Shown in pieces: positions 1-49,073 of a stretch of 49,073 bases of DNA. The stretch is taken from IMG/VR virus record IMGVR_UViG_3300044952_001066, positions 1 through 49,073 of that record, one strand, 5' to 3'. The notes under the pieces were generated by a model, which worked only from the letters and a program-made list of their open reading frames with translations, ran no database searches and had not been told where the DNA came from. This DNA is from a virus. The position numbers were made by a program, and so were the translations under genes. Every line of letters starts with the position of its first letter. The first letter of the stretch is position 1.

Positions 1-1
1 C

Positions 2-40
2 TTGGAAGATGCTGGATTTGAAGGGAATGCTCGATGGTAG
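2..40 (+). CDS. 3-prime end of an LRR-like array gene (partial)
   Basis: Only the last 12 codons and the TAG stop are inside the window. They encode LEDAGFEGNARW, the same C-terminal signature that ends the other LRR-like genes here (at 588, 1133, 11457, 12155, 12829 and 13557). The stop overlaps the next start by 7 nt (ATGGTAG), exactly as at the other junctions. The + strand array therefore continues to the left of the window. Nothing can be said about its repeat region. Confidence 0.85.
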   Translation: MEDAGFEGNARW

Positions 41-588
41 ACAAAGAAGAGATCTTGAGAGTGTTTCGAAAATACTTTGACCCTTTTGATCAATATCTCC
101 TATCCAAACAAATGCAAATACGTGATGATGGCACAGTAGATGTGCAGTGGAATGTTTACATGCTTGATGAACTGGCTGAGATACCAGTCAAGTTCGGCAC
201 AGTGACGGGGGATTTTGTTGCTGAAGAAAAAGGCCTTAAAACCTTACACAACATGCCCAAACTTGTAACTGGCGACTGTGAGTTGGCTGGTAACAAGCTC
301 ACCACACTGATTGGTGCTCCCTTAGAGGTGGGTGGCAATTTTTTTGTAAACCGCAACCCGCTTGTTTCTCTTGACGGCTTTCCACAAAAGGTAGGCAAAA
401 GGGTCAGTTTGAAATGGGGGCCATCCCTGCCATTGCTGAGAACTCTAAACGCCCGTGAGGTAGTGCTGTATGGTCAACCTAGGGTTATGGCAATAATGAA
501 CAAATATGCAGGACAAGGCAAACGAGCAATGTTTGATTGTCAAAAAGACTTGGAAGATGCAGGATTTGAAGGCAACGCAAAATGGTAG
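34..588 (+). CDS. LRR-like repeat protein, array 1
   Basis: 184 aa. The N-terminus MVDKEEI is followed by a short beta-rich segment, then about three 21-residue repeats of the form L-x-x-L-x-G-x-P-x-x-V-x-G-x-x-x-x-x-x-N-x (about residues 66-130), an LPLLRTL segment, and the conserved tail NKYAGQGKRAMFDCQKDLEDAGFEGNAKW-type (last 30 residues). Such solenoid repeats are usually protein-interaction surfaces; no catalytic motif is visible. The start ATG overlaps the previous stop by 7 nt, and its own stop overlaps the next start by 7 nt. The function is unknown. Binding of host or rival-phage proteins is only a guess. Confidence 0.85.
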   Translation: MVDKEEILRVFRKYFDPFDQYLLSKQMQIRDDGTVDVQWNVYMLDELAEIPVKFGTVTGDFVAEEKGLKTLHNMPKLVTGDCELAGNKLTTLIGAPLEVGGNFFVNRNPLVSLDGFPQKVGKRVSLKWGPSLPLLRTLNAREVVLYGQPRVMAIMNKYAGQGKRAMFDCQKDLEDAGFEGNAKW

Positions 589-1133
589 ACAAACAGGAAA
601 TTCGAAAGTTGTTCAAACATTGGTTTGATACAGACAGTGCGGAGTTCGAAATAAACGATGATGGTACCATAAGTTGTGAAGGATCCATCACCACTGATTA
701 CAATTTCCCAGGCAAACTGCCTGTGAAATTCAAAGAATTTAAGGGCACATTGTTCCTCAGGAAAGCTAATCTACACACCCTAGAAGGGTCACCTGAATAC
801 ATGGACGGTGATTTGCGCGTGAGCAGAAATCAACTCACCAATCTCAAAGGTGCACCTGAAGTCATCACCGGCGTTTTCAATATCATGAAGAACCCTCTCA
901 CCAGTCTCGAAGGGTTTCCCAGCAGTGTTGGCACAGTATTTTTAGACGATGATCCAAATTTGCCAATGTTGAGATTGTTGACTGCCCAAGAAATCAAAAT
1001 TCAAGGCAGCCGAGATCCCAACTACACTGTATCAAACATTTTGAATAAGTATGCAGGACAAGGAAAACGTGCAATGTTTGATGCCCAAAAAGAATTGGAA
1101 GATGCTGGATTTGAAAAAAATGCTCGCTGGTGA
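582..1133 (+). CDS. LRR-like repeat protein, last gene of array 1
   Basis: 183 aa with the same architecture as the preceding gene: MVDKQEI start, about three to four degenerate repeats (for example LTNLKGAPEVITGVFNIMKN), then the common C-terminal block ending in FEKNARW. It overlaps the upstream gene by 7 nt (ATGGTAG). Unlike other members it ends in TGG TGA with no following start, so it closes the + strand array. The repeat region differs strongly from its neighbour while the last 30 codons are nearly the same, which fits duplication followed by divergence or cassette exchange. Role unknown. Confidence 0.85.
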   Translation: MVDKQEIRKLFKHWFDTDSAEFEINDDGTISCEGSITTDYNFPGKLPVKFKEFKGTLFLRKANLHTLEGSPEYMDGDLRVSRNQLTNLKGAPEVITGVFNIMKNPLTSLEGFPSSVGTVFLDDDPNLPMLRLLTAQEIKIQGSRDPNYTVSNILNKYAGQGKRAMFDAQKELEDAGFEKNARW

Positions 1134-1162
1134 AGGTTGACATCTATGATGTTGCACCGCAA

Positions 1163-1170
1163 CATAAATA
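1163..1170 (+). promoter_or_regulatory. T4-type late promoter-like octamer
   Basis: CATAAATA, one base from the T4 late consensus TATAAATA, lies 27 nt upstream of the ATG at 1197. The same octamer precedes other genes in this window (35330, 42825, 45048). This is inference from motif and position. Confidence 0.5.
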
Positions 1171-1196
1171 GACTAGACACAAAGGGGAGAATAACA

Positions 1197-1352
1197 ATGA
1201 ACAACGATATCGCACGAAGCGTTACCAATTGGTATGCTACTGTAGCCGCAACTTATATGGACACAGCAGCAAAAATGTATGAAGCTCATATGAACCTGGT
1301 AACAGAAATGAGCAAGGTCAATATCAAAGATATTTGGCCTCAAAAGAAATAA
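1197..1352 (+). CDS. small helical protein (phasin-like appearance)
   Basis: 51 aa, MNNDIARSVTNWYATVAATY..., predicted to be one amphipathic helical segment, ending IKDIWPQKK. I chose the ATG at 1197 rather than the upstream in-frame start at 1137 because AAGGGGAG lies 8 nt before it and a late-type octamer lies 27 nt before it. A clear terminator follows the stop. Short aromatic and alanine-rich helices like this resemble fragments of phasin-type proteins, but this is a weak resemblance. Strong signals on both sides suggest high late expression. Confidence 0.7.
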   Translation: MNNDIARSVTNWYATVAATYMDTAAKMYEAHMNLVTEMSKVNIKDIWPQKK

Positions 1353-1354
1353 GC

Positions 1355-1383
1355 AAAAAGCCCGCGTTAAGCGGGCTTTTTTG
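1355..1383 (+). terminator. rho-independent terminator
   Basis: An 11-bp stem (1355-1365 with 1371-1381, core GCCCGC/GCGGGC) with a GTTAA loop is followed by a T run. The A run on the other side means it can also terminate the convergent - strand genes ending at 1391. Confidence 0.9.
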
Positions 1384-1390
1384 TCTATGA

Positions 1391-1582
1391 TTAGCGATCA
1401 ATTTCAATTGTGTTGTATTGGGTGAACAAAGCTACTACTTCTTGTTCGCTGTTGCAGACAATCTTCGATGTAATCCAATCACTTTCCTTGTCCCGTCCGG
1501 TGATTTCAACCATCCATCCGTTGTCATACCGATAGATGTTGAAGGATTCACCAACCTTCTTCATTGTTCCTAGTTTTGACAT
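1391..1582 (-). CDS. small hypothetical protein
   Basis: 63 aa starting MSKLGTMKKVGESFNIYRYDNGW and ending NTIEIDR. I chose the start at 1582 because GGAAA sits just upstream and the longer in-frame extension is only the antisense of the neighbouring gene. The pattern (YRYDNGWMVEITGRD, then W-I-T-S-K-I-V) suggests a small all-beta fold of the kind phages use for accessory proteins. No family recognised. It follows the SWIM protein gene and ends at the bidirectional terminator. Confidence 0.65.
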   Translation of the reverse strand: MSKLGTMKKVGESFNIYRYDNGWMVEITGRDKESDWITSKIVCNSEQEVVALFTQYNTIEIDR

Positions 1583-1592
1583 GTTTTTCCTT

Positions 1593-2012
1593 TCATGAAT
1601 TGGCCATTTTGGCTTGAATTTCCTTAACATGTTTGCAGGCTCGGCCAAAACCGCCCGCCACACACGAGCAGTGCCAACGGCTGCCGCTCCTAGACACCAC
1701 ATAGGATGCGCCTTTGCTGCCTGTTACCATCCAGCTGGTGTCTTTTTCCTTTTTCACAGGAGCTACAGAAGGCGGCAAGGTTTCACTGCCATCAGCTCGA
1801 ACAATCTTGACTACGTGTTCCATTTTGAAACTGCGCACAGGGATTTTTATATCATTACTTGTGATACAAATATGTGGCCCCTCTAGCCAAGAAAAAGTTG
1901 GAACTACAATGCCCTCAAAAATTGAGGTTCGATTAGCAGGCCAACCCTGAACTTTGGTAAGGTCCCGACTTTCAATCCTTACCCGTTCACCATCAGCCGG
2001 CAATCCTGACAT
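1593..2012 (-). CDS. SWIM-type zinc-finger protein
   Basis: 139 aa from the ATG at 2012, preceded by GAGAAGG with an 8-nt spacer. The first two thirds are beta-rich (GERVRIESRDLTKVQGWP..., FEGIVVPTFSW). The C-terminus holds WHCSC-x8-C-K-H, the CxC...CxH signature of a SWIM zinc finger, a nucleic-acid or protein-binding module. SWIM fingers occur in helicases, MULE transposases and small phage proteins. No enzymatic domain is visible, so it may be a DNA-binding adaptor. It is probably cotranscribed with the 63-aa gene downstream. Confidence 0.75.
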   Translation of the reverse strand: MSGLPADGERVRIESRDLTKVQGWPANRTSIFEGIVVPTFSWLEGPHICITSNDIKIPVRSFKMEHVVKIVRADGSETLPPSVAPVKKEKDTSWMVTGSKGASYVVSRSGSRWHCSCVAGGFGRACKHVKEIQAKMANS

Positions 2013-2038
2013 GCTGTTAACCTTCTCTCTATGTGGAG

Positions 2039-2067
2039 AACGTAGCATTCCTTCCCCAAAGTGTCAA
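2039..2067 (-). promoter_or_regulatory. possible sigma70-type promoter
   Basis: On the - strand TTGACA (2062-2067) is followed after 17 nt by TACGTT (2039-2044), 27 nt before the SWIM gene start. The -35 is perfect and the spacing ideal, but the -10 matches poorly (3 of 6). I include it because several better examples in this window share the TTGACA box. Confidence 0.3.
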
Positions 2068-2074
2068 CCTAAAT

Positions 2075-2428
2075 ATGTGTATGAAAAGCCACCCCCTAGT
2101 TCCTGAAATCACAAATTTTGTCAAATGGGCCAAAAAAGAATTAGATATCCAAACTCCAGTGGTAGTAAGATTACGATCCAGTCGTATGAAACATGGCATA
2201 CAAAGCACTTTTGGTGGTTATGATCCCATCAACAGGAAGATTACAGTGTCTGTTGACGGTCGCCACCTATTGGATATTTGTCGGACTATCGCACATGAAC
2301 TGGTTCACCAGAAGCAAAGTGAGCTACAAGAGTTAACCAATCAGGATGGTGAAACAGGAAGTGCTATTGAGAACGAAGCCAATTCTGTTGCTGGAATATT
2401 GATGCGCAATTGGGGAAAGAGTTTTTAA
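2075..2428 (+). CDS. zincin-like metalloprotease (HExxH)
   Basis: 117 aa from the ATG at 2075. GTG 2033 and ATG 2081 are alternatives, and none has a good ribosome site. The core is TIAHELVHQKQ, an HExxH zinc site (about residues 82-92), followed about 20 residues later by ENEANSVAG, whose Glu could be the third ligand as in gluzincins. An N-terminal helix (VKWAKKELDI) and a beta segment complete a minimal protease domain. Similar short zincins occur in T4-like phages; the substrate is unknown. It is divergent from the SWIM gene and stands alone on the + strand. Confidence 0.75.
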   Translation: MCMKSHPLVPEITNFVKWAKKELDIQTPVVVRLRSSRMKHGIQSTFGGYDPINRKITVSVDGRHLLDICRTIAHELVHQKQSELQELTNQDGETGSAIENEANSVAGILMRNWGKSF

Positions 2429-2633
2429 AAACTAACTCATATCTACGCAGGTATTGGGACTCAGAACATGCTCTCCCAGCAAATATGTGGGAAAACAAAA
2501 ACAAGACTACTACTATAGGCACCAGTCTCAGATGGTTTTGTTGTGAGTGTGTTAGCACTTGGGGCGGTTGCACGGTACCCTCAGACATTCCTGTCCACAA
2601 CCTGTCTCTCTACTAAGTAGATGCAGCGGAAAA

Positions 2634-2664
2634 AATTGGTTTGAAAACCATAAACAAACCAATT
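2634..2664. repeat. 10-bp perfect inverted repeat
   Basis: AATTGGTTTG (2634-2643) pairs exactly with CAAACCAATT (2655-2664) across an 11-nt loop. On the - strand the structure is followed by TTTTTTCC, so it could act as a - strand terminator. Confidence 0.7.
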
Positions 2665-2897
2665 CCGTGATCGATGTTCATGCACAAAACAGAGCGATCC
2701 TTTGGCAACATGCCTCACATGTTGAAGATAATTTTGGGTCTATGTTCCACTTGACCGTGTATTCCGAGTTCGAACTGGAGAGCTTCTTTGTGAGGGAACC
2801 AGCTGTGCTTCTCGGTCCGGCAGGCAGAGTCTACCGATTTGTTTGCGTTCCTGATGGAGTACCATCCCTTCCGCCAGCGGAGCCAATTACCGCCATA

Positions 2898-2938
2898 TTG
2901 TGTCTGCTGTAGACATTAGTTTGCTACAGCAGACACAA
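2898..2938. repeat. 15-bp perfect inverted repeat
   Basis: TTGTGTCTGCTGTAG (2898-2912) pairs without mismatch with 2924-2938 across an 11-nt loop. There is no T run on either side, so it is not a classical terminator. It could be a processing site, a protein-binding dyad or part of a small RNA. Confidence 0.8.
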
Positions 2939-3032
2939 GTGCGTCAACACCAAGTGTCCAAAAACTCTACAATTTTTTGTTATAGACAGTTAGCCTTTGG
3001 GATTTTCATTATAAGGACTAGTGTGACAAAAT

Positions 3033-3302
3033 TCAGCTGATGGGCAAAGTTTTCTCAACTGGAGGAGCGGGTATTGACTCAGATTCCTTGCTGCCCTTCT
3101 GACCAGCTAGCCAACCAAGTGCAGTGCTGGCCAAACTCAGCATAGCAGCCATCCAATCACCCGGAGGGCTCATGTCTACACCAGCTGTTTTGGCTGCCAT
3201 GATGATGAACCCAATGGCAATGAATGCCAAGACTGTGACACTGCATACTGCTATGCCTGCATAGTCTTTCCAGTTGTTTGGACTTTTCTTATTTTGATCC
3301 AC
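3033..3302 (-). CDS. small two-TM membrane protein (holin-like appearance)
   Basis: 89 aa from a GTG with GGAGATTGTAA just upstream. The charged N-terminus (MDQNKKSPNNW) is followed by TM1 (about 15-36, GIAVCSVTVLAFIAIGFII), a short loop, TM2 (about 51-67, MAAMLSLASTALGWLAG) and a charged Pro-rich tail. The topology fits a small holin or other inner-membrane phage protein, but no diagnostic motif exists. It overlaps the preceding membrane gene by 14 nt, so the two are probably translated together. Confidence 0.7.
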   Translation of the reverse strand: MDQNKKSPNNWKDYAGIAVCSVTVLAFIAIGFIIMAAKTAGVDMSPPGDWMAAMLSLASTALGWLAGQKGSKESESIPAPPVEKTLPIS

Positions 3303-3774
3303 TTACAATCTCCAAAGTTAATCGGTCTGTTTCAGGATATTCAATTACTTGTTGCCCTTCCTTGCATTCATATACCAAAATTCCACGCAATCGAGCCTTG
3401 CCTCCTGGCACAGACTCAAGATCATTTATTTTGATGAGAAACTGGAAATTTTCAAAACCTGTTGAAGTCTTACCAACACTTCGATTGGCGCTGGTGGTGA
3501 TTTGATGAATAAAACCATCACGGTCTATTATGTGTGCATCAAAGCTGCGCAACGGACAATCATCGCGGAATTTTTTCCGGCTGGCTGCCACTTGAAAACT
3601 GCTGTAGCTGTTTGTGGGCGTGATGCCGAAACCTTCTGGATCCCAAATCAACACCGGTTCAGCAGTTTTGAAAAATCTGTCGTAAATTGTGTGTGCACCC
3701 AGCAATATTGTAATTGCCACTGCCGCAAATTGAAATTTAGCCAAATGTTGTTTAATAAAATCGCCTGTCGCCAA
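3289..3774 (-). CDS. single-TM protein with a globular C-terminal domain
   Basis: 161 aa from a TTG at 3774, just after the stop of the 38-aa membrane ORF, with TAGGA before it. The open frame extends upstream to a TTG at 3852, but that part overlaps the 38-aa ORF. One TM lies near residues 15-31 (QFAAVAITILLGAHTIY); the rest (IWDPEGFGITPTNSY..., VGKTSTGFENFQFLIK...) looks like an extracytoplasmic beta-rich domain. Function unknown. Its setting between two other small membrane genes hints at an envelope or lysis role. The start is uncertain. Confidence 0.65.
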   Translation of the reverse strand: MATGDFIKQHLAKFQFAAVAITILLGAHTIYDRFFKTAEPVLIWDPEGFGITPTNSYSSFQVAASRKKFRDDCPLRSFDAHIIDRDGFIHQITTSANRSVGKTSTGFENFQFLIKINDLESVPGGKARLRGILVYECKEGQQVIEYPETDRLTLEIVSGSK

Positions 3775-3781
3775 ATTGTTC

Positions 3782-3898
3782 CTACCACCAAAAAGTTGCC
3801 CAGCCCAATGCTGCTGCCAAATAAAAGGCTGTGGCACTTGACAGTGCCACAAATGTCATGACCCAAATTTTTCTGAAGGCTCTAATGGTTGCAGCCAT
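3782..3898 (-). CDS. 38-aa single-TM peptide
   Basis: The ORF encodes MAATIRAFRKIW followed by one hydrophobic helix (VALSSATAFYLAAALGWATFWW) and TAG. AAGG lies 11-14 nt before the ATG, inside the 3-prime arm of a 10-bp hairpin (3904-3929). It ends 8 nt before the likely start of the next membrane gene, so the two could be coupled. The positive-inside N-terminus supports a real membrane peptide. It is too short for homology claims. Confidence 0.5.
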   Translation of the reverse strand: MAATIRAFRKIWVMTFVALSSATAFYLAAALGWATFWW

Positions 3899-3903
3899 TT
3901 GGC

Positions 3904-3929
3904 AAATACCTTAAAAACATAAGGTATTT
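3904..3929 (-). promoter_or_regulatory. hairpin covering a Shine-Dalgarno
   Basis: AAATACCTTA (3904-3913) pairs perfectly with TAAGGTATTT (3920-3929) around a 6-nt loop. Read on the - strand, the 3-prime arm contains AAGG, the only ribosome site for the 38-aa peptide starting at 3898. Folding would hide it. It also contains TTTAAATA, a late-promoter-like core. Confidence 0.5.
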
Positions 3930-3961
3930 AAAATATTGTGGGCTTACCAAAACCCGTTAGT

Positions 3962-4462
3962 TTATAGCTCTTGAGCTTTCCACCAACGAGCCATACTGCC
4001 TTCACCAATCTGATCGCACAGCCGCACAAACTCCCCATTCATCCCCAACAGATGGTCAAAATGTTCAGCCAACAGCATATTTGGGCAAGGCCTTTCACGA
4101 TGAGCCAACAGCCAAGCTTCAGCCTCCTCAAGACGGTGTGTGCCGTTGCTTTGGAGCCAGAGTGCCAATCCAGTGGCTGTACTTCTGCTTACTCCGGCGT
4201 AGCAGTGTACTACGACACGAGCATCAAAAGGTAGTGATGCACCGAAATCAATGACTCTCTGGGCATGAGCAAGAGTAGGTGCGTTGGCACAAGTGGAATT
4301 TTCCTCATCTTCCACACGAAGCCAAATCCAATTTTCAGGACTGATCCTGTTGGGCTTGTGGACATCATCACCAGGATCCAAAAGAGTCACTAGGTGTGTT
4401 GCATCCATGCTTCTCACTCGAGCACGCACTTGACTCTTTGCGCAAACCAAAAATTCAGGCAC
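3962..4462 (-). CDS. tyrosine / dual-specificity phosphatase-like protein
   Basis: 166 aa from a GTG preceded by AAGGAG with a 7-nt spacer. The signature VVHCYAGVSRSTA (Cys87 to Arg93) is the CX5R P-loop of cysteine-based phosphatases, with the conserved Ser/Thr after Arg. Acidic residues around 51-53 (VEDEE) are candidates for the general acid. After the loop come the helices expected of the fold. It would remove phosphate from Tyr or Ser/Thr, or act on a small molecule; the substrate is unknown. A strong promoter (4488-4516) lies directly upstream, so it probably begins its own unit. Confidence 0.85.
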   Translation of the reverse strand: MPEFLVCAKSQVRARVRSMDATHLVTLLDPGDDVHKPNRISPENWIWLRVEDEENSTCANAPTLAHAQRVIDFGASLPFDARVVVHCYAGVSRSTATGLALWLQSNGTHRLEEAEAWLLAHRERPCPNMLLAEHFDHLLGMNGEFVRLCDQIGEGSMARWWKAQEL

Positions 4463-4487
4463 TAGGATACTCCTTATTCAGTGTGCC

Positions 4488-4516
4488 TCTATAGCACACA
4501 TGCGCGTGCATGTCAA
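4488..4516 (-). promoter_or_regulatory. sigma70-type promoter
   Basis: TTGACA (4511-4516), a 17-nt spacer and TATAGA (4488-4493) lie on the - strand, upstream of the phosphatase gene. The TGA of the preceding ORF (4513-4515) sits inside the -35 box. Confidence 0.75.
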
Positions 4517-4732
4517 GCTGGATTACACACAAGCTTGCGTGAGGTTTTGAATTTGCTGCAACTGCAATATTTGCAGCCCGCAGCAGCCCAATCCTCGTAG
4601 GGGTCAAAAATGTCTTGCATAGGTGTGCTGGCATTCTGGGTCAGCACACACTCGACTGTCGCCAAAATTTGGGTTGTAGTAGTATTTTGTGCGGCTCACA
4701 CGCCTTTTGAAGTATGCTGGTTCATCGCTCAT
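4513..4732 (-). CDS. Cys-rich zinc-ribbon-like protein, frame broken by +1
   Basis: Two overlapping frames look like one 72-aa protein. Frame A starts MSDEPAYFKRRVSRTKYYY, continues to CADPECQHTYARHF and hits TGA at 4606-4604. Shifting +1 at TTT-TGA-C joins it to DPYEDWAAAGCKYCSCSKF and a stop at 4515. The joined product has paired cysteines (C-x4-C-x-H and C-x2-C-x-C) and reads RHF-DPYEDW, like small zinc-ribbon proteins I recall from other phages. The slip site TTT TGA C resembles the prfB +1 programmed frameshift site (CTT TGA C). An indel in the T5 run is the simpler alternative. No clear ribosome site precedes the ATG. Confidence 0.6.
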
Positions 4733-4768
4733 GTGCGCAGCATATGCGGAAAAAATTGTTCAGTCAAG

Positions 4769-4802
4769 AAGGAAGGCAGCATTTTTCAATGCTGCCTTCC
4801 TT
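4769..4802 (-). terminator. terminator after dnaK
   Basis: A 14-bp perfect stem (4769-4782 with 4789-4802) with a 6-nt loop begins 5 nt after the dnaK stop on the - strand. The T tract is short (CTTCTT). Confidence 0.75.
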
Positions 4803-4807
4803 GGAGC

Positions 4808-6643
4808 TCAAGAGTTTTGGGTGGGTTCAGCTGAGGTTTCAGCCTGTGTATTTTTGTAGATTTCCTCACCCAGCTTCATGGAGATTTCACTAAGTTTTGT
4901 AGTTTCTTTCTCAATGATTTCAACATCCTCTCCGTCTAATACATGACGCAACGTAGCTAACTGGGGTTCAGCTTCTGCACGAAGTGTTTCAGAGATTTTG
5001 TCGACATTTTCCTTAAGCACCCGCTCTACTGAAGCGATAACGCCATCAGCATTGTTGCGTGCATCTGCAACGCGCCGACGCTCCTGGTCCGCTGCTTCGT
5101 TTTCTTCAGCTTGACGGATCATTTCTAAAATCTCAGCCTCTGACAGTCCACCGTTTGCTTGGATGGAGATTTGTTGAGTTTTGCCAGTGCCCTTGTCTTG
5201 TGCACTGACAGTGACAATGCCATTCGCATCAATATCAAATGCTACGGCGATCTGGGGGCCGCCGCGCGGTGCTGGTGGAATGTCTTTGAGGTCAAATTGA
5301 CCTAGCGATTTATTATCTCGCGCCATACTTCTCTCACCTTGGAACACTTTGATAGTAACTGCCTGCTGGTTGTCTTCAGCAGTACTGAAAACTTGTTCCT
5401 TTTTGGTTGGGATCGTGGTGTTCTTTTCGATGAGTTTGGTGAACACACCTCCCATTGTCTCAATTCCTAGGCTAAGTGGAGTCACATCCAGCAGCAGCAC
5501 ATCCTTCACATCACCTTGCAGAACACCAGCCTGCACAGCCGCACCAATAGCCACAGCCTCATCTGGATTTACAGAGTGGTTGGGCTCCTTGCCAAAGAAG
5601 TCTCGGATGGCTTGGCGCACTGCTGGAATACGTGTGGTGCCACCAACGAGGATAATCTCTTTTATCTCATTTTTGTTGATTGATGCATCCTTAAGTGCCG
5701 CCTGGCACGGGGCTATGATGCGCTTCACAAGATCAGAGGTCAGCTCTTCGAACTTTGCACGAGAGAGCTTCACCAACAGATGTTTGGGACCAGAAGAGTC
5801 AGCTGTGATATAAGGCAAGTTGACTTCAGTTTCACTAGTGCTGCTGAGTTCAATCTTTGCACGCTCTGCGGCTTCACGCAAACGTTGCACAGCCATTTTG
5901 TCCTTCCGGAGATCTAGCCCTTGGTCACGCAAGAACTCTTGAGCAAGATAGTCTGTTACTCGGGCATCAAAATCCGCACCACCAAGATGTGTATCACCAT
6001 TGGTGCTGAGCACCTCTACAACACCACTACCAATATCTAGTACACTGACGTCATGTGTGCCACCGCCTGAATCCACAACAATTACCTTGCCATCACCACC
6101 TTTGTCAGTGCTGAAAGCTAGAGCTGCTGCTGTGGGTTCATTTATGATACGCATCACTTCAAGTCCAGCAATGCGGCCAGCATCTTTTGTTGCCTGTCGT
6201 TGTGCATCATCAAAATATGCAGGTACTGTCAGAACAGCTTGGGAGACTTTTTTCCCCAGATAGGTTTCTGCCGTTTCTTTCATCTTCAACAGCACCTGAG
6301 CGCCAATCTCAGCTGGACTGCGAGCCTGACCTCGGGTTTCTACCCATGCATCGCCATTGTCAGCCTTGACAATTTTGTAAGGTAGTGTTTTCATATCTGC
6401 TGCGACTGATGGATCCGCAAAGCGCCGACCAATCAGGCGCTTGCTTTCAAAAACTGTGTTTTCGGGATTTGTAACAGCCTGTCGTTTGGCAGCTTGTCCA
6501 ACCAGTTGTTCCTTGTCAGTCCAAGCCACAATGCTGGGGGTTGTGCGTGCACCTTCTGCGTTTTCAATTACGCGAGCTGTGCCATTTTCCATAATGGCCA
6601 CGCATGAATTCGTAGTTCCAAGATCTATCGCAATGATAGTCAT
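4808..6643 (-). CDS. dnaK: DnaK (Hsp70) chaperone
   Basis: 611 aa, near full length (E. coli DnaK has 638). The nucleotide-binding domain has phosphate-1 [12 protein letters not shown] (residues 5-16), connect NEPTAAALA, phosphate-2 [12 protein letters not shown], and adenosine motif [12 protein letters not shown]. The substrate-binding domain follows ([40 protein letters not shown]), then a helical lid. Phosphate-2 departs from the usual DLGGGTFDVS (Leu to Ser, Phe to His), which may alter ATP handling. The C-terminus lacks an EEV-type tail. No dnaJ or grpE is nearby, so it presumably uses host cochaperones. AAGGAGA precedes the ATG. Sequence style is alphaproteobacterial, suggesting capture from a host; likely role is folding of phage proteins. 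Confidence 0.97.
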
Positions 6644-6714
6644 TTTGTTATCTCCTTCTTAAAGCAAGATGTTTAGGGAGTTACTTTTGAGTCAACTCCA
6701 TGTTATATTTACTG

Positions 6715-7560
6715 TTATTCGTCTTTGGATGCAACAGGATTGATAATATTGTTCAAACTTACCCAGTCATTCAAGTTGTTCTGCATGATCTCAAAATATT
6801 CTTGGGCTATTTCAGTTCCAACAAAATGTCGCCCCAGTTTCAATGCCTCTACACCAGTTGTTCCACTGCCTGCAAATGGGTCCAAGATTACATCTCCTGG
6901 ATTGCTCCAACTGATGATATGATCATGGGCCATAGCTGTGGGCATTTTGGCTGGATGAGAAATGCTCTTGCATGGCCGTTCTTGCCCTGCTGTTTTCATG
7001 CGCCAAATATTGCCTCGCATACCAAACTCTGAGTAGTCCTTTCTCGACCCCCTGTCTTGCATGAGACCATCCTTGTTACGCACTGTGTTCTTACCAAATG
7101 TTGCCATGCGTGCATGATCAGGATTATTTAATGCTGTAGTAGGTTTGTCTTTGATGGGATTGAAGGTTTTGGGTTTTCCAAGGCTGAACACAAACATCCA
7201 CTCTGCCAATTGGTGGTACCGGTTGCTGCTGGGATTGCTGAAGTTGGCTTTTTCGTAAACCATGGTATCGTGCAGTCGCCAACCACTGTCTATGAATTTC
7301 AAAGCTTGTCGAAAGCTTGTGCCAGTTTCACTGCCATTCACAACTTGATCAGCCACATTCCACATGACAATACCACCAGGCTTTGTTACTCTTTTGAGTT
7401 CCTTCAACAACTCATCAAAATCCCAAGTGTGGCCTTTGTAGTCTCGGAGGCTGTCGTAAGGAGGACTAGTGACAGTGAGATCAATGCTGGCGTCAAGAAC
7501 ATGCTGTTTCAGCATGCCAACATTATCACCTTGATAAATGCTGTAAGGCAAGGTGCTCAA
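6715..7560 (-). CDS. beta-class DNA methyltransferase (N6-A or N4-C)
   Basis: 281 aa from a TTG that overlaps the upstream stop as TTGA, with TAGGA 9 nt before it. Motif order is that of the beta class: catalytic motif IV TSPPY (31-35) comes before the AdoMet-binding motif I DPFAGSGTTG (227-236). YQGDNVGML near the N-terminus is typical of these enzymes. SPPY is found in N4-cytosine and in some N6-adenine enzymes, so the modified base is not resolved. No restriction endonuclease is next to it. It is probably an orphan enzyme protecting phage DNA or adjusting expression. It is translationally coupled to the vWA gene. Confidence 0.9.
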   Translation of the reverse strand: MSTLPYSIYQGDNVGMLKQHVLDASIDLTVTSPPYDSLRDYKGHTWDFDELLKELKRVTKPGGIVMWNVADQVVNGSETGTSFRQALKFIDSGWRLHDTMVYEKANFSNPSSNRYHQLAEWMFVFSLGKPKTFNPIKDKPTTALNNPDHARMATFGKNTVRNKDGLMQDRGSRKDYSEFGMRGNIWRMKTAGQERPCKSISHPAKMPTAMAHDHIISWSNPGDVILDPFAGSGTTGVEALKLGRHFVGTEIAQEYFEIMQNNLNDWVSLNNIINPVASKDE

Positions 7561-8966
7561 GAGTTGTGTCCTACAGCCGCAGCTACATTATCATAGCGTG
7601 GATTGTTCAGCGTTTCCAGCATCACAGTCAACGGCGAAAACTCCTCGCATTTCAAAATGCTTTTCAAGATGCTTGGAGAGAATCCACTTACCAAAGCAGC
7701 CCCTGTGCTGTGTGCCCTTACGGGAAAATTTCCTGCGCGAGCATTCAGGTTCCACCAAACAATTTTTGGAGTTGAGTAGCCGTGACGTTGGAAAGTTTCT
7801 TGAGCAATGTTCCAAGCCATTTGGTTTGCATCGCTTGAGGAGTCAAACTCTTGATCACTCAGCACCAGCACCACCTTGGGCATTTCACTGTTGGGCACAT
7901 TACCCATCACAGCTACACGCAAGATCTCACGGAAAGCTCGTTCAATGCTGGTGTTCATGCCCCAATGCAGTGTGCTGATTTGGCGCACCTTCTCCGTCAA
8001 GCTGCCTTGCAGTCGCTCAATTCGACTATCACCTGAAAAGGTCAACAGCAAGTCTTTGAAAGCGCCCTGTTGTTTGTCACTTACATAGAGCCCCAAACTC
8101 AAGGCCACCTCCATACAGGAGAGTTTGGAGTTGCCGCCAACAGCACTACTCATGCTACCAGAGGTGTCAACCATTGGAAGGATGTTGTCCTCACCCAACA
8201 GATTTGGTAGGCTGTCCCATTGAGCTTGCGCAACTTCTGCATCGCCATTACGCATGCTCTTCAACACATCGTAGGGAAAGAGAACGGAGCTGTTCACACG
8301 GGCAACACCAGTTTTCAAACCCTCTTTCCAAAGGTTGTAGCGTGCTGGATCATTTTTCAAAAAAGCCTTTTGATAGCGAGCACTGGCTACAGAAGGCAAT
8401 TGGCTATAGTGAATGTTGTGCCATTGTCGCGCACACATCTGTTGTTCCACTGTGTGACATTGGTTAACCACTAACTGGCGATATTCTTTGGGAGTTTTGA
8501 TTCCCAAGAGTTTGCGCAAGCGATTGGCTAGTTGTCCTTGGCGCGGGGCATATTTGGCTGCTAGTGCCTTGCCTTTGTGCAGCTCATCAGCATAATATGC
8601 TAGTGCAACCTGTTGCACTAGTGGATGAGCAATACTGAGTAAGTCGTCATATCTACCAAACTCAGGGATCAATGTGAGCAAGCGAATTGCCAGCTCTGGA
8701 TCCTTCTCACACAGTTGGTTGAACAATTTCCGGAAAATATCGCGTTCACCAGCACCACCGCGTGCATCACGTGCCCAAAACAGGGTTTTCACTGTCAGCA
8801 GTGTATCACAACTGAATGCAGCAGAAAATTGAGTAGACAGATTTTTGCCTCGACTGCTGCCGATGACAGCAAAGAGATCCAATACAGGATTGTTGGTTGT
8901 TGCATTGGTGGGCATGCCATTGGCTGTTTCTGAGTGGGTGAGATCAACGGCTGCTGCAAAGCTCAT
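7557..8966 (-). CDS. vWA-domain protein, DUF2828-like
   Basis: 469 aa from the ATG at 8966 (GAGGAAA 8 nt upstream); the longer frame to 9050 crosses the promoter. The N-terminal half is helical and TROVE-like in character (TLFWARDARGGAGERDIFRKL, then repeats of helices). The C-terminal half is a vWA fold with a complete MIDAS: MVDTSGSMS (DxSxS), a later Thr, and VLVLSDQEFD. I believe this arrangement matches DUF2828, known from bacteria, plants and large viruses, but that is from memory. TROVE proteins bind structured RNA, so an RNA-related role is possible. It is the first gene after a strong promoter and is followed by the methyltransferase. Confidence 0.8.
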   Translation of the reverse strand: MSFAAAVDLTHSETANGMPTNATTNNPVLDLFAVIGSSRGKNLSTQFSAAFSCDTLLTVKTLFWARDARGGAGERDIFRKLFNQLCEKDPELAIRLLTLIPEFGRYDDLLSIAHPLVQQVALAYYADELHKGKALAAKYAPRQGQLANRLRKLLGIKTPKEYRQLVVNQCHTVEQQMCARQWHNIHYSQLPSVASARYQKAFLKNDPARYNLWKEGLKTGVARVNSSVLFPYDVLKSMRNGDAEVAQAQWDSLPNLLGEDNILPMVDTSGSMSSAVGGNSKLSCMEVALSLGLYVSDKQQGAFKDLLLTFSGDSRIERLQGSLTEKVRQISTLHWGMNTSIERAFREILRVAVMGNVPNSEMPKVVLVLSDQEFDSSSDANQMAWNIAQETFQRHGYSTPKIVWWNLNARAGNFPVRAHSTGAALVSGFSPSILKSILKCEEFSPLTVMLETLNNPRYDNVAAAVGHNS

Positions 8967-8996
8967 GCAAAATTTCCTCATGCATATGTGTAGTGA

Positions 8997-9025
8997 ACTA
9001 TACCCTGTAAACAGGGTTGTGTCAA
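8997..9025 (-). promoter_or_regulatory. sigma70-type promoter with palindromic spacer
   Basis: TTGACA (9020-9025), 17-nt spacer and TATAGT (8997-9002) lie on the - strand before the vWA gene. The spacer contains a perfect dyad CCCTGTAAACAGGG (9003-9016), well placed for a repressor between -35 and -10. The TGA stop of the upstream gene (9022-9024) lies inside the -35. Confidence 0.8.
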
Positions 9026-9291
9026 AAATGTCGCAGCTTGATTTCAGCAATCAATTCTTGGAAACTGTCATCTTTCAAATCAAGAGGAAAGCCTTGCAGT
9101 CGGTTATTGTAGATTGGCAGCGTGTATCTAGTGTTCTCTACTTCAAAAAAGATTACAAACTTGTCATTTACTACGTCTTGAGCTATATCAATGTTCTGAG
9201 CCGAGACTTCTGCAATGATCTCGTAGATCAAGGGGCTTAACCAACGATATGTTTGATAGCTGATGTATTGTGCATTTATTTGAGTAGTCAC
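9022..9291 (-). CDS. small hypothetical protein
   Basis: 89 aa from a GTG with AAAGGAGATCCT directly upstream. The sequence has an N-terminal helix (WLSPLIYEIIAEVSAQN), a beta hairpin (KFVIFFEVENTRYTLPIYNN) and a C-terminal helix ending IKLRHF. No family recognised. Its TGA stop is part of the -35 box of the next promoter. It probably belongs to the short unit with the 62-aa gene upstream. Confidence 0.75.
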   Translation of the reverse strand: MTTQINAQYISYQTYRWLSPLIYEIIAEVSAQNIDIAQDVVNDKFVIFFEVENTRYTLPIYNNRLQGFPLDLKDDSFQELIAEIKLRHF

Positions 9292-9306
9292 AGGATCTCC
9301 TTTGTA

Positions 9307-9495
9307 TCACACATGATGCGATTTTAAGTTTGCGGAAGAGATCCTTTGTGGTGGGCACGGATTTGGATGTGGAATTGAACCACTGGTTTTGATAAACAAA
9401 ACGTTATCCAAAGGTTTGCTGAACCAAATCCTCAAGCCCGTAAACAGAATGCTGTTTTTGCACTTTTCCAATTGCATAAACTTTGCTGTAAGCAT
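9307..9495 (-). CDS. small hypothetical protein
   Basis: 62 aa, MLTAKFMQLEKCKNSILF..., with a good ribosome site (AAGGAAGA) just before the ATG and a promoter-like TTGACA box 35 nt further upstream. The C-terminal part is Pro-rich (SIPHPNPCPPQR). No recognisable domain. Part of the sequence can be folded into a cloverleaf-like shape, but the open frame with its signals is the better explanation. Confidence 0.6.
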   Translation of the reverse strand: MLTAKFMQLEKCKNSILFTGLRIWFSKPLDNVLFIKTSGSIPHPNPCPPQRISSANLKSHHV

Positions 9496-9506
9496 TCTTC
9501 CTTTTA

Positions 9507-9535
9507 AGGATATATGACAAATAGTGTTGTGTCAA
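9507..9535 (-). promoter_or_regulatory. sigma70-type promoter
   Basis: TTGACA (9530-9535) and TATCCT (9507-9512) are separated by 17 nt on the - strand. The -35 overlaps the TGA stop (9532-9534) of the phosphoesterase gene, as in two other promoters here. The -10 is imperfect. Confidence 0.55.
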
Positions 9536-10356
9536 ATAGCAATTTCAATTTCCACTGGAGTCCAACCAAGGTTTTCACCAGGATAGCCTCGAGCGTTGTT
9601 GATGTAGCGAACACCAGTCAGCACCCGGTCCTGACGATCATGCGTGTGACCAAAGCACCAAGCCCGAATGTTTGAGTTGGTGATGGGTTCCAAGAGTGTG
9701 TTTGCATAACTGCCATTTAGCATAACCCACTTGGGGTTTGGATTATACTTCAGCAGTGCTCGATTTGGTGCATGATGCGTCAGTACCACCACTGGGTGTG
9801 CTGAGTTGGTTACAGTGTTTTGGATATACTCAGCATCCGCTTTTGCAGAGTCTACAATTGCTTGCACCTTGTATTCTGTTCCCCACTGGATATAGCGAGC
9901 ATCATTCATGTAATGTAGGTAAGCTGAGGATTGCTGCTCAAAGTCAAATGGGCTACCAGCTTGGAAATCATGCCAACCAGTAGCACCCACAAACTTCACA
10001 CCGTTGACCACAACACTACCTCGATGCAGAAATGAGACATTATGTGCTTTGTTGTATCGGCTGTAGTGGTCGTAGATTTCCTCAACAGTGCGCGGATAGG
10101 GATACTGAGCGTCAAACTCTGGGTCACTCAGTCGAGTGGAATGAAATCCTAGGTTATAGAAGTCGTGATTTCCAGCCACCCAAATTACATGTTCAAATCG
10201 CTGACCAGCTTCACGCAGCCACCGGCTTCCAGCGCGAACATCATTTTCAATGTCGCCACACACCACAAGTGGAGTGGCAGAGTCAACCTCGTCAAGAAGC
10301 TGCCAATCCCACCCACTGTGGTCAATGTGAATGTCAGAGATGAGGGCAAATTTCAT
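9532..10356 (-). CDS. calcineurin-like metallophosphoesterase
   Basis: 274 aa. All family metal-binding motifs are present in order: SDIHID (D8, H10), VCGDIEND, VAGNHDF, VVLTHHAP and FGHTHDRQD. These bind a two-metal centre that hydrolyses phosphomono- or diesters. The substrate cannot be told; phage members act on nucleotides, 2-prime/3-prime ends or cyclic dinucleotides. The ATG overlaps the TGA of a possible 55-aa membrane ORF (ATGA), suggesting coupling. Confidence 0.93.
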   Translation of the reverse strand: MKFALISDIHIDHSGWDWQLLDEVDSATPLVVCGDIENDVRAGSRWLREAGQRFEHVIWVAGNHDFYNLGFHSTRLSDPEFDAQYPYPRTVEEIYDHYSRYNKAHNVSFLHRGSVVVNGVKFVGATGWHDFQAGSPFDFEQQSSAYLHYMNDARYIQWGTEYKVQAIVDSAKADAEYIQNTVTNSAHPVVVLTHHAPNRALLKYNPNPKWVMLNGSYANTLLEPITNSNIRAWCFGHTHDRQDRVLTGVRYINNARGYPGENLGWTPVEIEIAI

Positions 10357-10520
10357 AAGAATATCTTTCCAAAGAAGAAGCAGGTCACAAACTCAAGATC
10401 AAACAGAGACTCTAACAAAGAACAAACGACAACCAACAAACTGCAAAACACAATCCCAATATAGCAGCACAACAAAAAACAAATGGCGCCTGTGAGGCTT
10501 ACCGAAAACGTGCTGAGCAA
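10353..10520 (-). CDS. possible hydrophobic 55-aa protein
   Basis: A TTG-started frame encodes a very hydrophobic, Cys-rich product (AICFLLCCYIGIVFCSLLVVVC in the first half, predicted TM about 11-33) and ends TTATGA, so its stop overlaps the phosphoesterase ATG by 4 nt. AGGG lies about 9 nt before the TTG. T-rich DNA easily yields such frames, so the ATGA overlap is the main support. Confidence 0.3.
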   Translation of the reverse strand: MLSTFSVSLTGAICFLLCCYIGIVFCSLLVVVCSLLESLFDLEFVTCFFFGKIFL

Positions 10521-10613
10521 TGGGTTTAGCCCTGGAGGATGTTATCCATCCTGTCAATGATAATGTCTTGTTTTTTCCTTCACTTGTGACCTGATTGTGC
10601 AGGCTTTGTGGGC

Positions 10614-11183
10614 CTACACAATACCTAGAGACTCAAGCCATGTCCAGTCTTGGTCTCGAATATTGATTTCAGTAGAGATGTTAGCAGTCATAAGCTCTTC
10701 ACCAATAGCTGTCTGCCTGCGACGCAGTGTGACCAGCTGTGTGTTGAACTTCTCAATGTCGGTAAGGCTGAACACACCAACAGAAAAGCTTTCGGTGATT
10801 CGGTAAGAGCTTTTCTCATTGGCAACCGAGATGCTTTTGGCACGCTCTGCCAGGTGTGTGCTGCTGGGAACAGGAGTGCTCTTCACCAGCCGGGAGAACC
10901 GCGAAATCTGAGCAGCTACTACAGCCTGCTCACATAGCAGTTTACTAACACTGCACTTTACATTGGCTGCACCCACTTGCTCTCGGATGTTTGCGAGTGT
11001 TGACTCAAGACGATCAATCTCATCAATTGCACGCATTTGCGCACCACGAGCAATTGCCAGCATCTCATCATTTACTGACCAAAGTTCCATAGTTAGTTCG
11101 CCAGTAAGCTGTGATTGACGCTCACTGATAGCAGCTCGAATGCTGTTTTGCACAGCAGCAGCCTTGCGCAGATTCAATTTCAT
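10614..11183 (-). CDS. coiled-coil hypothetical protein
   Basis: 189 aa from the ATG at 11183 (AGGGA upstream). Almost entirely helical: MKLNLRKAAAVQNSIRAAI, then long heptad-like stretches (AIDEIDRLESTLANIREQV, IEKFNTQLVTLRRRQTAIG), with a Ser-rich middle. No enzyme motif. It may be a structural or scaffolding-type protein, but this is only from composition. Its own sigma70-type promoter (11217-11245) lies just upstream. Confidence 0.75.
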   Translation of the reverse strand: MKLNLRKAAAVQNSIRAAISERQSQLTGELTMELWSVNDEMLAIARGAQMRAIDEIDRLESTLANIREQVGAANVKCSVSKLLCEQAVVAAQISRFSRLVKSTPVPSSTHLAERAKSISVANEKSSYRITESFSVGVFSLTDIEKFNTQLVTLRRRQTAIGEELMTANISTEINIRDQDWTWLESLGIV

Positions 11184-11216
11184 CTCGTTGTCCCTATCAG
11201 CGTTTTGTTGTAGCAA

Positions 11217-11245
11217 ATTCTAGCTGAGGGCAGAGGTTACGTCAA
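11217..11245 (-). promoter_or_regulatory. sigma70-type promoter
   Basis: TTGACG (11240-11245), 17-nt spacer and TAGAAT (11217-11222) lie on the - strand, 34 nt before the coiled-coil gene. Confidence 0.65.
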
Positions 11246-11251
11246 ACCCTT

Positions 11252-11404
11252 TCAAATAGGCATGTGAATTTTTTGATGACGTTGAGTTTCAACCCTTTTC
11301 AATCGGCACTCAAAGTCAACAACATCAACAGCTTCACTCAGATAGCGTTCCTCATTGGTCATGCAATAATGGTGCCACCATTGACGAATTTTTTCCAAAA
11401 ACAT
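11252..11404 (-). CDS. DUF3563-like small protein
   Basis: 50 aa: MFLEKIRQWWHHYCM, then TNEERYLSEAVDVVDFECRL, then a basic tail. ACAGGAGAA lies 8 nt before the ATG. The ER-x-YL-x-AVD-x-x-D-x-E-x-R core is the hallmark of the small proteobacterial DUF3563 family, of unknown function, which supports a proteobacterial host. It lies between the end of LRR array 2 and the promoter of the coiled-coil gene, on the same strand as both. Confidence 0.75.
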   Translation of the reverse strand: MFLEKIRQWWHHYCMTNEERYLSEAVDVVDFECRLKRVETQRHQKIHMPI

Positions 11405-11456
11405 AATAGTTCTCCTGTTTTTGGCTATTTAACAGGAAATTGTTGCAGTGCACAAA

Positions 11457-12161
11457 TTACCATCTTGCATTTCCTTCAAATCCTGCATCTTCCAATTCTT
11501 TTTGGCAATCAAACATTGCTCGTTTGCCTTGTCCCAAGAATGGTTTCATTATGTTTATGACTTCAGTAGCTTTGCTGGGAAACTCAATACTGGCGAGACT
11601 AAGGTTATTTGCCACCAATGTACGCAAGAGAGGCATGTCTTCGCGCCAATCGAGGGCTACATGAGACACATCCACAGGAAAGCCCTCTAGTGAGCGTAGA
11701 TTTGGATTTCGTATAGCCACCATTATTCCATCTACTTTTTTGGGCCCGCCGATGAAATTTGTGATATTTGTGTCCAAAAGCAAAAACTCTCCGCGGATAT
11801 GAACAGGCGCGCCTTGCAGGGTGCGTAGTGGGTTGTCTGAGCAGACATATGCCCCAAAAACTTCAGTAGGGCCACCTTCAAGTGAAGTGAGCTTGTTATC
11901 CTGACACTTAAAACTGCCTTCCACTGTATAAGGACAGCCTACTAAACTTTTCAAGTTACTATTACTCACATTGAAGTGTCGCCGCACATAACCAAACTTC
12001 ACCGGCAGTGTTGAAGTGAGTTTGCCGTCAAATGTGCGAAAGTTTTTGTTCAACGCATCTACACCGGTAGCCGAGACTTGACCCTCGTCATCAATATCAA
12101 CTGGACCAGAAAAGGCAAAATTGATTTTCAGGAGGTCCCATATGTCAGCTTCAGTTACCAA
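11457..12161 (-). CDS. LRR-like repeat protein, last gene of array 2
   Basis: 234 aa from a TTG (TTGGTAA overlap with the upstream stop). The N-terminus VTEADIWDLLKINF is a diverged version of the MVDKxEI start. About five 21-residue repeats follow (LKSLVGCPYTVEGSFKCQDN, LTSLEGGPTEVFGAYVCSDN, LRTLQGAPVHIRGEF...), then LPLLRTL and the shared tail ending FEGNARW. Its stop region still contains ATGGTAA, but no gene follows in that frame, so this is the distal end of the array. Function unknown. Confidence 0.85.
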   Translation of the reverse strand: MVTEADIWDLLKINFAFSGPVDIDDEGQVSATGVDALNKNFRTFDGKLTSTLPVKFGYVRRHFNVSNSNLKSLVGCPYTVEGSFKCQDNKLTSLEGGPTEVFGAYVCSDNPLRTLQGAPVHIRGEFLLLDTNITNFIGGPKKVDGIMVAIRNPNLRSLEGFPVDVSHVALDWREDMPLLRTLVANNLSLASIEFPSKATEVINIMKPFLGQGKRAMFDCQKELEDAGFEGNARW

Positions 12162-12835
12162 TGTGCGTTCCCTTCAAATCCAGCGTCCTCTAGATCCTTT
12201 TGGCATTCAAACAAGTATCGTATGCCGTTTCCTGCGTATTTGTTTAGAATTTGTTTGACTGTCCAAACGTCAAGATTATCAGGATAAAATTCAATTTTTT
12301 TGGCCATTAGTGTGCGAAGCAAAGGCAGCCGGTTTTTGTATGTGATGTGTACAGTGTCGCCAACCTCAGGAAACCCCTCAAGTGACCGGAGCTTGGTATT
12401 ACTGTAGCACCAAAAATCGCTGCCAACAGAGGCAGGTGCCCCCAGTAGTGATGACAACAGTGGGTTCTGTGAGCAATAGAAGGTGCTAAGAACTTCAACA
12501 GGTCCTCCCTCAAGTGATTTTAGGAGCTGGTTCTTTCGACAGCGAAACCCTGTGACTTTTTGTGGGGCGCCAGCTAGTGATGTGAGTTTAGTGTTGTCGC
12601 ACCAGAAATCACCGCCAATCACTTGGGGTGCACCTTCAAGAGATATCAATTTTTCGTTGTTTCTGCAAAAGAAATCTCCAGCTACATCACCAAACCGCAC
12701 AGGCAATCTCGCCGTATCGTGTGTTAGCTCCACATGCCCATTACAAGAGACCAGTCCGTGATCGTCAATGGTTATCTCACCAGTTGTTTTAAAATATTTT
12801 TTCAACAACTCCATTATTTCATTCTTGTCTACCAC
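12155..12835 (-). CDS. LRR-like repeat protein, array 2
   Basis: 226 aa from a GTG (GTGGTAG overlap). Starts VVDKNEIMELLKKYFKTTG, then about five repeats, each with a Cys in the third strand position (FFCRNNEKL, FWCDNTKL, FRCRKNQL, FYCSQNPL, FWCYSNTKL). The C-terminal block is diverged at one point (NKYAGNGIRYLFECQKDLED) but ends FEGNAHW. The repeated Cys column could form a ladder inside the solenoid. Part of the operon running from the AAA+ gene. Confidence 0.85.
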   Translation of the reverse strand: MVDKNEIMELLKKYFKTTGEITIDDHGLVSCNGHVELTHDTARLPVRFGDVAGDFFCRNNEKLISLEGAPQVIGGDFWCDNTKLTSLAGAPQKVTGFRCRKNQLLKSLEGGPVEVLSTFYCSQNPLLSSLLGAPASVGSDFWCYSNTKLRSLEGFPEVGDTVHITYKNRLPLLRTLMAKKIEFYPDNLDVWTVKQILNKYAGNGIRYLFECQKDLEDAGFEGNAHW

Positions 12836-13563
12836 CTTGCATTTCCTTCAAATCCAGCATCTTCCAGTTCTTTTTGGCAATCAAACATTGCTCGTTTGCC
12901 TTGTCCTGCATAGAGGTTTAAAATTGTTTCAATTGTTTTGTCCTCTCGGTAGGGATAGAATTGAACCTTTTTTGCCAGCAAACAACGAAGCAGTGGCAAA
13001 GTGGAGCTATAGGAGAGATGTAAGATTCCAGGTATGGTTGGCAAGCCTTCAAGTGTGGTGAGCTGCTGGTTGATGTGGCAGAAGAAATCACCACCAACTG
13101 AAGTGGGTGCACCTTCAAGTGTGGTGAGCTGGTTGTTGTAGCAGAAGAAATTACCACCAACTGAAGTGGGTGCACCTTCAAGTGTGGTGAGCTGGTTGTT
13201 GTCGCACCAGAAACTACCACCAACTGAAGTGGGTGCACCTTCAAGTGTGGTGAGCTGCTGGTTGCTGCACGAGAAATCACCACCAACTGAAGTGGGTGCA
13301 CCTTCAAGTGTGGTGAGCTGGTTGTTGTAGCAGAAGAAATTACCACCAACTGAAGTGGGTGCACCTTCAAGTGTGGTGAGCTGGTTGATATGGCAGAAGA
13401 AATCACCACCAACCTTATCAAAAGCAACAGGCAATCTCTTCAACTTCTTTTTTAGATTTACCATACCTGTACAACTAACCAATCCCTTATCATCAATGGT
13501 TATTGAACCAGTTGTTTTGAAATTAGCTTTCAACAAAGCCATTATTTCTTTTTTGTCTACCAT
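12829..13563 (-). CDS. LRR-like repeat protein with near-identical repeats
   Basis: 244 aa from ATG (ATGGTAG overlap). Six repeats of L-T-T-L-E-G-A-P-T-S-V-G-G-x-F-x-C-x-x-N-Q follow one another at about residues 62-190, nearly identical in protein and DNA, then LPLLRCLL and the common tail ending FEGNARW. The uniform repeats contrast with the diverged ones in its neighbours and indicate recent tandem expansion. Copy number may vary between isolates. Function unknown. Confidence 0.88.
   Translation of the reverse strand: MVDKKEIMALLKANFKTTGSITIDDKGLVSCTGMVNLKKKLKRLPVAFDKVGGDFFCHINQLTTLEGAPTSVGGNFFCYNNQLTTLEGAPTSVGGDFSCSNQQLTTLEGAPTSVGGSFWCDNNQLTTLEGAPTSVGGNFFCYNNQLTTLEGAPTSVGGDFFCHINQQLTTLEGLPTIPGILHLSYSSTLPLLRCLLAKKVQFYPYREDKTIETILNLYAGQGKRAMFDCQKELEDAGFEGNARW
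13036..13413 (-). repeat. tandem 63-bp coding repeats
   Basis: Five units start at 13099, 13162, 13225, 13288 and 13351 (exact 63-bp steps), with a 66-bp variant before them. Each encodes one 21-residue LRR-like repeat. Differences cluster in a few codons at the variable strand. Confidence 0.9.
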
Positions 13564-14195
13564 TTTGCATTCCCTTCAAATCCAGCATCTTCCAAGTCCT
13601 TTTGACAATCAAACAAACCCTTTTTGCCTTTGCCAGCATATTTGTTCAATATCTTGGCTACCTGGTAAGCCTTCTCGAAAGTGTCACCTGTGTTTGAGAA
13701 CCCAACTTCCTTAGCAACCAAAGTTCTCAACAAAGGCAAACTATTGTGCCATGTTAAGTCAACACTTGTTCCAACGTGGTTAGGAAACCCTTGTAAGGAG
13801 GTTAACCAGTTACCATGGCAGCTGAGTCTGCCTGGAATTTCAGTAGGCAGGCCTGTTAAATCACTCAAACGATTATAAGAGCAATTGTATTCGCCGCCTA
13901 CAATCTTTGTTGGTCCATGTTCAAGAGACTCTAGTTCGTTACCAGAGCAATAAAAGGACCCGCACTCTTGTGGCGCACCTAAGAGAGATTCAAGCCCCAT
14001 GCTGGCAAAGCCGCAGACGCCTGTGACTTTTTTGAAACGCACAGGTAGCTGGGGAAAGGATTGCCCTACTCCCCAAGCTACAATATCACCGTCAACAACT
14101 ATCTCATTACTGGGACTCAAGGAGATTTTGGTTGTGCTAGGCACATCAAAATTTTTGTAGACCCAACTCTCTACTTGTTCTTTTGTGTCCAGCAT
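13557..14195 (-). CDS. LRR-like repeat protein, first gene of array 2
   Basis: 212 aa from the ATG at 14195, which overlaps the upstream stop as TGATG. The N-terminus MLDTKEQVESWVYKNF differs from the MVDK type. Repeats follow (LESLLGAPQECGSFYCSGNE, LESLEHGPTKIVGGEYNCSYNR type), then LPLLRTLVAKEV and the common tail NKYAGKGKKGLFDCQKDLEDAGF-type. The start at 14252 is unlikely because it runs through the upstream gene. The tight overlap ties the LRR array to the vWA/AAA+ genes in one operon. Confidence 0.85.
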   Translation of the reverse strand: MLDTKEQVESWVYKNFDVPSTTKISLSPSNEIVVDGDIVAWGVGQSFPQLPVRFKKVTGVCGFASMGLESLLGAPQECGSFYCSGNELESLEHGPTKIVGGEYNCSYNRLSDLTGLPTEIPGRLSCHGNWLTSLQGFPNHVGTSVDLTWHNSLPLLRTLVAKEVGFSNTGDTFEKAYQVAKILNKYAGKGKKGLFDCQKDLEDAGFEGNAKW

Positions 14196-16504
14196 CAGAG
14201 GTGACTGAAGTTGGGTGTGTTTTGACCCAATTTTTTGACAGCCTTGCGCCAAGTGTATTCATTATCACTTATGAAAAACACATTCCTTTTGTGGGCTTTC
14301 CACATTGTCAAGAATTGTTTCCAGTTTTGAGAATCATCCACGATGTCACTGTCACTAAAGATCATAATATTGAATCCTTCCGCAGCAGCAGCACTGAGCT
14401 GACTTGCCATGGAACCGCTAAACAGCGTGGCACCAGTGCCATGCTGTTGCAGCACATTGTTCCATCCTTTTATTTGTTTGTTTTTGTCCACAGGTTGACT
14501 CAATTGACTTAGGTTGGCGATAGGAGCGTAATAATTTTGCCCTTGATTTACAACAAAGTTTTCATGATCTCCAGCGAAAAACATAACACCAAAAGGATAA
14601 TCCACTTTGCCCAATTGTTTCAACAATGTTTCTGCTTCTTTCAAAGCTTGTGGCACAGCAGCCCACATGCTGCCTGAAGTGTCAAAAACAAACAACACTT
14701 TGTTAACAGGAACAGGACGCTTGACTTCACCGGGTTTGATTGCTGCCGCGCCCAGTTTGGCTGCTATGGGTGCGCCAGTAATGTTTCTTCGGCTGGGTTT
14801 GGTATAACTGGTGTCAATAGCCAATTGGCTGCTGGAAACCATTTTCCTAATCAAAGCTTTCCAGTTCATTTTAGGAGTAATATCTTCCACACGTTTTTTG
14901 GCAGTGCCTAATGTCAAGTCACCACTGGCTCTAGATCCAGATGTACTCTGTTGTTCAGGTGAAGGAGGAGGCGGCGAATCCCGTTCTTCACGATTTTCCA
15001 ATTTGTCTTTCAACTTCTCGTGAATTTCATCAGGAGTTGGTCCATAGACTTTTTTAGGTTTTTTACCTGCCTTTTCGCCTGGCTTTTTTTCTTTTTCTTC
15101 GCTAGGAGGCGATGGCGGTGGTGGAGGTGGAGGTGGTTCGCCTTCCATTTGAGTTTGTGGTGGAGGCGGAGTATCAGAGGGAGGAGCAGGAGGTGTAGGC
15201 GGTTGCGAACCTGGGTCCTTATAAGGTTGCATCCAAGTTACGTCATCAGATTTCCAACGCCCTTCCATCAAGACTCGTTTTTGGCGGCTTTCCGTTAAAT
15301 TGCCTCGAGCTACACCAGTTCCTTTGGGGTAGTTCAATTTTTGTGTGGCTTGGTCAGGTGTCAAGATTTGTGTGTCAAAAGAACCATCAGGATCAATTTT
15401 TGTGACTTCACCATAGGATCCATCTGGTAAGCGTACAACGTCTCCCACACTGGCTTTGTAAGGCACTTTGATTACAGGTGCATCAGGACCTTTGGGTTGG
15501 GGTGGCAGTTTGTTGGGTTCTTCATCAATTTCTGCCATACCTTCCCAAGTTTTTCTCAAATGGGGTGGCAGCTTTTTCAACTCATCGTGAACCAATTGGG
15601 CCATTTCGCTATAGCTGCTTTGCCGGTCACTATTGATGTGATCGCTGAACAAGCCTATTGGCAACTGTTGGTAATTGTTTTTGACTAAGTCGTAATTGCT
15701 ACGGAAATCGCTTGCCCAGTTGTGTATTTTGTGACTGAACTCTGGCATTTGTTTGCCATAATTGAAGTCACCCCAGGCAAAGTGCATGTATTCGTGCATA
15801 ATGAGAAACTCCACATACACATATGCATCTGGAATAGATCCGCCATTGCTTTGATATTTCTTGCCTTCGCCTTGGGCACCTTCAATTACAGCCCAGTCCA
15901 TGAGATTTTGCATGAAATGAGTATTGAAAACAAAGTCTCCACGTTCTGTAGCACAGGCAGTTTTCACACCATTGAACTTTTTGAACTCTGGCAGATCGCT
16001 AGGAATCAAAATGGGATGAACTTTCCAGATTCTGCGAATTGGGTCAGCAGGTTGTTTCAAAGGGCGGAACATAGGATGCTCTTGCTGAACCATTTGAGCC
16101 AGTTTCAAAAACGTTGTGGGATCAAACTGAACCAATTGTGGATTTGGACGATTGGTATTGTGCCGTACTGACGAAACTAGATCAAACACCGCATTCTCAG
16201 CAGCATTGTGTGCAATTGTTTCATACAATATAGGACTATATTTTTTGATCTCTTCAATTTCTGCCATTTTTTTCTTAACATCACGAATGATAATTGCCAC
16301 AGGTACACCTGTGACTTCACTTGCATGTTGAATTACTTCTTGAATATGAGGATCTTGTAGAGAACTCTTTTTGAAGGGCGTTTCGCCCATTTCGCGTGCA
16401 CGCATAGTCCAAGCCTCAGTAACCCTTGTTCTGGCGGTTACTGAGGTCTTGGTATCCAAAGCCAAAAGTGTTTTGGCTAAATTGCTCTTGACAGAAAATG
16501 CCAT
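14195..16504 (-). CDS. vWA protein with metallopeptidase-like domain (MoxR partner)
   Basis: 769 aa. Three parts: an N-terminal domain with LIMHEYMHFAWGDF, an HExxH-type site as in the metallopeptidase domain of DUF2201-type proteins (about residues 235-250); a long middle with a small beta domain (GDVVRLPDGSYGEV) and a Pro/Glu/Lys-rich disordered linker; and a C-terminal vWA-like domain with FVFDTSGSM (MIDAS) and IMIFSDSDIVDD. Such vWA proteins pair with MoxR-family AAA+ ATPases to remodel or mature targets, and a MoxR-like gene is directly upstream. It ends TGATG into the LRR array. Confidence 0.88.
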   Translation of the reverse strand: MAFSVKSNLAKTLLALDTKTSVTARTRVTEAWTMRAREMGETPFKKSSLQDPHIQEVIQHASEVTGVPVAIIIRDVKKKMAEIEEIKKYSPILYETIAHNAAENAVFDLVSSVRHNTNRPNPQLVQFDPTTFLKLAQMVQQEHPMFRPLKQPADPIRRIWKVHPILIPSDLPEFKKFNGVKTACATERGDFVFNTHFMQNLMDWAVIEGAQGEGKKYQSNGGSIPDAYVYVEFLIMHEYMHFAWGDFNYGKQMPEFSHKIHNWASDFRSNYDLVKNNYQQLPIGLFSDHINSDRQSSYSEMAQLVHDELKKLPPHLRKTWEGMAEIDEEPNKLPPQPKGPDAPVIKVPYKASVGDVVRLPDGSYGEVTKIDPDGSFDTQILTPDQATQKLNYPKGTGVARGNLTESRQKRVLMEGRWKSDDVTWMQPYKDPGSQPPTPPAPPSDTPPPPQTQMEGEPPPPPPPPSPPSEEKEKKPGEKAGKKPKKVYGPTPDEIHEKLKDKLENREERDSPPPPSPEQQSTSGSRASGDLTLGTAKKRVEDITPKMNWKALIRKMVSSSQLAIDTSYTKPSRRNITGAPIAAKLGAAAIKPGEVKRPVPVNKVLFVFDTSGSMWAAVPQALKEAETLLKQLGKVDYPFGVMFFAGDHENFVVNQGQNYYAPIANLSQLSQPVDKNKQIKGWNNVLQQHGTGATLFSGSMASQLSAAAAEGFNIMIFSDSDIVDDSQNWKQFLTMWKAHKRNVFFISDNEYTWRKAVKKLGQNTPNFSHL

Positions 16505-16522
16505 TGTTGGTCCTATCTTTGA

Positions 16523-19219
16523 TTATGTTCCTGCTGGTTTTCTGAAACTTCTTACTTTGGCTGCAATCTTGCGTTGATAATCCATCAACGTGTTTTGATA
16601 CCCCTCTACAGCAGCCAAGGCAGCTTTTGATGCAGCCTGATCAGTTTTGGCAAGATCTTTAGCCTCTTCTTCCATTCTCTCAATATCAGCAATGAACACG
16701 CTGCTCCAGAACTTTCTCAACGCAGCTTCCATACTTTGTCCAATTTGGCTACTGAGCTTGTGAACATTCATTGCCATGATAATTTCATCAACAATGAAGT
16801 TCACTTTGTCGATCAAATCTTGGCTTATTTGAACTACACCATCTTGCATGACTTTTTTGTTATGCGTTTTGCTGACCAACAGATCAAACTTGTTGGCCTC
16901 TTGTGCAGCAACGTTTGTTAACCAAGCTAGGAACTCATTGGTGAAGTCAGCTGGGCTGAATTGTGTGTCAACCCAATTCATAAATGCCACATTGTCTTTC
17001 AAATGCTTGCTGGGATTACGAACTGCGCTGTCAAAAATACTTTCAAGTGAGGCACCAGTTGTTTCCGCAGTTGTGAGCTTTTCTTTTTGTTCTTGTAACC
17101 ATAGATCCAGTTGATCCACAAACATTTCTCTATCAACTTCGTTTTTGAAGAGAACATTGTCCATAGTCATCATAATCTTTTTGCTGGCCATTTTCAACAC
17201 TGCATCAACGTAGCTATCACTGTCAAATTCGCCGTCTGGTCTCACAAATTGCTCTTTTTTCTCAACCACTCTATCCAAACCGCGTTGAAGTGCCAACAGC
17301 ATGTCTGAATACTCTCTGCCACTGATATACACATCGTCATCGCCCACTTGAATATAAAATTGGCGGCTGTCAGAATGGATGTTACGGCTGGGGTCAGGCA
17401 CGTCCAGTTTGAATTTATCTGCAAAGTTGTGAACCAACATACGAGCTATTTCACTAGCCTCTTCACTCAAATCAGCCCGCATCAAAGCCTCGCTATCATG
17501 GAAATCCTTTTGCGAACTCCATCGAGGCGCGGCAGCAATATAGTCGGTTGCGTCTTTCATATGGCCAGTTAGTGGTTGTGTTTTGATATCAGTGGGATTC
17601 ATAGCAGCCACAACAATTATATTGTAAGGCAGCTTGACATCATCAGTGAAACTTTTGTTCAAAATCACTCTGCGCAATGTGTTATAAGTGGCTGCTTCTT
17701 CAGGACGATTGAATTCATCAAAGAACAAGAGATACTGCTTGGATTTTTCAAGCCATTCTTGTTTCCTGGCTTCAGAGATTTTGGATGAGTTAAGAAAAGC
17801 TTCTTTCTTCTTCTCCATCTCATCCATAATCTTCTTATACAATGGAGGATCAGCAAACTTCACATCATATCTGCCGTCCTTTTCTTGAGGCAATGGAATA
17901 CCTGTTACATCTTCAGGACGCAATCCACTGCAAGAAACACGAATAAGGCGCAAGTTCAACTTGTCAGCAATGGACGCCATTTCTGCGGTTTTACCAATGC
18001 CAGGTTGTCCAGCAACAATAGGAACATAGGCTCTAGCATCGCCCATTTTTTGAGCCATTTCAACCTGATGCATCAGGGTATCACGCCAAAGAGTTGGACT
18101 GTTGGGGCTTACTGATGCCAGTTCACTACCACTTGTATCTCTGATAATATCTCGGACTATGGCATCAACCTTGCTGTATAGCTTGCTGGTGTTTTCAATG
18201 TCCTGGAAATTGGCTTTGATATTGGCCAAAAGAGCAGCAGCATCTTCTGTTGTTTTGACTGGCACTGCTGCATTTACATAACTGATAATCTGTTCCCAGC
18301 GACGAGGACTTGTTCTGATTTCATTCTCAACATCATCAAAACTGATGTGCTCATCTTTTATGGCTTTGTAAAAAGCTGTTGCTACCTCTGGCTTGAGATG
18401 CACACCATCTTTTTCAAATTTGGCAGTCAAATAATGAAAGAAATCACTTTTGTTGGGCGGGGTGAAATGAATTTGTTGAAACTGATAATTCAAAGGCATT
18501 TTTTCAACAGTGCCACCCACATCTTGTAGGTTGCTGGCATACAAACTATACACGTTTGACGGCAAAGGATCTTGACCCACTCGTTTGTCAATCACCAATT
18601 CACGCAAAATGTTGCGCACACCGCCAGTTACTTGGCGCATGAACTCATCAAGGAACAGGATACTTTTGTATTTGCTACGAACCTCACTGACTCTGCGAGG
18701 AATACTTGTGTTGGTGCCACCTAATGCTTGCCAAATGGCCTTGGTGTTGTTGCTGGCATTGGTGTTGATATGATTCAACAGTTCTTGGTCACTGACTGGC
18801 TTTTGGGCTTGTAACAGGGAAACCAAGTGACTTTTACCATAAACCACGTCCCAGTCTTTTGTGCTGATCTGTTCACTACCGGCTTTTTTGGCTTTGGTAA
18901 GGGGATTGTAGACCATAAAAGGAATGTTAACAAGATGCTCTTCAGTAATGTGCGGAGCTTCCACAACCACTGCATTCATACCCACTAATTCAGCCAACTG
19001 TGCAACAAAGGTGGTTTTGCCAATACCAGTTGGTCCCACAAGGATAACACCTGAAATGTGATCCAGCATGTTGTCCAACACGTCTTCAATCATTTCTGTT
19101 CGAGAATTCAGTGTAGCACTGCTGACAGATATTTTGGCTGGTGCTGGTTTTGCGCCACTGCCGGGAGAGACAGCTTCCAATAATGCGTTTTGTAATACTC
19201 TAGTAATCTTTGATTTCAT
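16523..19219 (-). CDS. double MoxR-like AAA+ ATPase
   Basis: 898 aa from the ATG at 19219 (GGGA upstream; ATG 19228 and GTG 19249 are alternatives). It contains two AAA+ modules in tandem. Module 1: Walker A GPTGIGKTTF (about 62-71), Walker B ILFLDEFMR (about 187-195). Module 2: Walker A GQPGIGKTAEM (about 401), Walker B LLFFDEFNRPEE (about 495), with MoxR-type character (NRPEEATYNTLRR, AAMNPTD). A helical C-terminal third follows. Together with the vWA gene it likely forms an ATP-driven remodelling pair. Having two modules in one chain is unusual for MoxR, which is normally a single-module hexamer. Confidence 0.9.
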   Translation of the reverse strand: MKSKITRVLQNALLEAVSPGSGAKPAPAKISVSSATLNSRTEMIEDVLDNMLDHISGVILVGPTGIGKTTFVAQLAELVGMNAVVVEAPHITEEHLVNIPFMVYNPLTKAKKAGSEQISTKDWDVVYGKSHLVSLLQAQKPVSDQELLNHINTNASNNTKAIWQALGGTNTSIPRRVSEVRSKYKSILFLDEFMRQVTGGVRNILRELVIDKRVGQDPLPSNVYSLYASNLQDVGGTVEKMPLNYQFQQIHFTPPNKSDFFHYLTAKFEKDGVHLKPEVATAFYKAIKDEHISFDDVENEIRTSPRRWEQIISYVNAAVPVKTTEDAAALLANIKANFQDIENTSKLYSKVDAIVRDIIRDTSGSELASVSPNSPTLWRDTLMHQVEMAQKMGDARAYVPIVAGQPGIGKTAEMASIADKLNLRLIRVSCSGLRPEDVTGIPLPQEKDGRYDVKFADPPLYKKIMDEMEKKKEAFLNSSKISEARKQEWLEKSKQYLLFFDEFNRPEEAATYNTLRRVILNKSFTDDVKLPYNIIVVAAMNPTDIKTQPLTGHMKDATDYIAAAPRWSSQKDFHDSEALMRADLSEEASEIARMLVHNFADKFKLDVPDPSRNIHSDSRQFYIQVGDDDVYISGREYSDMLLALQRGLDRVVEKKEQFVRPDGEFDSDSYVDAVLKMASKKIMMTMDNVLFKNEVDREMFVDQLDLWLQEQKEKLTTAETTGASLESIFDSAVRNPSKHLKDNVAFMNWVDTQFSPADFTNEFLAWLTNVAAQEANKFDLLVSKTHNKKVMQDGVVQISQDLIDKVNFIVDEIIMAMNVHKLSSQIGQSMEAALRKFWSSVFIADIERMEEEAKDLAKTDQAASKAALAAVEGYQNTLMDYQRKIAAKVRSFRKPAGT

Positions 19220-19221
19220 TA

Positions 19222-19482
19222 TCAATCCCATTTCAATATACGAGCCCACAAGTCTGGATCAGTGTCTCTAATCAGTTCCAATTCACTACCTGGCTTCACT
19301 GAGTGACCAGGAGGCAACACACCTGTCATAGGCTGAGAGGTATTGTGTGTTACCTCTCGCATTTGGTGAGGGATTTTGAATTTTAACTTTTTCTCAACCA
19401 ATGATGGTGGACTGGCAACAACGGATTGCGTGGTCTTTTTTTGAGGTTTTTATGGCTTTTTGGCAAATTCGTTGGCTTGCAT
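19222..19482 (-). pseudogene. 86-codon ORF interrupted by an in-frame TAA
   Basis: An ATG at 19482 with GAGGAAA and an upstream late-type octamer (19509-19516) begins MQANEFAKKP, then TAA (19452-19450). The same frame continues for 75 codons (KPQKKTTQSVVASPP..., KFKIPHQMREVTHN..., DTDPDLWARILKWD) and stops 2 nt before the AAA+ start. The distal part looks like a genuine protein, with a Lys/Pro-rich linker and a folded end. Options are a nonsense mutation, readthrough, or a downstream TTG start near codon 28. Because both halves share one frame, an indel cannot explain it. Confidence 0.55.
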
Positions 19483-19508
19483 AAGGATTTCCTCGTGAAT
19501 TTCAAAGG

Positions 19509-19516
19509 TATTTATT
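19509..19516 (-). promoter_or_regulatory. late promoter-like octamer
   Basis: AATAAATA followed by CC on the - strand, 27 nt before the ATG at 19482. The same 10 bases, AATAAATACC, precede the structural gene at 38404. Confidence 0.45.
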
Positions 19517-19528
19517 GTAGTGCACGGT

Positions 19529-20944
19529 TTATGATTTGTTGCGAGGCAAAGATTTCAAAAGAGCTTGAGTCTCTTTTTTGTAATTGTCGCGAATCTTTTT
19601 GGGATCTTTGAGCAACTGTTGCAGTGCATCAATTTCAAGGGTCAAGCGTGCAATGTCTTCAATAATCTTCTCAACACTGTCCTTGGACCATCGATAGCTG
19701 GGAAGGCCTACAATTCGATCCAGTTGGTCTTCGTCTAGGCAAACGCCTTTGACCAGTTTTTCAACTCTAGCTTGCACTTCAGCACGATTTTGGGCCAAGG
19801 GCAAGAATTTGGGCAAGCCACCCTCAACACAGAGTTTGATAGCTTTGGCAAAGTTCAGTTCTCGTGTGAGATCAGCAATTTGTTTTTCATAACGCTTGGC
19901 ATACCAACTTAGTCTCCACTCCACAAATGCTTGCACTAGCGACTCAGGATTGGGATATTGGCGGATGCTGGCGCCGTTGAAGTCTAGAACAACCAATCGC
20001 TGTGTTGTCTTGCTTTTGAGTTTCAAAAATCCAATGAACTTGTCTTCATCCCAGCCTTCAATCGAACCTCTTTTGAATCTGATTTCTACGTCAATTGTTT
20101 TGGTGCTGCGGTCAATGTAGGTGGTGATGCTGCCGTCATCTTCCATTTGATTTAGTCGAGCTTTGAACTTTTCAAGGCTGAGATCAGGCGGCAACTCAGT
20201 TACCCGTAACACTGTGCTGCCTTCAATCTTGACCTTTCCGGTGAACTCATAGCTGTTATTGCCAAGAGAATTGACACCTACATTGAGATAATCAAAGCTG
20301 GGCAGTAGTGCGGGCAATGGTTTTTTGTCAATAGCAGCCACAGTTGCAGCCACTAGGTTTTCCAAGCTGTGGGGCAAGATCTCTGTACTCCAGCCCACAG
20401 CAATACCGCTCACACCATTTAGCAGCACCAATGGCACAAGTGGCAGAAAGTTCACTGGTTCCAGAGTGCTGCCATCATAATTGGGCTTCAATGGCACAAT
20501 GTCAAGGTCAGTGTAGAGCAATGCGTCAGCAGCCCGACCACGTTTTACATAAGTGTATCGAGGTGCACCCCAACTGTCTGGACCAACTCGAGTGCCAAAT
20601 GCACCAATGCCATCAAACAATGGAACATTGTTCAGATACGGTGCTGCCAGTCTACTGATGGTTTCAGCAGCACTAACGTCTCCGTGAAGAAACAGCCCTT
20701 CTTGAATCGCAGAACCGGCAAGGCTGATGGTCTTAACCTTCTCACTTTTGCTTCTCATCAACCACAGCATCTTACGTTGTCCATCCTTCAAACCATCACA
20801 AATGCTGGGAATAGCCCGGTTTTGGGCAGTGTAGATGGCATATTCTTTGGAGCTTGTGTTGATGAAGGCGCTTGTTTGCCCGCCAATGTCCACAATGTCT
20901 GGTGTCACAGGTGTAGTTGATGTTCCTGCTCGAGACTTCTTCAT
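19529..20944 (-). CDS. 52: type II topoisomerase, GyrA-like (T4 gp52-type) subunit
   Basis: 471 aa from the ATG at 20944, one base after the large-subunit stop. T4 gp52 has 442 aa. The winged-helix DNA-cleavage domain contains the catalytic Tyr130 in GAPRYTYVK; around it are KDGQRKMLWLM and GIGAFGTRVGPDSWG. The tower and coiled-coil part (VEWRLSWYAKRYEKQIADL) follows, and there is no GyrA C-terminal wrapping domain. With the adjacent ATPase/Toprim subunit it would pass one duplex through another during replication or recombination-dependent initiation. Confidence 0.95.
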   Translation of the reverse strand: MKKSRAGTSTTPVTPDIVDIGGQTSAFINTSSKEYAIYTAQNRAIPSICDGLKDGQRKMLWLMRSKSEKVKTISLAGSAIQEGLFLHGDVSAAETISRLAAPYLNNVPLFDGIGAFGTRVGPDSWGAPRYTYVKRGRAADALLYTDLDIVPLKPNYDGSTLEPVNFLPLVPLVLLNGVSGIAVGWSTEILPHSLENLVAATVAAIDKKPLPALLPSFDYLNVGVNSLGNNSYEFTGKVKIEGSTVLRVTELPPDLSLEKFKARLNQMEDDGSITTYIDRSTKTIDVEIRFKRGSIEGWDEDKFIGFLKLKSKTTQRLVVLDFNGASIRQYPNPESLVQAFVEWRLSWYAKRYEKQIADLTRELNFAKAIKLCVEGGLPKFLPLAQNRAEVQARVEKLVKGVCLDEDQLDRIVGLPSYRWSKDSVEKIIEDIARLTLEIDALQQLLKDPKKIRDNYKKETQALLKSLPRNKS

Positions 20945-20945
20945 G

Positions 20946-22823
20946 TTAAATTTCCATCCATTGTTTTCTGAGATCAGCTTTTGTGTGATTGAACAAGAGG
21001 TCAAGAGTCCCGTCAAGTTTGCCATCATCAGTCAAAGGCACAAGCCTGGGCTTCAACAAACTGTTGCGCCAATCAACTTCTTCCAAACTGCCCAGGCCCT
21101 TTGCCCTAGTGGGCTTGGGACAACCTTCCCAGTCACGTCCATTGTAATTGGTGTGGTCATCACTGTACCAATAATGCCGGTTCTTTTTCTTGTCCTCTTG
21201 AATAATGAATGGTGTTGAGAACACAAGGAAAAATGGTTGTTGCTGAGGATCAAACAATTCTGACCAGTGCAGATAAAAGAAGTTAACCAAAAGAGCCATA
21301 ATGTTAGCGCCATCTGTGTCACTGTCACAAGTGATCCACACTTGTCCATACCTCAAGTTGTCACGAACACATTTTTGTCCCAGTGTTAGCCCAATGCTGC
21401 TCATGATGTCTTGTAGCACACTGTTGTCCAACACTGTTTTGTTGCTCTCACCTCTCACATTTAGGATCTTGCCCCGCAAAGGCAGGCCACCATGCACATC
21501 TGGATCACGCACCGCTGCCACACTGCTAACTGCCGAATCACCTTCTGTAATCAACAAGATGCATTTGGTTCGATCTTTTCCTGTGGCATCCATTAGCTTG
21601 GGCACTTTGGTGCGCAGCACTTTTCGTGCCAGCTTGGCTGTTTCAGCATCATCTTTTTTCTGAGTACGAGCTGCACAACGGGCATAGATTTGATCAATCC
21701 ATTCTTTGTGATCCTTTTGAATCCTCTTGTACAGCTTGTCGTCATCCAAGGCTGTGCGAATGTATGACTCCACGTCCTCATTGATTAGTCTTGTTTTGTT
21801 TTGGCTATCAAAGTTAGGAGCGTGCATCTGCGTAATATTGTAGACCAAGATGCCTTCTTGAATGTCACTTCTGTTGGGTGTGAGTGCCCGCCTACGACTT
21901 TCTTTCTCTAAGCTTTTGAGAAGATTGGAGAAAAATACACGTTTGAACACATCTATGTGGTGCCCACCGTTGAACGCAGGAATATCATTTACTGTGCTGT
22001 GAACAAACTCACCCTCAGTTTGAAAATTTGGCACAAGGAAAAATGTGCTGAGAAAATTGTCTGCTTCCGAGGTGATTTTGATGAAGTTGGAATCTGAGAA
22101 AAATGTTTTCTCCACAGTGTTTTTGACAACCACTTTTTCACCATTGAATGTGAATTTAACAGTGGGATGATTGGCTGCCACCTCATACACTCGAGATTGA
22201 ACAAAACTTGTGGGCAGGATGCGATGTTTGAACACACCCTTGCTGAGAGTGAAAGTCAACTCTGTGCCAGACTTGGCTGCGCTTTTGATGATTTTGGGAT
22301 CACTTACTTGTAAGTCTTTGAACACAGCATTGGGTTCGGAAAATGTTTGTGTAAACTTGCTGCCGTCCCGATACACGGTTACTGTACTGGTTTCACAGCA
22401 ATGGATTGTAGCCGAGCTGCCAATACCATTTGTGCCTCGGACTTCCCCACGTTCGCCAAAATTACGTCCAGCACGTGGATACACCAGCACCATAGTGGCT
22501 TTGTGCATGTTTTCACTTTCATCCCAGTCAATGGGAATACCACGCCCATCATCTTTCACACTGAAGCTGCCTGCTGTTTCATCGTAAGAAACGTCAATAC
22601 GGGATCCAGAGCTGTGACCAATTACCTCATCTAGAGCATTATCAAATATCTCGCGAAAAGCGCAATACATGGCTGGTGTCCATGTGACTTCTTGTGCTTC
22701 CAGTTTTTTGCCAGTCCAGTTGATGACAGTTTGTGTATGCGGGCTTCTGCTGCCCAAATACATTTCAGTGCGTAATCTGATATGGTCCCCGTCGCTTAGC
22801 TTCCTGATATCGTTGTTGCTCAT
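20946..22823 (-). CDS. 39: type II topoisomerase, GyrB-like (T4 gp39/60-type) subunit
   Basis: 625 aa from the ATG at 22823. The N-terminal GHKL ATPase has EIFDNALDE, KDDGRGIPI and GTNGIGSS; a transducer follows; the C-terminal Toprim has LITEGDSAVSS and CDSDTDGANIMAL. In T4 the Toprim part is split off as gp60; here it is fused, the ancestral arrangement. It partners the GyrA-like subunit immediately downstream. A strong sigma70-type promoter (22852-22879) lies just upstream, consistent with early or middle expression. Confidence 0.95.
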   Translation of the reverse strand: MSNNDIRKLSDGDHIRLRTEMYLGSRSPHTQTVINWTGKKLEAQEVTWTPAMYCAFREIFDNALDEVIGHSSGSRIDVSYDETAGSFSVKDDGRGIPIDWDESENMHKATMVLVYPRAGRNFGERGEVRGTNGIGSSATIHCCETSTVTVYRDGSKFTQTFSEPNAVFKDLQVSDPKIIKSAAKSGTELTFTLSKGVFKHRILPTSFVQSRVYEVAANHPTVKFTFNGEKVVVKNTVEKTFFSDSNFIKITSEADNFLSTFFLVPNFQTEGEFVHSTVNDIPAFNGGHHIDVFKRVFFSNLLKSLEKESRRRALTPNRSDIQEGILVYNITQMHAPNFDSQNKTRLINEDVESYIRTALDDDKLYKRIQKDHKEWIDQIYARCAARTQKKDDAETAKLARKVLRTKVPKLMDATGKDRTKCILLITEGDSAVSSVAAVRDPDVHGGLPLRGKILNVRGESNKTVLDNSVLQDIMSSIGLTLGQKCVRDNLRYGQVWITCDSDTDGANIMALLVNFFYLHWSELFDPQQQPFFLVFSTPFIIQEDKKKNRHYWYSDDHTNYNGRDWEGCPKPTRAKGLGSLEEVDWRNSLLKPRLVPLTDDGKLDGTLDLLFNHTKADLRKQWMEI

Positions 22824-22851
22824 GTTCTCTGTACTCAAAAATTGTAGTGTG

Positions 22852-22879
22852 ATTATATGTAGTGTTTTTGTTGGGTCAA
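22852..22879 (-). promoter_or_regulatory. sigma70-type promoter of the topoisomerase operon
   Basis: TTGACC (22874-22879), 16-nt spacer and a perfect TATAAT (22852-22857) lie on the - strand, 28 nt before the large-subunit ATG. It follows immediately after the terminator of the BI-1-like gene. Confidence 0.85.
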
Positions 22880-22882
22880 AAC

Positions 22883-22913
22883 AAAAGGGCAGGAATATTA
22901 TTCCTGCCCTTTT
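22883..22913 (-). terminator. terminator after the BI-1-like gene
   Basis: A 13-bp stem (22883-22895 with 22901-22913, core GGGCAGGAA) with a 5-nt loop is followed on the - strand by TGTTTTG after the T run. Confidence 0.9.
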
Positions 22914-22936
22914 TAAATCTCAAATTGTTGATACTG

Positions 22937-23623
22937 TTATTCTCGATCACCAATCAAGTTGAGGAGCAGCTGAAAGATGTTGATGAAGTTCAAGTAGAGA
23001 CTTAGTGCCCCATACAAACTGCTTTTGGCAGGACTGTCAAATCCAAACACTTCACCATTGCTGTAGTAATCATTCTTCAAGTTTTGTGTGTCGTAAGCCG
23101 TGAGCCCCACAAACACAATAACGCCAATAATGCTCACAACAAAGGTCAAGATTGAACTGGCTAGCCAAATGTTTACAACACTGGCTATCAATACTCCAAT
23201 CAGGCCCACCATCAAGAAAGTACCCATGCTTGTGAGGTCACGGGAGGTAGCATAACCATACACGCTGGCAGCACCAAAAGTGGCACTGGTAATGAAAAAC
23301 ACAGTGGCAATACTAGTGCCAGTGAACTTGAGGAAAATTGTGCTCATGCTCAATCCCATGCTGACAGAAAATAGCCAAAACAGGAGATTGGCTGTGCTGT
23401 AGCTGAGTCGTTCAATACCAAAACTCAACACCAACACAAATGCCAAGGGCAAGAGCATAAGGCCAATGCCTGTCCATCCTGTCATGAGAGCGGCAAAAAA
23501 TTTAGATACCAGCCAAGCTGTAGCTCCTGTTACAACCAAGGCGGCTGTCATTCGATTGTAGATGCCCAGCATGAACGTTCGAAGTCCGGCGTCATAACTG
23601 GAGTCGGCAGCAAGTGTGTTCAT
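22937..23623 (-). CDS. Bax inhibitor-1 / YccA-like membrane protein
   Basis: 228 aa with seven hydrophobic helices. The family signature near the last helices is present: GVIVFVGLTAYDTQNLKN, with the Asp of YDTQ and a late Asp in the final segment. BI-1 relatives are inner-membrane proteins; bacterial YccA modulates the FtsH protease, and others leak calcium or protons. The N-terminus (YDAGLRTFMLGIYNRMT) matches alphaproteobacterial members. AAAGGAA precedes the ATG. It lies directly downstream of the tmRNA on the same strand and ends at a strong terminator. A role in controlling host membrane proteolysis or delaying lysis is speculation. Confidence 0.93.
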   Translation of the reverse strand: MNTLAADSSYDAGLRTFMLGIYNRMTAALVVTGATAWLVSKFFAALMTGWTGIGLMLLPLAFVLVLSFGIERLSYSTANLLFWLFSVSMGLSMSTIFLKFTGTSIATVFFITSATFGAASVYGYATSRDLTSMGTFLMVGLIGVLIASVVNIWLASSILTFVVSIIGVIVFVGLTAYDTQNLKNDYYSNGEVFGFDSPAKSSLYGALSLYLNFINIFQLLLNLIGDRE

Positions 23624-23639
23624 TGTAATTCCTTTTAAA

Positions 23640-23908
23640 AGTGCAACCGCTTCTGTTCCAAGGAGGGTTGCCCTCCCGCTGAGACTATGCGGCTATTAGA
23701 CCGGTAGACTCAAATGCAACGTTGTTGTCGTTAGCATTTTTACGTTTAGAACTGTTCCCATCTCTGGGCGGCCATATCTCACCGAATGCCTCCTTCAACC
23801 CTTACTGCCTGCAATCGATCCTATTTCATCCCCGTTTGGTGGAGATGCGGAAGCACTGCCCTCCCGGTCTTGCATAGCCTATTTGATTGCTATCAACAGC
23901 ATCACTTC
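23640..23908 (-). ncRNA. ssrA: circularly permuted tmRNA
   Basis: Read on the - strand: the acceptor piece comes first and ends CATCTCC-A-CCA (CCA at 23839-23837). A 3-nt linker AAC follows, then the coding piece starts GGGGATG (from 23833), which pairs with CATCTCC over 7 bp and includes the G3-U70 wobble and A73 needed for alanylation. GGATCGATTGCAGGC follows, matching the D-like region of tmRNAs. GTAAAAATGCTAACGACAAC introduces the tag frame (23735-23685) coding ANDNNVAFESTGLIAA and TAG. Downstream, a GGAGG/CCTCC stem and GCAACC/GGTTGC pairing can form a pseudoknot. The T-arm (about 23858-23847) lacks a usual TTCRA loop. Outer ends are estimated. Permuted two-piece tmRNAs are typical of alphaproteobacteria and some cyanobacteria. 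Confidence 0.92.
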
Positions 23909-23910
23909 CT

Positions 23911-23938
23911 AGTATATCAGGTATTCTTCAGTTGTCAA
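23911..23938 (-). promoter_or_regulatory. sigma70-type promoter of the tmRNA
   Basis: TTGACA (23933-23938), 16-nt spacer and TATACT (23911-23916) lie on the - strand, placing the transcript start near 23904. This is only a few bases after the end of the preceding gene. Confidence 0.85.
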
Positions 23939-23941
23939 CCA

Positions 23942-24781
23942 TTAGGTTGGTGGTGTGCCAAATTGTGCCACGGGTGACCCCTGTTGTGCTGCGGCAAGAC
24001 AGGGATTCACTCCGGAAACACTGCGACTGAAGCCAGATGCAAATCCAGATGTTAATGCTGTTGTGATATTTTGTGTTTCGCGAGCTACTGCTCCTGTAAC
24101 TTGGCTTATACCAGCGCCAATGGTGCCTAGCAAGCTGCTGACCCCACTTATGGCGCCAGTGAGTACTCCCACAGCACTCCTTACAACTCCAGCAGCAGCT
24201 TGTACAACAGCAGAAATGCCACCCACAACTGCCCCAATCAAGCCAGAAATGGCAGAGGTTATAGCCCCAATTATGCGTGCAGGGATACTTACAAGAGCTC
24301 CTACAAATTGGCCTATAGCACTAGTAATAGATCCCAATGTGTCGTTGTATCGGCCTTGTATGGTTCCTATGTAATCACCAACAGTAGCACACCTACTGGG
24401 ATCTTGTGCTCTACCTGGTTGAAAAAAGTCATTTATTGCCCGAAATATTCGCGTACCGTCATCCACAATCCTGTCTCTATGACTTGCCAACAGTGTGCCA
24501 AAGCCGCCTATTTGGCCAACAGCTTGCAATGGTCCCAAGCTCTGTTGCACTGCCCTCTGAGCGTCAGGATCATTGGCTGCGGCTGCTTGTGCAGCTTGTA
24601 TAGCATCATTTATAGCTACTACTTGAGGTTGATTAGCATCTTCGTTAATCTGTCTAACCAATCGATCATAGGCCGGATTGACTCGAGGTGGTGGTAGATC
24701 CTCAATTTGTATACTCGCTATTTCATTAGGGGTTGCTATGACATTGAAGGCCACATACCCGCCGTCTCGCTCACCAGCCAT
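23942..24781 (-). CDS. Gly/Ala-rich hydrophobic virion-like protein
   Basis: 279 aa. The N-terminal half is polar and helical (RLVRQINEDANQPQ, AIQAAQAAAANDPDAQRAVQ). From about residue 145 there is a long series of Gly/Ala/Ser/Ile segments with glycine-zipper spacing (ARIIGAITSAISGLIGAVVGG, GAISGVSSLLGTIGAGI), able to pack as membrane-active or coiled helices. Such proteins occur among phage structural or DNA-ejection proteins; that role is inferred. A late-type TTTAAATA core and AAAGGAGAAC precede the ATG. Confidence 0.7.
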   Translation of the reverse strand: MAGERDGGYVAFNVIATPNEIASIQIEDLPPPRVNPAYDRLVRQINEDANQPQVVAINDAIQAAQAAAANDPDAQRAVQQSLGPLQAVGQIGGFGTLLASHRDRIVDDGTRIFRAINDFFQPGRAQDPSRCATVGDYIGTIQGRYNDTLGSITSAIGQFVGALVSIPARIIGAITSAISGLIGAVVGGISAVVQAAAGVVRSAVGVLTGAISGVSSLLGTIGAGISQVTGAVARETQNITTALTSGFASGFSRSVSGVNPCLAAAQQGSPVAQFGTPPT

Positions 24782-24827
24782 ATTTGATGTTCTCCTTTTT
24801 GATTATTTAAAGGAGAAATCAGGGAGG

Positions 24828-25109
24828 TTATTGTGGAGATATGCTGCCAGCTTTGACTTTTGCCTCTAGATCGGTATAACCGCCAATATGCACGCTGTCG
24901 ATCCAAATTTGAGGCACAGTTTTGGCACTTGGTAACTTGTGCAACAGCTCAGCCTTGGTAACATATTGTTGGTTTGATGCAGCAGGTGCTTCATCGTATC
25001 CAGGGCTGATGATAAATTCCTTGTAGGGAATATTCAAACTCTTGAGTAGGTCTTTGGCCCGGTCACAATAGGGGCAAAAATGTTTGCTCCAAATCTCTGC
25101 TTGCATCAT
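24828..25109 (-). CDS. glutaredoxin
   Basis: 93 aa from the ATG at 25109 (AAAGGAAACC upstream). Active site CPYC (Cys12-Cys15) after MMQAEIWSKHF, the cis-Pro motif TVPQIWI, and GGYTDLEAKV for glutathione binding are all present. It would reduce the C-terminal cysteines of the ribonucleotide reductase encoded just upstream (nrdB, nrdA). It has its own promoter-like sequence (25133-25162), apart from the nrdB transcript. Confidence 0.95.
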   Translation of the reverse strand: MMQAEIWSKHFCPYCDRAKDLLKSLNIPYKEFIISPGYDEAPAASNQQYVTKAELLHKLPSAKTVPQIWIDSVHIGGYTDLEAKVKAGSISPQ

Positions 25110-25132
25110 AGGTTTCCTTTGGTATTTCTTGT

Positions 25133-25162
25133 AATATACCTGATCACCCAACGTCGTGTCAA
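25133..25162 (-). promoter_or_regulatory. sigma70-type promoter of the glutaredoxin gene
   Basis: TTGACA (25157-25162), 18-nt spacer and TATATT (25133-25138) lie on the - strand. The -35 lies in the loop of the hairpin that follows nrdB. Confidence 0.6.
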
Positions 25163-25173
25163 AACGTTGGGTG
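25145..25173 (-). terminator. hairpin after nrdB
   Basis: CACCCAACG (25145-25153) pairs with CGTTGGGTG (25165-25173) over 9 bp around an 11-nt loop, starting 5 nt after the nrdB stop. There is no T run, so termination may be partial. The loop contains the -35 box of the glutaredoxin promoter. Confidence 0.55.
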
Positions 25174-25178
25174 TCTGA

Positions 25179-26315
25179 TTATAGAGTCATCCCGGAGAAT
25201 GTCTTGTCTGTTACGTCCATCTTTGCATCTCCAATACGATAGCTTGACAGCTCAACTTCTTGTGGGCTCACTTGAACTTCTTTTCCGCTGATCCACTTTT
25301 GTGTCCACGGCAATGGATTGGGGCGCCGCCCAAAAGTGCTGGGAATACCAATGCTTTCCATACGAGTTCCTGCTATGTATTCAACATAGTCCTTCAAAAG
25401 TGGTGCATTTAAACCAATCATGCTGCCGTCTTTGAACAAGTAGTCTGCCCATGCAATTTCCTGTGCCACTGCTGACTCAAATAGCTGTTGGCACTCTAGG
25501 GCCATTTCATCACGAATATCAGCAAACTCTGGATCGTCTTTTGGCAACAGTTTGATGAGAGTTTGTGTGCTGCCTAGATGTAGGTTTTCATCACGGCAAA
25601 TCAGCTTGATGATTTTAGCATTGCCTTCCATCTTTTTAAGTTCGGCAAATGCAAAACTGCAAGCAAATGAAACATAAAAACGCACACCTTCTAGTGCATT
25701 CACACTGTTCAGTGCCATCCAAATGCGCTTTTTCAGTTCTCGCTTGCTGATTGTGATTGTTTGCCCATTTACAATATGCACTCCTTCACCCAGCACATGG
25801 TATTGCATAGTGTAGTTGATGAGATTGTCATAGTGCTGAGTAATATCTCGTGCACAATCTGCAATCTCCTGAATGTTCATCAGCTCATCAAGAACCTTGC
25901 TGGGATCACTGTAGATGTTGCGGATGATGTGCGTGTAGCTTTTACTGTGGATAGTCTCACTGAATGCCCAAGTTTGGATCCAAATTTCCAGTTCAGGCAG
26001 ACTGCAAAGGGGCAGGAATGCTGTGTTGGGTGCTCGTCCCTGTACGCTGTCAAGCACAATTTGTCGTTTTAAATTTGCTGTGAAGATATGCTGCTCATGT
26101 GCAGTTAGCTTTCGAAAGTCGTTAGCATCCTTGTTAAGCTCGATCTCCTGGGGACGCCAAAAAAAGCTGAGTTGTTCTTCAGTCAAACGATCAAATACTC
26201 TGTATTTCATGCGATCATACCGCGCTACTGTAGTAGTACCGCTGTCATCCAAGAATGCAAGGGATTTCACATGATCTTTGTTGTTAGTGCTGCTGTCTAG
26301 TGTATGGTATGCCAC
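25179..26315 (-). CDS. nrdB: class I ribonucleotide reductase, beta subunit
   Basis: 378 aa from a GTG. The di-iron and radical residues align with E. coli at a constant +5 offset: Asp89 (VLDSV), Glu120 and His123 with radical Tyr127 in SETIHSKSYTH, then the Glu in NALEGVRFY and RDENLHLG (Glu, His). It houses the tyrosyl radical and pairs with NrdA to make dNTPs for phage replication. The C-terminal tail (FSGMTL) would dock to NrdA. It lies 64 nt after nrdA and is followed by the glutaredoxin gene. Confidence 0.97.
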   Translation of the reverse strand: MAYHTLDSSTNNKDHVKSLAFLDDSGTTTVARYDRMKYRVFDRLTEEQLSFFWRPQEIELNKDANDFRKLTAHEQHIFTANLKRQIVLDSVQGRAPNTAFLPLCSLPELEIWIQTWAFSETIHSKSYTHIIRNIYSDPSKVLDELMNIQEIADCARDITQHYDNLINYTMQYHVLGEGVHIVNGQTITISKRELKKRIWMALNSVNALEGVRFYVSFACSFAFAELKKMEGNAKIIKLICRDENLHLGSTQTLIKLLPKDDPEFADIRDEMALECQQLFESAVAQEIAWADYLFKDGSMIGLNAPLLKDYVEYIAGTRMESIGIPSTFGRRPNPLPWTQKWISGKEVQVSPQEVELSSYRIGDAKMDVTDKTFSGMTL

Positions 26316-26379
26316 GGTGTTCTTCTCTCAGTTTTTGACTATTATGTGCTAGGGGATACGTATAGCAAGAGCATGCACC

Positions 26380-28683
26380 TTAGATGGTGCACGCCTCACA
26401 AGCTTCTTCTTCTTGATCTGCGTTGTCTGCTATCATTTGATCGCTGTCTACTTCTTGTTGGCCATCTAGTGTGTTAAAGTAGTAACCAGTTCGAATACCC
26501 AATTTATACATGAGAATCTGATGACGAAGCAGTTCACTCATAGGCAGTTGACGCTCAGGATAAAAGTTGGGGTTGTAGCTGGTGTTTAGACTGACACTTT
26601 GATCAATCCACTTGTTAATAATAGCACAAATTTTGATGTAGCCTTCTGGACTTTTCTGATCCCACAAGAGTTCGTAGCGATTTTTTAGGCGCCGAGACTC
26701 CGGGACCACTTGCTTCACCACAAAATCCTTGTTTTGTTTAATGCTGATCAAGTCTCGAGGAGGTTCAATACCATTGGTGGCGTTGCTGATTAGGCTGCTG
26801 GCCTCGCTGGGCATGCAGGCCATCAGTGTGGCATTGCGGATGCCATACTGTTGCAGGTCTTCACGCAGCTTGCTCCAAGGAAACCGCTCTTGATGTGGCA
26901 CCAATTGGTCTACGTCTGCTTTGCGTGTTTCGTGTGGGAACACGCCATCACTGTATTTGAGATCGGCAAAACCAGGGCATGCTCCCCTTTCTTTGGCCAA
27001 GTCAACACTGGCCCGAATCATATAGTAGCTCCATGCCTCGCAATATTCATCAATGGCAGAAAGAGCACTGTCATCGCTGTAGCGCAATCCCATTCGGGCC
27101 AACCAATAGGCCAAGTTGATGATGCCTACGCCCAAGTTGCGATACTGGCGGCAGTTGTTTTCGGCACCACGCACTGGATACAGCTGGTAGTCAAGAAGCG
27201 CATCTAGAGCTCGCACAGCCAAGCGGCACGGGCGTTCAAAATCCTTGGGTTCGCGGATACGTCCCCAGTTGATAGCACTGAGTGTGCAGAGGCTGATGCT
27301 GGGATCTTCGCTGTGAATATCCTGGAGAGGTGTGGTGGTCTGAAGTATTTCTAGGCAAAGATTGGATTGTCTAACTGGGGCAACCTCTGGTTTGTAAGGA
27401 CCATGCGAGTTCACGTGGTCTACGTTCATGAAGTAGATCCGGCCTGTGTTCTTCCGCTCATTCATGAACTGTGTAAAGAGGTCAATAGCCTTGATAGTTT
27501 TCTTCCGGATTGTGGGATCCTGCTCATACTGCTCGTACAATATTTTGAACTGATCTTGATCAGCAAAGAACGCTTCATACAGCCCAGGTACATCGCTGGG
27601 ACTGAACAGTGTGAGATCGCCACCTTGAATCAATCGTTCGTAGGCCAGCTTGTTGAACTGAACACAATAGTCCAAATGACGAGCGCGATTTTTATCTGTA
27701 CCTTTGTTGTTTTTCAGCACCACCATGTCCTCAAACTCAAAGTGCCAAAACTGGAAAAACACTGTAGCTGCCCCCCCTCTCACACCACCTTGACTACAAC
27801 TGCGCACAGCTGACTCAAGATGTTTCACAAATGGCACTATTCCTGTATGAAATGCACGGCCGCCACGTACCGGGCTACCAACACCTCGCACACGACCAAT
27901 GTTAACACCGATTCCAGCCTTTTGGCTTATGTAACGGGTGATAGCATGTGGTACGGCACCTAAGACGCTGTCAATGGTGTCATCAGCTTCAATCAAAACA
28001 CAAGACGAGAATTGCTTGTCAGGAGTTCGCACACCAGCCATAATAGGCGTGGGCAAGCTGATGTCGTGCTGACTGATGGCATCGTAGTATTCTTTTACAT
28101 ACTTCATCCTTGCGTTAGCTGGGTAGCTGTGAAACAACGTAGCTGCAATCAGCATCAAAGACATTTGTGGAGTTTCGAAGATTTGCCCGGTGACACGGTT
28201 CTTCACCAAATACTTTCCCCGCCACTGTTCCATTGCAGCAAATGTGAGATCAAAATCACGCTCATGGTCAATGTAAGTATCCAAAACTTGGAATTCATCT
28301 GGGGTGTACCATTGTAGTAATTCATCAGTATAAAATCCCAGATTCACTACTTTTCGAACATGTTCCAGTAATAGCGGTGTTTCAAAATTCCCATATGCTT
28401 CTTTTCTGATATGATGATTTACCAATCGTGCAGCAACAAATTGATAGTTAGGAGTCTCCAATTCAATGAGATCAGCTGCTGCTTTGATTAGCGTCTCCTG
28501 AATATCTACAGTTTTCATTCCTGCATAAAACTGCAATTGACTCCGAATTTCCACCTCGCTGGCACTTACTCCACTGAGCCCCTCTGTGGCCCACATCACT
28601 TGTCGATGGATCTTATCAATATCAAGAGGTTCTTTGTGACCATCCCTTTTAACGACAAAAATGCTGTCGGACCTTACGCTCAT
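26380..28683 (-). CDS. nrdA: class I ribonucleotide reductase, alpha subunit
   Basis: 767 aa, the usual length (E. coli 761). An N-terminal ATP-cone (VVKRDGHKEPLDIDKIHRQV) suggests allosteric activity control. The barrel carries NLCLEI with the thiyl Cys between Asn and Glu, redox-pair cysteines in SCVLIE and SLCTLSAINWG, and the C-terminal CEACTI provides the Cys pair re-reduced by glutaredoxin. It converts NDPs to dNDPs. The stop codon lies in a small hairpin (26374-26391), and nrdB follows. An upstream TATAAT-like box (28721-28726) has no clear -35. Confidence 0.97.
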   Translation of the reverse strand: MSVRSDSIFVVKRDGHKEPLDIDKIHRQVMWATEGLSGVSASEVEIRSQLQFYAGMKTVDIQETLIKAAADLIELETPNYQFVAARLVNHHIRKEAYGNFETPLLLEHVRKVVNLGFYTDELLQWYTPDEFQVLDTYIDHERDFDLTFAAMEQWRGKYLVKNRVTGQIFETPQMSLMLIAATLFHSYPANARMKYVKEYYDAISQHDISLPTPIMAGVRTPDKQFSSCVLIEADDTIDSVLGAVPHAITRYISQKAGIGVNIGRVRGVGSPVRGGRAFHTGIVPFVKHLESAVRSCSQGGVRGGAATVFFQFWHFEFEDMVVLKNNKGTDKNRARHLDYCVQFNKLAYERLIQGGDLTLFSPSDVPGLYEAFFADQDQFKILYEQYEQDPTIRKKTIKAIDLFTQFMNERKNTGRIYFMNVDHVNSHGPYKPEVAPVRQSNLCLEILQTTTPLQDIHSEDPSISLCTLSAINWGRIREPKDFERPCRLAVRALDALLDYQLYPVRGAENNCRQYRNLGVGIINLAYWLARMGLRYSDDSALSAIDEYCEAWSYYMIRASVDLAKERGACPGFADLKYSDGVFPHETRKADVDQLVPHQERFPWSKLREDLQQYGIRNATLMACMPSEASSLISNATNGIEPPRDLISIKQNKDFVVKQVVPESRRLKNRYELLWDQKSPEGYIKICAIINKWIDQSVSLNTSYNPNFYPERQLPMSELLRHQILMYKLGIRTGYYFNTLDGQQEVDSDQMIADNADQEEEACEACTI

Positions 28684-28792
28684 GGCATACCTTTCCAGTC
28701 TATTTCAAATTGTTTGCAAGATTATAAATGCTATTGTAAATGGCATCGTGGGCTATTTAAATCCATGACCACTGCCCAAACCCTATAAATTA

Positions 28793-29260
28793 CTATTTTT
28801 TTTCAGGACTAAATTGGCTTTGCCAATTGCGGCCATCAAATGCCCATCGAGAATGCACTTGGCAACTGCTGATTACAGAGGCAGGTAACTGGTCTAGCCA
28901 ACCATAATTCAAGACCTGTCCATGTGTTTTGGCAACAATTTTTTGAACATGGTTCACTCGATCAGTTATCAATAACAGTGACAAGTCCTGAAAATGTTCA
29001 GGACTGCTCAAGATCAATGTGTAGGCTACACCAAGAGTCAAAGCGCCTTCACAAAATCGGTTGTTGTGTAGCAATTCCCATGGTGAGGGCCATTTTTGAG
29101 CATTGTCCCAGTCTATCAAAGGATTCTCGATAGGAGCTTGTTTCCAAAAAGTCAGAGCCATGTTTATTTTGGAAACTGGATCAGACTGCTGAGATACCTG
29201 TTCTCTGAGAAGTTTCCAAGATAAACGCCTACTATTGGGATCAAGAAGAAATGGATTCAT
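28793..29260 (-). CDS. conserved-looking hypothetical protein
   Basis: 155 aa, MNPFLLDPNSRRLSWKLLRE..., rich in Trp (FWKQAPIENPLIDWDNAQKW, SPWELL). A central helical part (RFCEGALTLGVAYTLIL) and a C-terminal segment with RWAFDGRNWQ follow. The layout looks like a small phage structural or assembly protein, but no family is identified. It overlaps the nuclease gene by 20 nt, so it is translated from the same message. Confidence 0.7.
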   Translation of the reverse strand: MNPFLLDPNSRRLSWKLLREQVSQQSDPVSKINMALTFWKQAPIENPLIDWDNAQKWPSPWELLHNNRFCEGALTLGVAYTLILSSPEHFQDLSLLLITDRVNHVQKIVAKTHGQVLNYGWLDQLPASVISSCQVHSRWAFDGRNWQSQFSPEKK

Positions 29261-29954
29261 TGCTGATCAAAGAAGGCATTGGGTGTTTGTCATAATACAT
29301 CATCAGCCGGTCTAACCAAAGTTTTTCATACTCTTCCAGTTGATGTGGCTCCAAAACAAATTCTTGATATGAAAGATCTCGGCTAACCATGAAAATTACA
29401 CCCTGTTGGATATTGGTACCAAAGGTTTGATTGTGGGCCATAATGTAGGCAGTAAGTTGCAGAAAGTAGTCTTGCACATGGTCAAGTTTTTTGGGCTTGT
29501 TGGTGGTTTTGAAATCCATTATAGCTTCCTGCCCTTTGTAGACACCTACCAAATCTGTAGTCCCAGCCCAAAGCTGTTCATACCGTAGAGGTACTTCAAT
29601 ACCCCAAACTTCTGATACGTTTGACAGTCCTTGATCAATAATCACATCTGCCATCTGTTTGGCCATAACTCGACCAACATTTGTGCCACCTGGACGCTCT
29701 TCCTGTTTGATCCAACACTCAAGATGACTATGCATCATACTGCCCAACCCAGTACTCTCTTTTGTGATTTGGTCAGCCGCAGCATCGCCTATTCGTTTCC
29801 GCCACTCCAGCAAATGAGTCATATCCTTGCTTTTGCTTAAGATTGTTGTTACTGAAGGCACTTTGTGGCCATCTGGGGTTAGATAGTGTCTCGTTCCATT
29901 ATCTTCACTTCTCTTACTGAGACCATAATCAAAAAGGGATGCAACTGGGATCAT
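29241..29954 (-). CDS. PD-(D/E)XK nuclease, RecB/Cas4-like
   Basis: 237 aa. The nuclease core is visible: GLGSMMHSHLE (motif with His), GTTDLVGVYKGQEAIMDFKT, in which the Asp of GTTD and the D-x-K of DFKT form the PD-(D/E)XK centre, and QLTAYIMAH (QxxxY motif). This is the RecB-family exonuclease arrangement, with no Fe-S cysteine cluster. It may process DNA ends during recombination or packaging, or help degrade host DNA. It overlaps the 155-aa gene downstream. Confidence 0.88.
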   Translation of the reverse strand: MIPVASLFDYGLSKRSEDNGTRHYLTPDGHKVPSVTTILSKSKDMTHLLEWRKRIGDAAADQITKESTGLGSMMHSHLECWIKQEERPGGTNVGRVMAKQMADVIIDQGLSNVSEVWGIEVPLRYEQLWAGTTDLVGVYKGQEAIMDFKTTNKPKKLDHVQDYFLQLTAYIMAHNQTFGTNIQQGVIFMVSRDLSYQEFVLEPHQLEEYEKLWLDRLMMYYDKHPMPSLISNESISS

Positions 29955-29981
29955 AACTGTGACTTTATACGATGCAATGCT

Positions 29982-30479
29982 CTATTGCAATGTCCTGCTG
30001 TATTTCTGTTCCAATTGAACTTTCTTCAGTAAGTTAAGATCTTGAAAGCTACCAAAACTATGAAACACACTGCTAGCTAAAATTTGTTCTCTGCTTATTT
30101 GTAATCTTAACCAATTGTGATTTATGAATATTTTCTCTTGATCTTTTAAGAAATAACTGTTGGGCTGTACTTCAATACTGCTAGTAGGCGTTACAGCTAC
30201 AAAAATTGTAGAGCCTTGATATTGCCAAATTTCTTTCGAGATAGTGGATATTGGAACAGATGACTGGGACATTTTGTCAGCCAAAAGCTCTGCGGTATGT
30301 TGGCTTTTGTCTTTCTGACCAAACTCAGCAATGAACATCATGGCCTTCTTTACATCTGGCTTGACGTTCATTTTTTGGATGTCATGCGGACAAAGAGTTT
30401 CAGCATCTTTCAACAGTTGCTGAATCTGAGGGTCCTTGCTCTTTTTCAAGAAAAAGTAAGGATTACGGTCGCTTCTCAT
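29982..30479 (-). CDS. hypothetical protein
   Basis: 165 aa, starting MRSDRNPYFFLKKSKDPQI, helical in the first half (KKAMMFIAEFGQKDKSQHTAE), then a beta-rich half (EIWQYQGSTIFVAVTPT, KIFINHNWLRLQIS). No motif recognised. It lies 3 nt after the large repeat protein gene and 27 nt before the nuclease, all on the - strand, so it may be a chaperone or tail-associated partner of the former. Confidence 0.65.
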   Translation of the reverse strand: MRSDRNPYFFLKKSKDPQIQQLLKDAETLCPHDIQKMNVKPDVKKAMMFIAEFGQKDKSQHTAELLADKMSQSSVPISTISKEIWQYQGSTIFVAVTPTSSIEVQPNSYFLKDQEKIFINHNWLRLQISREQILASSVFHSFGSFQDLNLLKKVQLEQKYSRTLQ

Positions 30480-30482
30480 CAG

Positions 30483-32954
30483 TTACCACTTAACGTTCCA
30501 GCTAATTGTATCACCTGTTGACGTGTTAGTGTATCTATTGATAGTGTACCCCAAATCTGTGAAGTATTTGATAACAGCGTTCATTTGATCTGCCATAGGA
30601 CGCACTAGTAATTCACTACTGGGACTTTGATTTTTCCATACTTTGTAATAGTCTCGGCTGGCTTCATATTGTATTAAACTAAAATTGCCAGTGCCGCTTC
30701 CTAGAGAGGCAACAGCCACAGCAAGGATACCTGTGGAGATATCCGGTGCACTTATGGTTACAGATGGTATAGTCTGATACTCATCTCCACTTTCCAAGAC
30801 TTGAATCAGCTCAATGCTAAAACTTCTATTTGTGTTGCTGGTGGGGGCCACAGGAGTGCCTATTTGGCCGGCACCAAAACCCAAAAGTAATAAAGGGTCA
30901 CTAACATAATTGGTGCCACCATTTATAATATCTACACTCAAAATACCTGTAGGTGTCATGCGTGCTACTGCTGTTGCAGCTCCTGCAACTATTACTGAAG
31001 GCACATGTGTATATCCAGTGCCATTGGCAATTACACTTATGCTCTGTAATGTAGTGGGTATAATATTAGCGGTTCCCACAGCATTACCTGCAATTGTTAC
31101 GCTAGGTGCACTTGTATATCCAGACCCAGGATCAATTACTGTAATGGTGTCAATAACATCACCAATAAGATCAGCAATTGCCAATGCCCCTGTGCCACCG
31201 CCACCGCTTATAGTGACTTCCGGCGCTGTCACGTAACCTGAACCTGGATCGTCCACAGTAATGGTGTTTACCCCAGTTGGTGTCAACTGTGCCTGCGCTG
31301 TTGCACCACTTCCGCCACTTATGGTTGCTATAGGAACACTAGTGTAGTTGGCACCATTGTCTGTAATTATTATTTGGGAAACTGCACCCACAGAGATTGT
31401 GGCATATCCGGCTGCGCCGGCACCACCACCGCTTGTGAACACAACTAAGGGGCTAGTAATATAACCACTTCCACCACTAGCTAACGTTACTGATTTCACG
31501 CCCATAGTCAATGTCCAGCTTGCACCTATACCATTGCCACCCACAAAATTGTTACTTTGTAATTGTGGCAAGGCTGTGTATATGCCTGGGTTGACTATAT
31601 TCCACGTTAAAATTCTTCCTTGGCTGTCAGTAGTGAGCACTTGTATTTGTGTGCTTGCCAATCCAATCCCGCCACTTGCTAGGAGTTGATCTCCTTGCGT
31701 ATAGCCAACACCTGCATTTACTAGGAAAGCACCCACAGTCAACATGCTTATGCTGAACACTGTGGCACCACTACCAAGAGCCTGTATAGACACATTTGGA
31801 ACGCTCGTATATGTTGCACCACCATTGTTGGTTATGGCAACTGTAGCAACAGTTGTTGGTACCAATCTTACAGATGCAGTGGCTCCGCTACCAGCAAGGG
31901 CTTGTACAGTGGGTTGGCCAGTAAACCCAGCTCCTGGATTTGTTATTACAACATTTACTACAGCGCCGCCAGAAATTAGAGTCGTAGCTGTGGCATTTGT
32001 TCCACCACCTCCGCCTATTGATACCAAGGGAGGATTCACATACTGTATGCCTCCGTTGGAAATGCTGATGCTAGATATGCCCATGCTGAGTGTGAATTGG
32101 CAACCAGAGCCTGTGCCACTTGAGCTTGTAATAGCACCACTCAATGTTGGTAGTACACTGTAATTACCAGCGTTAGTAACGGAAATAGATGTTACTGCAC
32201 CACCATTAACACCTGTTGCTTTGGCAATAAATGCTGTGCCTGTCCCGCCTATTACATAAATGAGATCATTTAAATTATAGCCACTGCCCCCAAATAAGAC
32301 TGTTACACTTACAACTTTAAATGTGCAAGGACCTAGGACAGCGCCGGTGCCCACAGTGAAAAAACTGGCATTTGGAATATCAGTGTAACCAGAGCCACTT
32401 GTGAGCAAACTCACTATGGCTACAGGACCTGAAGATTGTAAGACGGCTTGTGCAGTAGCGGGAATAGTGGGTTGACCCCCAACAAAACCAATTGTGGGCG
32501 GACTCAAGTATCCACTACCAGTATTGGATACTGCAACTGTTGTTACCCCTTGACCAAAATCTATGGAAATTGGCTGACCACTAGCTGCATTGGCTTTGCT
32601 AGTTGCCAGTTTTATAGTGTCTGGGTTTATGTAAATCACGTAATAATATTTTGTAGACAACAGTGGCGGGGGTAACTCACCAGTGCTGCTCACTACCACA
32701 ACATCACCGGTACGAAATGGATGCGAGGTGATTGTTAGAGTATCTGTTACTGGATCAACAGTGAAGGGGATTACAGGGTCAGGACTGCTTTCTGTTATCA
32801 AAGTATTGTCAGTAACGTCGACTTCGTAATCACCTCGCTGCACAGCAAAAAGTATTTCACGTTCAATACCTGTTATTTCACTATGAACTGCAATGTCTTT
32901 GACAATATTGTTTCTTGCTTCAACAGCAGTAATAAACCAACTAGTTGTAACCAT
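30483..32954 (-). CDS. large beta-repeat virion protein (fibre or baseplate-like)
   Basis: 823 aa. After an N-terminal domain (MVTTSWFITAVEARNN...) come many 30-40-residue repeats of the form I-x-V-x-x-x-G-S-G-Y-T-x-x-P-x-V-x-I-x-G-G-x-G-x-G-A-x-A (about residues 130-730), predicting a long beta-structured shaft. The last 100 residues (YEASRDYYKVWKNQ..., MNAVIKYFTDLGYTINRYT) are globular. Such repeats are common in phage tail fibres and secreted adhesins. Thr/Ser/Gly-rich strands suggest a host-contacting or structural role. The start overlaps the upstream stop as TAATG. Confidence 0.8.
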   Translation of the reverse strand: MVTTSWFITAVEARNNIVKDIAVHSEITGIEREILFAVQRGDYEVDVTDNTLITESSPDPVIPFTVDPVTDTLTITSHPFRTGDVVVVSSTGELPPPLLSTKYYYVIYINPDTIKLATSKANAASGQPISIDFGQGVTTVAVSNTGSGYLSPPTIGFVGGQPTIPATAQAVLQSSGPVAIVSLLTSGSGYTDIPNASFFTVGTGAVLGPCTFKVVSVTVLFGGSGYNLNDLIYVIGGTGTAFIAKATGVNGGAVTSISVTNAGNYSVLPTLSGAITSSSGTGSGCQFTLSMGISSISISNGGIQYVNPPLVSIGGGGGTNATATTLISGGAVVNVVITNPGAGFTGQPTVQALAGSGATASVRLVPTTVATVAITNNGGATYTSVPNVSIQALGSGATVFSISMLTVGAFLVNAGVGYTQGDQLLASGGIGLASTQIQVLTTDSQGRILTWNIVNPGIYTALPQLQSNNFVGGNGIGASWTLTMGVKSVTLASGGSGYITSPLVVFTSGGGAGAAGYATISVGAVSQIIITDNGANYTSVPIATISGGSGATAQAQLTPTGVNTITVDDPGSGYVTAPEVTISGGGGTGALAIADLIGDVIDTITVIDPGSGYTSAPSVTIAGNAVGTANIIPTTLQSISVIANGTGYTHVPSVIVAGAATAVARMTPTGILSVDIINGGTNYVSDPLLLLGFGAGQIGTPVAPTSNTNRSFSIELIQVLESGDEYQTIPSVTISAPDISTGILAVAVASLGSGTGNFSLIQYEASRDYYKVWKNQSPSSELLVRPMADQMNAVIKYFTDLGYTINRYTNTSTGDTISWNVKW

Positions 32955-33286
32955 TAGTCTTTTCTCCTCTGCAAAGCTTTTTTGGCCATTTTCTCTACAG
33001 TTTTTTGATCCTCTTGATCATCTTTGGCTTCAGGCTCTGGATCGTCTGTTTCCACGTCAAGGGAGATTTCTTTTTCGTCAACATCTTTGACAATACCTAT
33101 GTTCCTAGCATTGTCTTGAATCCATTTCTTGGTAACCCAAAATCCAGAACCTTCAAGGCTTTGACGTATTTGTTTCAAACTCACACTAGGAACTTGATTG
33201 GCATGTAATGTAGTTAACAACAACGCAAGTTGCTCGCGGATGTTATCAACATTGTTGGCTTCATTTAAAAATTCATGTGCTCTCAT
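32954..33286 (-). CDS. small acidic virion-associated protein
   Basis: 110 aa. Starts MRAHEFLNEANNVDN, with a T4 prohead-protease-like site L-N-E/A at residues 7-10. The middle resembles a small winged-helix fold (SVSLKQIRQSLEGSGFWVT), and the tail is strongly charged (VETDDPEPEAKDDQEDQK, ending KKALQRRKD). Possibly an internal head or tail assembly protein. Its TAA overlaps the ATG of the large repeat protein. Confidence 0.7.
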   Translation of the reverse strand: MRAHEFLNEANNVDNIREQLALLLTTLHANQVPSVSLKQIRQSLEGSGFWVTKKWIQDNARNIGIVKDVDEKEISLDVETDDPEPEAKDDQEDQKTVEKMAKKALQRRKD

Positions 33287-33318
33287 AATCAGTATTTAAC
33301 AATGAGGGACGGAGATGA

Positions 33319-33346
33319 AAAAAGGGAGTTTTTAAACTCCCTTTTT
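33319..33346 (-). terminator. rho-independent terminator
   Basis: A 13-bp stem (33319-33331 with 33334-33346, core GGGAGTTT) is followed on the - strand by T residues. It ends the transcript of the 651-aa gene. Confidence 0.85.
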
Positions 33347-33348
33347 GC

Positions 33349-35304
33349 TTAGCGCTCAATACGCTTTTTCAAATACTGTTTTGCTTTGTCTATGTTGCTG
33401 GGGTCTATCAAACGATATTCCTTCAATGTGTCTTGTTGGAACTCAAGCCACATCAGGCGTTTTTCAGCACTTTCAAACAAACGATGCACTTTTTGGCCGT
33501 TGGTTTGAATACCAATTACGCCATAGGGCGTGGAACCAAGATTTTTATCCAAGCTCTGTAGTTTTGTTTGTGCTTCTGCCACTGCTGTTTTTCTGTTGGA
33601 AATAAGCTTTTGAACTTTACCTTGTAATGTTTGTGCTTCTTGGACTTTCTCTTTGATTGAGCGCATTTGTAGTCTAATGGCATCGCCTTCCAATCCATAA
33701 CCTAAATTCAATGGATCTGTAATGCGACCTTCATTTAGTTTTTTGGCAAACTGAGTCTTGTGTTCCGCCAATTGTGTCTTGAGTTGATTGAACTTTTTGA
33801 TAAGTGATTCCAAGAGTGCATTGACTTGAGCTAGTTGGGATTCTTCCTTCTTGCTCTTTTCTGGGTGCATACCATAATAGGCGCCCAACGCCATTTTTGT
33901 GCGCTCAGCTTTGTTCTTGCCTTTGAACTTGGGATCATCACTGTGAACAAAGTCACTTATGATTTCACCTTGACTCATTTTCTTTGTGATTTTTTCGTCA
34001 ATTTTGGCATTAGATAGCTTTTCAGCAGCATCTTGTGCAGCTTTCTTTTGAGTAGGAGTCAGCATTTGTCCATTTTTCTTTTTGCCGGTAATAGCCATAG
34101 TAGCTAGTTCAGCAACACTGCCTTCATCTGCTTCCTTGATTTTGCCCCAGTTGTTTTCCTGCTTGGCACGCAAAGCAAAGTTGATTTGGTGGACCTCTTT
34201 TTGTTCTTTGGCACTGCGTTCTTCTTTGGCCATCAACTTTTTCTTGCTAGCCTTCAGTTCAGCTATTGTATAACCTTCCCACTTGCCAATGTCTTTCTTG
34301 GCAGTCTTCATCTTGGCATCCCAAGCCTCAGCTACTATTTTACTGCCGCATGATTTGCACTTCATGTGACCAGGTTTGTCCATTTCGTAGACACCTGTAC
34401 CGCATTCCATGCATTTTTTGCTGGCTTCAGCCAAACCTCTTTTGCTAGCACGGCCCAAAGGCTCTTCTTTAGGACCGCTTGTTGCAGGGCTAGCAGAAAA
34501 CTCTTGATCCAAGTCAATGTCTGCACCCTGCTCTTGGGAGGGTTCACTTGGCAAGGGAGCAGAAATATCCGCAGAGGTTGATGGTGTTTGGCCGCCCTGT
34601 AGGGCCATAATAGCATTATCAGTTTCGTCTTTGGCTTTGATTACCGCATCCAATACACTTTGCAGATTGGTTTTCAAAACTTCATTGAATGCATTAGCTT
34701 GTTCCTGCCCAAATTGAGCTTTCATTGTATCAACCAATGGCATAAGTGCATCTACACTCATTTTGGCAGCATCTTCCGCCATATCTTGAAGTTGGTCACT
34801 GATGTCTTTGGCAGCCAGGAGAGTTTCAGCTTGCTCTAGGTTTTGATCTTCCTTCAGCTTCTTCTTCTTTTGTTTGGCTTTATCAGCAGCACGCATTCTG
34901 CTGCCCCAAACCTCATCCTTTTCGCTTTCAATCTTTCCGTCGCCATCCCAGTCTCTGGTGGCCATTTTTTCTTTGAGGTTGCCTTTGCGCATGTAATGGT
35001 CCTTGTTGCGATATTGTTCTTCACCCTCTTTGACAGATTTCTTGCGTCGTTTTGGGGCAATTTCCAGCAGCATATATACAGCTTCAGTAATCAATGCTGC
35101 TTTGGTGTATTCAGGGTTGGTGTAATAACTGTTGAATGCACTTTGTTCAACAATTTTTTGCTTCAAAGCCTCATAGACGCTTTGCGTTTCTAATAGAGAG
35201 ATTTCGTCATCTGAGGCTAATTCCCACTGATGCACATGCTTCAAAGTGTGCAATATTTGGGAGAGTTTTCTGTCTCTGTCGAAATCTAGAGAATTGACGA
35301 ACAT
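33349..35304 (-). CDS. large charged virion or scaffold-like protein with Zn-ribbon and EF-hand-like loop
   Basis: 651 aa from the ATG at 35304. Features in order: a helical N-terminus; RDWDGDGKIESEKDE (about residue 120), an EF-hand-like calcium loop; coiled helices (AKMSVDALMPLVDTMKAQ); a Pro/Ser/Glu-rich linker; KCMECG-x14-KCKSCG, a four-Cys zinc ribbon (about 295-322); then long Lys/Glu-rich coiled coils (LIKKFNQLKTQLAEHKTQF). Composition fits a prohead core, internal or neck protein of T4-like phages; exact homology is not established. A CATAAATA late octamer precedes it and a terminator follows. Confidence 0.7.
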   Translation of the reverse strand: MFVNSLDFDRDRKLSQILHTLKHVHQWELASDDEISLLETQSVYEALKQKIVEQSAFNSYYTNPEYTKAALITEAVYMLLEIAPKRRKKSVKEGEEQYRNKDHYMRKGNLKEKMATRDWDGDGKIESEKDEVWGSRMRAADKAKQKKKKLKEDQNLEQAETLLAAKDISDQLQDMAEDAAKMSVDALMPLVDTMKAQFGQEQANAFNEVLKTNLQSVLDAVIKAKDETDNAIMALQGGQTPSTSADISAPLPSEPSQEQGADIDLDQEFSASPATSGPKEEPLGRASKRGLAEASKKCMECGTGVYEMDKPGHMKCKSCGSKIVAEAWDAKMKTAKKDIGKWEGYTIAELKASKKKLMAKEERSAKEQKEVHQINFALRAKQENNWGKIKEADEGSVAELATMAITGKKKNGQMLTPTQKKAAQDAAEKLSNAKIDEKITKKMSQGEIISDFVHSDDPKFKGKNKAERTKMALGAYYGMHPEKSKKEESQLAQVNALLESLIKKFNQLKTQLAEHKTQFAKKLNEGRITDPLNLGYGLEGDAIRLQMRSIKEKVQEAQTLQGKVQKLISNRKTAVAEAQTKLQSLDKNLGSTPYGVIGIQTNGQKVHRLFESAEKRLMWLEFQQDTLKEYRLIDPSNIDKAKQYLKKRIER

Positions 35305-35329
35305 GATCCAAACTTCCAATGTTTAGATC

Positions 35330-35337
35330 TATTTATG
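35330..35337 (-). promoter_or_regulatory. T4-type late promoter-like octamer
   Basis: CATAAATA on the - strand, 26 nt before the ATG at 35304. Confidence 0.5.
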
Positions 35338-35347
35338 GGTTCTCTTG

Positions 35348-35647
35348 TCAAAAATTGAAGCTTTTACCACATCCGCAGGAAATTGACGCTTGGGGTATGT
35401 CTAGGACAAATTTTTGTTCCCCCAAGCTGATTTTATAGTCTAAGGTGGCGTTGCCCAACAGTTCCAGACTTTGTGGGTCAATCAATACATGTCCAAAGTT
35501 AAGATCGTCAGGGCGAATGTCGTTGCAGATTTCAAACTTTTTTTCAAAGCCGCTGCATCCACCGCTCTCAATGAGAATCCTAAATCTTCCCCCAAGAGGG
35601 AGAATTTTGGACAGTTGTGTTTGTGCTTGGTCTGTAACAAGTATCAT
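35348..35647 (-). CDS. A-type iron-sulfur carrier (IscA/ErpA/HesB-like)
   Basis: 99 aa. The three family cysteines are present: Cys31 in GGCSGF and Cys91/Cys93 in SCGCGKSF near the C-terminus. The beta-rich core (GRFRILIESGG, LDYKISLGEQKFVLDIP) is typical. A-type carriers deliver Fe-S clusters. A phage copy might help assemble a phage Fe-S enzyme or a tail-tip cluster, or support host metabolism. The start overlaps the upstream stop as ATGA, placing it in an operon of structural-looking genes. Confidence 0.92.
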   Translation of the reverse strand: MILVTDQAQTQLSKILPLGGRFRILIESGGCSGFEKKFEICNDIRPDDLNFGHVLIDPQSLELLGNATLDYKISLGEQKFVLDIPQASISCGCGKSFNF

Positions 35648-36312
35648 GGCAAGCTGTTGTAGATTTTTTTGATACGACTTTTAGCTGTCATTGCTTTATC
35701 CATTGCTGCTACTCGACGTGCTTCAAATAGACTGGTATCGTGGCCCTTGCCTTCCATCAGACTCTTTTTGGCACGGCGCTTGAATCGAATAGCATCCATT
35801 TTGTGGCTAGTATAGGCGGCTTCCGCTTCCAAAAGATCTCTGACGCTTTGGCTGTTGATATAGAGGCCGCTGTTTAGCATTTTTACCAAGCCATGTGCAG
35901 CTTCATAAAGGCCCAGTTCGTGAGCCAAAACTTCACCAGAAATCTTGTTAACAACACTGTAATGTTGTTTGTTGACCAGCCTAGTTTCATCTAGATTGAT
36001 TTTGATTTCATAGCGCCCTATTTTGATACCAGCATAGGTTGTTTCAGTTACAAGAGCTTGTGCTAGCTCAGGATTGTTGTCACTTTCCAACAAGATATCT
36101 GTTGACACTTGACCTACAACATTGTTTAGCCGCGTCAACACTTGCGCCATAGCATCAACATCTGCCCTAGTAACTTGCCCAGCACCAGCCAGTTCTAGGG
36201 GAGCAGAACTGGCTGGACTGCGCGCTGAGCGAGGACTCTGTGGAGTTTTTTCTCCGTTCATAATCTGCAAGAGACGGCTCATTGCGTCTTTGTCTTCATT
36301 ACTAACTGTCAT
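35644..36312 (-). CDS. putative virion or assembly protein
   Basis: 222 aa from the ATG at 36312, one base after the upstream stop. The N-terminus MTVSNEDKDAMSRLLQIMNG is followed by a Ser/Pro/Ala-rich linker, a helical domain (VDAMAQVLTRLNNVVGQV), a beta part (AGIKIGRYEIKINLDETRL) and a basic helical C-terminus (AIRFKRRAKKSLMEG). No family identified. Its setting between the winged-helix-like gene and the IscA-like gene suggests a structural operon. Confidence 0.7.
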   Translation of the reverse strand: MTVSNEDKDAMSRLLQIMNGEKTPQSPRSARSPASSAPLELAGAGQVTRADVDAMAQVLTRLNNVVGQVSTDILLESDNNPELAQALVTETTYAGIKIGRYEIKINLDETRLVNKQHYSVVNKISGEVLAHELGLYEAAHGLVKMLNSGLYINSQSVRDLLEAEAAYTSHKMDAIRFKRRAKKSLMEGKGHDTSLFEARRVAAMDKAMTAKSRIKKIYNSLP

Positions 36313-36313
36313 A

Positions 36314-36541
36314 CTAGATTCTCCATTGATCACTTGGGTCGTCAAAGCTATAATAGAGTTTATCATCCCGTTTAACTCGTGTCAACACTCCACGGGCTAC
36401 AAGATTTTTTGCTACTACTTTTTCTCTATCCGAAAGAGAACTTTTGGCTATTGAGCCTTGATTGCCAGTTATTTTATTGATCAAAAGATTTTCTTCATTG
36501 CTGACTGGCGTTCGCCAGGCACCCAGTTCAATAATCTTCAT
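36314..36541 (-). CDS. small winged-helix-like protein
   Basis: 75 aa, MKIIELGAWRTPVSNEENLL..., with a helix-turn-helix-like part (SLSDREKVVAKNLVARGVL) followed by a short wing (TRVKRDDKLYYSF). It may bind DNA or serve as a small structural adaptor. It overlaps the 332-aa gene by 14 nt and is followed after one base by the next gene, so it is part of one message. Confidence 0.65.
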   Translation of the reverse strand: MKIIELGAWRTPVSNEENLLINKITGNQGSIAKSSLSDREKVVAKNLVARGVLTRVKRDDKLYYSFDDPSDQWRI

Positions 36542-37526
36542 TCTCTAGCACCTCTGGAATATTGCTGCCAGCACCTTGAGATGTTCGTATGATTTGAAGA
36601 TCTTGTAAGGCAGCTTGCATAGTATCCAAACTGTTGGCTAACCTCTTGGCATTGGCACCTGCAAATTTATAGTCAGGGCTTCCGCTTGTTAAGTCAGCAC
36701 TCAAATCACGGAATTGTCGTTGTATTCTCAAACGGAGGCCTTCCAGTGTTACTGTTGCGTCCACATTCAAAATTTTAACTCTCGTTTTGTCCATAGGTTG
36801 TTCAGGATCAAATTCCACAACCACGCGCATGCCCAGAGGCAACTTGTCTTCACGAATCCCATCTGAGGCTTCTGGCAATGTGTCTACACCTGCCAAAGTC
36901 AGCATCCTGGCTAAACTGGGCATTTGCGTCATGCCCATAACCTGTTCATTTAGTGGCCCACAATCAGCTCGAGGCACCATTGTCAACTTGTGATCAAGAA
37001 TAATACCCACAGTGTTATTGGGACCACGAGGAACACGTACCTCAACAATTTGATCTTTGTAAATTACTTGTTCCATGAATTCTTCCTTGGCGTGATGGAG
37101 GATCGTTTGTGCTTGCGATTTTGTAACGTTTTCTGTTTTTTGATTGGAAACATGATGATACAGTCCTTGCATGGTTTTGGGATCAAGAGTAGGCCAAGTC
37201 AATTCCCAATCTTGATCGCTCAGCGATCCCACAATACTTAAAATTTGGCGTATTCTTGTACGCTGTCCTAGTTTGGAATCTTTTTCCAAGCTATGTAGTT
37301 TGTCTTGTACATCGTCTAACGTCGTTTTTTTGCTGCCCATGTTTGTGAACTGCAATAGTTGTAAGGCTTGTTTGATATTCTGTTTTTCAACACTAGCGAC
37401 TAAATTTATCAGTTGATCAGCTGGAAGGTCATCAACAGCTTGTTTTACCTGTTTGGGGCTGAATCTACTGGCCTTGCTTAATATTCTTACAACGTCAGCA
37501 ATGCTGTTTTCATGTAGTGGGGTCAT
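36528..37526 (-). CDS. putative virion or assembly protein
   Basis: 332 aa from the ATG at 37526 (GTG 37535 possible). The first 120 residues are helical (HENSIADVVRILSKASRFS, DDVQDKLHSLEKDSKLGQR). A beta-rich middle follows (IYKDQIVEVRVPRGPNNTVG, IREDKLPLGMRVVVEFDPE), then helices (LRLRIQRQFRDLSADL). No catalytic motif. The coding end overlaps the next gene by 14 nt. The helical-plus-beta layout could be a neck, tail or scaffold component; this is only inferred from the neighbours. Confidence 0.7.
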   Translation of the reverse strand: MTPLHENSIADVVRILSKASRFSPKQVKQAVDDLPADQLINLVASVEKQNIKQALQLLQFTNMGSKKTTLDDVQDKLHSLEKDSKLGQRTRIRQILSIVGSLSDQDWELTWPTLDPKTMQGLYHHVSNQKTENVTKSQAQTILHHAKEEFMEQVIYKDQIVEVRVPRGPNNTVGIILDHKLTMVPRADCGPLNEQVMGMTQMPSLARMLTLAGVDTLPEASDGIREDKLPLGMRVVVEFDPEQPMDKTRVKILNVDATVTLEGLRLRIQRQFRDLSADLTSGSPDYKFAGANAKRLANSLDTMQAALQDLQIIRTSQGAGSNIPEVLENEDY

Positions 37527-37680
37527 TGCGGTCACTGCTTATAGGAAACATGGGTTTTAAAGGTTTGGAGTTAACATCTAATTTTTCCACAGGAATGTTA
37601 AGAGCACGCAATACTCCATTTTTCCTTTGAAAAACAGTTTTTGTGGCCTTGTGGGTTTCAAAAAGTTGTTGAGTATTCAT
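37510..37680 (-). CDS. small hypothetical protein
   Basis: 56 aa, MNTQQLFETHKATKTVFQRK..., ending RNDPTT. It starts at 37680 with GAGAAACAAG upstream and a perfect T4 late consensus octamer 25 nt before the ATG. The stop overlaps the following gene start by 17 nt. Basic and proline-containing; no family. It heads the operon 37680-35348. Confidence 0.65.
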   Translation of the reverse strand: MNTQQLFETHKATKTVFQRKNGVLRALNIPVEKLDVNSKPLKPMFPISSDRNDPTT

Positions 37681-37704
37681 CTTGTTTCTCACACAAATAT
37701 CGTA

Positions 37705-37712
37705 TATTTATA
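37705..37712 (-). promoter_or_regulatory. T4 late promoter (perfect consensus)
   Basis: TATAAATA on the - strand, exactly the T4 late consensus, 25 nt before the 56-aa gene that begins a multi-gene structural operon. Confidence 0.65.
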
Positions 37713-37730
37713 CGGCGAACATTACAGACG

Positions 37731-37758
37731 ACAAAAGGCGCATTTCTGCGCCTTTTGT
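37731..37758 (-). terminator. rho-independent terminator
   Basis: A 12-bp perfect stem (37731-37742 with 37747-37758, ACAAAAGGCGCA/TGCGCCTTTTGT) follows the stop of the 207-aa structural gene on the - strand. Confidence 0.9.
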
Positions 37759-37780
37759 ACACTGTCTATACCAATAAGGT

Positions 37781-38404
37781 TTAGAGTTCTTCGCGAACCT
37801 TGCCGATAATGTTGCGGGCGGCGTTGCTGCCGCTAACAACAAAGCTTGTTGCAGAGATAACAGAAGTAGCTGTTGTGATCACACCGTCAATGGCATTCAG
37901 GAACTGATAGCCATTTGTGTTGCTTTCTACAGTGCTTGTGTCCAACAACCAAGCTGGGTTACGCTCAGTGGCCAGGTTGATGTAGTAACCTGTTTGTGCG
38001 CCATTGAAATCGCTACCAAAGTCCACAGCATTTACACCACTGGTCAACACTGTTGCACCAGCACCGTCAGAAATAGCAGCAGTGCTCACAGCTACGATCA
38101 CAGGGTTGGCACGAGTGGCAAATGTGTTCAACAGCTTTGTGAGGTTAGCTTGCTTTGCACCAGCATCATTGTAGGCAGCGTCACTGGTGTAGGTTTGGCT
38201 TGCTCCATTGCCATCCACAATGGTGATGGTGCGGCTGGCGCTCAAAGAGGTCCAGTTACGAGCCTTCAGTGCTTGAGCCAAAGGAGCTGTGACATTGGTG
38301 GGAAAGCAGGGGATCACAGTTACCAGTTGGAAGAAATTTAGATTGCCGGTGAGGAACTCGCCACCGCGAGAACCGCCGTTTACGTTGGTTTGACCATAGG
38401 CCAT
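37781..38404 (-). CDS. abundant-type virion protein
   Basis: 207 aa. Starts MAYGQTNVNGGSRGGEF, then a Thr/Ser/Ala/Gly-rich mixed sequence (SASRTITIVDGNGASQTYTS, FGSDFNGAQTGYYINLATE) ending KVREEL. Very regular, low-charge beta/alpha composition and a strong ribosome site (AAGGAGAC) after a late-type octamer suggest a highly made virion component such as a tube, decoration or tail protein. It is not a recognisable T4 gp19 or gp23. It is a single-gene unit bounded by a late promoter and a strong terminator. Confidence 0.75.
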   Translation of the reverse strand: MAYGQTNVNGGSRGGEFLTGNLNFFQLVTVIPCFPTNVTAPLAQALKARNWTSLSASRTITIVDGNGASQTYTSDAAYNDAGAKQANLTKLLNTFATRANPVIVAVSTAAISDGAGATVLTSGVNAVDFGSDFNGAQTGYYINLATERNPAWLLDTSTVESNTNGYQFLNAIDGVITTATSVISATSFVVSGSNAARNIIGKVREEL

Positions 38405-38439
38405 AGTTTTGTCTCCTTAAGAGTGCATTATTGCAAGGG

Positions 38440-38447
38440 TATTTATT
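38440..38447 (-). promoter_or_regulatory. late promoter-like octamer
   Basis: AATAAATA followed by CC on the - strand, 36 nt before the structural gene start at 38404. It overlaps the stop codon of the 58-aa gene. Confidence 0.5.
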
Positions 38448-38619
38448 GTTTACGACTTTTTTTGCGCTTTTTTGGCTTGTTTGGCACATATCCAAACAAA
38501 CTGGGGCGTCTCATTACAATACCAAAAGGATTGGTTACTGATGCGATAGAGCCAGCTGAGCTACTCCCGCCTGTGGCCATTTCAGTTAATGGTTTGAGCA
38601 ATAATTCACTTATTTTCAT
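38443..38619 (-). CDS. 58-aa basic-tailed protein
   Basis: MKISELLLKPLTEMATGGSS then a Ser/Ala/Gly stretch, FGIVMRRPSLFGYVP and a Lys/Arg-rich tail ending KKSRKQ. The ATG overlaps the upstream TGA as ATGA. An L-T-E/M site near residue 13 resembles a T4 prohead protease site. The basic tail could bind DNA in the head. Too short for firm homology, but junction and composition support a real gene. Confidence 0.7.
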   Translation of the reverse strand: MKISELLLKPLTEMATGGSSSAGSIASVTNPFGIVMRRPSLFGYVPNKPKKRKKSRKQ

Positions 38620-39362
38620 TTGATCCCTCCTGCCAGTGCCTTTCCAAGGTAGTATGCGCCTATACCAATGCCTGCTGTTATGGCAAGCTGTTTCAACAAG
38701 CTGAGTTTTTTCTTTTCTGGGCCTTGACCCACTTGCGGAGCAACGCAGCCTGCGCCAGTTTCGGGATCACAAACATCTTTCAATTCCCAATTATGAGAGT
38801 GTGCTAGATTGTCCAATTCATGGACTATGTCCCCACGAGCTGCTCTAGATCGTAATGCTTGGAGCAATCGGGTAACGCACAGTTTTTTGCCATCCAAGTC
38901 AATATGGAGGGAATTCCAGTCAGCAACAATACGTCTAATACTGCGATAGTTTTGGGTCTTGATGCGCAATGAAGTTTCAATTTGATACAGAATCTGAGAT
39001 GCTTGTTTTTGATCAAAATTTGTGTTTTGTATATTCTTCAAGAAGCGTTTGACAAGACGTTCGTCCATTGAAGGTGGTTCCTTGTTCAATACAAAATACA
39101 ACAAGTCATATAAATCAGGGGCACCAGGATGCCAAGTGCGAAAGTTACTATAGCGTAATGTTTTGTTAGCATATTGCTGTGCAAACTTTTGTGTGCTTGA
39201 CTCTACACGCAGGAGTTGTAGGCTTACAAGATACAGAAACACAAGGTTTTCTGCATTGTCCTGATTCAAGGTTGACAAAGAACTGAAAAATGGAAGTAAT
39301 CTGCTTTCAGCCACAATGCTTTCTGGTTCAGAGAAGCGAGTAATAGGAGATGCTAATCTCAT
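38616..39362 (-). CDS. putative virion protein with C-terminal membrane segment
   Basis: 248 aa, mostly helical and basic (VKRFLKNIQNTNFDQKQ, YRSIRRIVADWNSLHIDL), with DVCDPETGAGC near residue 200. It ends in a Gly-rich hydrophobic segment (LAITAGIGIGAYYLGKAL) that could cross a membrane. Both ends are ATGA overlaps with the genes on either side, so translation is coupled. A role in DNA ejection would fit the membrane segment but is speculative. Confidence 0.7.
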   Translation of the reverse strand: MRLASPITRFSEPESIVAESRLLPFFSSLSTLNQDNAENLVFLYLVSLQLLRVESSTQKFAQQYANKTLRYSNFRTWHPGAPDLYDLLYFVLNKEPPSMDERLVKRFLKNIQNTNFDQKQASQILYQIETSLRIKTQNYRSIRRIVADWNSLHIDLDGKKLCVTRLLQALRSRAARGDIVHELDNLAHSHNWELKDVCDPETGAGCVAPQVGQGPEKKKLSLLKQLAITAGIGIGAYYLGKALAGGIK

Positions 39363-40192
39363 TTGTATTTGGGTACTTTTGTTGTCGTCACTTGAGCAAC
39401 GTCTGGCGACTGCTTGGGTTGCCTTTTGGCTCTTGTAGCCGATTTTGCAACTGGGGCCGCTGTAGGCTTTAATGTAGATGGTTGGGTCGCAGCTGGCATA
39501 CTTTGGCCATATCCCGGAAGTTGCATTGATTGAACCTTGTCGCCTGCAATATTCAAGCGATAAGGCCGTTCTTTTGGCTTCGGGCTAAGAGCTTGTGCCA
39601 GTTTTGTATCCCGCTGGAATCCTTGTGGTTTTTGTTGTACCCAGTCCGCTGCGGCCCAAGGTTTGCTGGAAGCCGCTCCTGCTGAGGCGGCTGTTGGACT
39701 TGTTGAATTGGTGGATGTTCCAGCCTGTGAGAATGCTTTTTGCAAGATATCAGGACCAATTGCTCCACGGGTTAACCACGCATATTTGGGATCTTTTTTC
39801 AATTGTTCAATTTTGTCTTGTAAACGGGCTCGCTCATCATTTGCAAATTTAGCAAAATCCAGCTTTGGTGGCTCACCAAGCTGTGTAGGAGCAGGCGTAG
39901 GAGCTGTCGCACCCTGCTTTGGGGGCTCAGAAGGTGCAACAGGATCTACGGATGATCTAGTGAACTCATTAGGGTTGTCTTTGCGAAAGCGGGCTTGTAT
40001 TTCTGGAGTGATCCCATTTTTGGCTAACTCTTGACGCAATAGTTCTAATTGAGATTGTACTCTGGCAGACAGCTGACCAGTTCCTGAACCGCTTGGTGCA
40101 GCAGCAGTAGATTGTGTGGTGCGCGGCCTCGGCGGTAGGCCGCGCTCTGTAGGAGTTGGCCCAAATTTTGGGAAGTTAGGGGGTGACGCCAT
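39359..40192 (-). CDS. Pro/Ala-rich disordered protein
   Basis: 277 aa. Low-complexity stretches (PPRPRTTQSTAAAPSGSG, APTPAPTQLGEPP, a Ser/Thr/Ala-rich run) separate two helical parts (VQSQLELLRQELAKNGITP, FANDERARLQDKIEQLKKD). The C-terminus is basic (KSATRAKRQPKQSP). It may be a linker, scaffold or DNA-condensing internal protein. Its stop overlaps the next start as ATGA. Confidence 0.65.
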   Translation of the reverse strand: MASPPNFPKFGPTPTERGLPPRPRTTQSTAAAPSGSGTGQLSARVQSQLELLRQELAKNGITPEIQARFRKDNPNEFTRSSVDPVAPSEPPKQGATAPTPAPTQLGEPPKLDFAKFANDERARLQDKIEQLKKDPKYAWLTRGAIGPDILQKAFSQAGTSTNSTSPTAASAGAASSKPWAAADWVQQKPQGFQRDTKLAQALSPKPKERPYRLNIAGDKVQSMQLPGYGQSMPAATQPSTLKPTAAPVAKSATRAKRQPKQSPDVAQVTTTKVPKYK

Positions 40193-40194
40193 TG

Positions 40195-41601
40195 TTAAAA
40201 TCCTTGTCTGTTTGTAAAGCGACCGCTGCGTAGTCCCGCTTGAGTGTCTGATCTAGAGCCAACACCCTGATCGTAAGTTCTACTGCCGGTTTCAGAAGGG
40301 ATATTGATTGTTTCTCCGGTCCTGAGTTGATCAGGATTTGTTATTTGAGGATTAGCAGCAAGCAATTCGCGCACACTGAGATTATTCTTTTGTGCGAGGG
40401 TGCTTAGATTATCGCCTCTTTGCACAGTGTATTCTTGGGATGGTATAGAGATGGTTGGATCATAGTCACCTGCCTCACCAGATGCCGATGATATGTCTAC
40501 TGGGCTAGCGTCATCATCGTCTTGAGTGCCGGTCCCTGTCCCTATTTCAGGATCGTCACGGTCCACCGGCCGCACTCTTAAAGGTCGAGAATCAGGTTCC
40601 ACCACCGGGACTGGTTCATCATATCCTACTTCACCTGGGAAAGAGTTGGTTCTATTTCTGCTGGTTGCTGCGTAATCTCCTGCTTCACCAGAAGGGATAC
40701 CTGTACCTGTTTTGTCAGATGCGTAATCTCCTGCTTCACCAGAAGGGATACCTGTACCTGTTTTGTCAGATGCGTAATCTCCTGCTTCACCAGAGGGGAT
40801 ACCTGTACCAATTGGTTCACTTTGCCCGCTTAACCATGAATCTAATGTATTGGATATTGCGTCTGAATAACGGATTGCGCCGCCTATTGCTGCCCCTATA
40901 GCAGTAAATGTAATGTTTTTTGCAACAGCTGATTTAAAGCTGGCGCCGTTCAGCATATCCGTAACGGTCTTTGTTAAAATAAGAGCTGCTGGAGCCGCCC
41001 ACCAATATCCTGATGCCAAAATAGGAATTGACACACCCATCAGCCCCACAACTGCATTAGCTGTTTTTGGATGGTTTTTAACAATTTTGCTCAATTTTTG
41101 GAATATTGCACCCAGTTTTTTGTATTTGCCTTTGGGATCAGCCTTGCTCAAGGATTGCTGAAGTTTATCTTCCCGATTAGCTACCCACACTTCAGGATTA
41201 GACACTAAAGGATCACTGCTTTGGGTTTTTTTCAAGATTGTTGCAGCGGCACCTTTGAGTGTCCGCAAGGCACTATCTTTGTCTAAGTCTTGTGTTGCTG
41301 GTTCATCGCGTAGGTTTGCGTGTGCAGCAATTAAGTCCTGTATGTTGGGATATTTCTTAGCCAACGCCAAGAGTTCTTCGTCAGTGTAGCCTTGTGCGTC
41401 AGCTTCTTGCACCCGCCCTTTGTAGCTCTCAAATACTGCATGAAAAGCAGGAATCAATTTCTCTTGAACCTGTCGCTCAGTTTCCAAGATCACTTGCTCT
41501 TCCTGCAATGCAACACTTTCATATAAGCGTGTTGCCTTGGGATTTGCGATGCTGTTTAAAAGTTGACGCATTAGCTCTGCATCAGAAACATGATTTTTCA
41601 T
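40195..41601 (-). CDS. LysM-domain virion protein
   Basis: 468 aa. The N-terminal motif DAELMRQLLNSIANP is shared with the next gene upstream and followed by LYES. Then come a helical domain, a hydrophobic region (about 180-260, GVSIPILASGYWWAAPAALIL), three 17-residue repeats GTGIPSGEAGDYASDKT, an acidic linker, and a LysM domain (about 388-433, YTVQRGDNLSTLAQKNNLS...). LysM binds peptidoglycan, so a tail or ejected protein contacting the cell wall is plausible. It overlaps the upstream gene as ATGA. Confidence 0.8.
   Translation of the reverse strand: MKNHVSDAELMRQLLNSIANPKATRLYESVALQEEQVILETERQVQEKLIPAFHAVFESYKGRVQEADAQGYTDEELLALAKKYPNIQDLIAAHANLRDEPATQDLDKDSALRTLKGAAATILKKTQSSDPLVSNPEVWVANREDKLQQSLSKADPKGKYKKLGAIFQKLSKIVKNHPKTANAVVGLMGVSIPILASGYWWAAPAALILTKTVTDMLNGASFKSAVAKNITFTAIGAAIGGAIRYSDAISNTLDSWLSGQSEPIGTGIPSGEAGDYASDKTGTGIPSGEAGDYASDKTGTGIPSGEAGDYAATSRNRTNSFPGEVGYDEPVPVVEPDSRPLRVRPVDRDDPEIGTGTGTQDDDDASPVDISSASGEAGDYDPTISIPSQEYTVQRGDNLSTLAQKNNLSVRELLAANPQITNPDQLRTGETINIPSETGSRTYDQGVGSRSDTQAGLRSGRFTNRQGF
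40671..40810 (-). repeat. tandem 51-bp coding repeats
   Basis: Near-identical 51-bp units begin at 40671, 40722 and 40773 and encode GTGIPSGEAGDYASDKT-type repeats; a diverged GEAGDYD appears again closer to the LysM domain. Confidence 0.9.
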
Positions 41602-42539
41602 GGTGTTGGCGCCCCTCCACGTAAGTTTGCTATAATAAATCGTATCATATCATCTGAAAATCCTTGCGTGCGCAAGTCTGTTATCAGGTCAGTAAGGTCT
41701 TTTACAGGATTAGTGGGCAGCGGCGGAGGAGGTGGGGGTGGCTGTTTGCGACCGCCTCTTGCGAGGTTTGTATCATTAGCAATAACTATTTCCAACACCA
41801 AATCAGCCAGTTTCCCTATAAGGGCTTGTTTTTCCAAAACCGTGAGATTCCGGGTATTTGTGACTCGGAAGGGTTGTGGTAGAGGATGAACTGGCGCGGG
41901 TCTGATCCTAGCATAATCTCGAGCAAACGCAATCATACCCGCGTTAACTGTCTGGATAGGTATTTGCTTTGCTGCGCTAGAGCCTCCAAGCGGCACAGCG
42001 GCAATTGTCTGGCCCAATTTTGCTAAGGAGAACTGACTTAGTCTAGGTAATGTAATTCTCAAGCTTTGCATTATTTGTAATGCCTCAGCTTCTTGTTGCT
42101 GTGTGCCTTTGGCCAACAAATTAGTGTGCAGCTTGTTTGCAGCTTTTTGCTGTATTTGTCCCAAACCCAAGAAGATTTTCTTGAGATCATCATCATTCAA
42201 GATTTTGCTCAAATCGTTATTGGTTACTTGGGCAACAACTTGATTCACATACTGATCACCAATTTTGGTAGTGCTTTCTTTCCCGCCAAAACGAACTTGT
42301 TGATACCATTTCATGAAATCTGCTGCTGAAACATTTTCCAACCCTGCTTGTCGCCATGCTAAATTCAATTGGTTGGCGTAATTACCGGCTGTGAGTTGGG
42401 CTGCTGCGGCTGGGTTACTAAAACTCTTTGCCCATAATGCTATTTCACGCCCAAGTCCCATAGGGGCACCAAAAGCCTCATCAAGCTGTGGCTTTGCTAC
42501 ACTGTTTATGAGCTTTCTCATATCCTCGGCATTACTCAT
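41598..42539 (-). CDS. putative virion protein sharing an N-terminal motif
   Basis: 313 aa. N-terminus NAEDMRKLINSVAKP then QLDEAFG. The same 15-residue motif opens the LysM protein, and LDE/A fits a T4 prohead-protease site. The body is helical (NYANQLNLAWRQAGLENVSA, DDLKKIFLGLGQIQQKAAN) with a C-terminal polyproline stretch before LTDLITDLRTQGFSDD. Probably an internal or tail-associated virion protein. It overlaps the upstream gene by 8 nt and the downstream one as ATGA. Confidence 0.72.
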   Translation of the reverse strand: MSNAEDMRKLINSVAKPQLDEAFGAPMGLGREIALWAKSFSNPAAAAQLTAGNYANQLNLAWRQAGLENVSAADFMKWYQQVRFGGKESTTKIGDQYVNQVVAQVTNNDLSKILNDDDLKKIFLGLGQIQQKAANKLHTNLLAKGTQQQEAEALQIMQSLRITLPRLSQFSLAKLGQTIAAVPLGGSSAAKQIPIQTVNAGMIAFARDYARIRPAPVHPLPQPFRVTNTRNLTVLEKQALIGKLADLVLEIVIANDTNLARGGRKQPPPPPPPLPTNPVKDLTDLITDLRTQGFSDDMIRFIIANLRGGAPTP

Positions 42540-42786
42540 GACCTTTTCCTTTTTTAACAGTGTTAAGCTTACGCATAAATTTGGTTGATTCTTTACATAA
42601 GATGCTCTTTACTAACCGTTTGGTTAAATCTTCAGCTACTTCTGCGTCATAGCTGGCATGGAGTTGCTCAATAAGGTGAATAGCACTGCTGATTACATGA
42701 GCAGCTCTACTTTCAATAACTGAGTGTTTGTTTTTAACTGGAACGAGCGAATCCAATTCCTCAATAATAGATTTCTGTTTGTTCAA
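42532..42786 (-). CDS. small helical hypothetical protein
   Basis: 84 aa from a TTG, MNKQKSIIEELDSLVPVKNK..., then long helices (HVISSAIHLIEQLHASYDAEV, LTKRLVKSILCKESTKFM) and a basic tail. A late-type octamer (42810-42817) lies 24 nt upstream. The stop overlaps the next gene by 8 nt. It heads the structural operon running down to 38443. No family recognised. Confidence 0.7.
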   Translation of the reverse strand: MNKQKSIIEELDSLVPVKNKHSVIESRAAHVISSAIHLIEQLHASYDAEVAEDLTKRLVKSILCKESTKFMRKLNTVKKGKGHE

Positions 42787-42807
42787 AGCCTGTCAACCCA
42801 ATTTTTG

Positions 42808-42834
42808 AATATTTATGCTCCCTCCATAAATATT
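42808..42834. promoter_or_regulatory. divergent pair of late promoter octamers in a palindrome
   Basis: AATATTTATG (42808-42817) and CATAAATATT (42825-42834) form a perfect 10-bp inverted repeat around 7 nt. Each arm carries CATAAATA, one reading left (gene at 42786) and one right (gene at 42861). Confidence 0.65.
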
Positions 42835-42860
42835 TTTGACACTGTTTTTGGGCTCACATT

Positions 42861-43208
42861 ATGACACAAATTTTAACAGAACAAATGAGAAGCTTGGCTA
42901 AAAGATTACATGAACTGGATAGTTCACCGGGCGCTGCAATGGTTCCTGGTAGTAAGGAAACGGTGCCTATAGAGCCAACGCAAGGGAGTGTTATGCCCAA
43001 GCAATTGGCTGACATTCTTGGTATGCAGGACATAAACTTATTCACCCGTGCCTGGAATAAATTACGTCAGGGCAGAGAACATCAGCTCACACGTCAAGAG
43101 ATGGCAGAACTTAGCATTGCATTCATGAAATTGGTGCTGGCTGATCCCAATGATACAACCAAAGCCATGAGCTTGTTGCGCCGGATCAGCGCCAAAAATC
43201 CAGAGTAA
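42861..43208 (+). CDS. small hypothetical late protein
   Basis: 115 aa, MTQILTEQMRSLAKRLHELDS..., with a helical bundle-like second half (INLFTRAWNKLRQGREHQLT, AELSIAFMKLVLADPND). One of few + strand genes. A CATAAATA octamer lies 28 nt upstream. Its TAA abuts, with no gap, the stop of the convergent helicase C-part gene. No family recognised; the N-terminus resembles, weakly, the MRxL motif of the adjacent virion genes. Confidence 0.75.
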   Translation: MTQILTEQMRSLAKRLHELDSSPGAAMVPGSKETVPIEPTQGSVMPKQLADILGMQDINLFTRAWNKLRQGREHQLTRQEMAELSIAFMKLVLADPNDTTKAMSLLRRISAKNPE

Positions 43209-43748
43209 CTATCGCCTGATCAAGGATGTAAGCTCTTTGAGCTTAGCAAGATTGTTTGCTGGAGCAGACATGGTGTCAGTATTTGCAGGGGGAATAGGTG
43301 CAGCACCTGTTGCCCCAGTGTTTTTCCTACGCAAGTCTGCCATCATATCTGCTGCGGTTTTCACTGGCACTTGGCTTTCATTCTCTTCCAAGTCATAGAT
43401 GCGCAGTGTTTCAACATCATATCCCATAATGATCTTGCTGCCCACACCACTGCTGCTTCTTGTTTTCAAAAACTGGTATTGATACTGTCCACGTTCTCTC
43501 ATTGCTGGTGTAGCCAAGATTGATACCACATTATCTGCTGTTTGAATCTTGCTGATACCGCCTGCAATGTGACTGTGATCATGTTCCATTTCATTGACTG
43601 AGCTGTTATGAGTTAAGATGTCATTGGCCCAAAACAATCTGTCATTGTCAACATTGATATCAATAGTGTCTTGAATTCCTAAGTACTTGATGTCTACGAT
43701 CTCGTCCCAATCAATATCTTCACTTAACTCGTCAAAAATTTCAGACAT
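43209..43748 (-). CDS. 41: helicase gp41 C-part preceded by split intein C-half
   Basis: 179 aa. Residues 1-48 (MSEIFDELSEDIDWDEI... to RLFWANDILTHN) are an intein C-half ending in the His-Asn pair required for cyclisation. Residue 49, Ser, is the +1 nucleophile. The extein SSVNEMEHDHSHIAGG continues the DnaB-family helicase with DNVVSILATPAMRERGQ and a C-terminal tail. The intein half closely resembles, from memory, the gp41-8 split intein C-half. The start overlaps the homing endonuclease gene by 25 nt. Trans-splicing with the N-part would give about 468 aa (T4 gp41 has 475). Confidence 0.93.
   Translation of the reverse strand: MSEIFDELSEDIDWDEIVDIKYLGIQDTIDINVDNDRLFWANDILTHNSSVNEMEHDHSHIAGGISKIQTADNVVSILATPAMRERGQYQYQFLKTRSSSGVGSKIIMGYDVETLRIYDLEENESQVPVKTAADMMADLRRKNTGATGAAPIPPANTDTMSAPANNLAKLKELTSLIRR
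43605..43748 (-). other. split intein, C-half (48 codons)
   Basis: Block F/G elements are visible: DTIDINVDNDRLFWAND, then ILTHN before Ser. Length and sequence match gp41-type split inteins. The splice junction is Asn48/Ser49 (43605/43604). Confidence 0.93.
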
Positions 43749-45022
43749 TGTTCCATAACCTCTTTTGTATTCTTTTTGTAGTCACTCTGCCAAATAGTCA
43801 ATGTATTATAGCCTCTTGATTCATATAATTTAAGCTTGGCAGCATCTTTTTCCCATATTTCTTGTGCAGTAAGGTCCTTATTCAACGGGTTTGGCCTATC
43901 ATCTGATTTATAGACAGTTGGATTGGCATGCCAGCTATCTCCATTGAACTCAATTATTCGACCGTTATAGAAGAGATCTGGCTTGACATAGATATTCAAA
44001 CCTTCAAACTCCCTGCATGAAATCCTTATTTCATTTTCCCCAAAATAATACAAATCATTTATAGTTTTAGAGAGCTCACAACATATCTCAAACGACCATT
44101 TGCTGAACCTTTTACTACTGTTTATTGCAGACATAGTTTTTTCATATCTGTCTTGAAACATAGTTTTGCCTTCAGGTCCGTATTTCTCCAAATAATAGGC
44201 AAGCGTATTTGCATAACCTTTTCTTTGGCAGACATCACTATATATTTTTGTACCAGTCTCTATGCCGTATCTATCAATATGTCCCTGTAGCGTTGCAATA
44301 TAACCTATTCTGGCATTGAGTTCTTTATATTTTTCTAACCCTTGTTCAAGACCATATAAACTGGTAAATTTAGCTAAATTACGTGTTGTTTTAGTTTCCT
44401 TGCAGATGATAGGGCCCATTTCTGGTCCATACTTCTCTATAAACCCTGCCAAACTATTTTTGTGACTTGAATCAGAAATTTTAGTATTGTATCGTGCTGT
44501 CCCTTCTTCTGCACCATACAAGGCAATATAATGATCTAGTCCAGTTGACGGGTAGCAATGCCCGATTGCTTTGCGAGATTTGTAAGTATTTGATCTCTTA
44601 ACACAATATTCTGCCCATTTTTGATTACCAATATCCTCGCCATACCGGTTCACATAATTCTCCAGAGATGCTCCTCTAGCAGATAATTTGCGAGTAGCTT
44701 CTTCTTGGCCATATTTTTGTACATAATCCTCTTTGGTCTGTGTAGACGCTGCTGTCTTTTCTTCCCACAGCTCTAAACCTTTTTTCTCACCATATCGAGT
44801 AATAAATGACTTCTTTGAAGAGCTATCATGCCCAAGCTTAGTAATCTCGTCCCAGTTTTGGTGCAAGTGCCAAAAATCAAGAGTATATTTTTGGTAAATC
44901 TCAATAAGTGTAATCAACATCCGTTTTGTGCGGCCATCATACTCGACTGAATTGAGCAATGCCTGTTTGTCCGCAGTCAAACATAAATTCCTTATTCTTT
45001 TAGAGTTGCAGATATTCTTCAT
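43724..45022 (-). CDS. free-standing homing endonuclease (EDxHD/Vsr-like)
   Basis: 432 aa. The middle carries eight repeats centred on YG-x-E-x-G (RYGEKKG, KYGQEEA, RYGEDIG, LYGAEEG, KYGPEMG, LYGLEQG, RYGIETG, KYGPEGK), likely a DNA-recognition array. The C-terminus holds PDLFYNGRIIEFNGDSWH, with Asp, Glu, Asp and His as in EDxHD/Vsr-fold homing enzymes, and IWEKDAAKLKLYESRGYNTL, as in Vsr proteins. It sits between the two helicase parts, preceded by a late-type octamer in a hairpin and GAGGACC. It would cut an intein-less helicase gene to spread the fractured locus. Confidence 0.9.
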   Translation of the reverse strand: MKNICNSKRIRNLCLTADKQALLNSVEYDGRTKRMLITLIEIYQKYTLDFWHLHQNWDEITKLGHDSSSKKSFITRYGEKKGLELWEEKTAASTQTKEDYVQKYGQEEATRKLSARGASLENYVNRYGEDIGNQKWAEYCVKRSNTYKSRKAIGHCYPSTGLDHYIALYGAEEGTARYNTKISDSSHKNSLAGFIEKYGPEMGPIICKETKTTRNLAKFTSLYGLEQGLEKYKELNARIGYIATLQGHIDRYGIETGTKIYSDVCQRKGYANTLAYYLEKYGPEGKTMFQDRYEKTMSAINSSKRFSKWSFEICCELSKTINDLYYFGENEIRISCREFEGLNIYVKPDLFYNGRIIEFNGDSWHANPTVYKSDDRPNPLNKDLTAQEIWEKDAAKLKLYESRGYNTLTIWQSDYKKNTKEVMEQCLKFLTS

Positions 45023-45033
45023 ATGGTCCTCGT

Positions 45034-45066
45034 GTTGCCGTTAGCATTATTTATGCGAACGGCAAC
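45034..45066 (-). promoter_or_regulatory. long hairpin between helicase N-part and endonuclease gene
   Basis: GTTGCCGTT (45034-45042) pairs with AACGGCAAC (45058-45066); after one A-G mismatch, GCAT pairs with ATGC, leaving a 5-nt loop. It includes the last codons and stop of the helicase N-part and the late octamer, and ends just before the endonuclease ribosome site. Confidence 0.75.
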
Positions 45067-46330
45067 GCAACCTATCACCAATTTTCAATCCAGATTCAAG
45101 ATTTTTCAATCCGCCCTCAGTGGGAAACATATGCTTGCTACTCACCTTGATAGTCTTGCCACTTTTGGTAGTAATTTCAAACACTGCTTGTTTCACCACT
45201 GGTAGTACTTCTGTTACTCTTACTGGGCCAGATTCATTTTCAATGTAGTCTCCTACTTTCAATTGATCAATTGTTACTTTTTGGCCATTTCGAACTACTA
45301 TAGTATCCAGAGTCAGACACCTTCCAAGTTGGCTCGCAGTTTGCATGATGATGTTGCGCTCTACTGCCAGTCCGCGAAGCTCCTCAGTTACAAACTTGTC
45401 CTTGATGAAAAGGTTACTAACGTCAATTCTCTTGTTGTTAGGAAACATGAGATCAAGATAATCTACCATGAGTGCATCGCATTTTTGCCCTGTCTCAATC
45501 TCATAGTTTTTCAAAAACGCTCTCAGGTCGTTAGTAGTTGTGCCTTGAGGCATCTGTTTCACATACAATGTGCCTGCACGTTTGCCTGCCTGTGCAACTT
45601 TGATCTCCACCTCATCAATTCTCTTGAAAATTTCTGTTGTGGGAATATGCGCCACCATTGAGTCCAAGCGCATGGAGATCATTTCTTCACTCAGCTCTAG
45701 ACTGATGTAGATAACATTCAGTCCAGCCTTAACCATGTTCACTGCCATGTTTTGAAGTGTGAGACTTTTGCCACCACCTGAACCTGCACACCAAATGGTG
45801 ATTTCTTTTCTGTTCACACCGCCATACAGCTTTTGGTCCACAGTTTTCCAACCAGTGCTGACCTGACCATTTGAGTTTTTGATTCGCATCAACCGCTCTC
45901 GGGGATTGAGAAAGTAGTTGGTGCCAATGTCACTAGTAAGCCCAACTAAGATAGCTTCTTTGACTCGCTTTTCCACCTCAGCATAGTTGCCTTTTTGAAT
46001 CAACTCTGGTGCACTCAGCACAGCATCTGCAATGGCTCGGTTTTTACAAAACTCTTCAATTTGATCCAGAAAAGCTTGTTGCAGTTGGGGATTGATGTTG
46101 TCAATTTTTTCAAAATCAATACCAAATTGCGCACTCAATTGTGCTGGCTTAGGCAATGCCCTGTATTGATTTGCGAAATCAATAACAAAACGCATCACAG
46201 GTCTCAGCTTGTTCACAAAGTATTTGGGCTGCAATATGTTTTGGCAGCGTGCATAAATCTCTTCATCACTCAACAGAACGCTTACCAGCATTTTTTGCAC
46301 GTCTTCGTTGTAATCTTTTGCTTCAGCCAA
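45047..46330 (-). CDS. 41: helicase gp41 N-part followed by split intein N-half
   Basis: 427 aa from a TTG with AGGGGATAACC upstream, 2 nt after the primase stop. Residues 1-337 are the DnaB-like replicative helicase: N-terminal helical domain, Walker A AGSGGGKS (182-189), LELSEEMISMR, Walker B ALMVDYLDL (Asp290), and the sensor region TASQLGR at the break. From Cys338, 90 residues form an intein N-half (CLTLDTIVVRNGQ..., then VSSKHMFPTEGG), ending RCRSHK. The break lies in a conserved helicase motif, so neither piece should unwind DNA alone. Primase is directly upstream. Confidence 0.95.
   Translation of the reverse strand: MAEAKDYNEDVQKMLVSVLLSDEEIYARCQNILQPKYFVNKLRPVMRFVIDFANQYRALPKPAQLSAQFGIDFEKIDNINPQLQQAFLDQIEEFCKNRAIADAVLSAPELIQKGNYAEVEKRVKEAILVGLTSDIGTNYFLNPRERLMRIKNSNGQVSTGWKTVDQKLYGGVNRKEITIWCAGSGGGKSLTLQNMAVNMVKAGLNVIYISLELSEEMISMRLDSMVAHIPTTEIFKRIDEVEIKVAQAGKRAGTLYVKQMPQGTTTNDLRAFLKNYEIETGQKCDALMVDYLDLMFPNNKRIDVSNLFIKDKFVTEELRGLAVERNIIMQTASQLGRCLTLDTIVVRNGQKVTIDQLKVGDYIENESGPVRVTEVLPVVKQAVFEITTKSGKTIKVSSKHMFPTEGGLKNLESGLKIGDRLRCRSHK
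45048..45055 (-). promoter_or_regulatory. T4-type late promoter-like octamer for the endonuclease
   Basis: CATAAATA on the - strand, 26 nt before the endonuclease ATG, overlapping the helicase N-part stop codon and lying in the hairpin loop. Confidence 0.55.
45050..45319 (-). other. split intein, N-half (90 codons)
   Basis: Block A starts at the catalytic Cys (CLTLDTIVV). Block B is KVSSKHMFPTEGG with the conserved His. It ends SGLKIGDRLRCRSHK and stop. The sequence closely parallels the gp41-8 N-half as I recall it. Confidence 0.93.
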
Positions 46331-46332
46331 GG

Positions 46333-47352
46333 TTATCCCCTAAACATTTGTCGTTTGATGCCGATCTCAACATCGTTTTTTGTGCGACTTTGAATCACAC
46401 TTGTAATGGTATAGAGTTGACCATACCTCCTGCAAGCCTCAGCAGCATCTTTTACATCATCTTCCCACTCTGGGAAACTCACACTCCAGCCAAACATCAA
46501 TGCTGTGTCAATCAATTCTTGATTCTTACGCTGCCGGTCAGGCAACACTATGATCTCTTGATCCCTGGCTACCAATTGGTATATTTGCTGTTCACTAAGA
46601 GTGCTGCCCAATGCTGCAACGCCCTGTGTGGAAATAGCATCAAATCCACCCTCAACCAATATGGCAAACTTGCGTCCAGGAATATCCAGCACATCATTAT
46701 TGAACAAATATCCATCTGGTATGCTGCTGTTGAAGTAGCGAGAAGTTCCAGGCGGTGGCGAGCCTGCATATCTTGCAGTCCACCCCACAATTTGGTTATG
46801 TGAGTAAAAGGGTATTAACACACGATTGTTCAATTGATGTTTTTTGTTGGGACTCCAATAATAATCGTAACCAGCTGCTATGTCTTGCCCACGACTTTCA
46901 ATATACTCAACAACCTTCAAAAAATCAGGGTCAAACTCAGACTCGGAAAGAAGGCTCTCTATGGGCCTTGCGCCCTCAGGCATTTCAACAGTGGGGAATT
47001 TTTGGAAACTGATCTTAACAGATTCTGGTAACGAGATCCGTCCATCCAGTTCTTTTTGTAATATTTCCATCTTCAAAGATTGAACGCTGCTTCGCGGCAC
47101 GCCCAACCAGTCAAGATACTGTTCAAAACTGCTGCTTAACCTAGTGCCATCAAATCTTGTTTTGAACCCACAATTGAAACAATGGATGCCCAGTTGACCA
47201 TCTTCTGAAAGTCGAAGATTTCCGCGCATGCGAGTATCAGCTTTGTGGCCTCGATGGCTGCAACAGACTGCATTGTGTATGACCCATCCTTTGGGTGTAA
47301 CTCTCCGCTGAACTGGAAGATGCTGCATAATTAGTTCGTGTATCAAGCTCAT
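46333..47352 (-). CDS. 61: DNA primase (T4 gp61 / DnaG-like)
   Basis: 339 aa. N-terminal zinc-binding domain: CCSHRGHK (about 30-37) and HCFNCGFK (about 57-64). The Toprim catalytic core has ILVEGGFDAIS (conserved Glu and Asp) and IIVLPDRQRKNQE (Asp). It makes RNA primers for lagging-strand synthesis together with the helicase encoded immediately downstream, where the stop is 2 nt from the helicase TTG. A TATAAT-like box just upstream has no good -35. Confidence 0.93.
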   Translation of the reverse strand: MSLIHELIMQHLPVQRRVTPKGWVIHNAVCCSHRGHKADTRMRGNLRLSEDGQLGIHCFNCGFKTRFDGTRLSSSFEQYLDWLGVPRSSVQSLKMEILQKELDGRISLPESVKISFQKFPTVEMPEGARPIESLLSESEFDPDFLKVVEYIESRGQDIAAGYDYYWSPNKKHQLNNRVLIPFYSHNQIVGWTARYAGSPPPGTSRYFNSSIPDGYLFNNDVLDIPGRKFAILVEGGFDAISTQGVAALGSTLSEQQIYQLVARDQEIIVLPDRQRKNQELIDTALMFGWSVSFPEWEDDVKDAAEACRRYGQLYTITSVIQSRTKNDVEIGIKRQMFRG

Positions 47353-47371
47353 ACACTATTATAGTCAGCTT

Positions 47372-48193
47372 TCAGCTTATTTTGTAGAGTATTTTATCTA
47401 TTGTTCCTCGATTGATTGGATCTGGAATACACACAAATCTGATCCAACGACAATTGATAGCGAAAGTATAACTCCGTAATGAGGTAGTTGTGCTGTCATA
47501 ATAGTCTTCAGTTACTCCTGGACTGAGATCCACATAAAACCAACTCCGCTCAACTGGTGCTAGGTTTTCCAAACTGGCTTGTATTTTAAAGTACCCTTGC
47601 CAATTGGTTTGATAGAAGGCAACTGAAAATAGCCCAGTGTTGTTACCTACACTGTTTTCTGCCCTAATAGCCCCACTAACCAACCATTCTTTCATTTCAT
47701 CCCAGTCTACTGTTATGGGCGTGAGTTCAGAACCCTTGAGTGTAACACTGGGAATAAATGTGCCGCCCACACTATCATACAAATCAAAATCACCAATTGT
47801 GGAATTGTTGATATCTGTGTAAAGCATCTCTTGATTTTGATAAGGGCGGGTGATTTTCACTTGGTAGCGATATCCGCCTAAACTCCAATTGGATGTATCG
47901 TTGCTGCTTAGCACAACTTGTGCTCTACCTTTGAGTTCATCTGTTACAGTACAAGATTTTTCCAGGACTATTGTCTGTGTAGCTGCATGCTCAATTACGA
48001 TACTGAGTTGGCAATCCACTAATTTGACAGGCCTGCGGTCATTGTTACGTACAACAAAATCAATAATGTTGTAGTTGTTTTTGTATATTTTTGTGTTGTA
48101 ATTTATCATGGGCCTATTGTAATTTGGGGCGCGATGATCAGTCATGCTCAATTGAACTGGCAGTCTGTAACTGTAGAGATATATCAAGCTCAT
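47372..48193 (-). CDS. virion structural-like protein
   Basis: 273 aa from the ATG at 48193, MSLIYLYSYRLPVQLSMTDH.... Predicted mostly beta: IDFVVRNNDRRPVKLVD, QLSIVIEHAATQTIVLEKS, GYRYQVKITRPYQNQEMLYTD, and a later jelly-roll-like part (FYQTNWQGYFKIQASLENL). The sequence style fits a baseplate or receptor-contact protein. It is driven by the left arm of a palindromic late-promoter pair (48224-48248). Exact family not identified. Confidence 0.7.
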   Translation of the reverse strand: MSLIYLYSYRLPVQLSMTDHRAPNYNRPMINYNTKIYKNNYNIIDFVVRNNDRRPVKLVDCQLSIVIEHAATQTIVLEKSCTVTDELKGRAQVVLSSNDTSNWSLGGYRYQVKITRPYQNQEMLYTDINNSTIGDFDLYDSVGGTFIPSVTLKGSELTPITVDWDEMKEWLVSGAIRAENSVGNNTGLFSVAFYQTNWQGYFKIQASLENLAPVERSWFYVDLSPGVTEDYYDSTTTSLRSYTFAINCRWIRFVCIPDPINRGTIDKILYKIS

Positions 48194-48223
48194 TGGGATA
48201 ACATCATCAACAAAAGATTTACA

Positions 48224-48248
48224 CCTATTTAAGAGTGTCTTAAATAGG
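48224..48248. promoter_or_regulatory. second divergent palindromic late-promoter-like pair
   Basis: CCTATTTAAG (48224-48233) and CTTAAATAGG (48239-48248) form a perfect 10-bp inverted repeat with a 5-nt loop. Each arm has TTAAATAG pointing to one of the divergent genes (48193 leftward, 48254 rightward). Confidence 0.55.
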
Positions 48249-48253
48249 GCTTG

Positions 48254-48619
48254 ATGGAAAACACACCGCAACAGAGATGGCCATTTTTAACAGAAATCCG
48301 CTATCTCAACAAAGATTACACTGGCATTGTTCAAAATGCTGACAACACGATGCTGCACATGTATGTGATTGACCAGACCATGAGCATCCAACAGAAAAAA
48401 GAGATTATCCAATGTGGAGAGCTCTATTGGTGGGGTAGCAATCGCCAAATTCCCATCAATGTGTTCTTGCGGGAACGGTTCCGACCCTTCAAAGGGTGTT
48501 TGAAGACCTTTGTGAGAAAAGAAGTAACTGTGTTAAGCGGCCCCTTACCCAGCTTGGACACACTTATTAACAAGCGTGGCAAAAAGCGCACAGTTCAGCT
48601 TGTTAAGAGCACAAGCTAG
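48254..48619 (+). CDS. hypothetical protein
   Basis: 121 aa, MENTPQQRWPFLTEIRYLNK.... A beta-rich first half (DYTGIVQNADNTMLHMYVIDQ) and a basic second half (INVFLRERFRPFKGC, KRGKKRTVQLVKSTS) suggest a small nucleic-acid-associated or structural protein. The ATG lies very close to the late-type octamer, so the transcript start may be nearer the gene than usual. It converges on the 71-aa gene with a 4-nt overlap of the 3-prime ends. Confidence 0.65.
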   Translation: MENTPQQRWPFLTEIRYLNKDYTGIVQNADNTMLHMYVIDQTMSIQQKKEIIQCGELYWWGSNRQIPINVFLRERFRPFKGCLKTFVRKEVTVLSGPLPSLDTLINKRGKKRTVQLVKSTS

Positions 48620-48831
48620 CCACCGATCATCAAAAAGTGCACAAAGCCATCTAGTTTGATGGCTATTGTGACACTCTGATCAGGGGCAGTAAATTCAGGC
48701 AACAAGCAGTCTATGCCCTGGAGGTTGAGCCAGGTTTTCACAGTTTCCTGTGTTTGGCTGTCCCAAACCTCAAACAAGGTCATATAGGTCAATGCTCTTT
48801 CAATAGCATCTAGAGTGGACTTAGTCCCCAA
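48616..48831 (-). CDS. small hypothetical protein
   Basis: 71 aa from a TTG that overlaps the previous gene by 11 nt, GTKSTLDAIERALTYMTLFE.... A helical start is followed by VKTWLNLQGIDCLLPEF and a beta end (SVTIAIKLDGFVHFLMIGG). No family. The overlapping start and the coding-like composition support it. Confidence 0.6.
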   Translation of the reverse strand: MGTKSTLDAIERALTYMTLFEVWDSQTQETVKTWLNLQGIDCLLPEFTAPDQSVTIAIKLDGFVHFLMIGG

Positions 48832-49073
48832 GTGAGGTCACCTGCACCTTCACCTTCACACTGCCATCTTTGCCTACCTTCACTTGTGCAGGGCGGCGAG
48901 ACTTGAGATCCTTTTCGTCTCCTTTGCTCCACTTCATCCAAGTGCTAGTGAGAGTCCAGGCCACTGTAGCAGCATCAGTTTCGTCACTGAGTTTTAGGCT
49001 GGCGCTGAGTTTGTCTTCACTTTCGCCAAAAACTTCCAGGAGGTAGTTGTTTTCCAGTTCACTGAGAAAGCTT
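48821..49073 (-). CDS. C-terminal part of a hypothetical protein (runs off the window)
   Basis: An open frame without a start in the window encodes SFLSELENNYLLEVFGESED... to KVKVQVTSLGD and stops at 48823-48821. An N-terminal helix-like segment, WTLTSTWMKWSKGDEKD in the middle and a basic beta C-terminus (RRPAQVKVGKDGSVKV) are visible. Its stop region contains the TTG start of the next gene. Unknown function. Confidence 0.7.
   Translation of the reverse strand, partial: SFLSELENNYLLEVFGESEDKLSASLKLSDETDAATVAWTLTSTWMKWSKGDEKDLKSRRPAQVKVGKDGSVKVKVQVTSLGD

Follow-up and report, generated by a model that had tools for sequence, protein, structure and literature searches.

The locus at positions 23905-23640 on the minus strand of the window, by which we mean the whole stretch of 49,073 nucleotides analysed, is a circularly permuted tmRNA gene on a phage contig, and it is very probably a functional permuted tmRNA (ssrA) gene. 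The data are best explained by a gene in working order, with a promoter of its own, in a large phage of an alphaproteobacterial host. Permuted tmRNAs are already known in phages, and a tiny spacer between the two halves also occurs in ordinary alphaproteobacteria; the 6-bp T-stem of this gene and the exchange of alleles with and without an encoded CCA are more unusual. Gene anatomy, covariation, synteny and a promoter-like site were obtained directly.

Identification of the gene

The covariance-model check suggested in the preliminary description, using cmscan on the window locus, gave two matches that exceed the curated cut-offs: the Rfam family tmRNA_permuted (RF04321) at 75.4 bits (E = 9.2e-13; cut-off 47) and alpha_tmRNA (RF01849) at 68.3 bits (E = 1.2e-16; cut-off 50). 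At the gathering cut-off these are the only Rfam matches of the window, with no riboswitch family among them. Together with synteny, covariation and the presence of virion-structural and replication genes on the contig, they bear out the view that a phage encodes a permuted tmRNA here. The scores (68-75 bits) lie far under those of cellular tmRNAs. ARAGORN did not detect the gene, and a nucleotide search for the window across 50,697 phage records gave no match. An unconstrained fold of the locus recovered the P2, T-arm and acceptor helices with an acceptor loop of 7 nt; the folding energy was no better than that of shuffled sequences (z = -0.08) and is uninformative.

Gene structure

A candidate sigma70-like promoter (23911-23938, minus strand) consists of TTGACA (23938-23933), a 16-nt spacer and TATACT (23916-23911). 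It was recognized by consensus match alone (11 of 12 positions) and is the sole promoter-like site within 23500-24100. In the related contig L010 the TTGACA and the 16-nt spacing are preserved and the spacer sequence itself has diverged. The position of this candidate would put the putative transcription start close to where the acceptor piece begins. The near-consensus promoter and the 6-bp T-stem are features additional to those first described.

The acceptor piece (23841-23903, minus strand, as are all features of the gene) is supported by the RF04321 and RF01849 matches, with coordinates verified, and its pairs covary. It carries P2 strands (GATGC, 23903-23899; CAATC, 23889-23885), the T-stem CGGGAG/CTTCCG (23866-23861/23853-23848) around the T-loop GGCAGTG (23860-23854), and the acceptor 3' strand CATCTCC (23847-23841). 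The discriminator A73 (23840) and an encoded CCA (23839-23837) follow, so that these four bases occupy 23837-23840. An intervening AAC (23834-23836), identical in L010, is presumed to be removed on maturation. The coding piece begins with the acceptor 5' strand GGGGATG (23827-23833), which forms all seven pairs with CATCTCC, G3 opposite U70. The D-like region (23785-23826), supported by the Rfam matches, covariation and the sequence, includes the 3' strands of P2 (GGTTG, 23800-23796; GCATT, 23789-23785).

The tag reading frame (23685-23735) runs GCT AAC GAC AAC ... TAG and encodes ANDNNVAFESTGLIAA, with an alanine codon first and a short hydrophobic tail before the stop codon (23687-23685). 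At the equivalent place L010 encodes ANDNNVALALAA, again followed by a stop. Upstream of the tag the first stem of PK1 is aligned by RF04321; a second PK1 stem was not found by eye in the window locus. Downstream, inspection for complementarity located an H-type pseudoknot (23643-23677) with stems S1 (GGGAG/CTCCT) and S2 (GCAACC/GGTTGC) linked by a conserved GGAACAGAA. In the related L280 S1 differs and S2 is longer (GCAACCAG/CTGGTTGC) and still paired.

The preliminary description had thus read the gene correctly in most respects. Every letter of its junction CATCTCC-A-CCA-AAC-GGGGATG was verified, as were the acceptor stem of 7 bp and its G3-U70 pair, A73, CCA, the D-like region, the tag frame and the downstream pseudoknot. 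Its placing of the 3' (acceptor) half upstream of the 5' (coding) half, with a spacer between them, agrees with both the letters and the Rfam models.

Length of the spacer

The proposal that a 3-nt spacer is exceptional did not hold: cellular alphaproteobacteria and several other viral contigs repeatedly have spacers of 2-6 nt. We found the junction motif CTCCACCA-N(0-12)-GGGGNNGAAANNGG a single time in the window and in none of 100 shuffles. Among viral contigs we identified true permuted tmRNAs whose spacers measure 2, 3, 4 or 5 nt, besides many of 7-12 nt. The same pattern in cellular genomes identifies alphaproteobacterial ssrA genes with spacers of 2-6 nt, and a cellular permuted tmRNA with a 3-nt spacer is found in Roseomonas sp. 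KE0001 (Acetobacterales). On alpha_tmRNA, nine loci in cells with spacers of 2-3 nt, Roseomonas sp. KE0001 among them, reach 203-311 bits, so a short spacer is compatible with chromosomal ssrA genes.

For a class-wide view we drew 385 alphaproteobacterial genomes, centred on one Roseomonas genome, with a pattern that reaches spacers of up to 30 nt. Among the 80 matches listed, two coding-sequence-like matches having been left out, the median spacer is 18 nt, and the true median is greater because the pattern stops at 30 nt. Spacers of 3 nt or less occur in three of the 80 matches listed, one of them the Roseomonas genome, and spacers of 6 nt or less in 11. Spacer length thus varies freely, and very short spacers recur at one end of the range. 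How a tiny spacer is processed is a real question, which belongs to the whole class and is not peculiar to this phage. Five zero-spacer candidates (L016, L046, L047, L095 and L105) match the pattern and were rejected as coding sequence; their acceptor stems are unpaired and the three tested had no Rfam match.

The 6-bp T-stem

A tmRNA usually has a 5-bp T-stem and an acceptor/T stack of 12 bp, a usual feature and not a defining one. The window gene has a 6-bp T-stem and hence a stack of 13 bp. A pattern scan for 6-bp T-stems returned 49 viral stretches with 30 distinct, fully paired T-arms, and in 17 of these 30 a complementary acceptor strand lies downstream. When 12 of the remaining T-arm loci were passed through cmscan, six matched the model for one-piece tmRNA and two that for the permuted form; four had no tmRNA match. 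The 6-bp pattern was absent from all 240 alphaproteobacterial genomes searched, 193 of which matched the 5-bp pattern. When the loop was restricted to GGCAGTG, we counted 10 distinct 6-bp T-arms in viral contigs versus at least 48 distinct 5-bp T-arms (80 of 98 stretches listed). Fisher's test of 6-bp versus 5-bp (1.5e-9) is a guide only, the viral 5-bp count being a lower bound and relatedness being ignored. We did not count the 6-bp T-stem as excluding membership of the family, because it is recurrent in viral tmRNAs, several of which pass the Rfam cut-offs. Viral tmRNAs with this T-stem, permuted and one-piece, are L229, L230-L232, L234, L239, L241, L242, L245-L249, L255, L257, L258, L262-L265, L267, L272 and L273. 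A text search of the literature on T-stem length in tmRNA found nothing.

ARAGORN recovers one of the 17 viral permuted genes whose T-stem has 6 bp, versus 48 of 75 with a 5-bp T-stem among the matches listed. Its failure on the window gene fits better with the T-stem than with spacer length. Spacer length as the cause was ruled out, as ARAGORN detects most genes with 2-6 nt spacers. This contrast in recovery makes undercounting possible: phage ribosome-rescue RNAs may fall into an annotation blind spot of software built around a T-stem of 5 bp.

The 13-bp stack deviates from the usual 12 bp, as might be expected of a decoy that binds host SmpB, is improperly matured or charged, and so blocks ribosome rescue in the host. 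There is precedent in the phage DS6A tmRNA, which consists of the tRNA-like domain (TLD) only, and in a similar tmRNA-inhibiting molecule (PMC4131195, PMC11915505). The window gene nevertheless retains the tag frame, the alanine identity pair, the CCA and the 3' pseudoknot, and the tag varies among relatives yet stays open, whereas a decoy would need no tag. We regard an inhibitory role as unlikely and favour a functional tmRNA.

Four further loci (L243, L250, L251 and L270) have an alpha-like T-arm and CTCCACCA with a terminator-like hairpin and T-run close behind. L243 and L251 have no Rfam tmRNA match. Judged by their sequences, the four are possibly unusual tmRNAs or stand-alone acceptor pieces.

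Covariation and synteny in related phages

The tmRNA is followed by a gene for a Bax1-I (BAX inhibitor/YccA-like) membrane protein (22937-23623, minus strand; Pfam PF01027, E = 3e-52), which is syntenic in relatives. We used this protein, a handle independent of the RNA, to reach those relatives. The tmRNA lies directly upstream of the Bax1-I gene in L277-L281, which come from independent metagenomes, and about 1 kb upstream of it in L282. A Bax1-I relative of 97% identity is on a 329-kb contig.

The Bax1-I start codon is about 20 nt past the end of the tmRNA and no terminator was found between the two, so co-transcription is possible and the region might be merely a structured 5' leader of the Bax1-I mRNA. 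A leader would not account for matches to tmRNA models that include the tag and the acceptor junction, nor for the distance of about 1 kb in L282, and we give this reading hardly any weight beside that of a tmRNA gene.

Covariation was assessed in the window and in six contigs found by way of Bax1-I, seven sequences in all. Of the cells in the proposed helices 92.6% are paired, versus 34-44% when the partner strand is slid by 1-3 columns, and both sides have changed in 21 of 29 pairs. G3-U70 is retained in all seven phage tmRNAs, even where the acceptor stem differs, as in L281 (GTGGGTA/TACCTAC) and L282 (GGGCCGG/CCGGTCC). Covariation and the invariant G3-U70 together indicate selection on both the structure and the alanine identity pair.

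The window and L277 share 97-100% identity over 24400-22937, except at 23941-23880 (92-95%) and in the tRNA-like segment (23879-23795). This segment is 77% identical to that of L277 and 100% identical to that of L010, and outside it L010 is mostly 51-91% identical to the window. The mosaic of window, L277 and L010 implies that the tRNA-like segment was exchanged by recombination. A search for the donor of the L277 segment returned only the contigs of L277 and L278 themselves.

These comparisons bear on whether the locus might be a degraded remnant of an ssrA gene from a host, left for example by imprecise excision and out of use. Genomic islands commonly integrate at ssrA, and a remnant would fit both the covariance-model scores under those of cellular copies and the second PK1 stem that was not found by eye. 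Against it are the compensatory changes among phages, the near-consensus promoter, the intact tag in related contigs, and a TLD that is 100% conserved between the window and L010 amid surroundings of 51-91% identity. A remnant is very improbable, and a gene in use accounts better for this conservation.

The encoded CCA is absent from L277 (2722-2939), L278 (2722-2939) and L280 (2701-2900). The junction reads A-GAATTT-GGGG in L277 and A-GAGATC-GGGG in L280, and the acceptor loop is 7 nt in the window, L010, L277 and L280. The flanks of the L277 and L278 tmRNAs are nearly identical to those of the window. A nucleotidyltransferase belonging to the CCA-adding/poly(A) polymerase family is encoded on the 329-kb contig of L277. 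Other phage contigs, some of 289-453 kb, also bear a permuted tmRNA gene of this family. The window and L277, a near-identical pair that differs in the tRNA-like segment and CCA, amount to a natural experiment on the cutting of a minimal-spacer precursor.

We tentatively put forward a broader idea, which we think improbable as it stands: phages may repeatedly have evolved a 13-bp acceptor/T stack that cells avoid, and may swap tRNA-like segments with and without CCA through recombination, the 7-nt acceptor loop being kept. If true, this stack and segment exchange would point to selection on the handling of phage RNA by host RNase P, tRNase Z, SmpB or EF-Tu.

Two permuted tmRNA loci occur in L281 (1857-1988 and 2605-2892), about 0.7 kb apart; the first is apparently a tRNA-like domain alone, without a tag and with a spacer of about 90 nt. 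L355 and L356 (357 and 289 kb) carry a permuted tmRNA of beta type together with Bax1-I, so contigs that bear this gene include the beta type as well as the alpha type.

The phage and its host

The window is a 49-kb fragment that encodes virion structural and baseplate-like proteins, a primase, a DnaB-like helicase, a class I ribonucleotide reductase, a type II topoisomerase and an endolysin-like protein. An Hsp70 (DnaK-like) protein is encoded at 4808-6643. The topoisomerase subunit is nearest to those of the jumbo phages Sinorhizobium phage Phosso and Agrobacterium phage Atu_ph07, and an alphaproteobacterial host is likely on such sequence evidence.

Full ClpX-family proteins are encoded in jumbo phages (W01, 380992-382206; W02, 834-2057; G005, 87422-88609). 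A permuted tmRNA and a ClpX-like protein occur together in Phosso and in G005, which suggests that tagged products may be sent to a phage-influenced protease. The window fragment and G001 have weak AAA matches.

Proposed maturation and function

We infer transcription, cutting, charging, tagging and the benefit to the phage as follows. One precursor would be transcribed, and its tRNA-like domain would fold with A-CCA-AAC as a 7-nt loop that closes the acceptor stem. A cut by host RNase P just ahead of G1 would free the coding piece and leave CCA-AAC on the acceptor piece, and host 3' exonucleases would trim AAC to expose the CCA. We put the chance that the cuts follow this order at about even. 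An encoded CCA is expected to inhibit tRNase Z; relatives without CCA would require tRNase Z and CCA addition.

Alanyl-tRNA synthetase would charge the RNA through G3-U70, and host SmpB would carry the charged RNA to stalled ribosomes for addition of the tag ANDNNVAFESTGLIAA. No SmpB was found in the window fragment or in the eight relatives searched, so the phage would have to borrow that of the host. The most likely function is host-SmpB-dependent ribosome rescue during infection. A possible benefit to the phage is that ribosomes stay available during the breakdown of host RNA.

Comparison with known systems

The window gene resembles RF04321 and RF01849 in gene order, the acceptor stem with G3-U70, CCA, P2, the tag frame and the 3' pseudoknot. 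It differs in its 6-bp T-stem, in a spacer at the short end and in a score under those of cellular members. The permuted model used here is that described together with 79 bacteriophage tmRNA sequences of all forms (PMC11915505), and processing of a permuted tmRNA into two pieces is documented in Orientia (PMC7335160).

Two-piece tmRNAs of phages have been published as 53 unique structures; those of phage Melnitz and marine phages are, like the window gene, phage-encoded, permuted and of alphaproteobacterial type, and the Melnitz tmRNA has a proposed role in maintaining the hijacked machinery (PMC9004378). Melnitz has a glutamine riboswitch alongside its tmRNA; the window gave no riboswitch match at the gathering cut-off.

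Phosso (PV764938), an alphaproteobacterial jumbo phage, offers the nearest isolate match to the window topoisomerase. We located an unannotated permuted tmRNA in it (PV764938.1, 349596-350198; L354, 1501-2103; RF04321, 113 bits), which differs from the window gene in its 410-nt spacer, its 5-bp T-stem and the lack of an annotated adjacent Bax1-I gene.

Permuted tRNA genes of crenarchaea and algae likewise have their halves swapped around the acceptor, and removal of the 1-nt spacer of the permuted Thermofilum pendens tRNA-Tyr has been called an open question (PMC3978253). Those tRNAs are religated to one piece, whereas the tmRNA remains in two.
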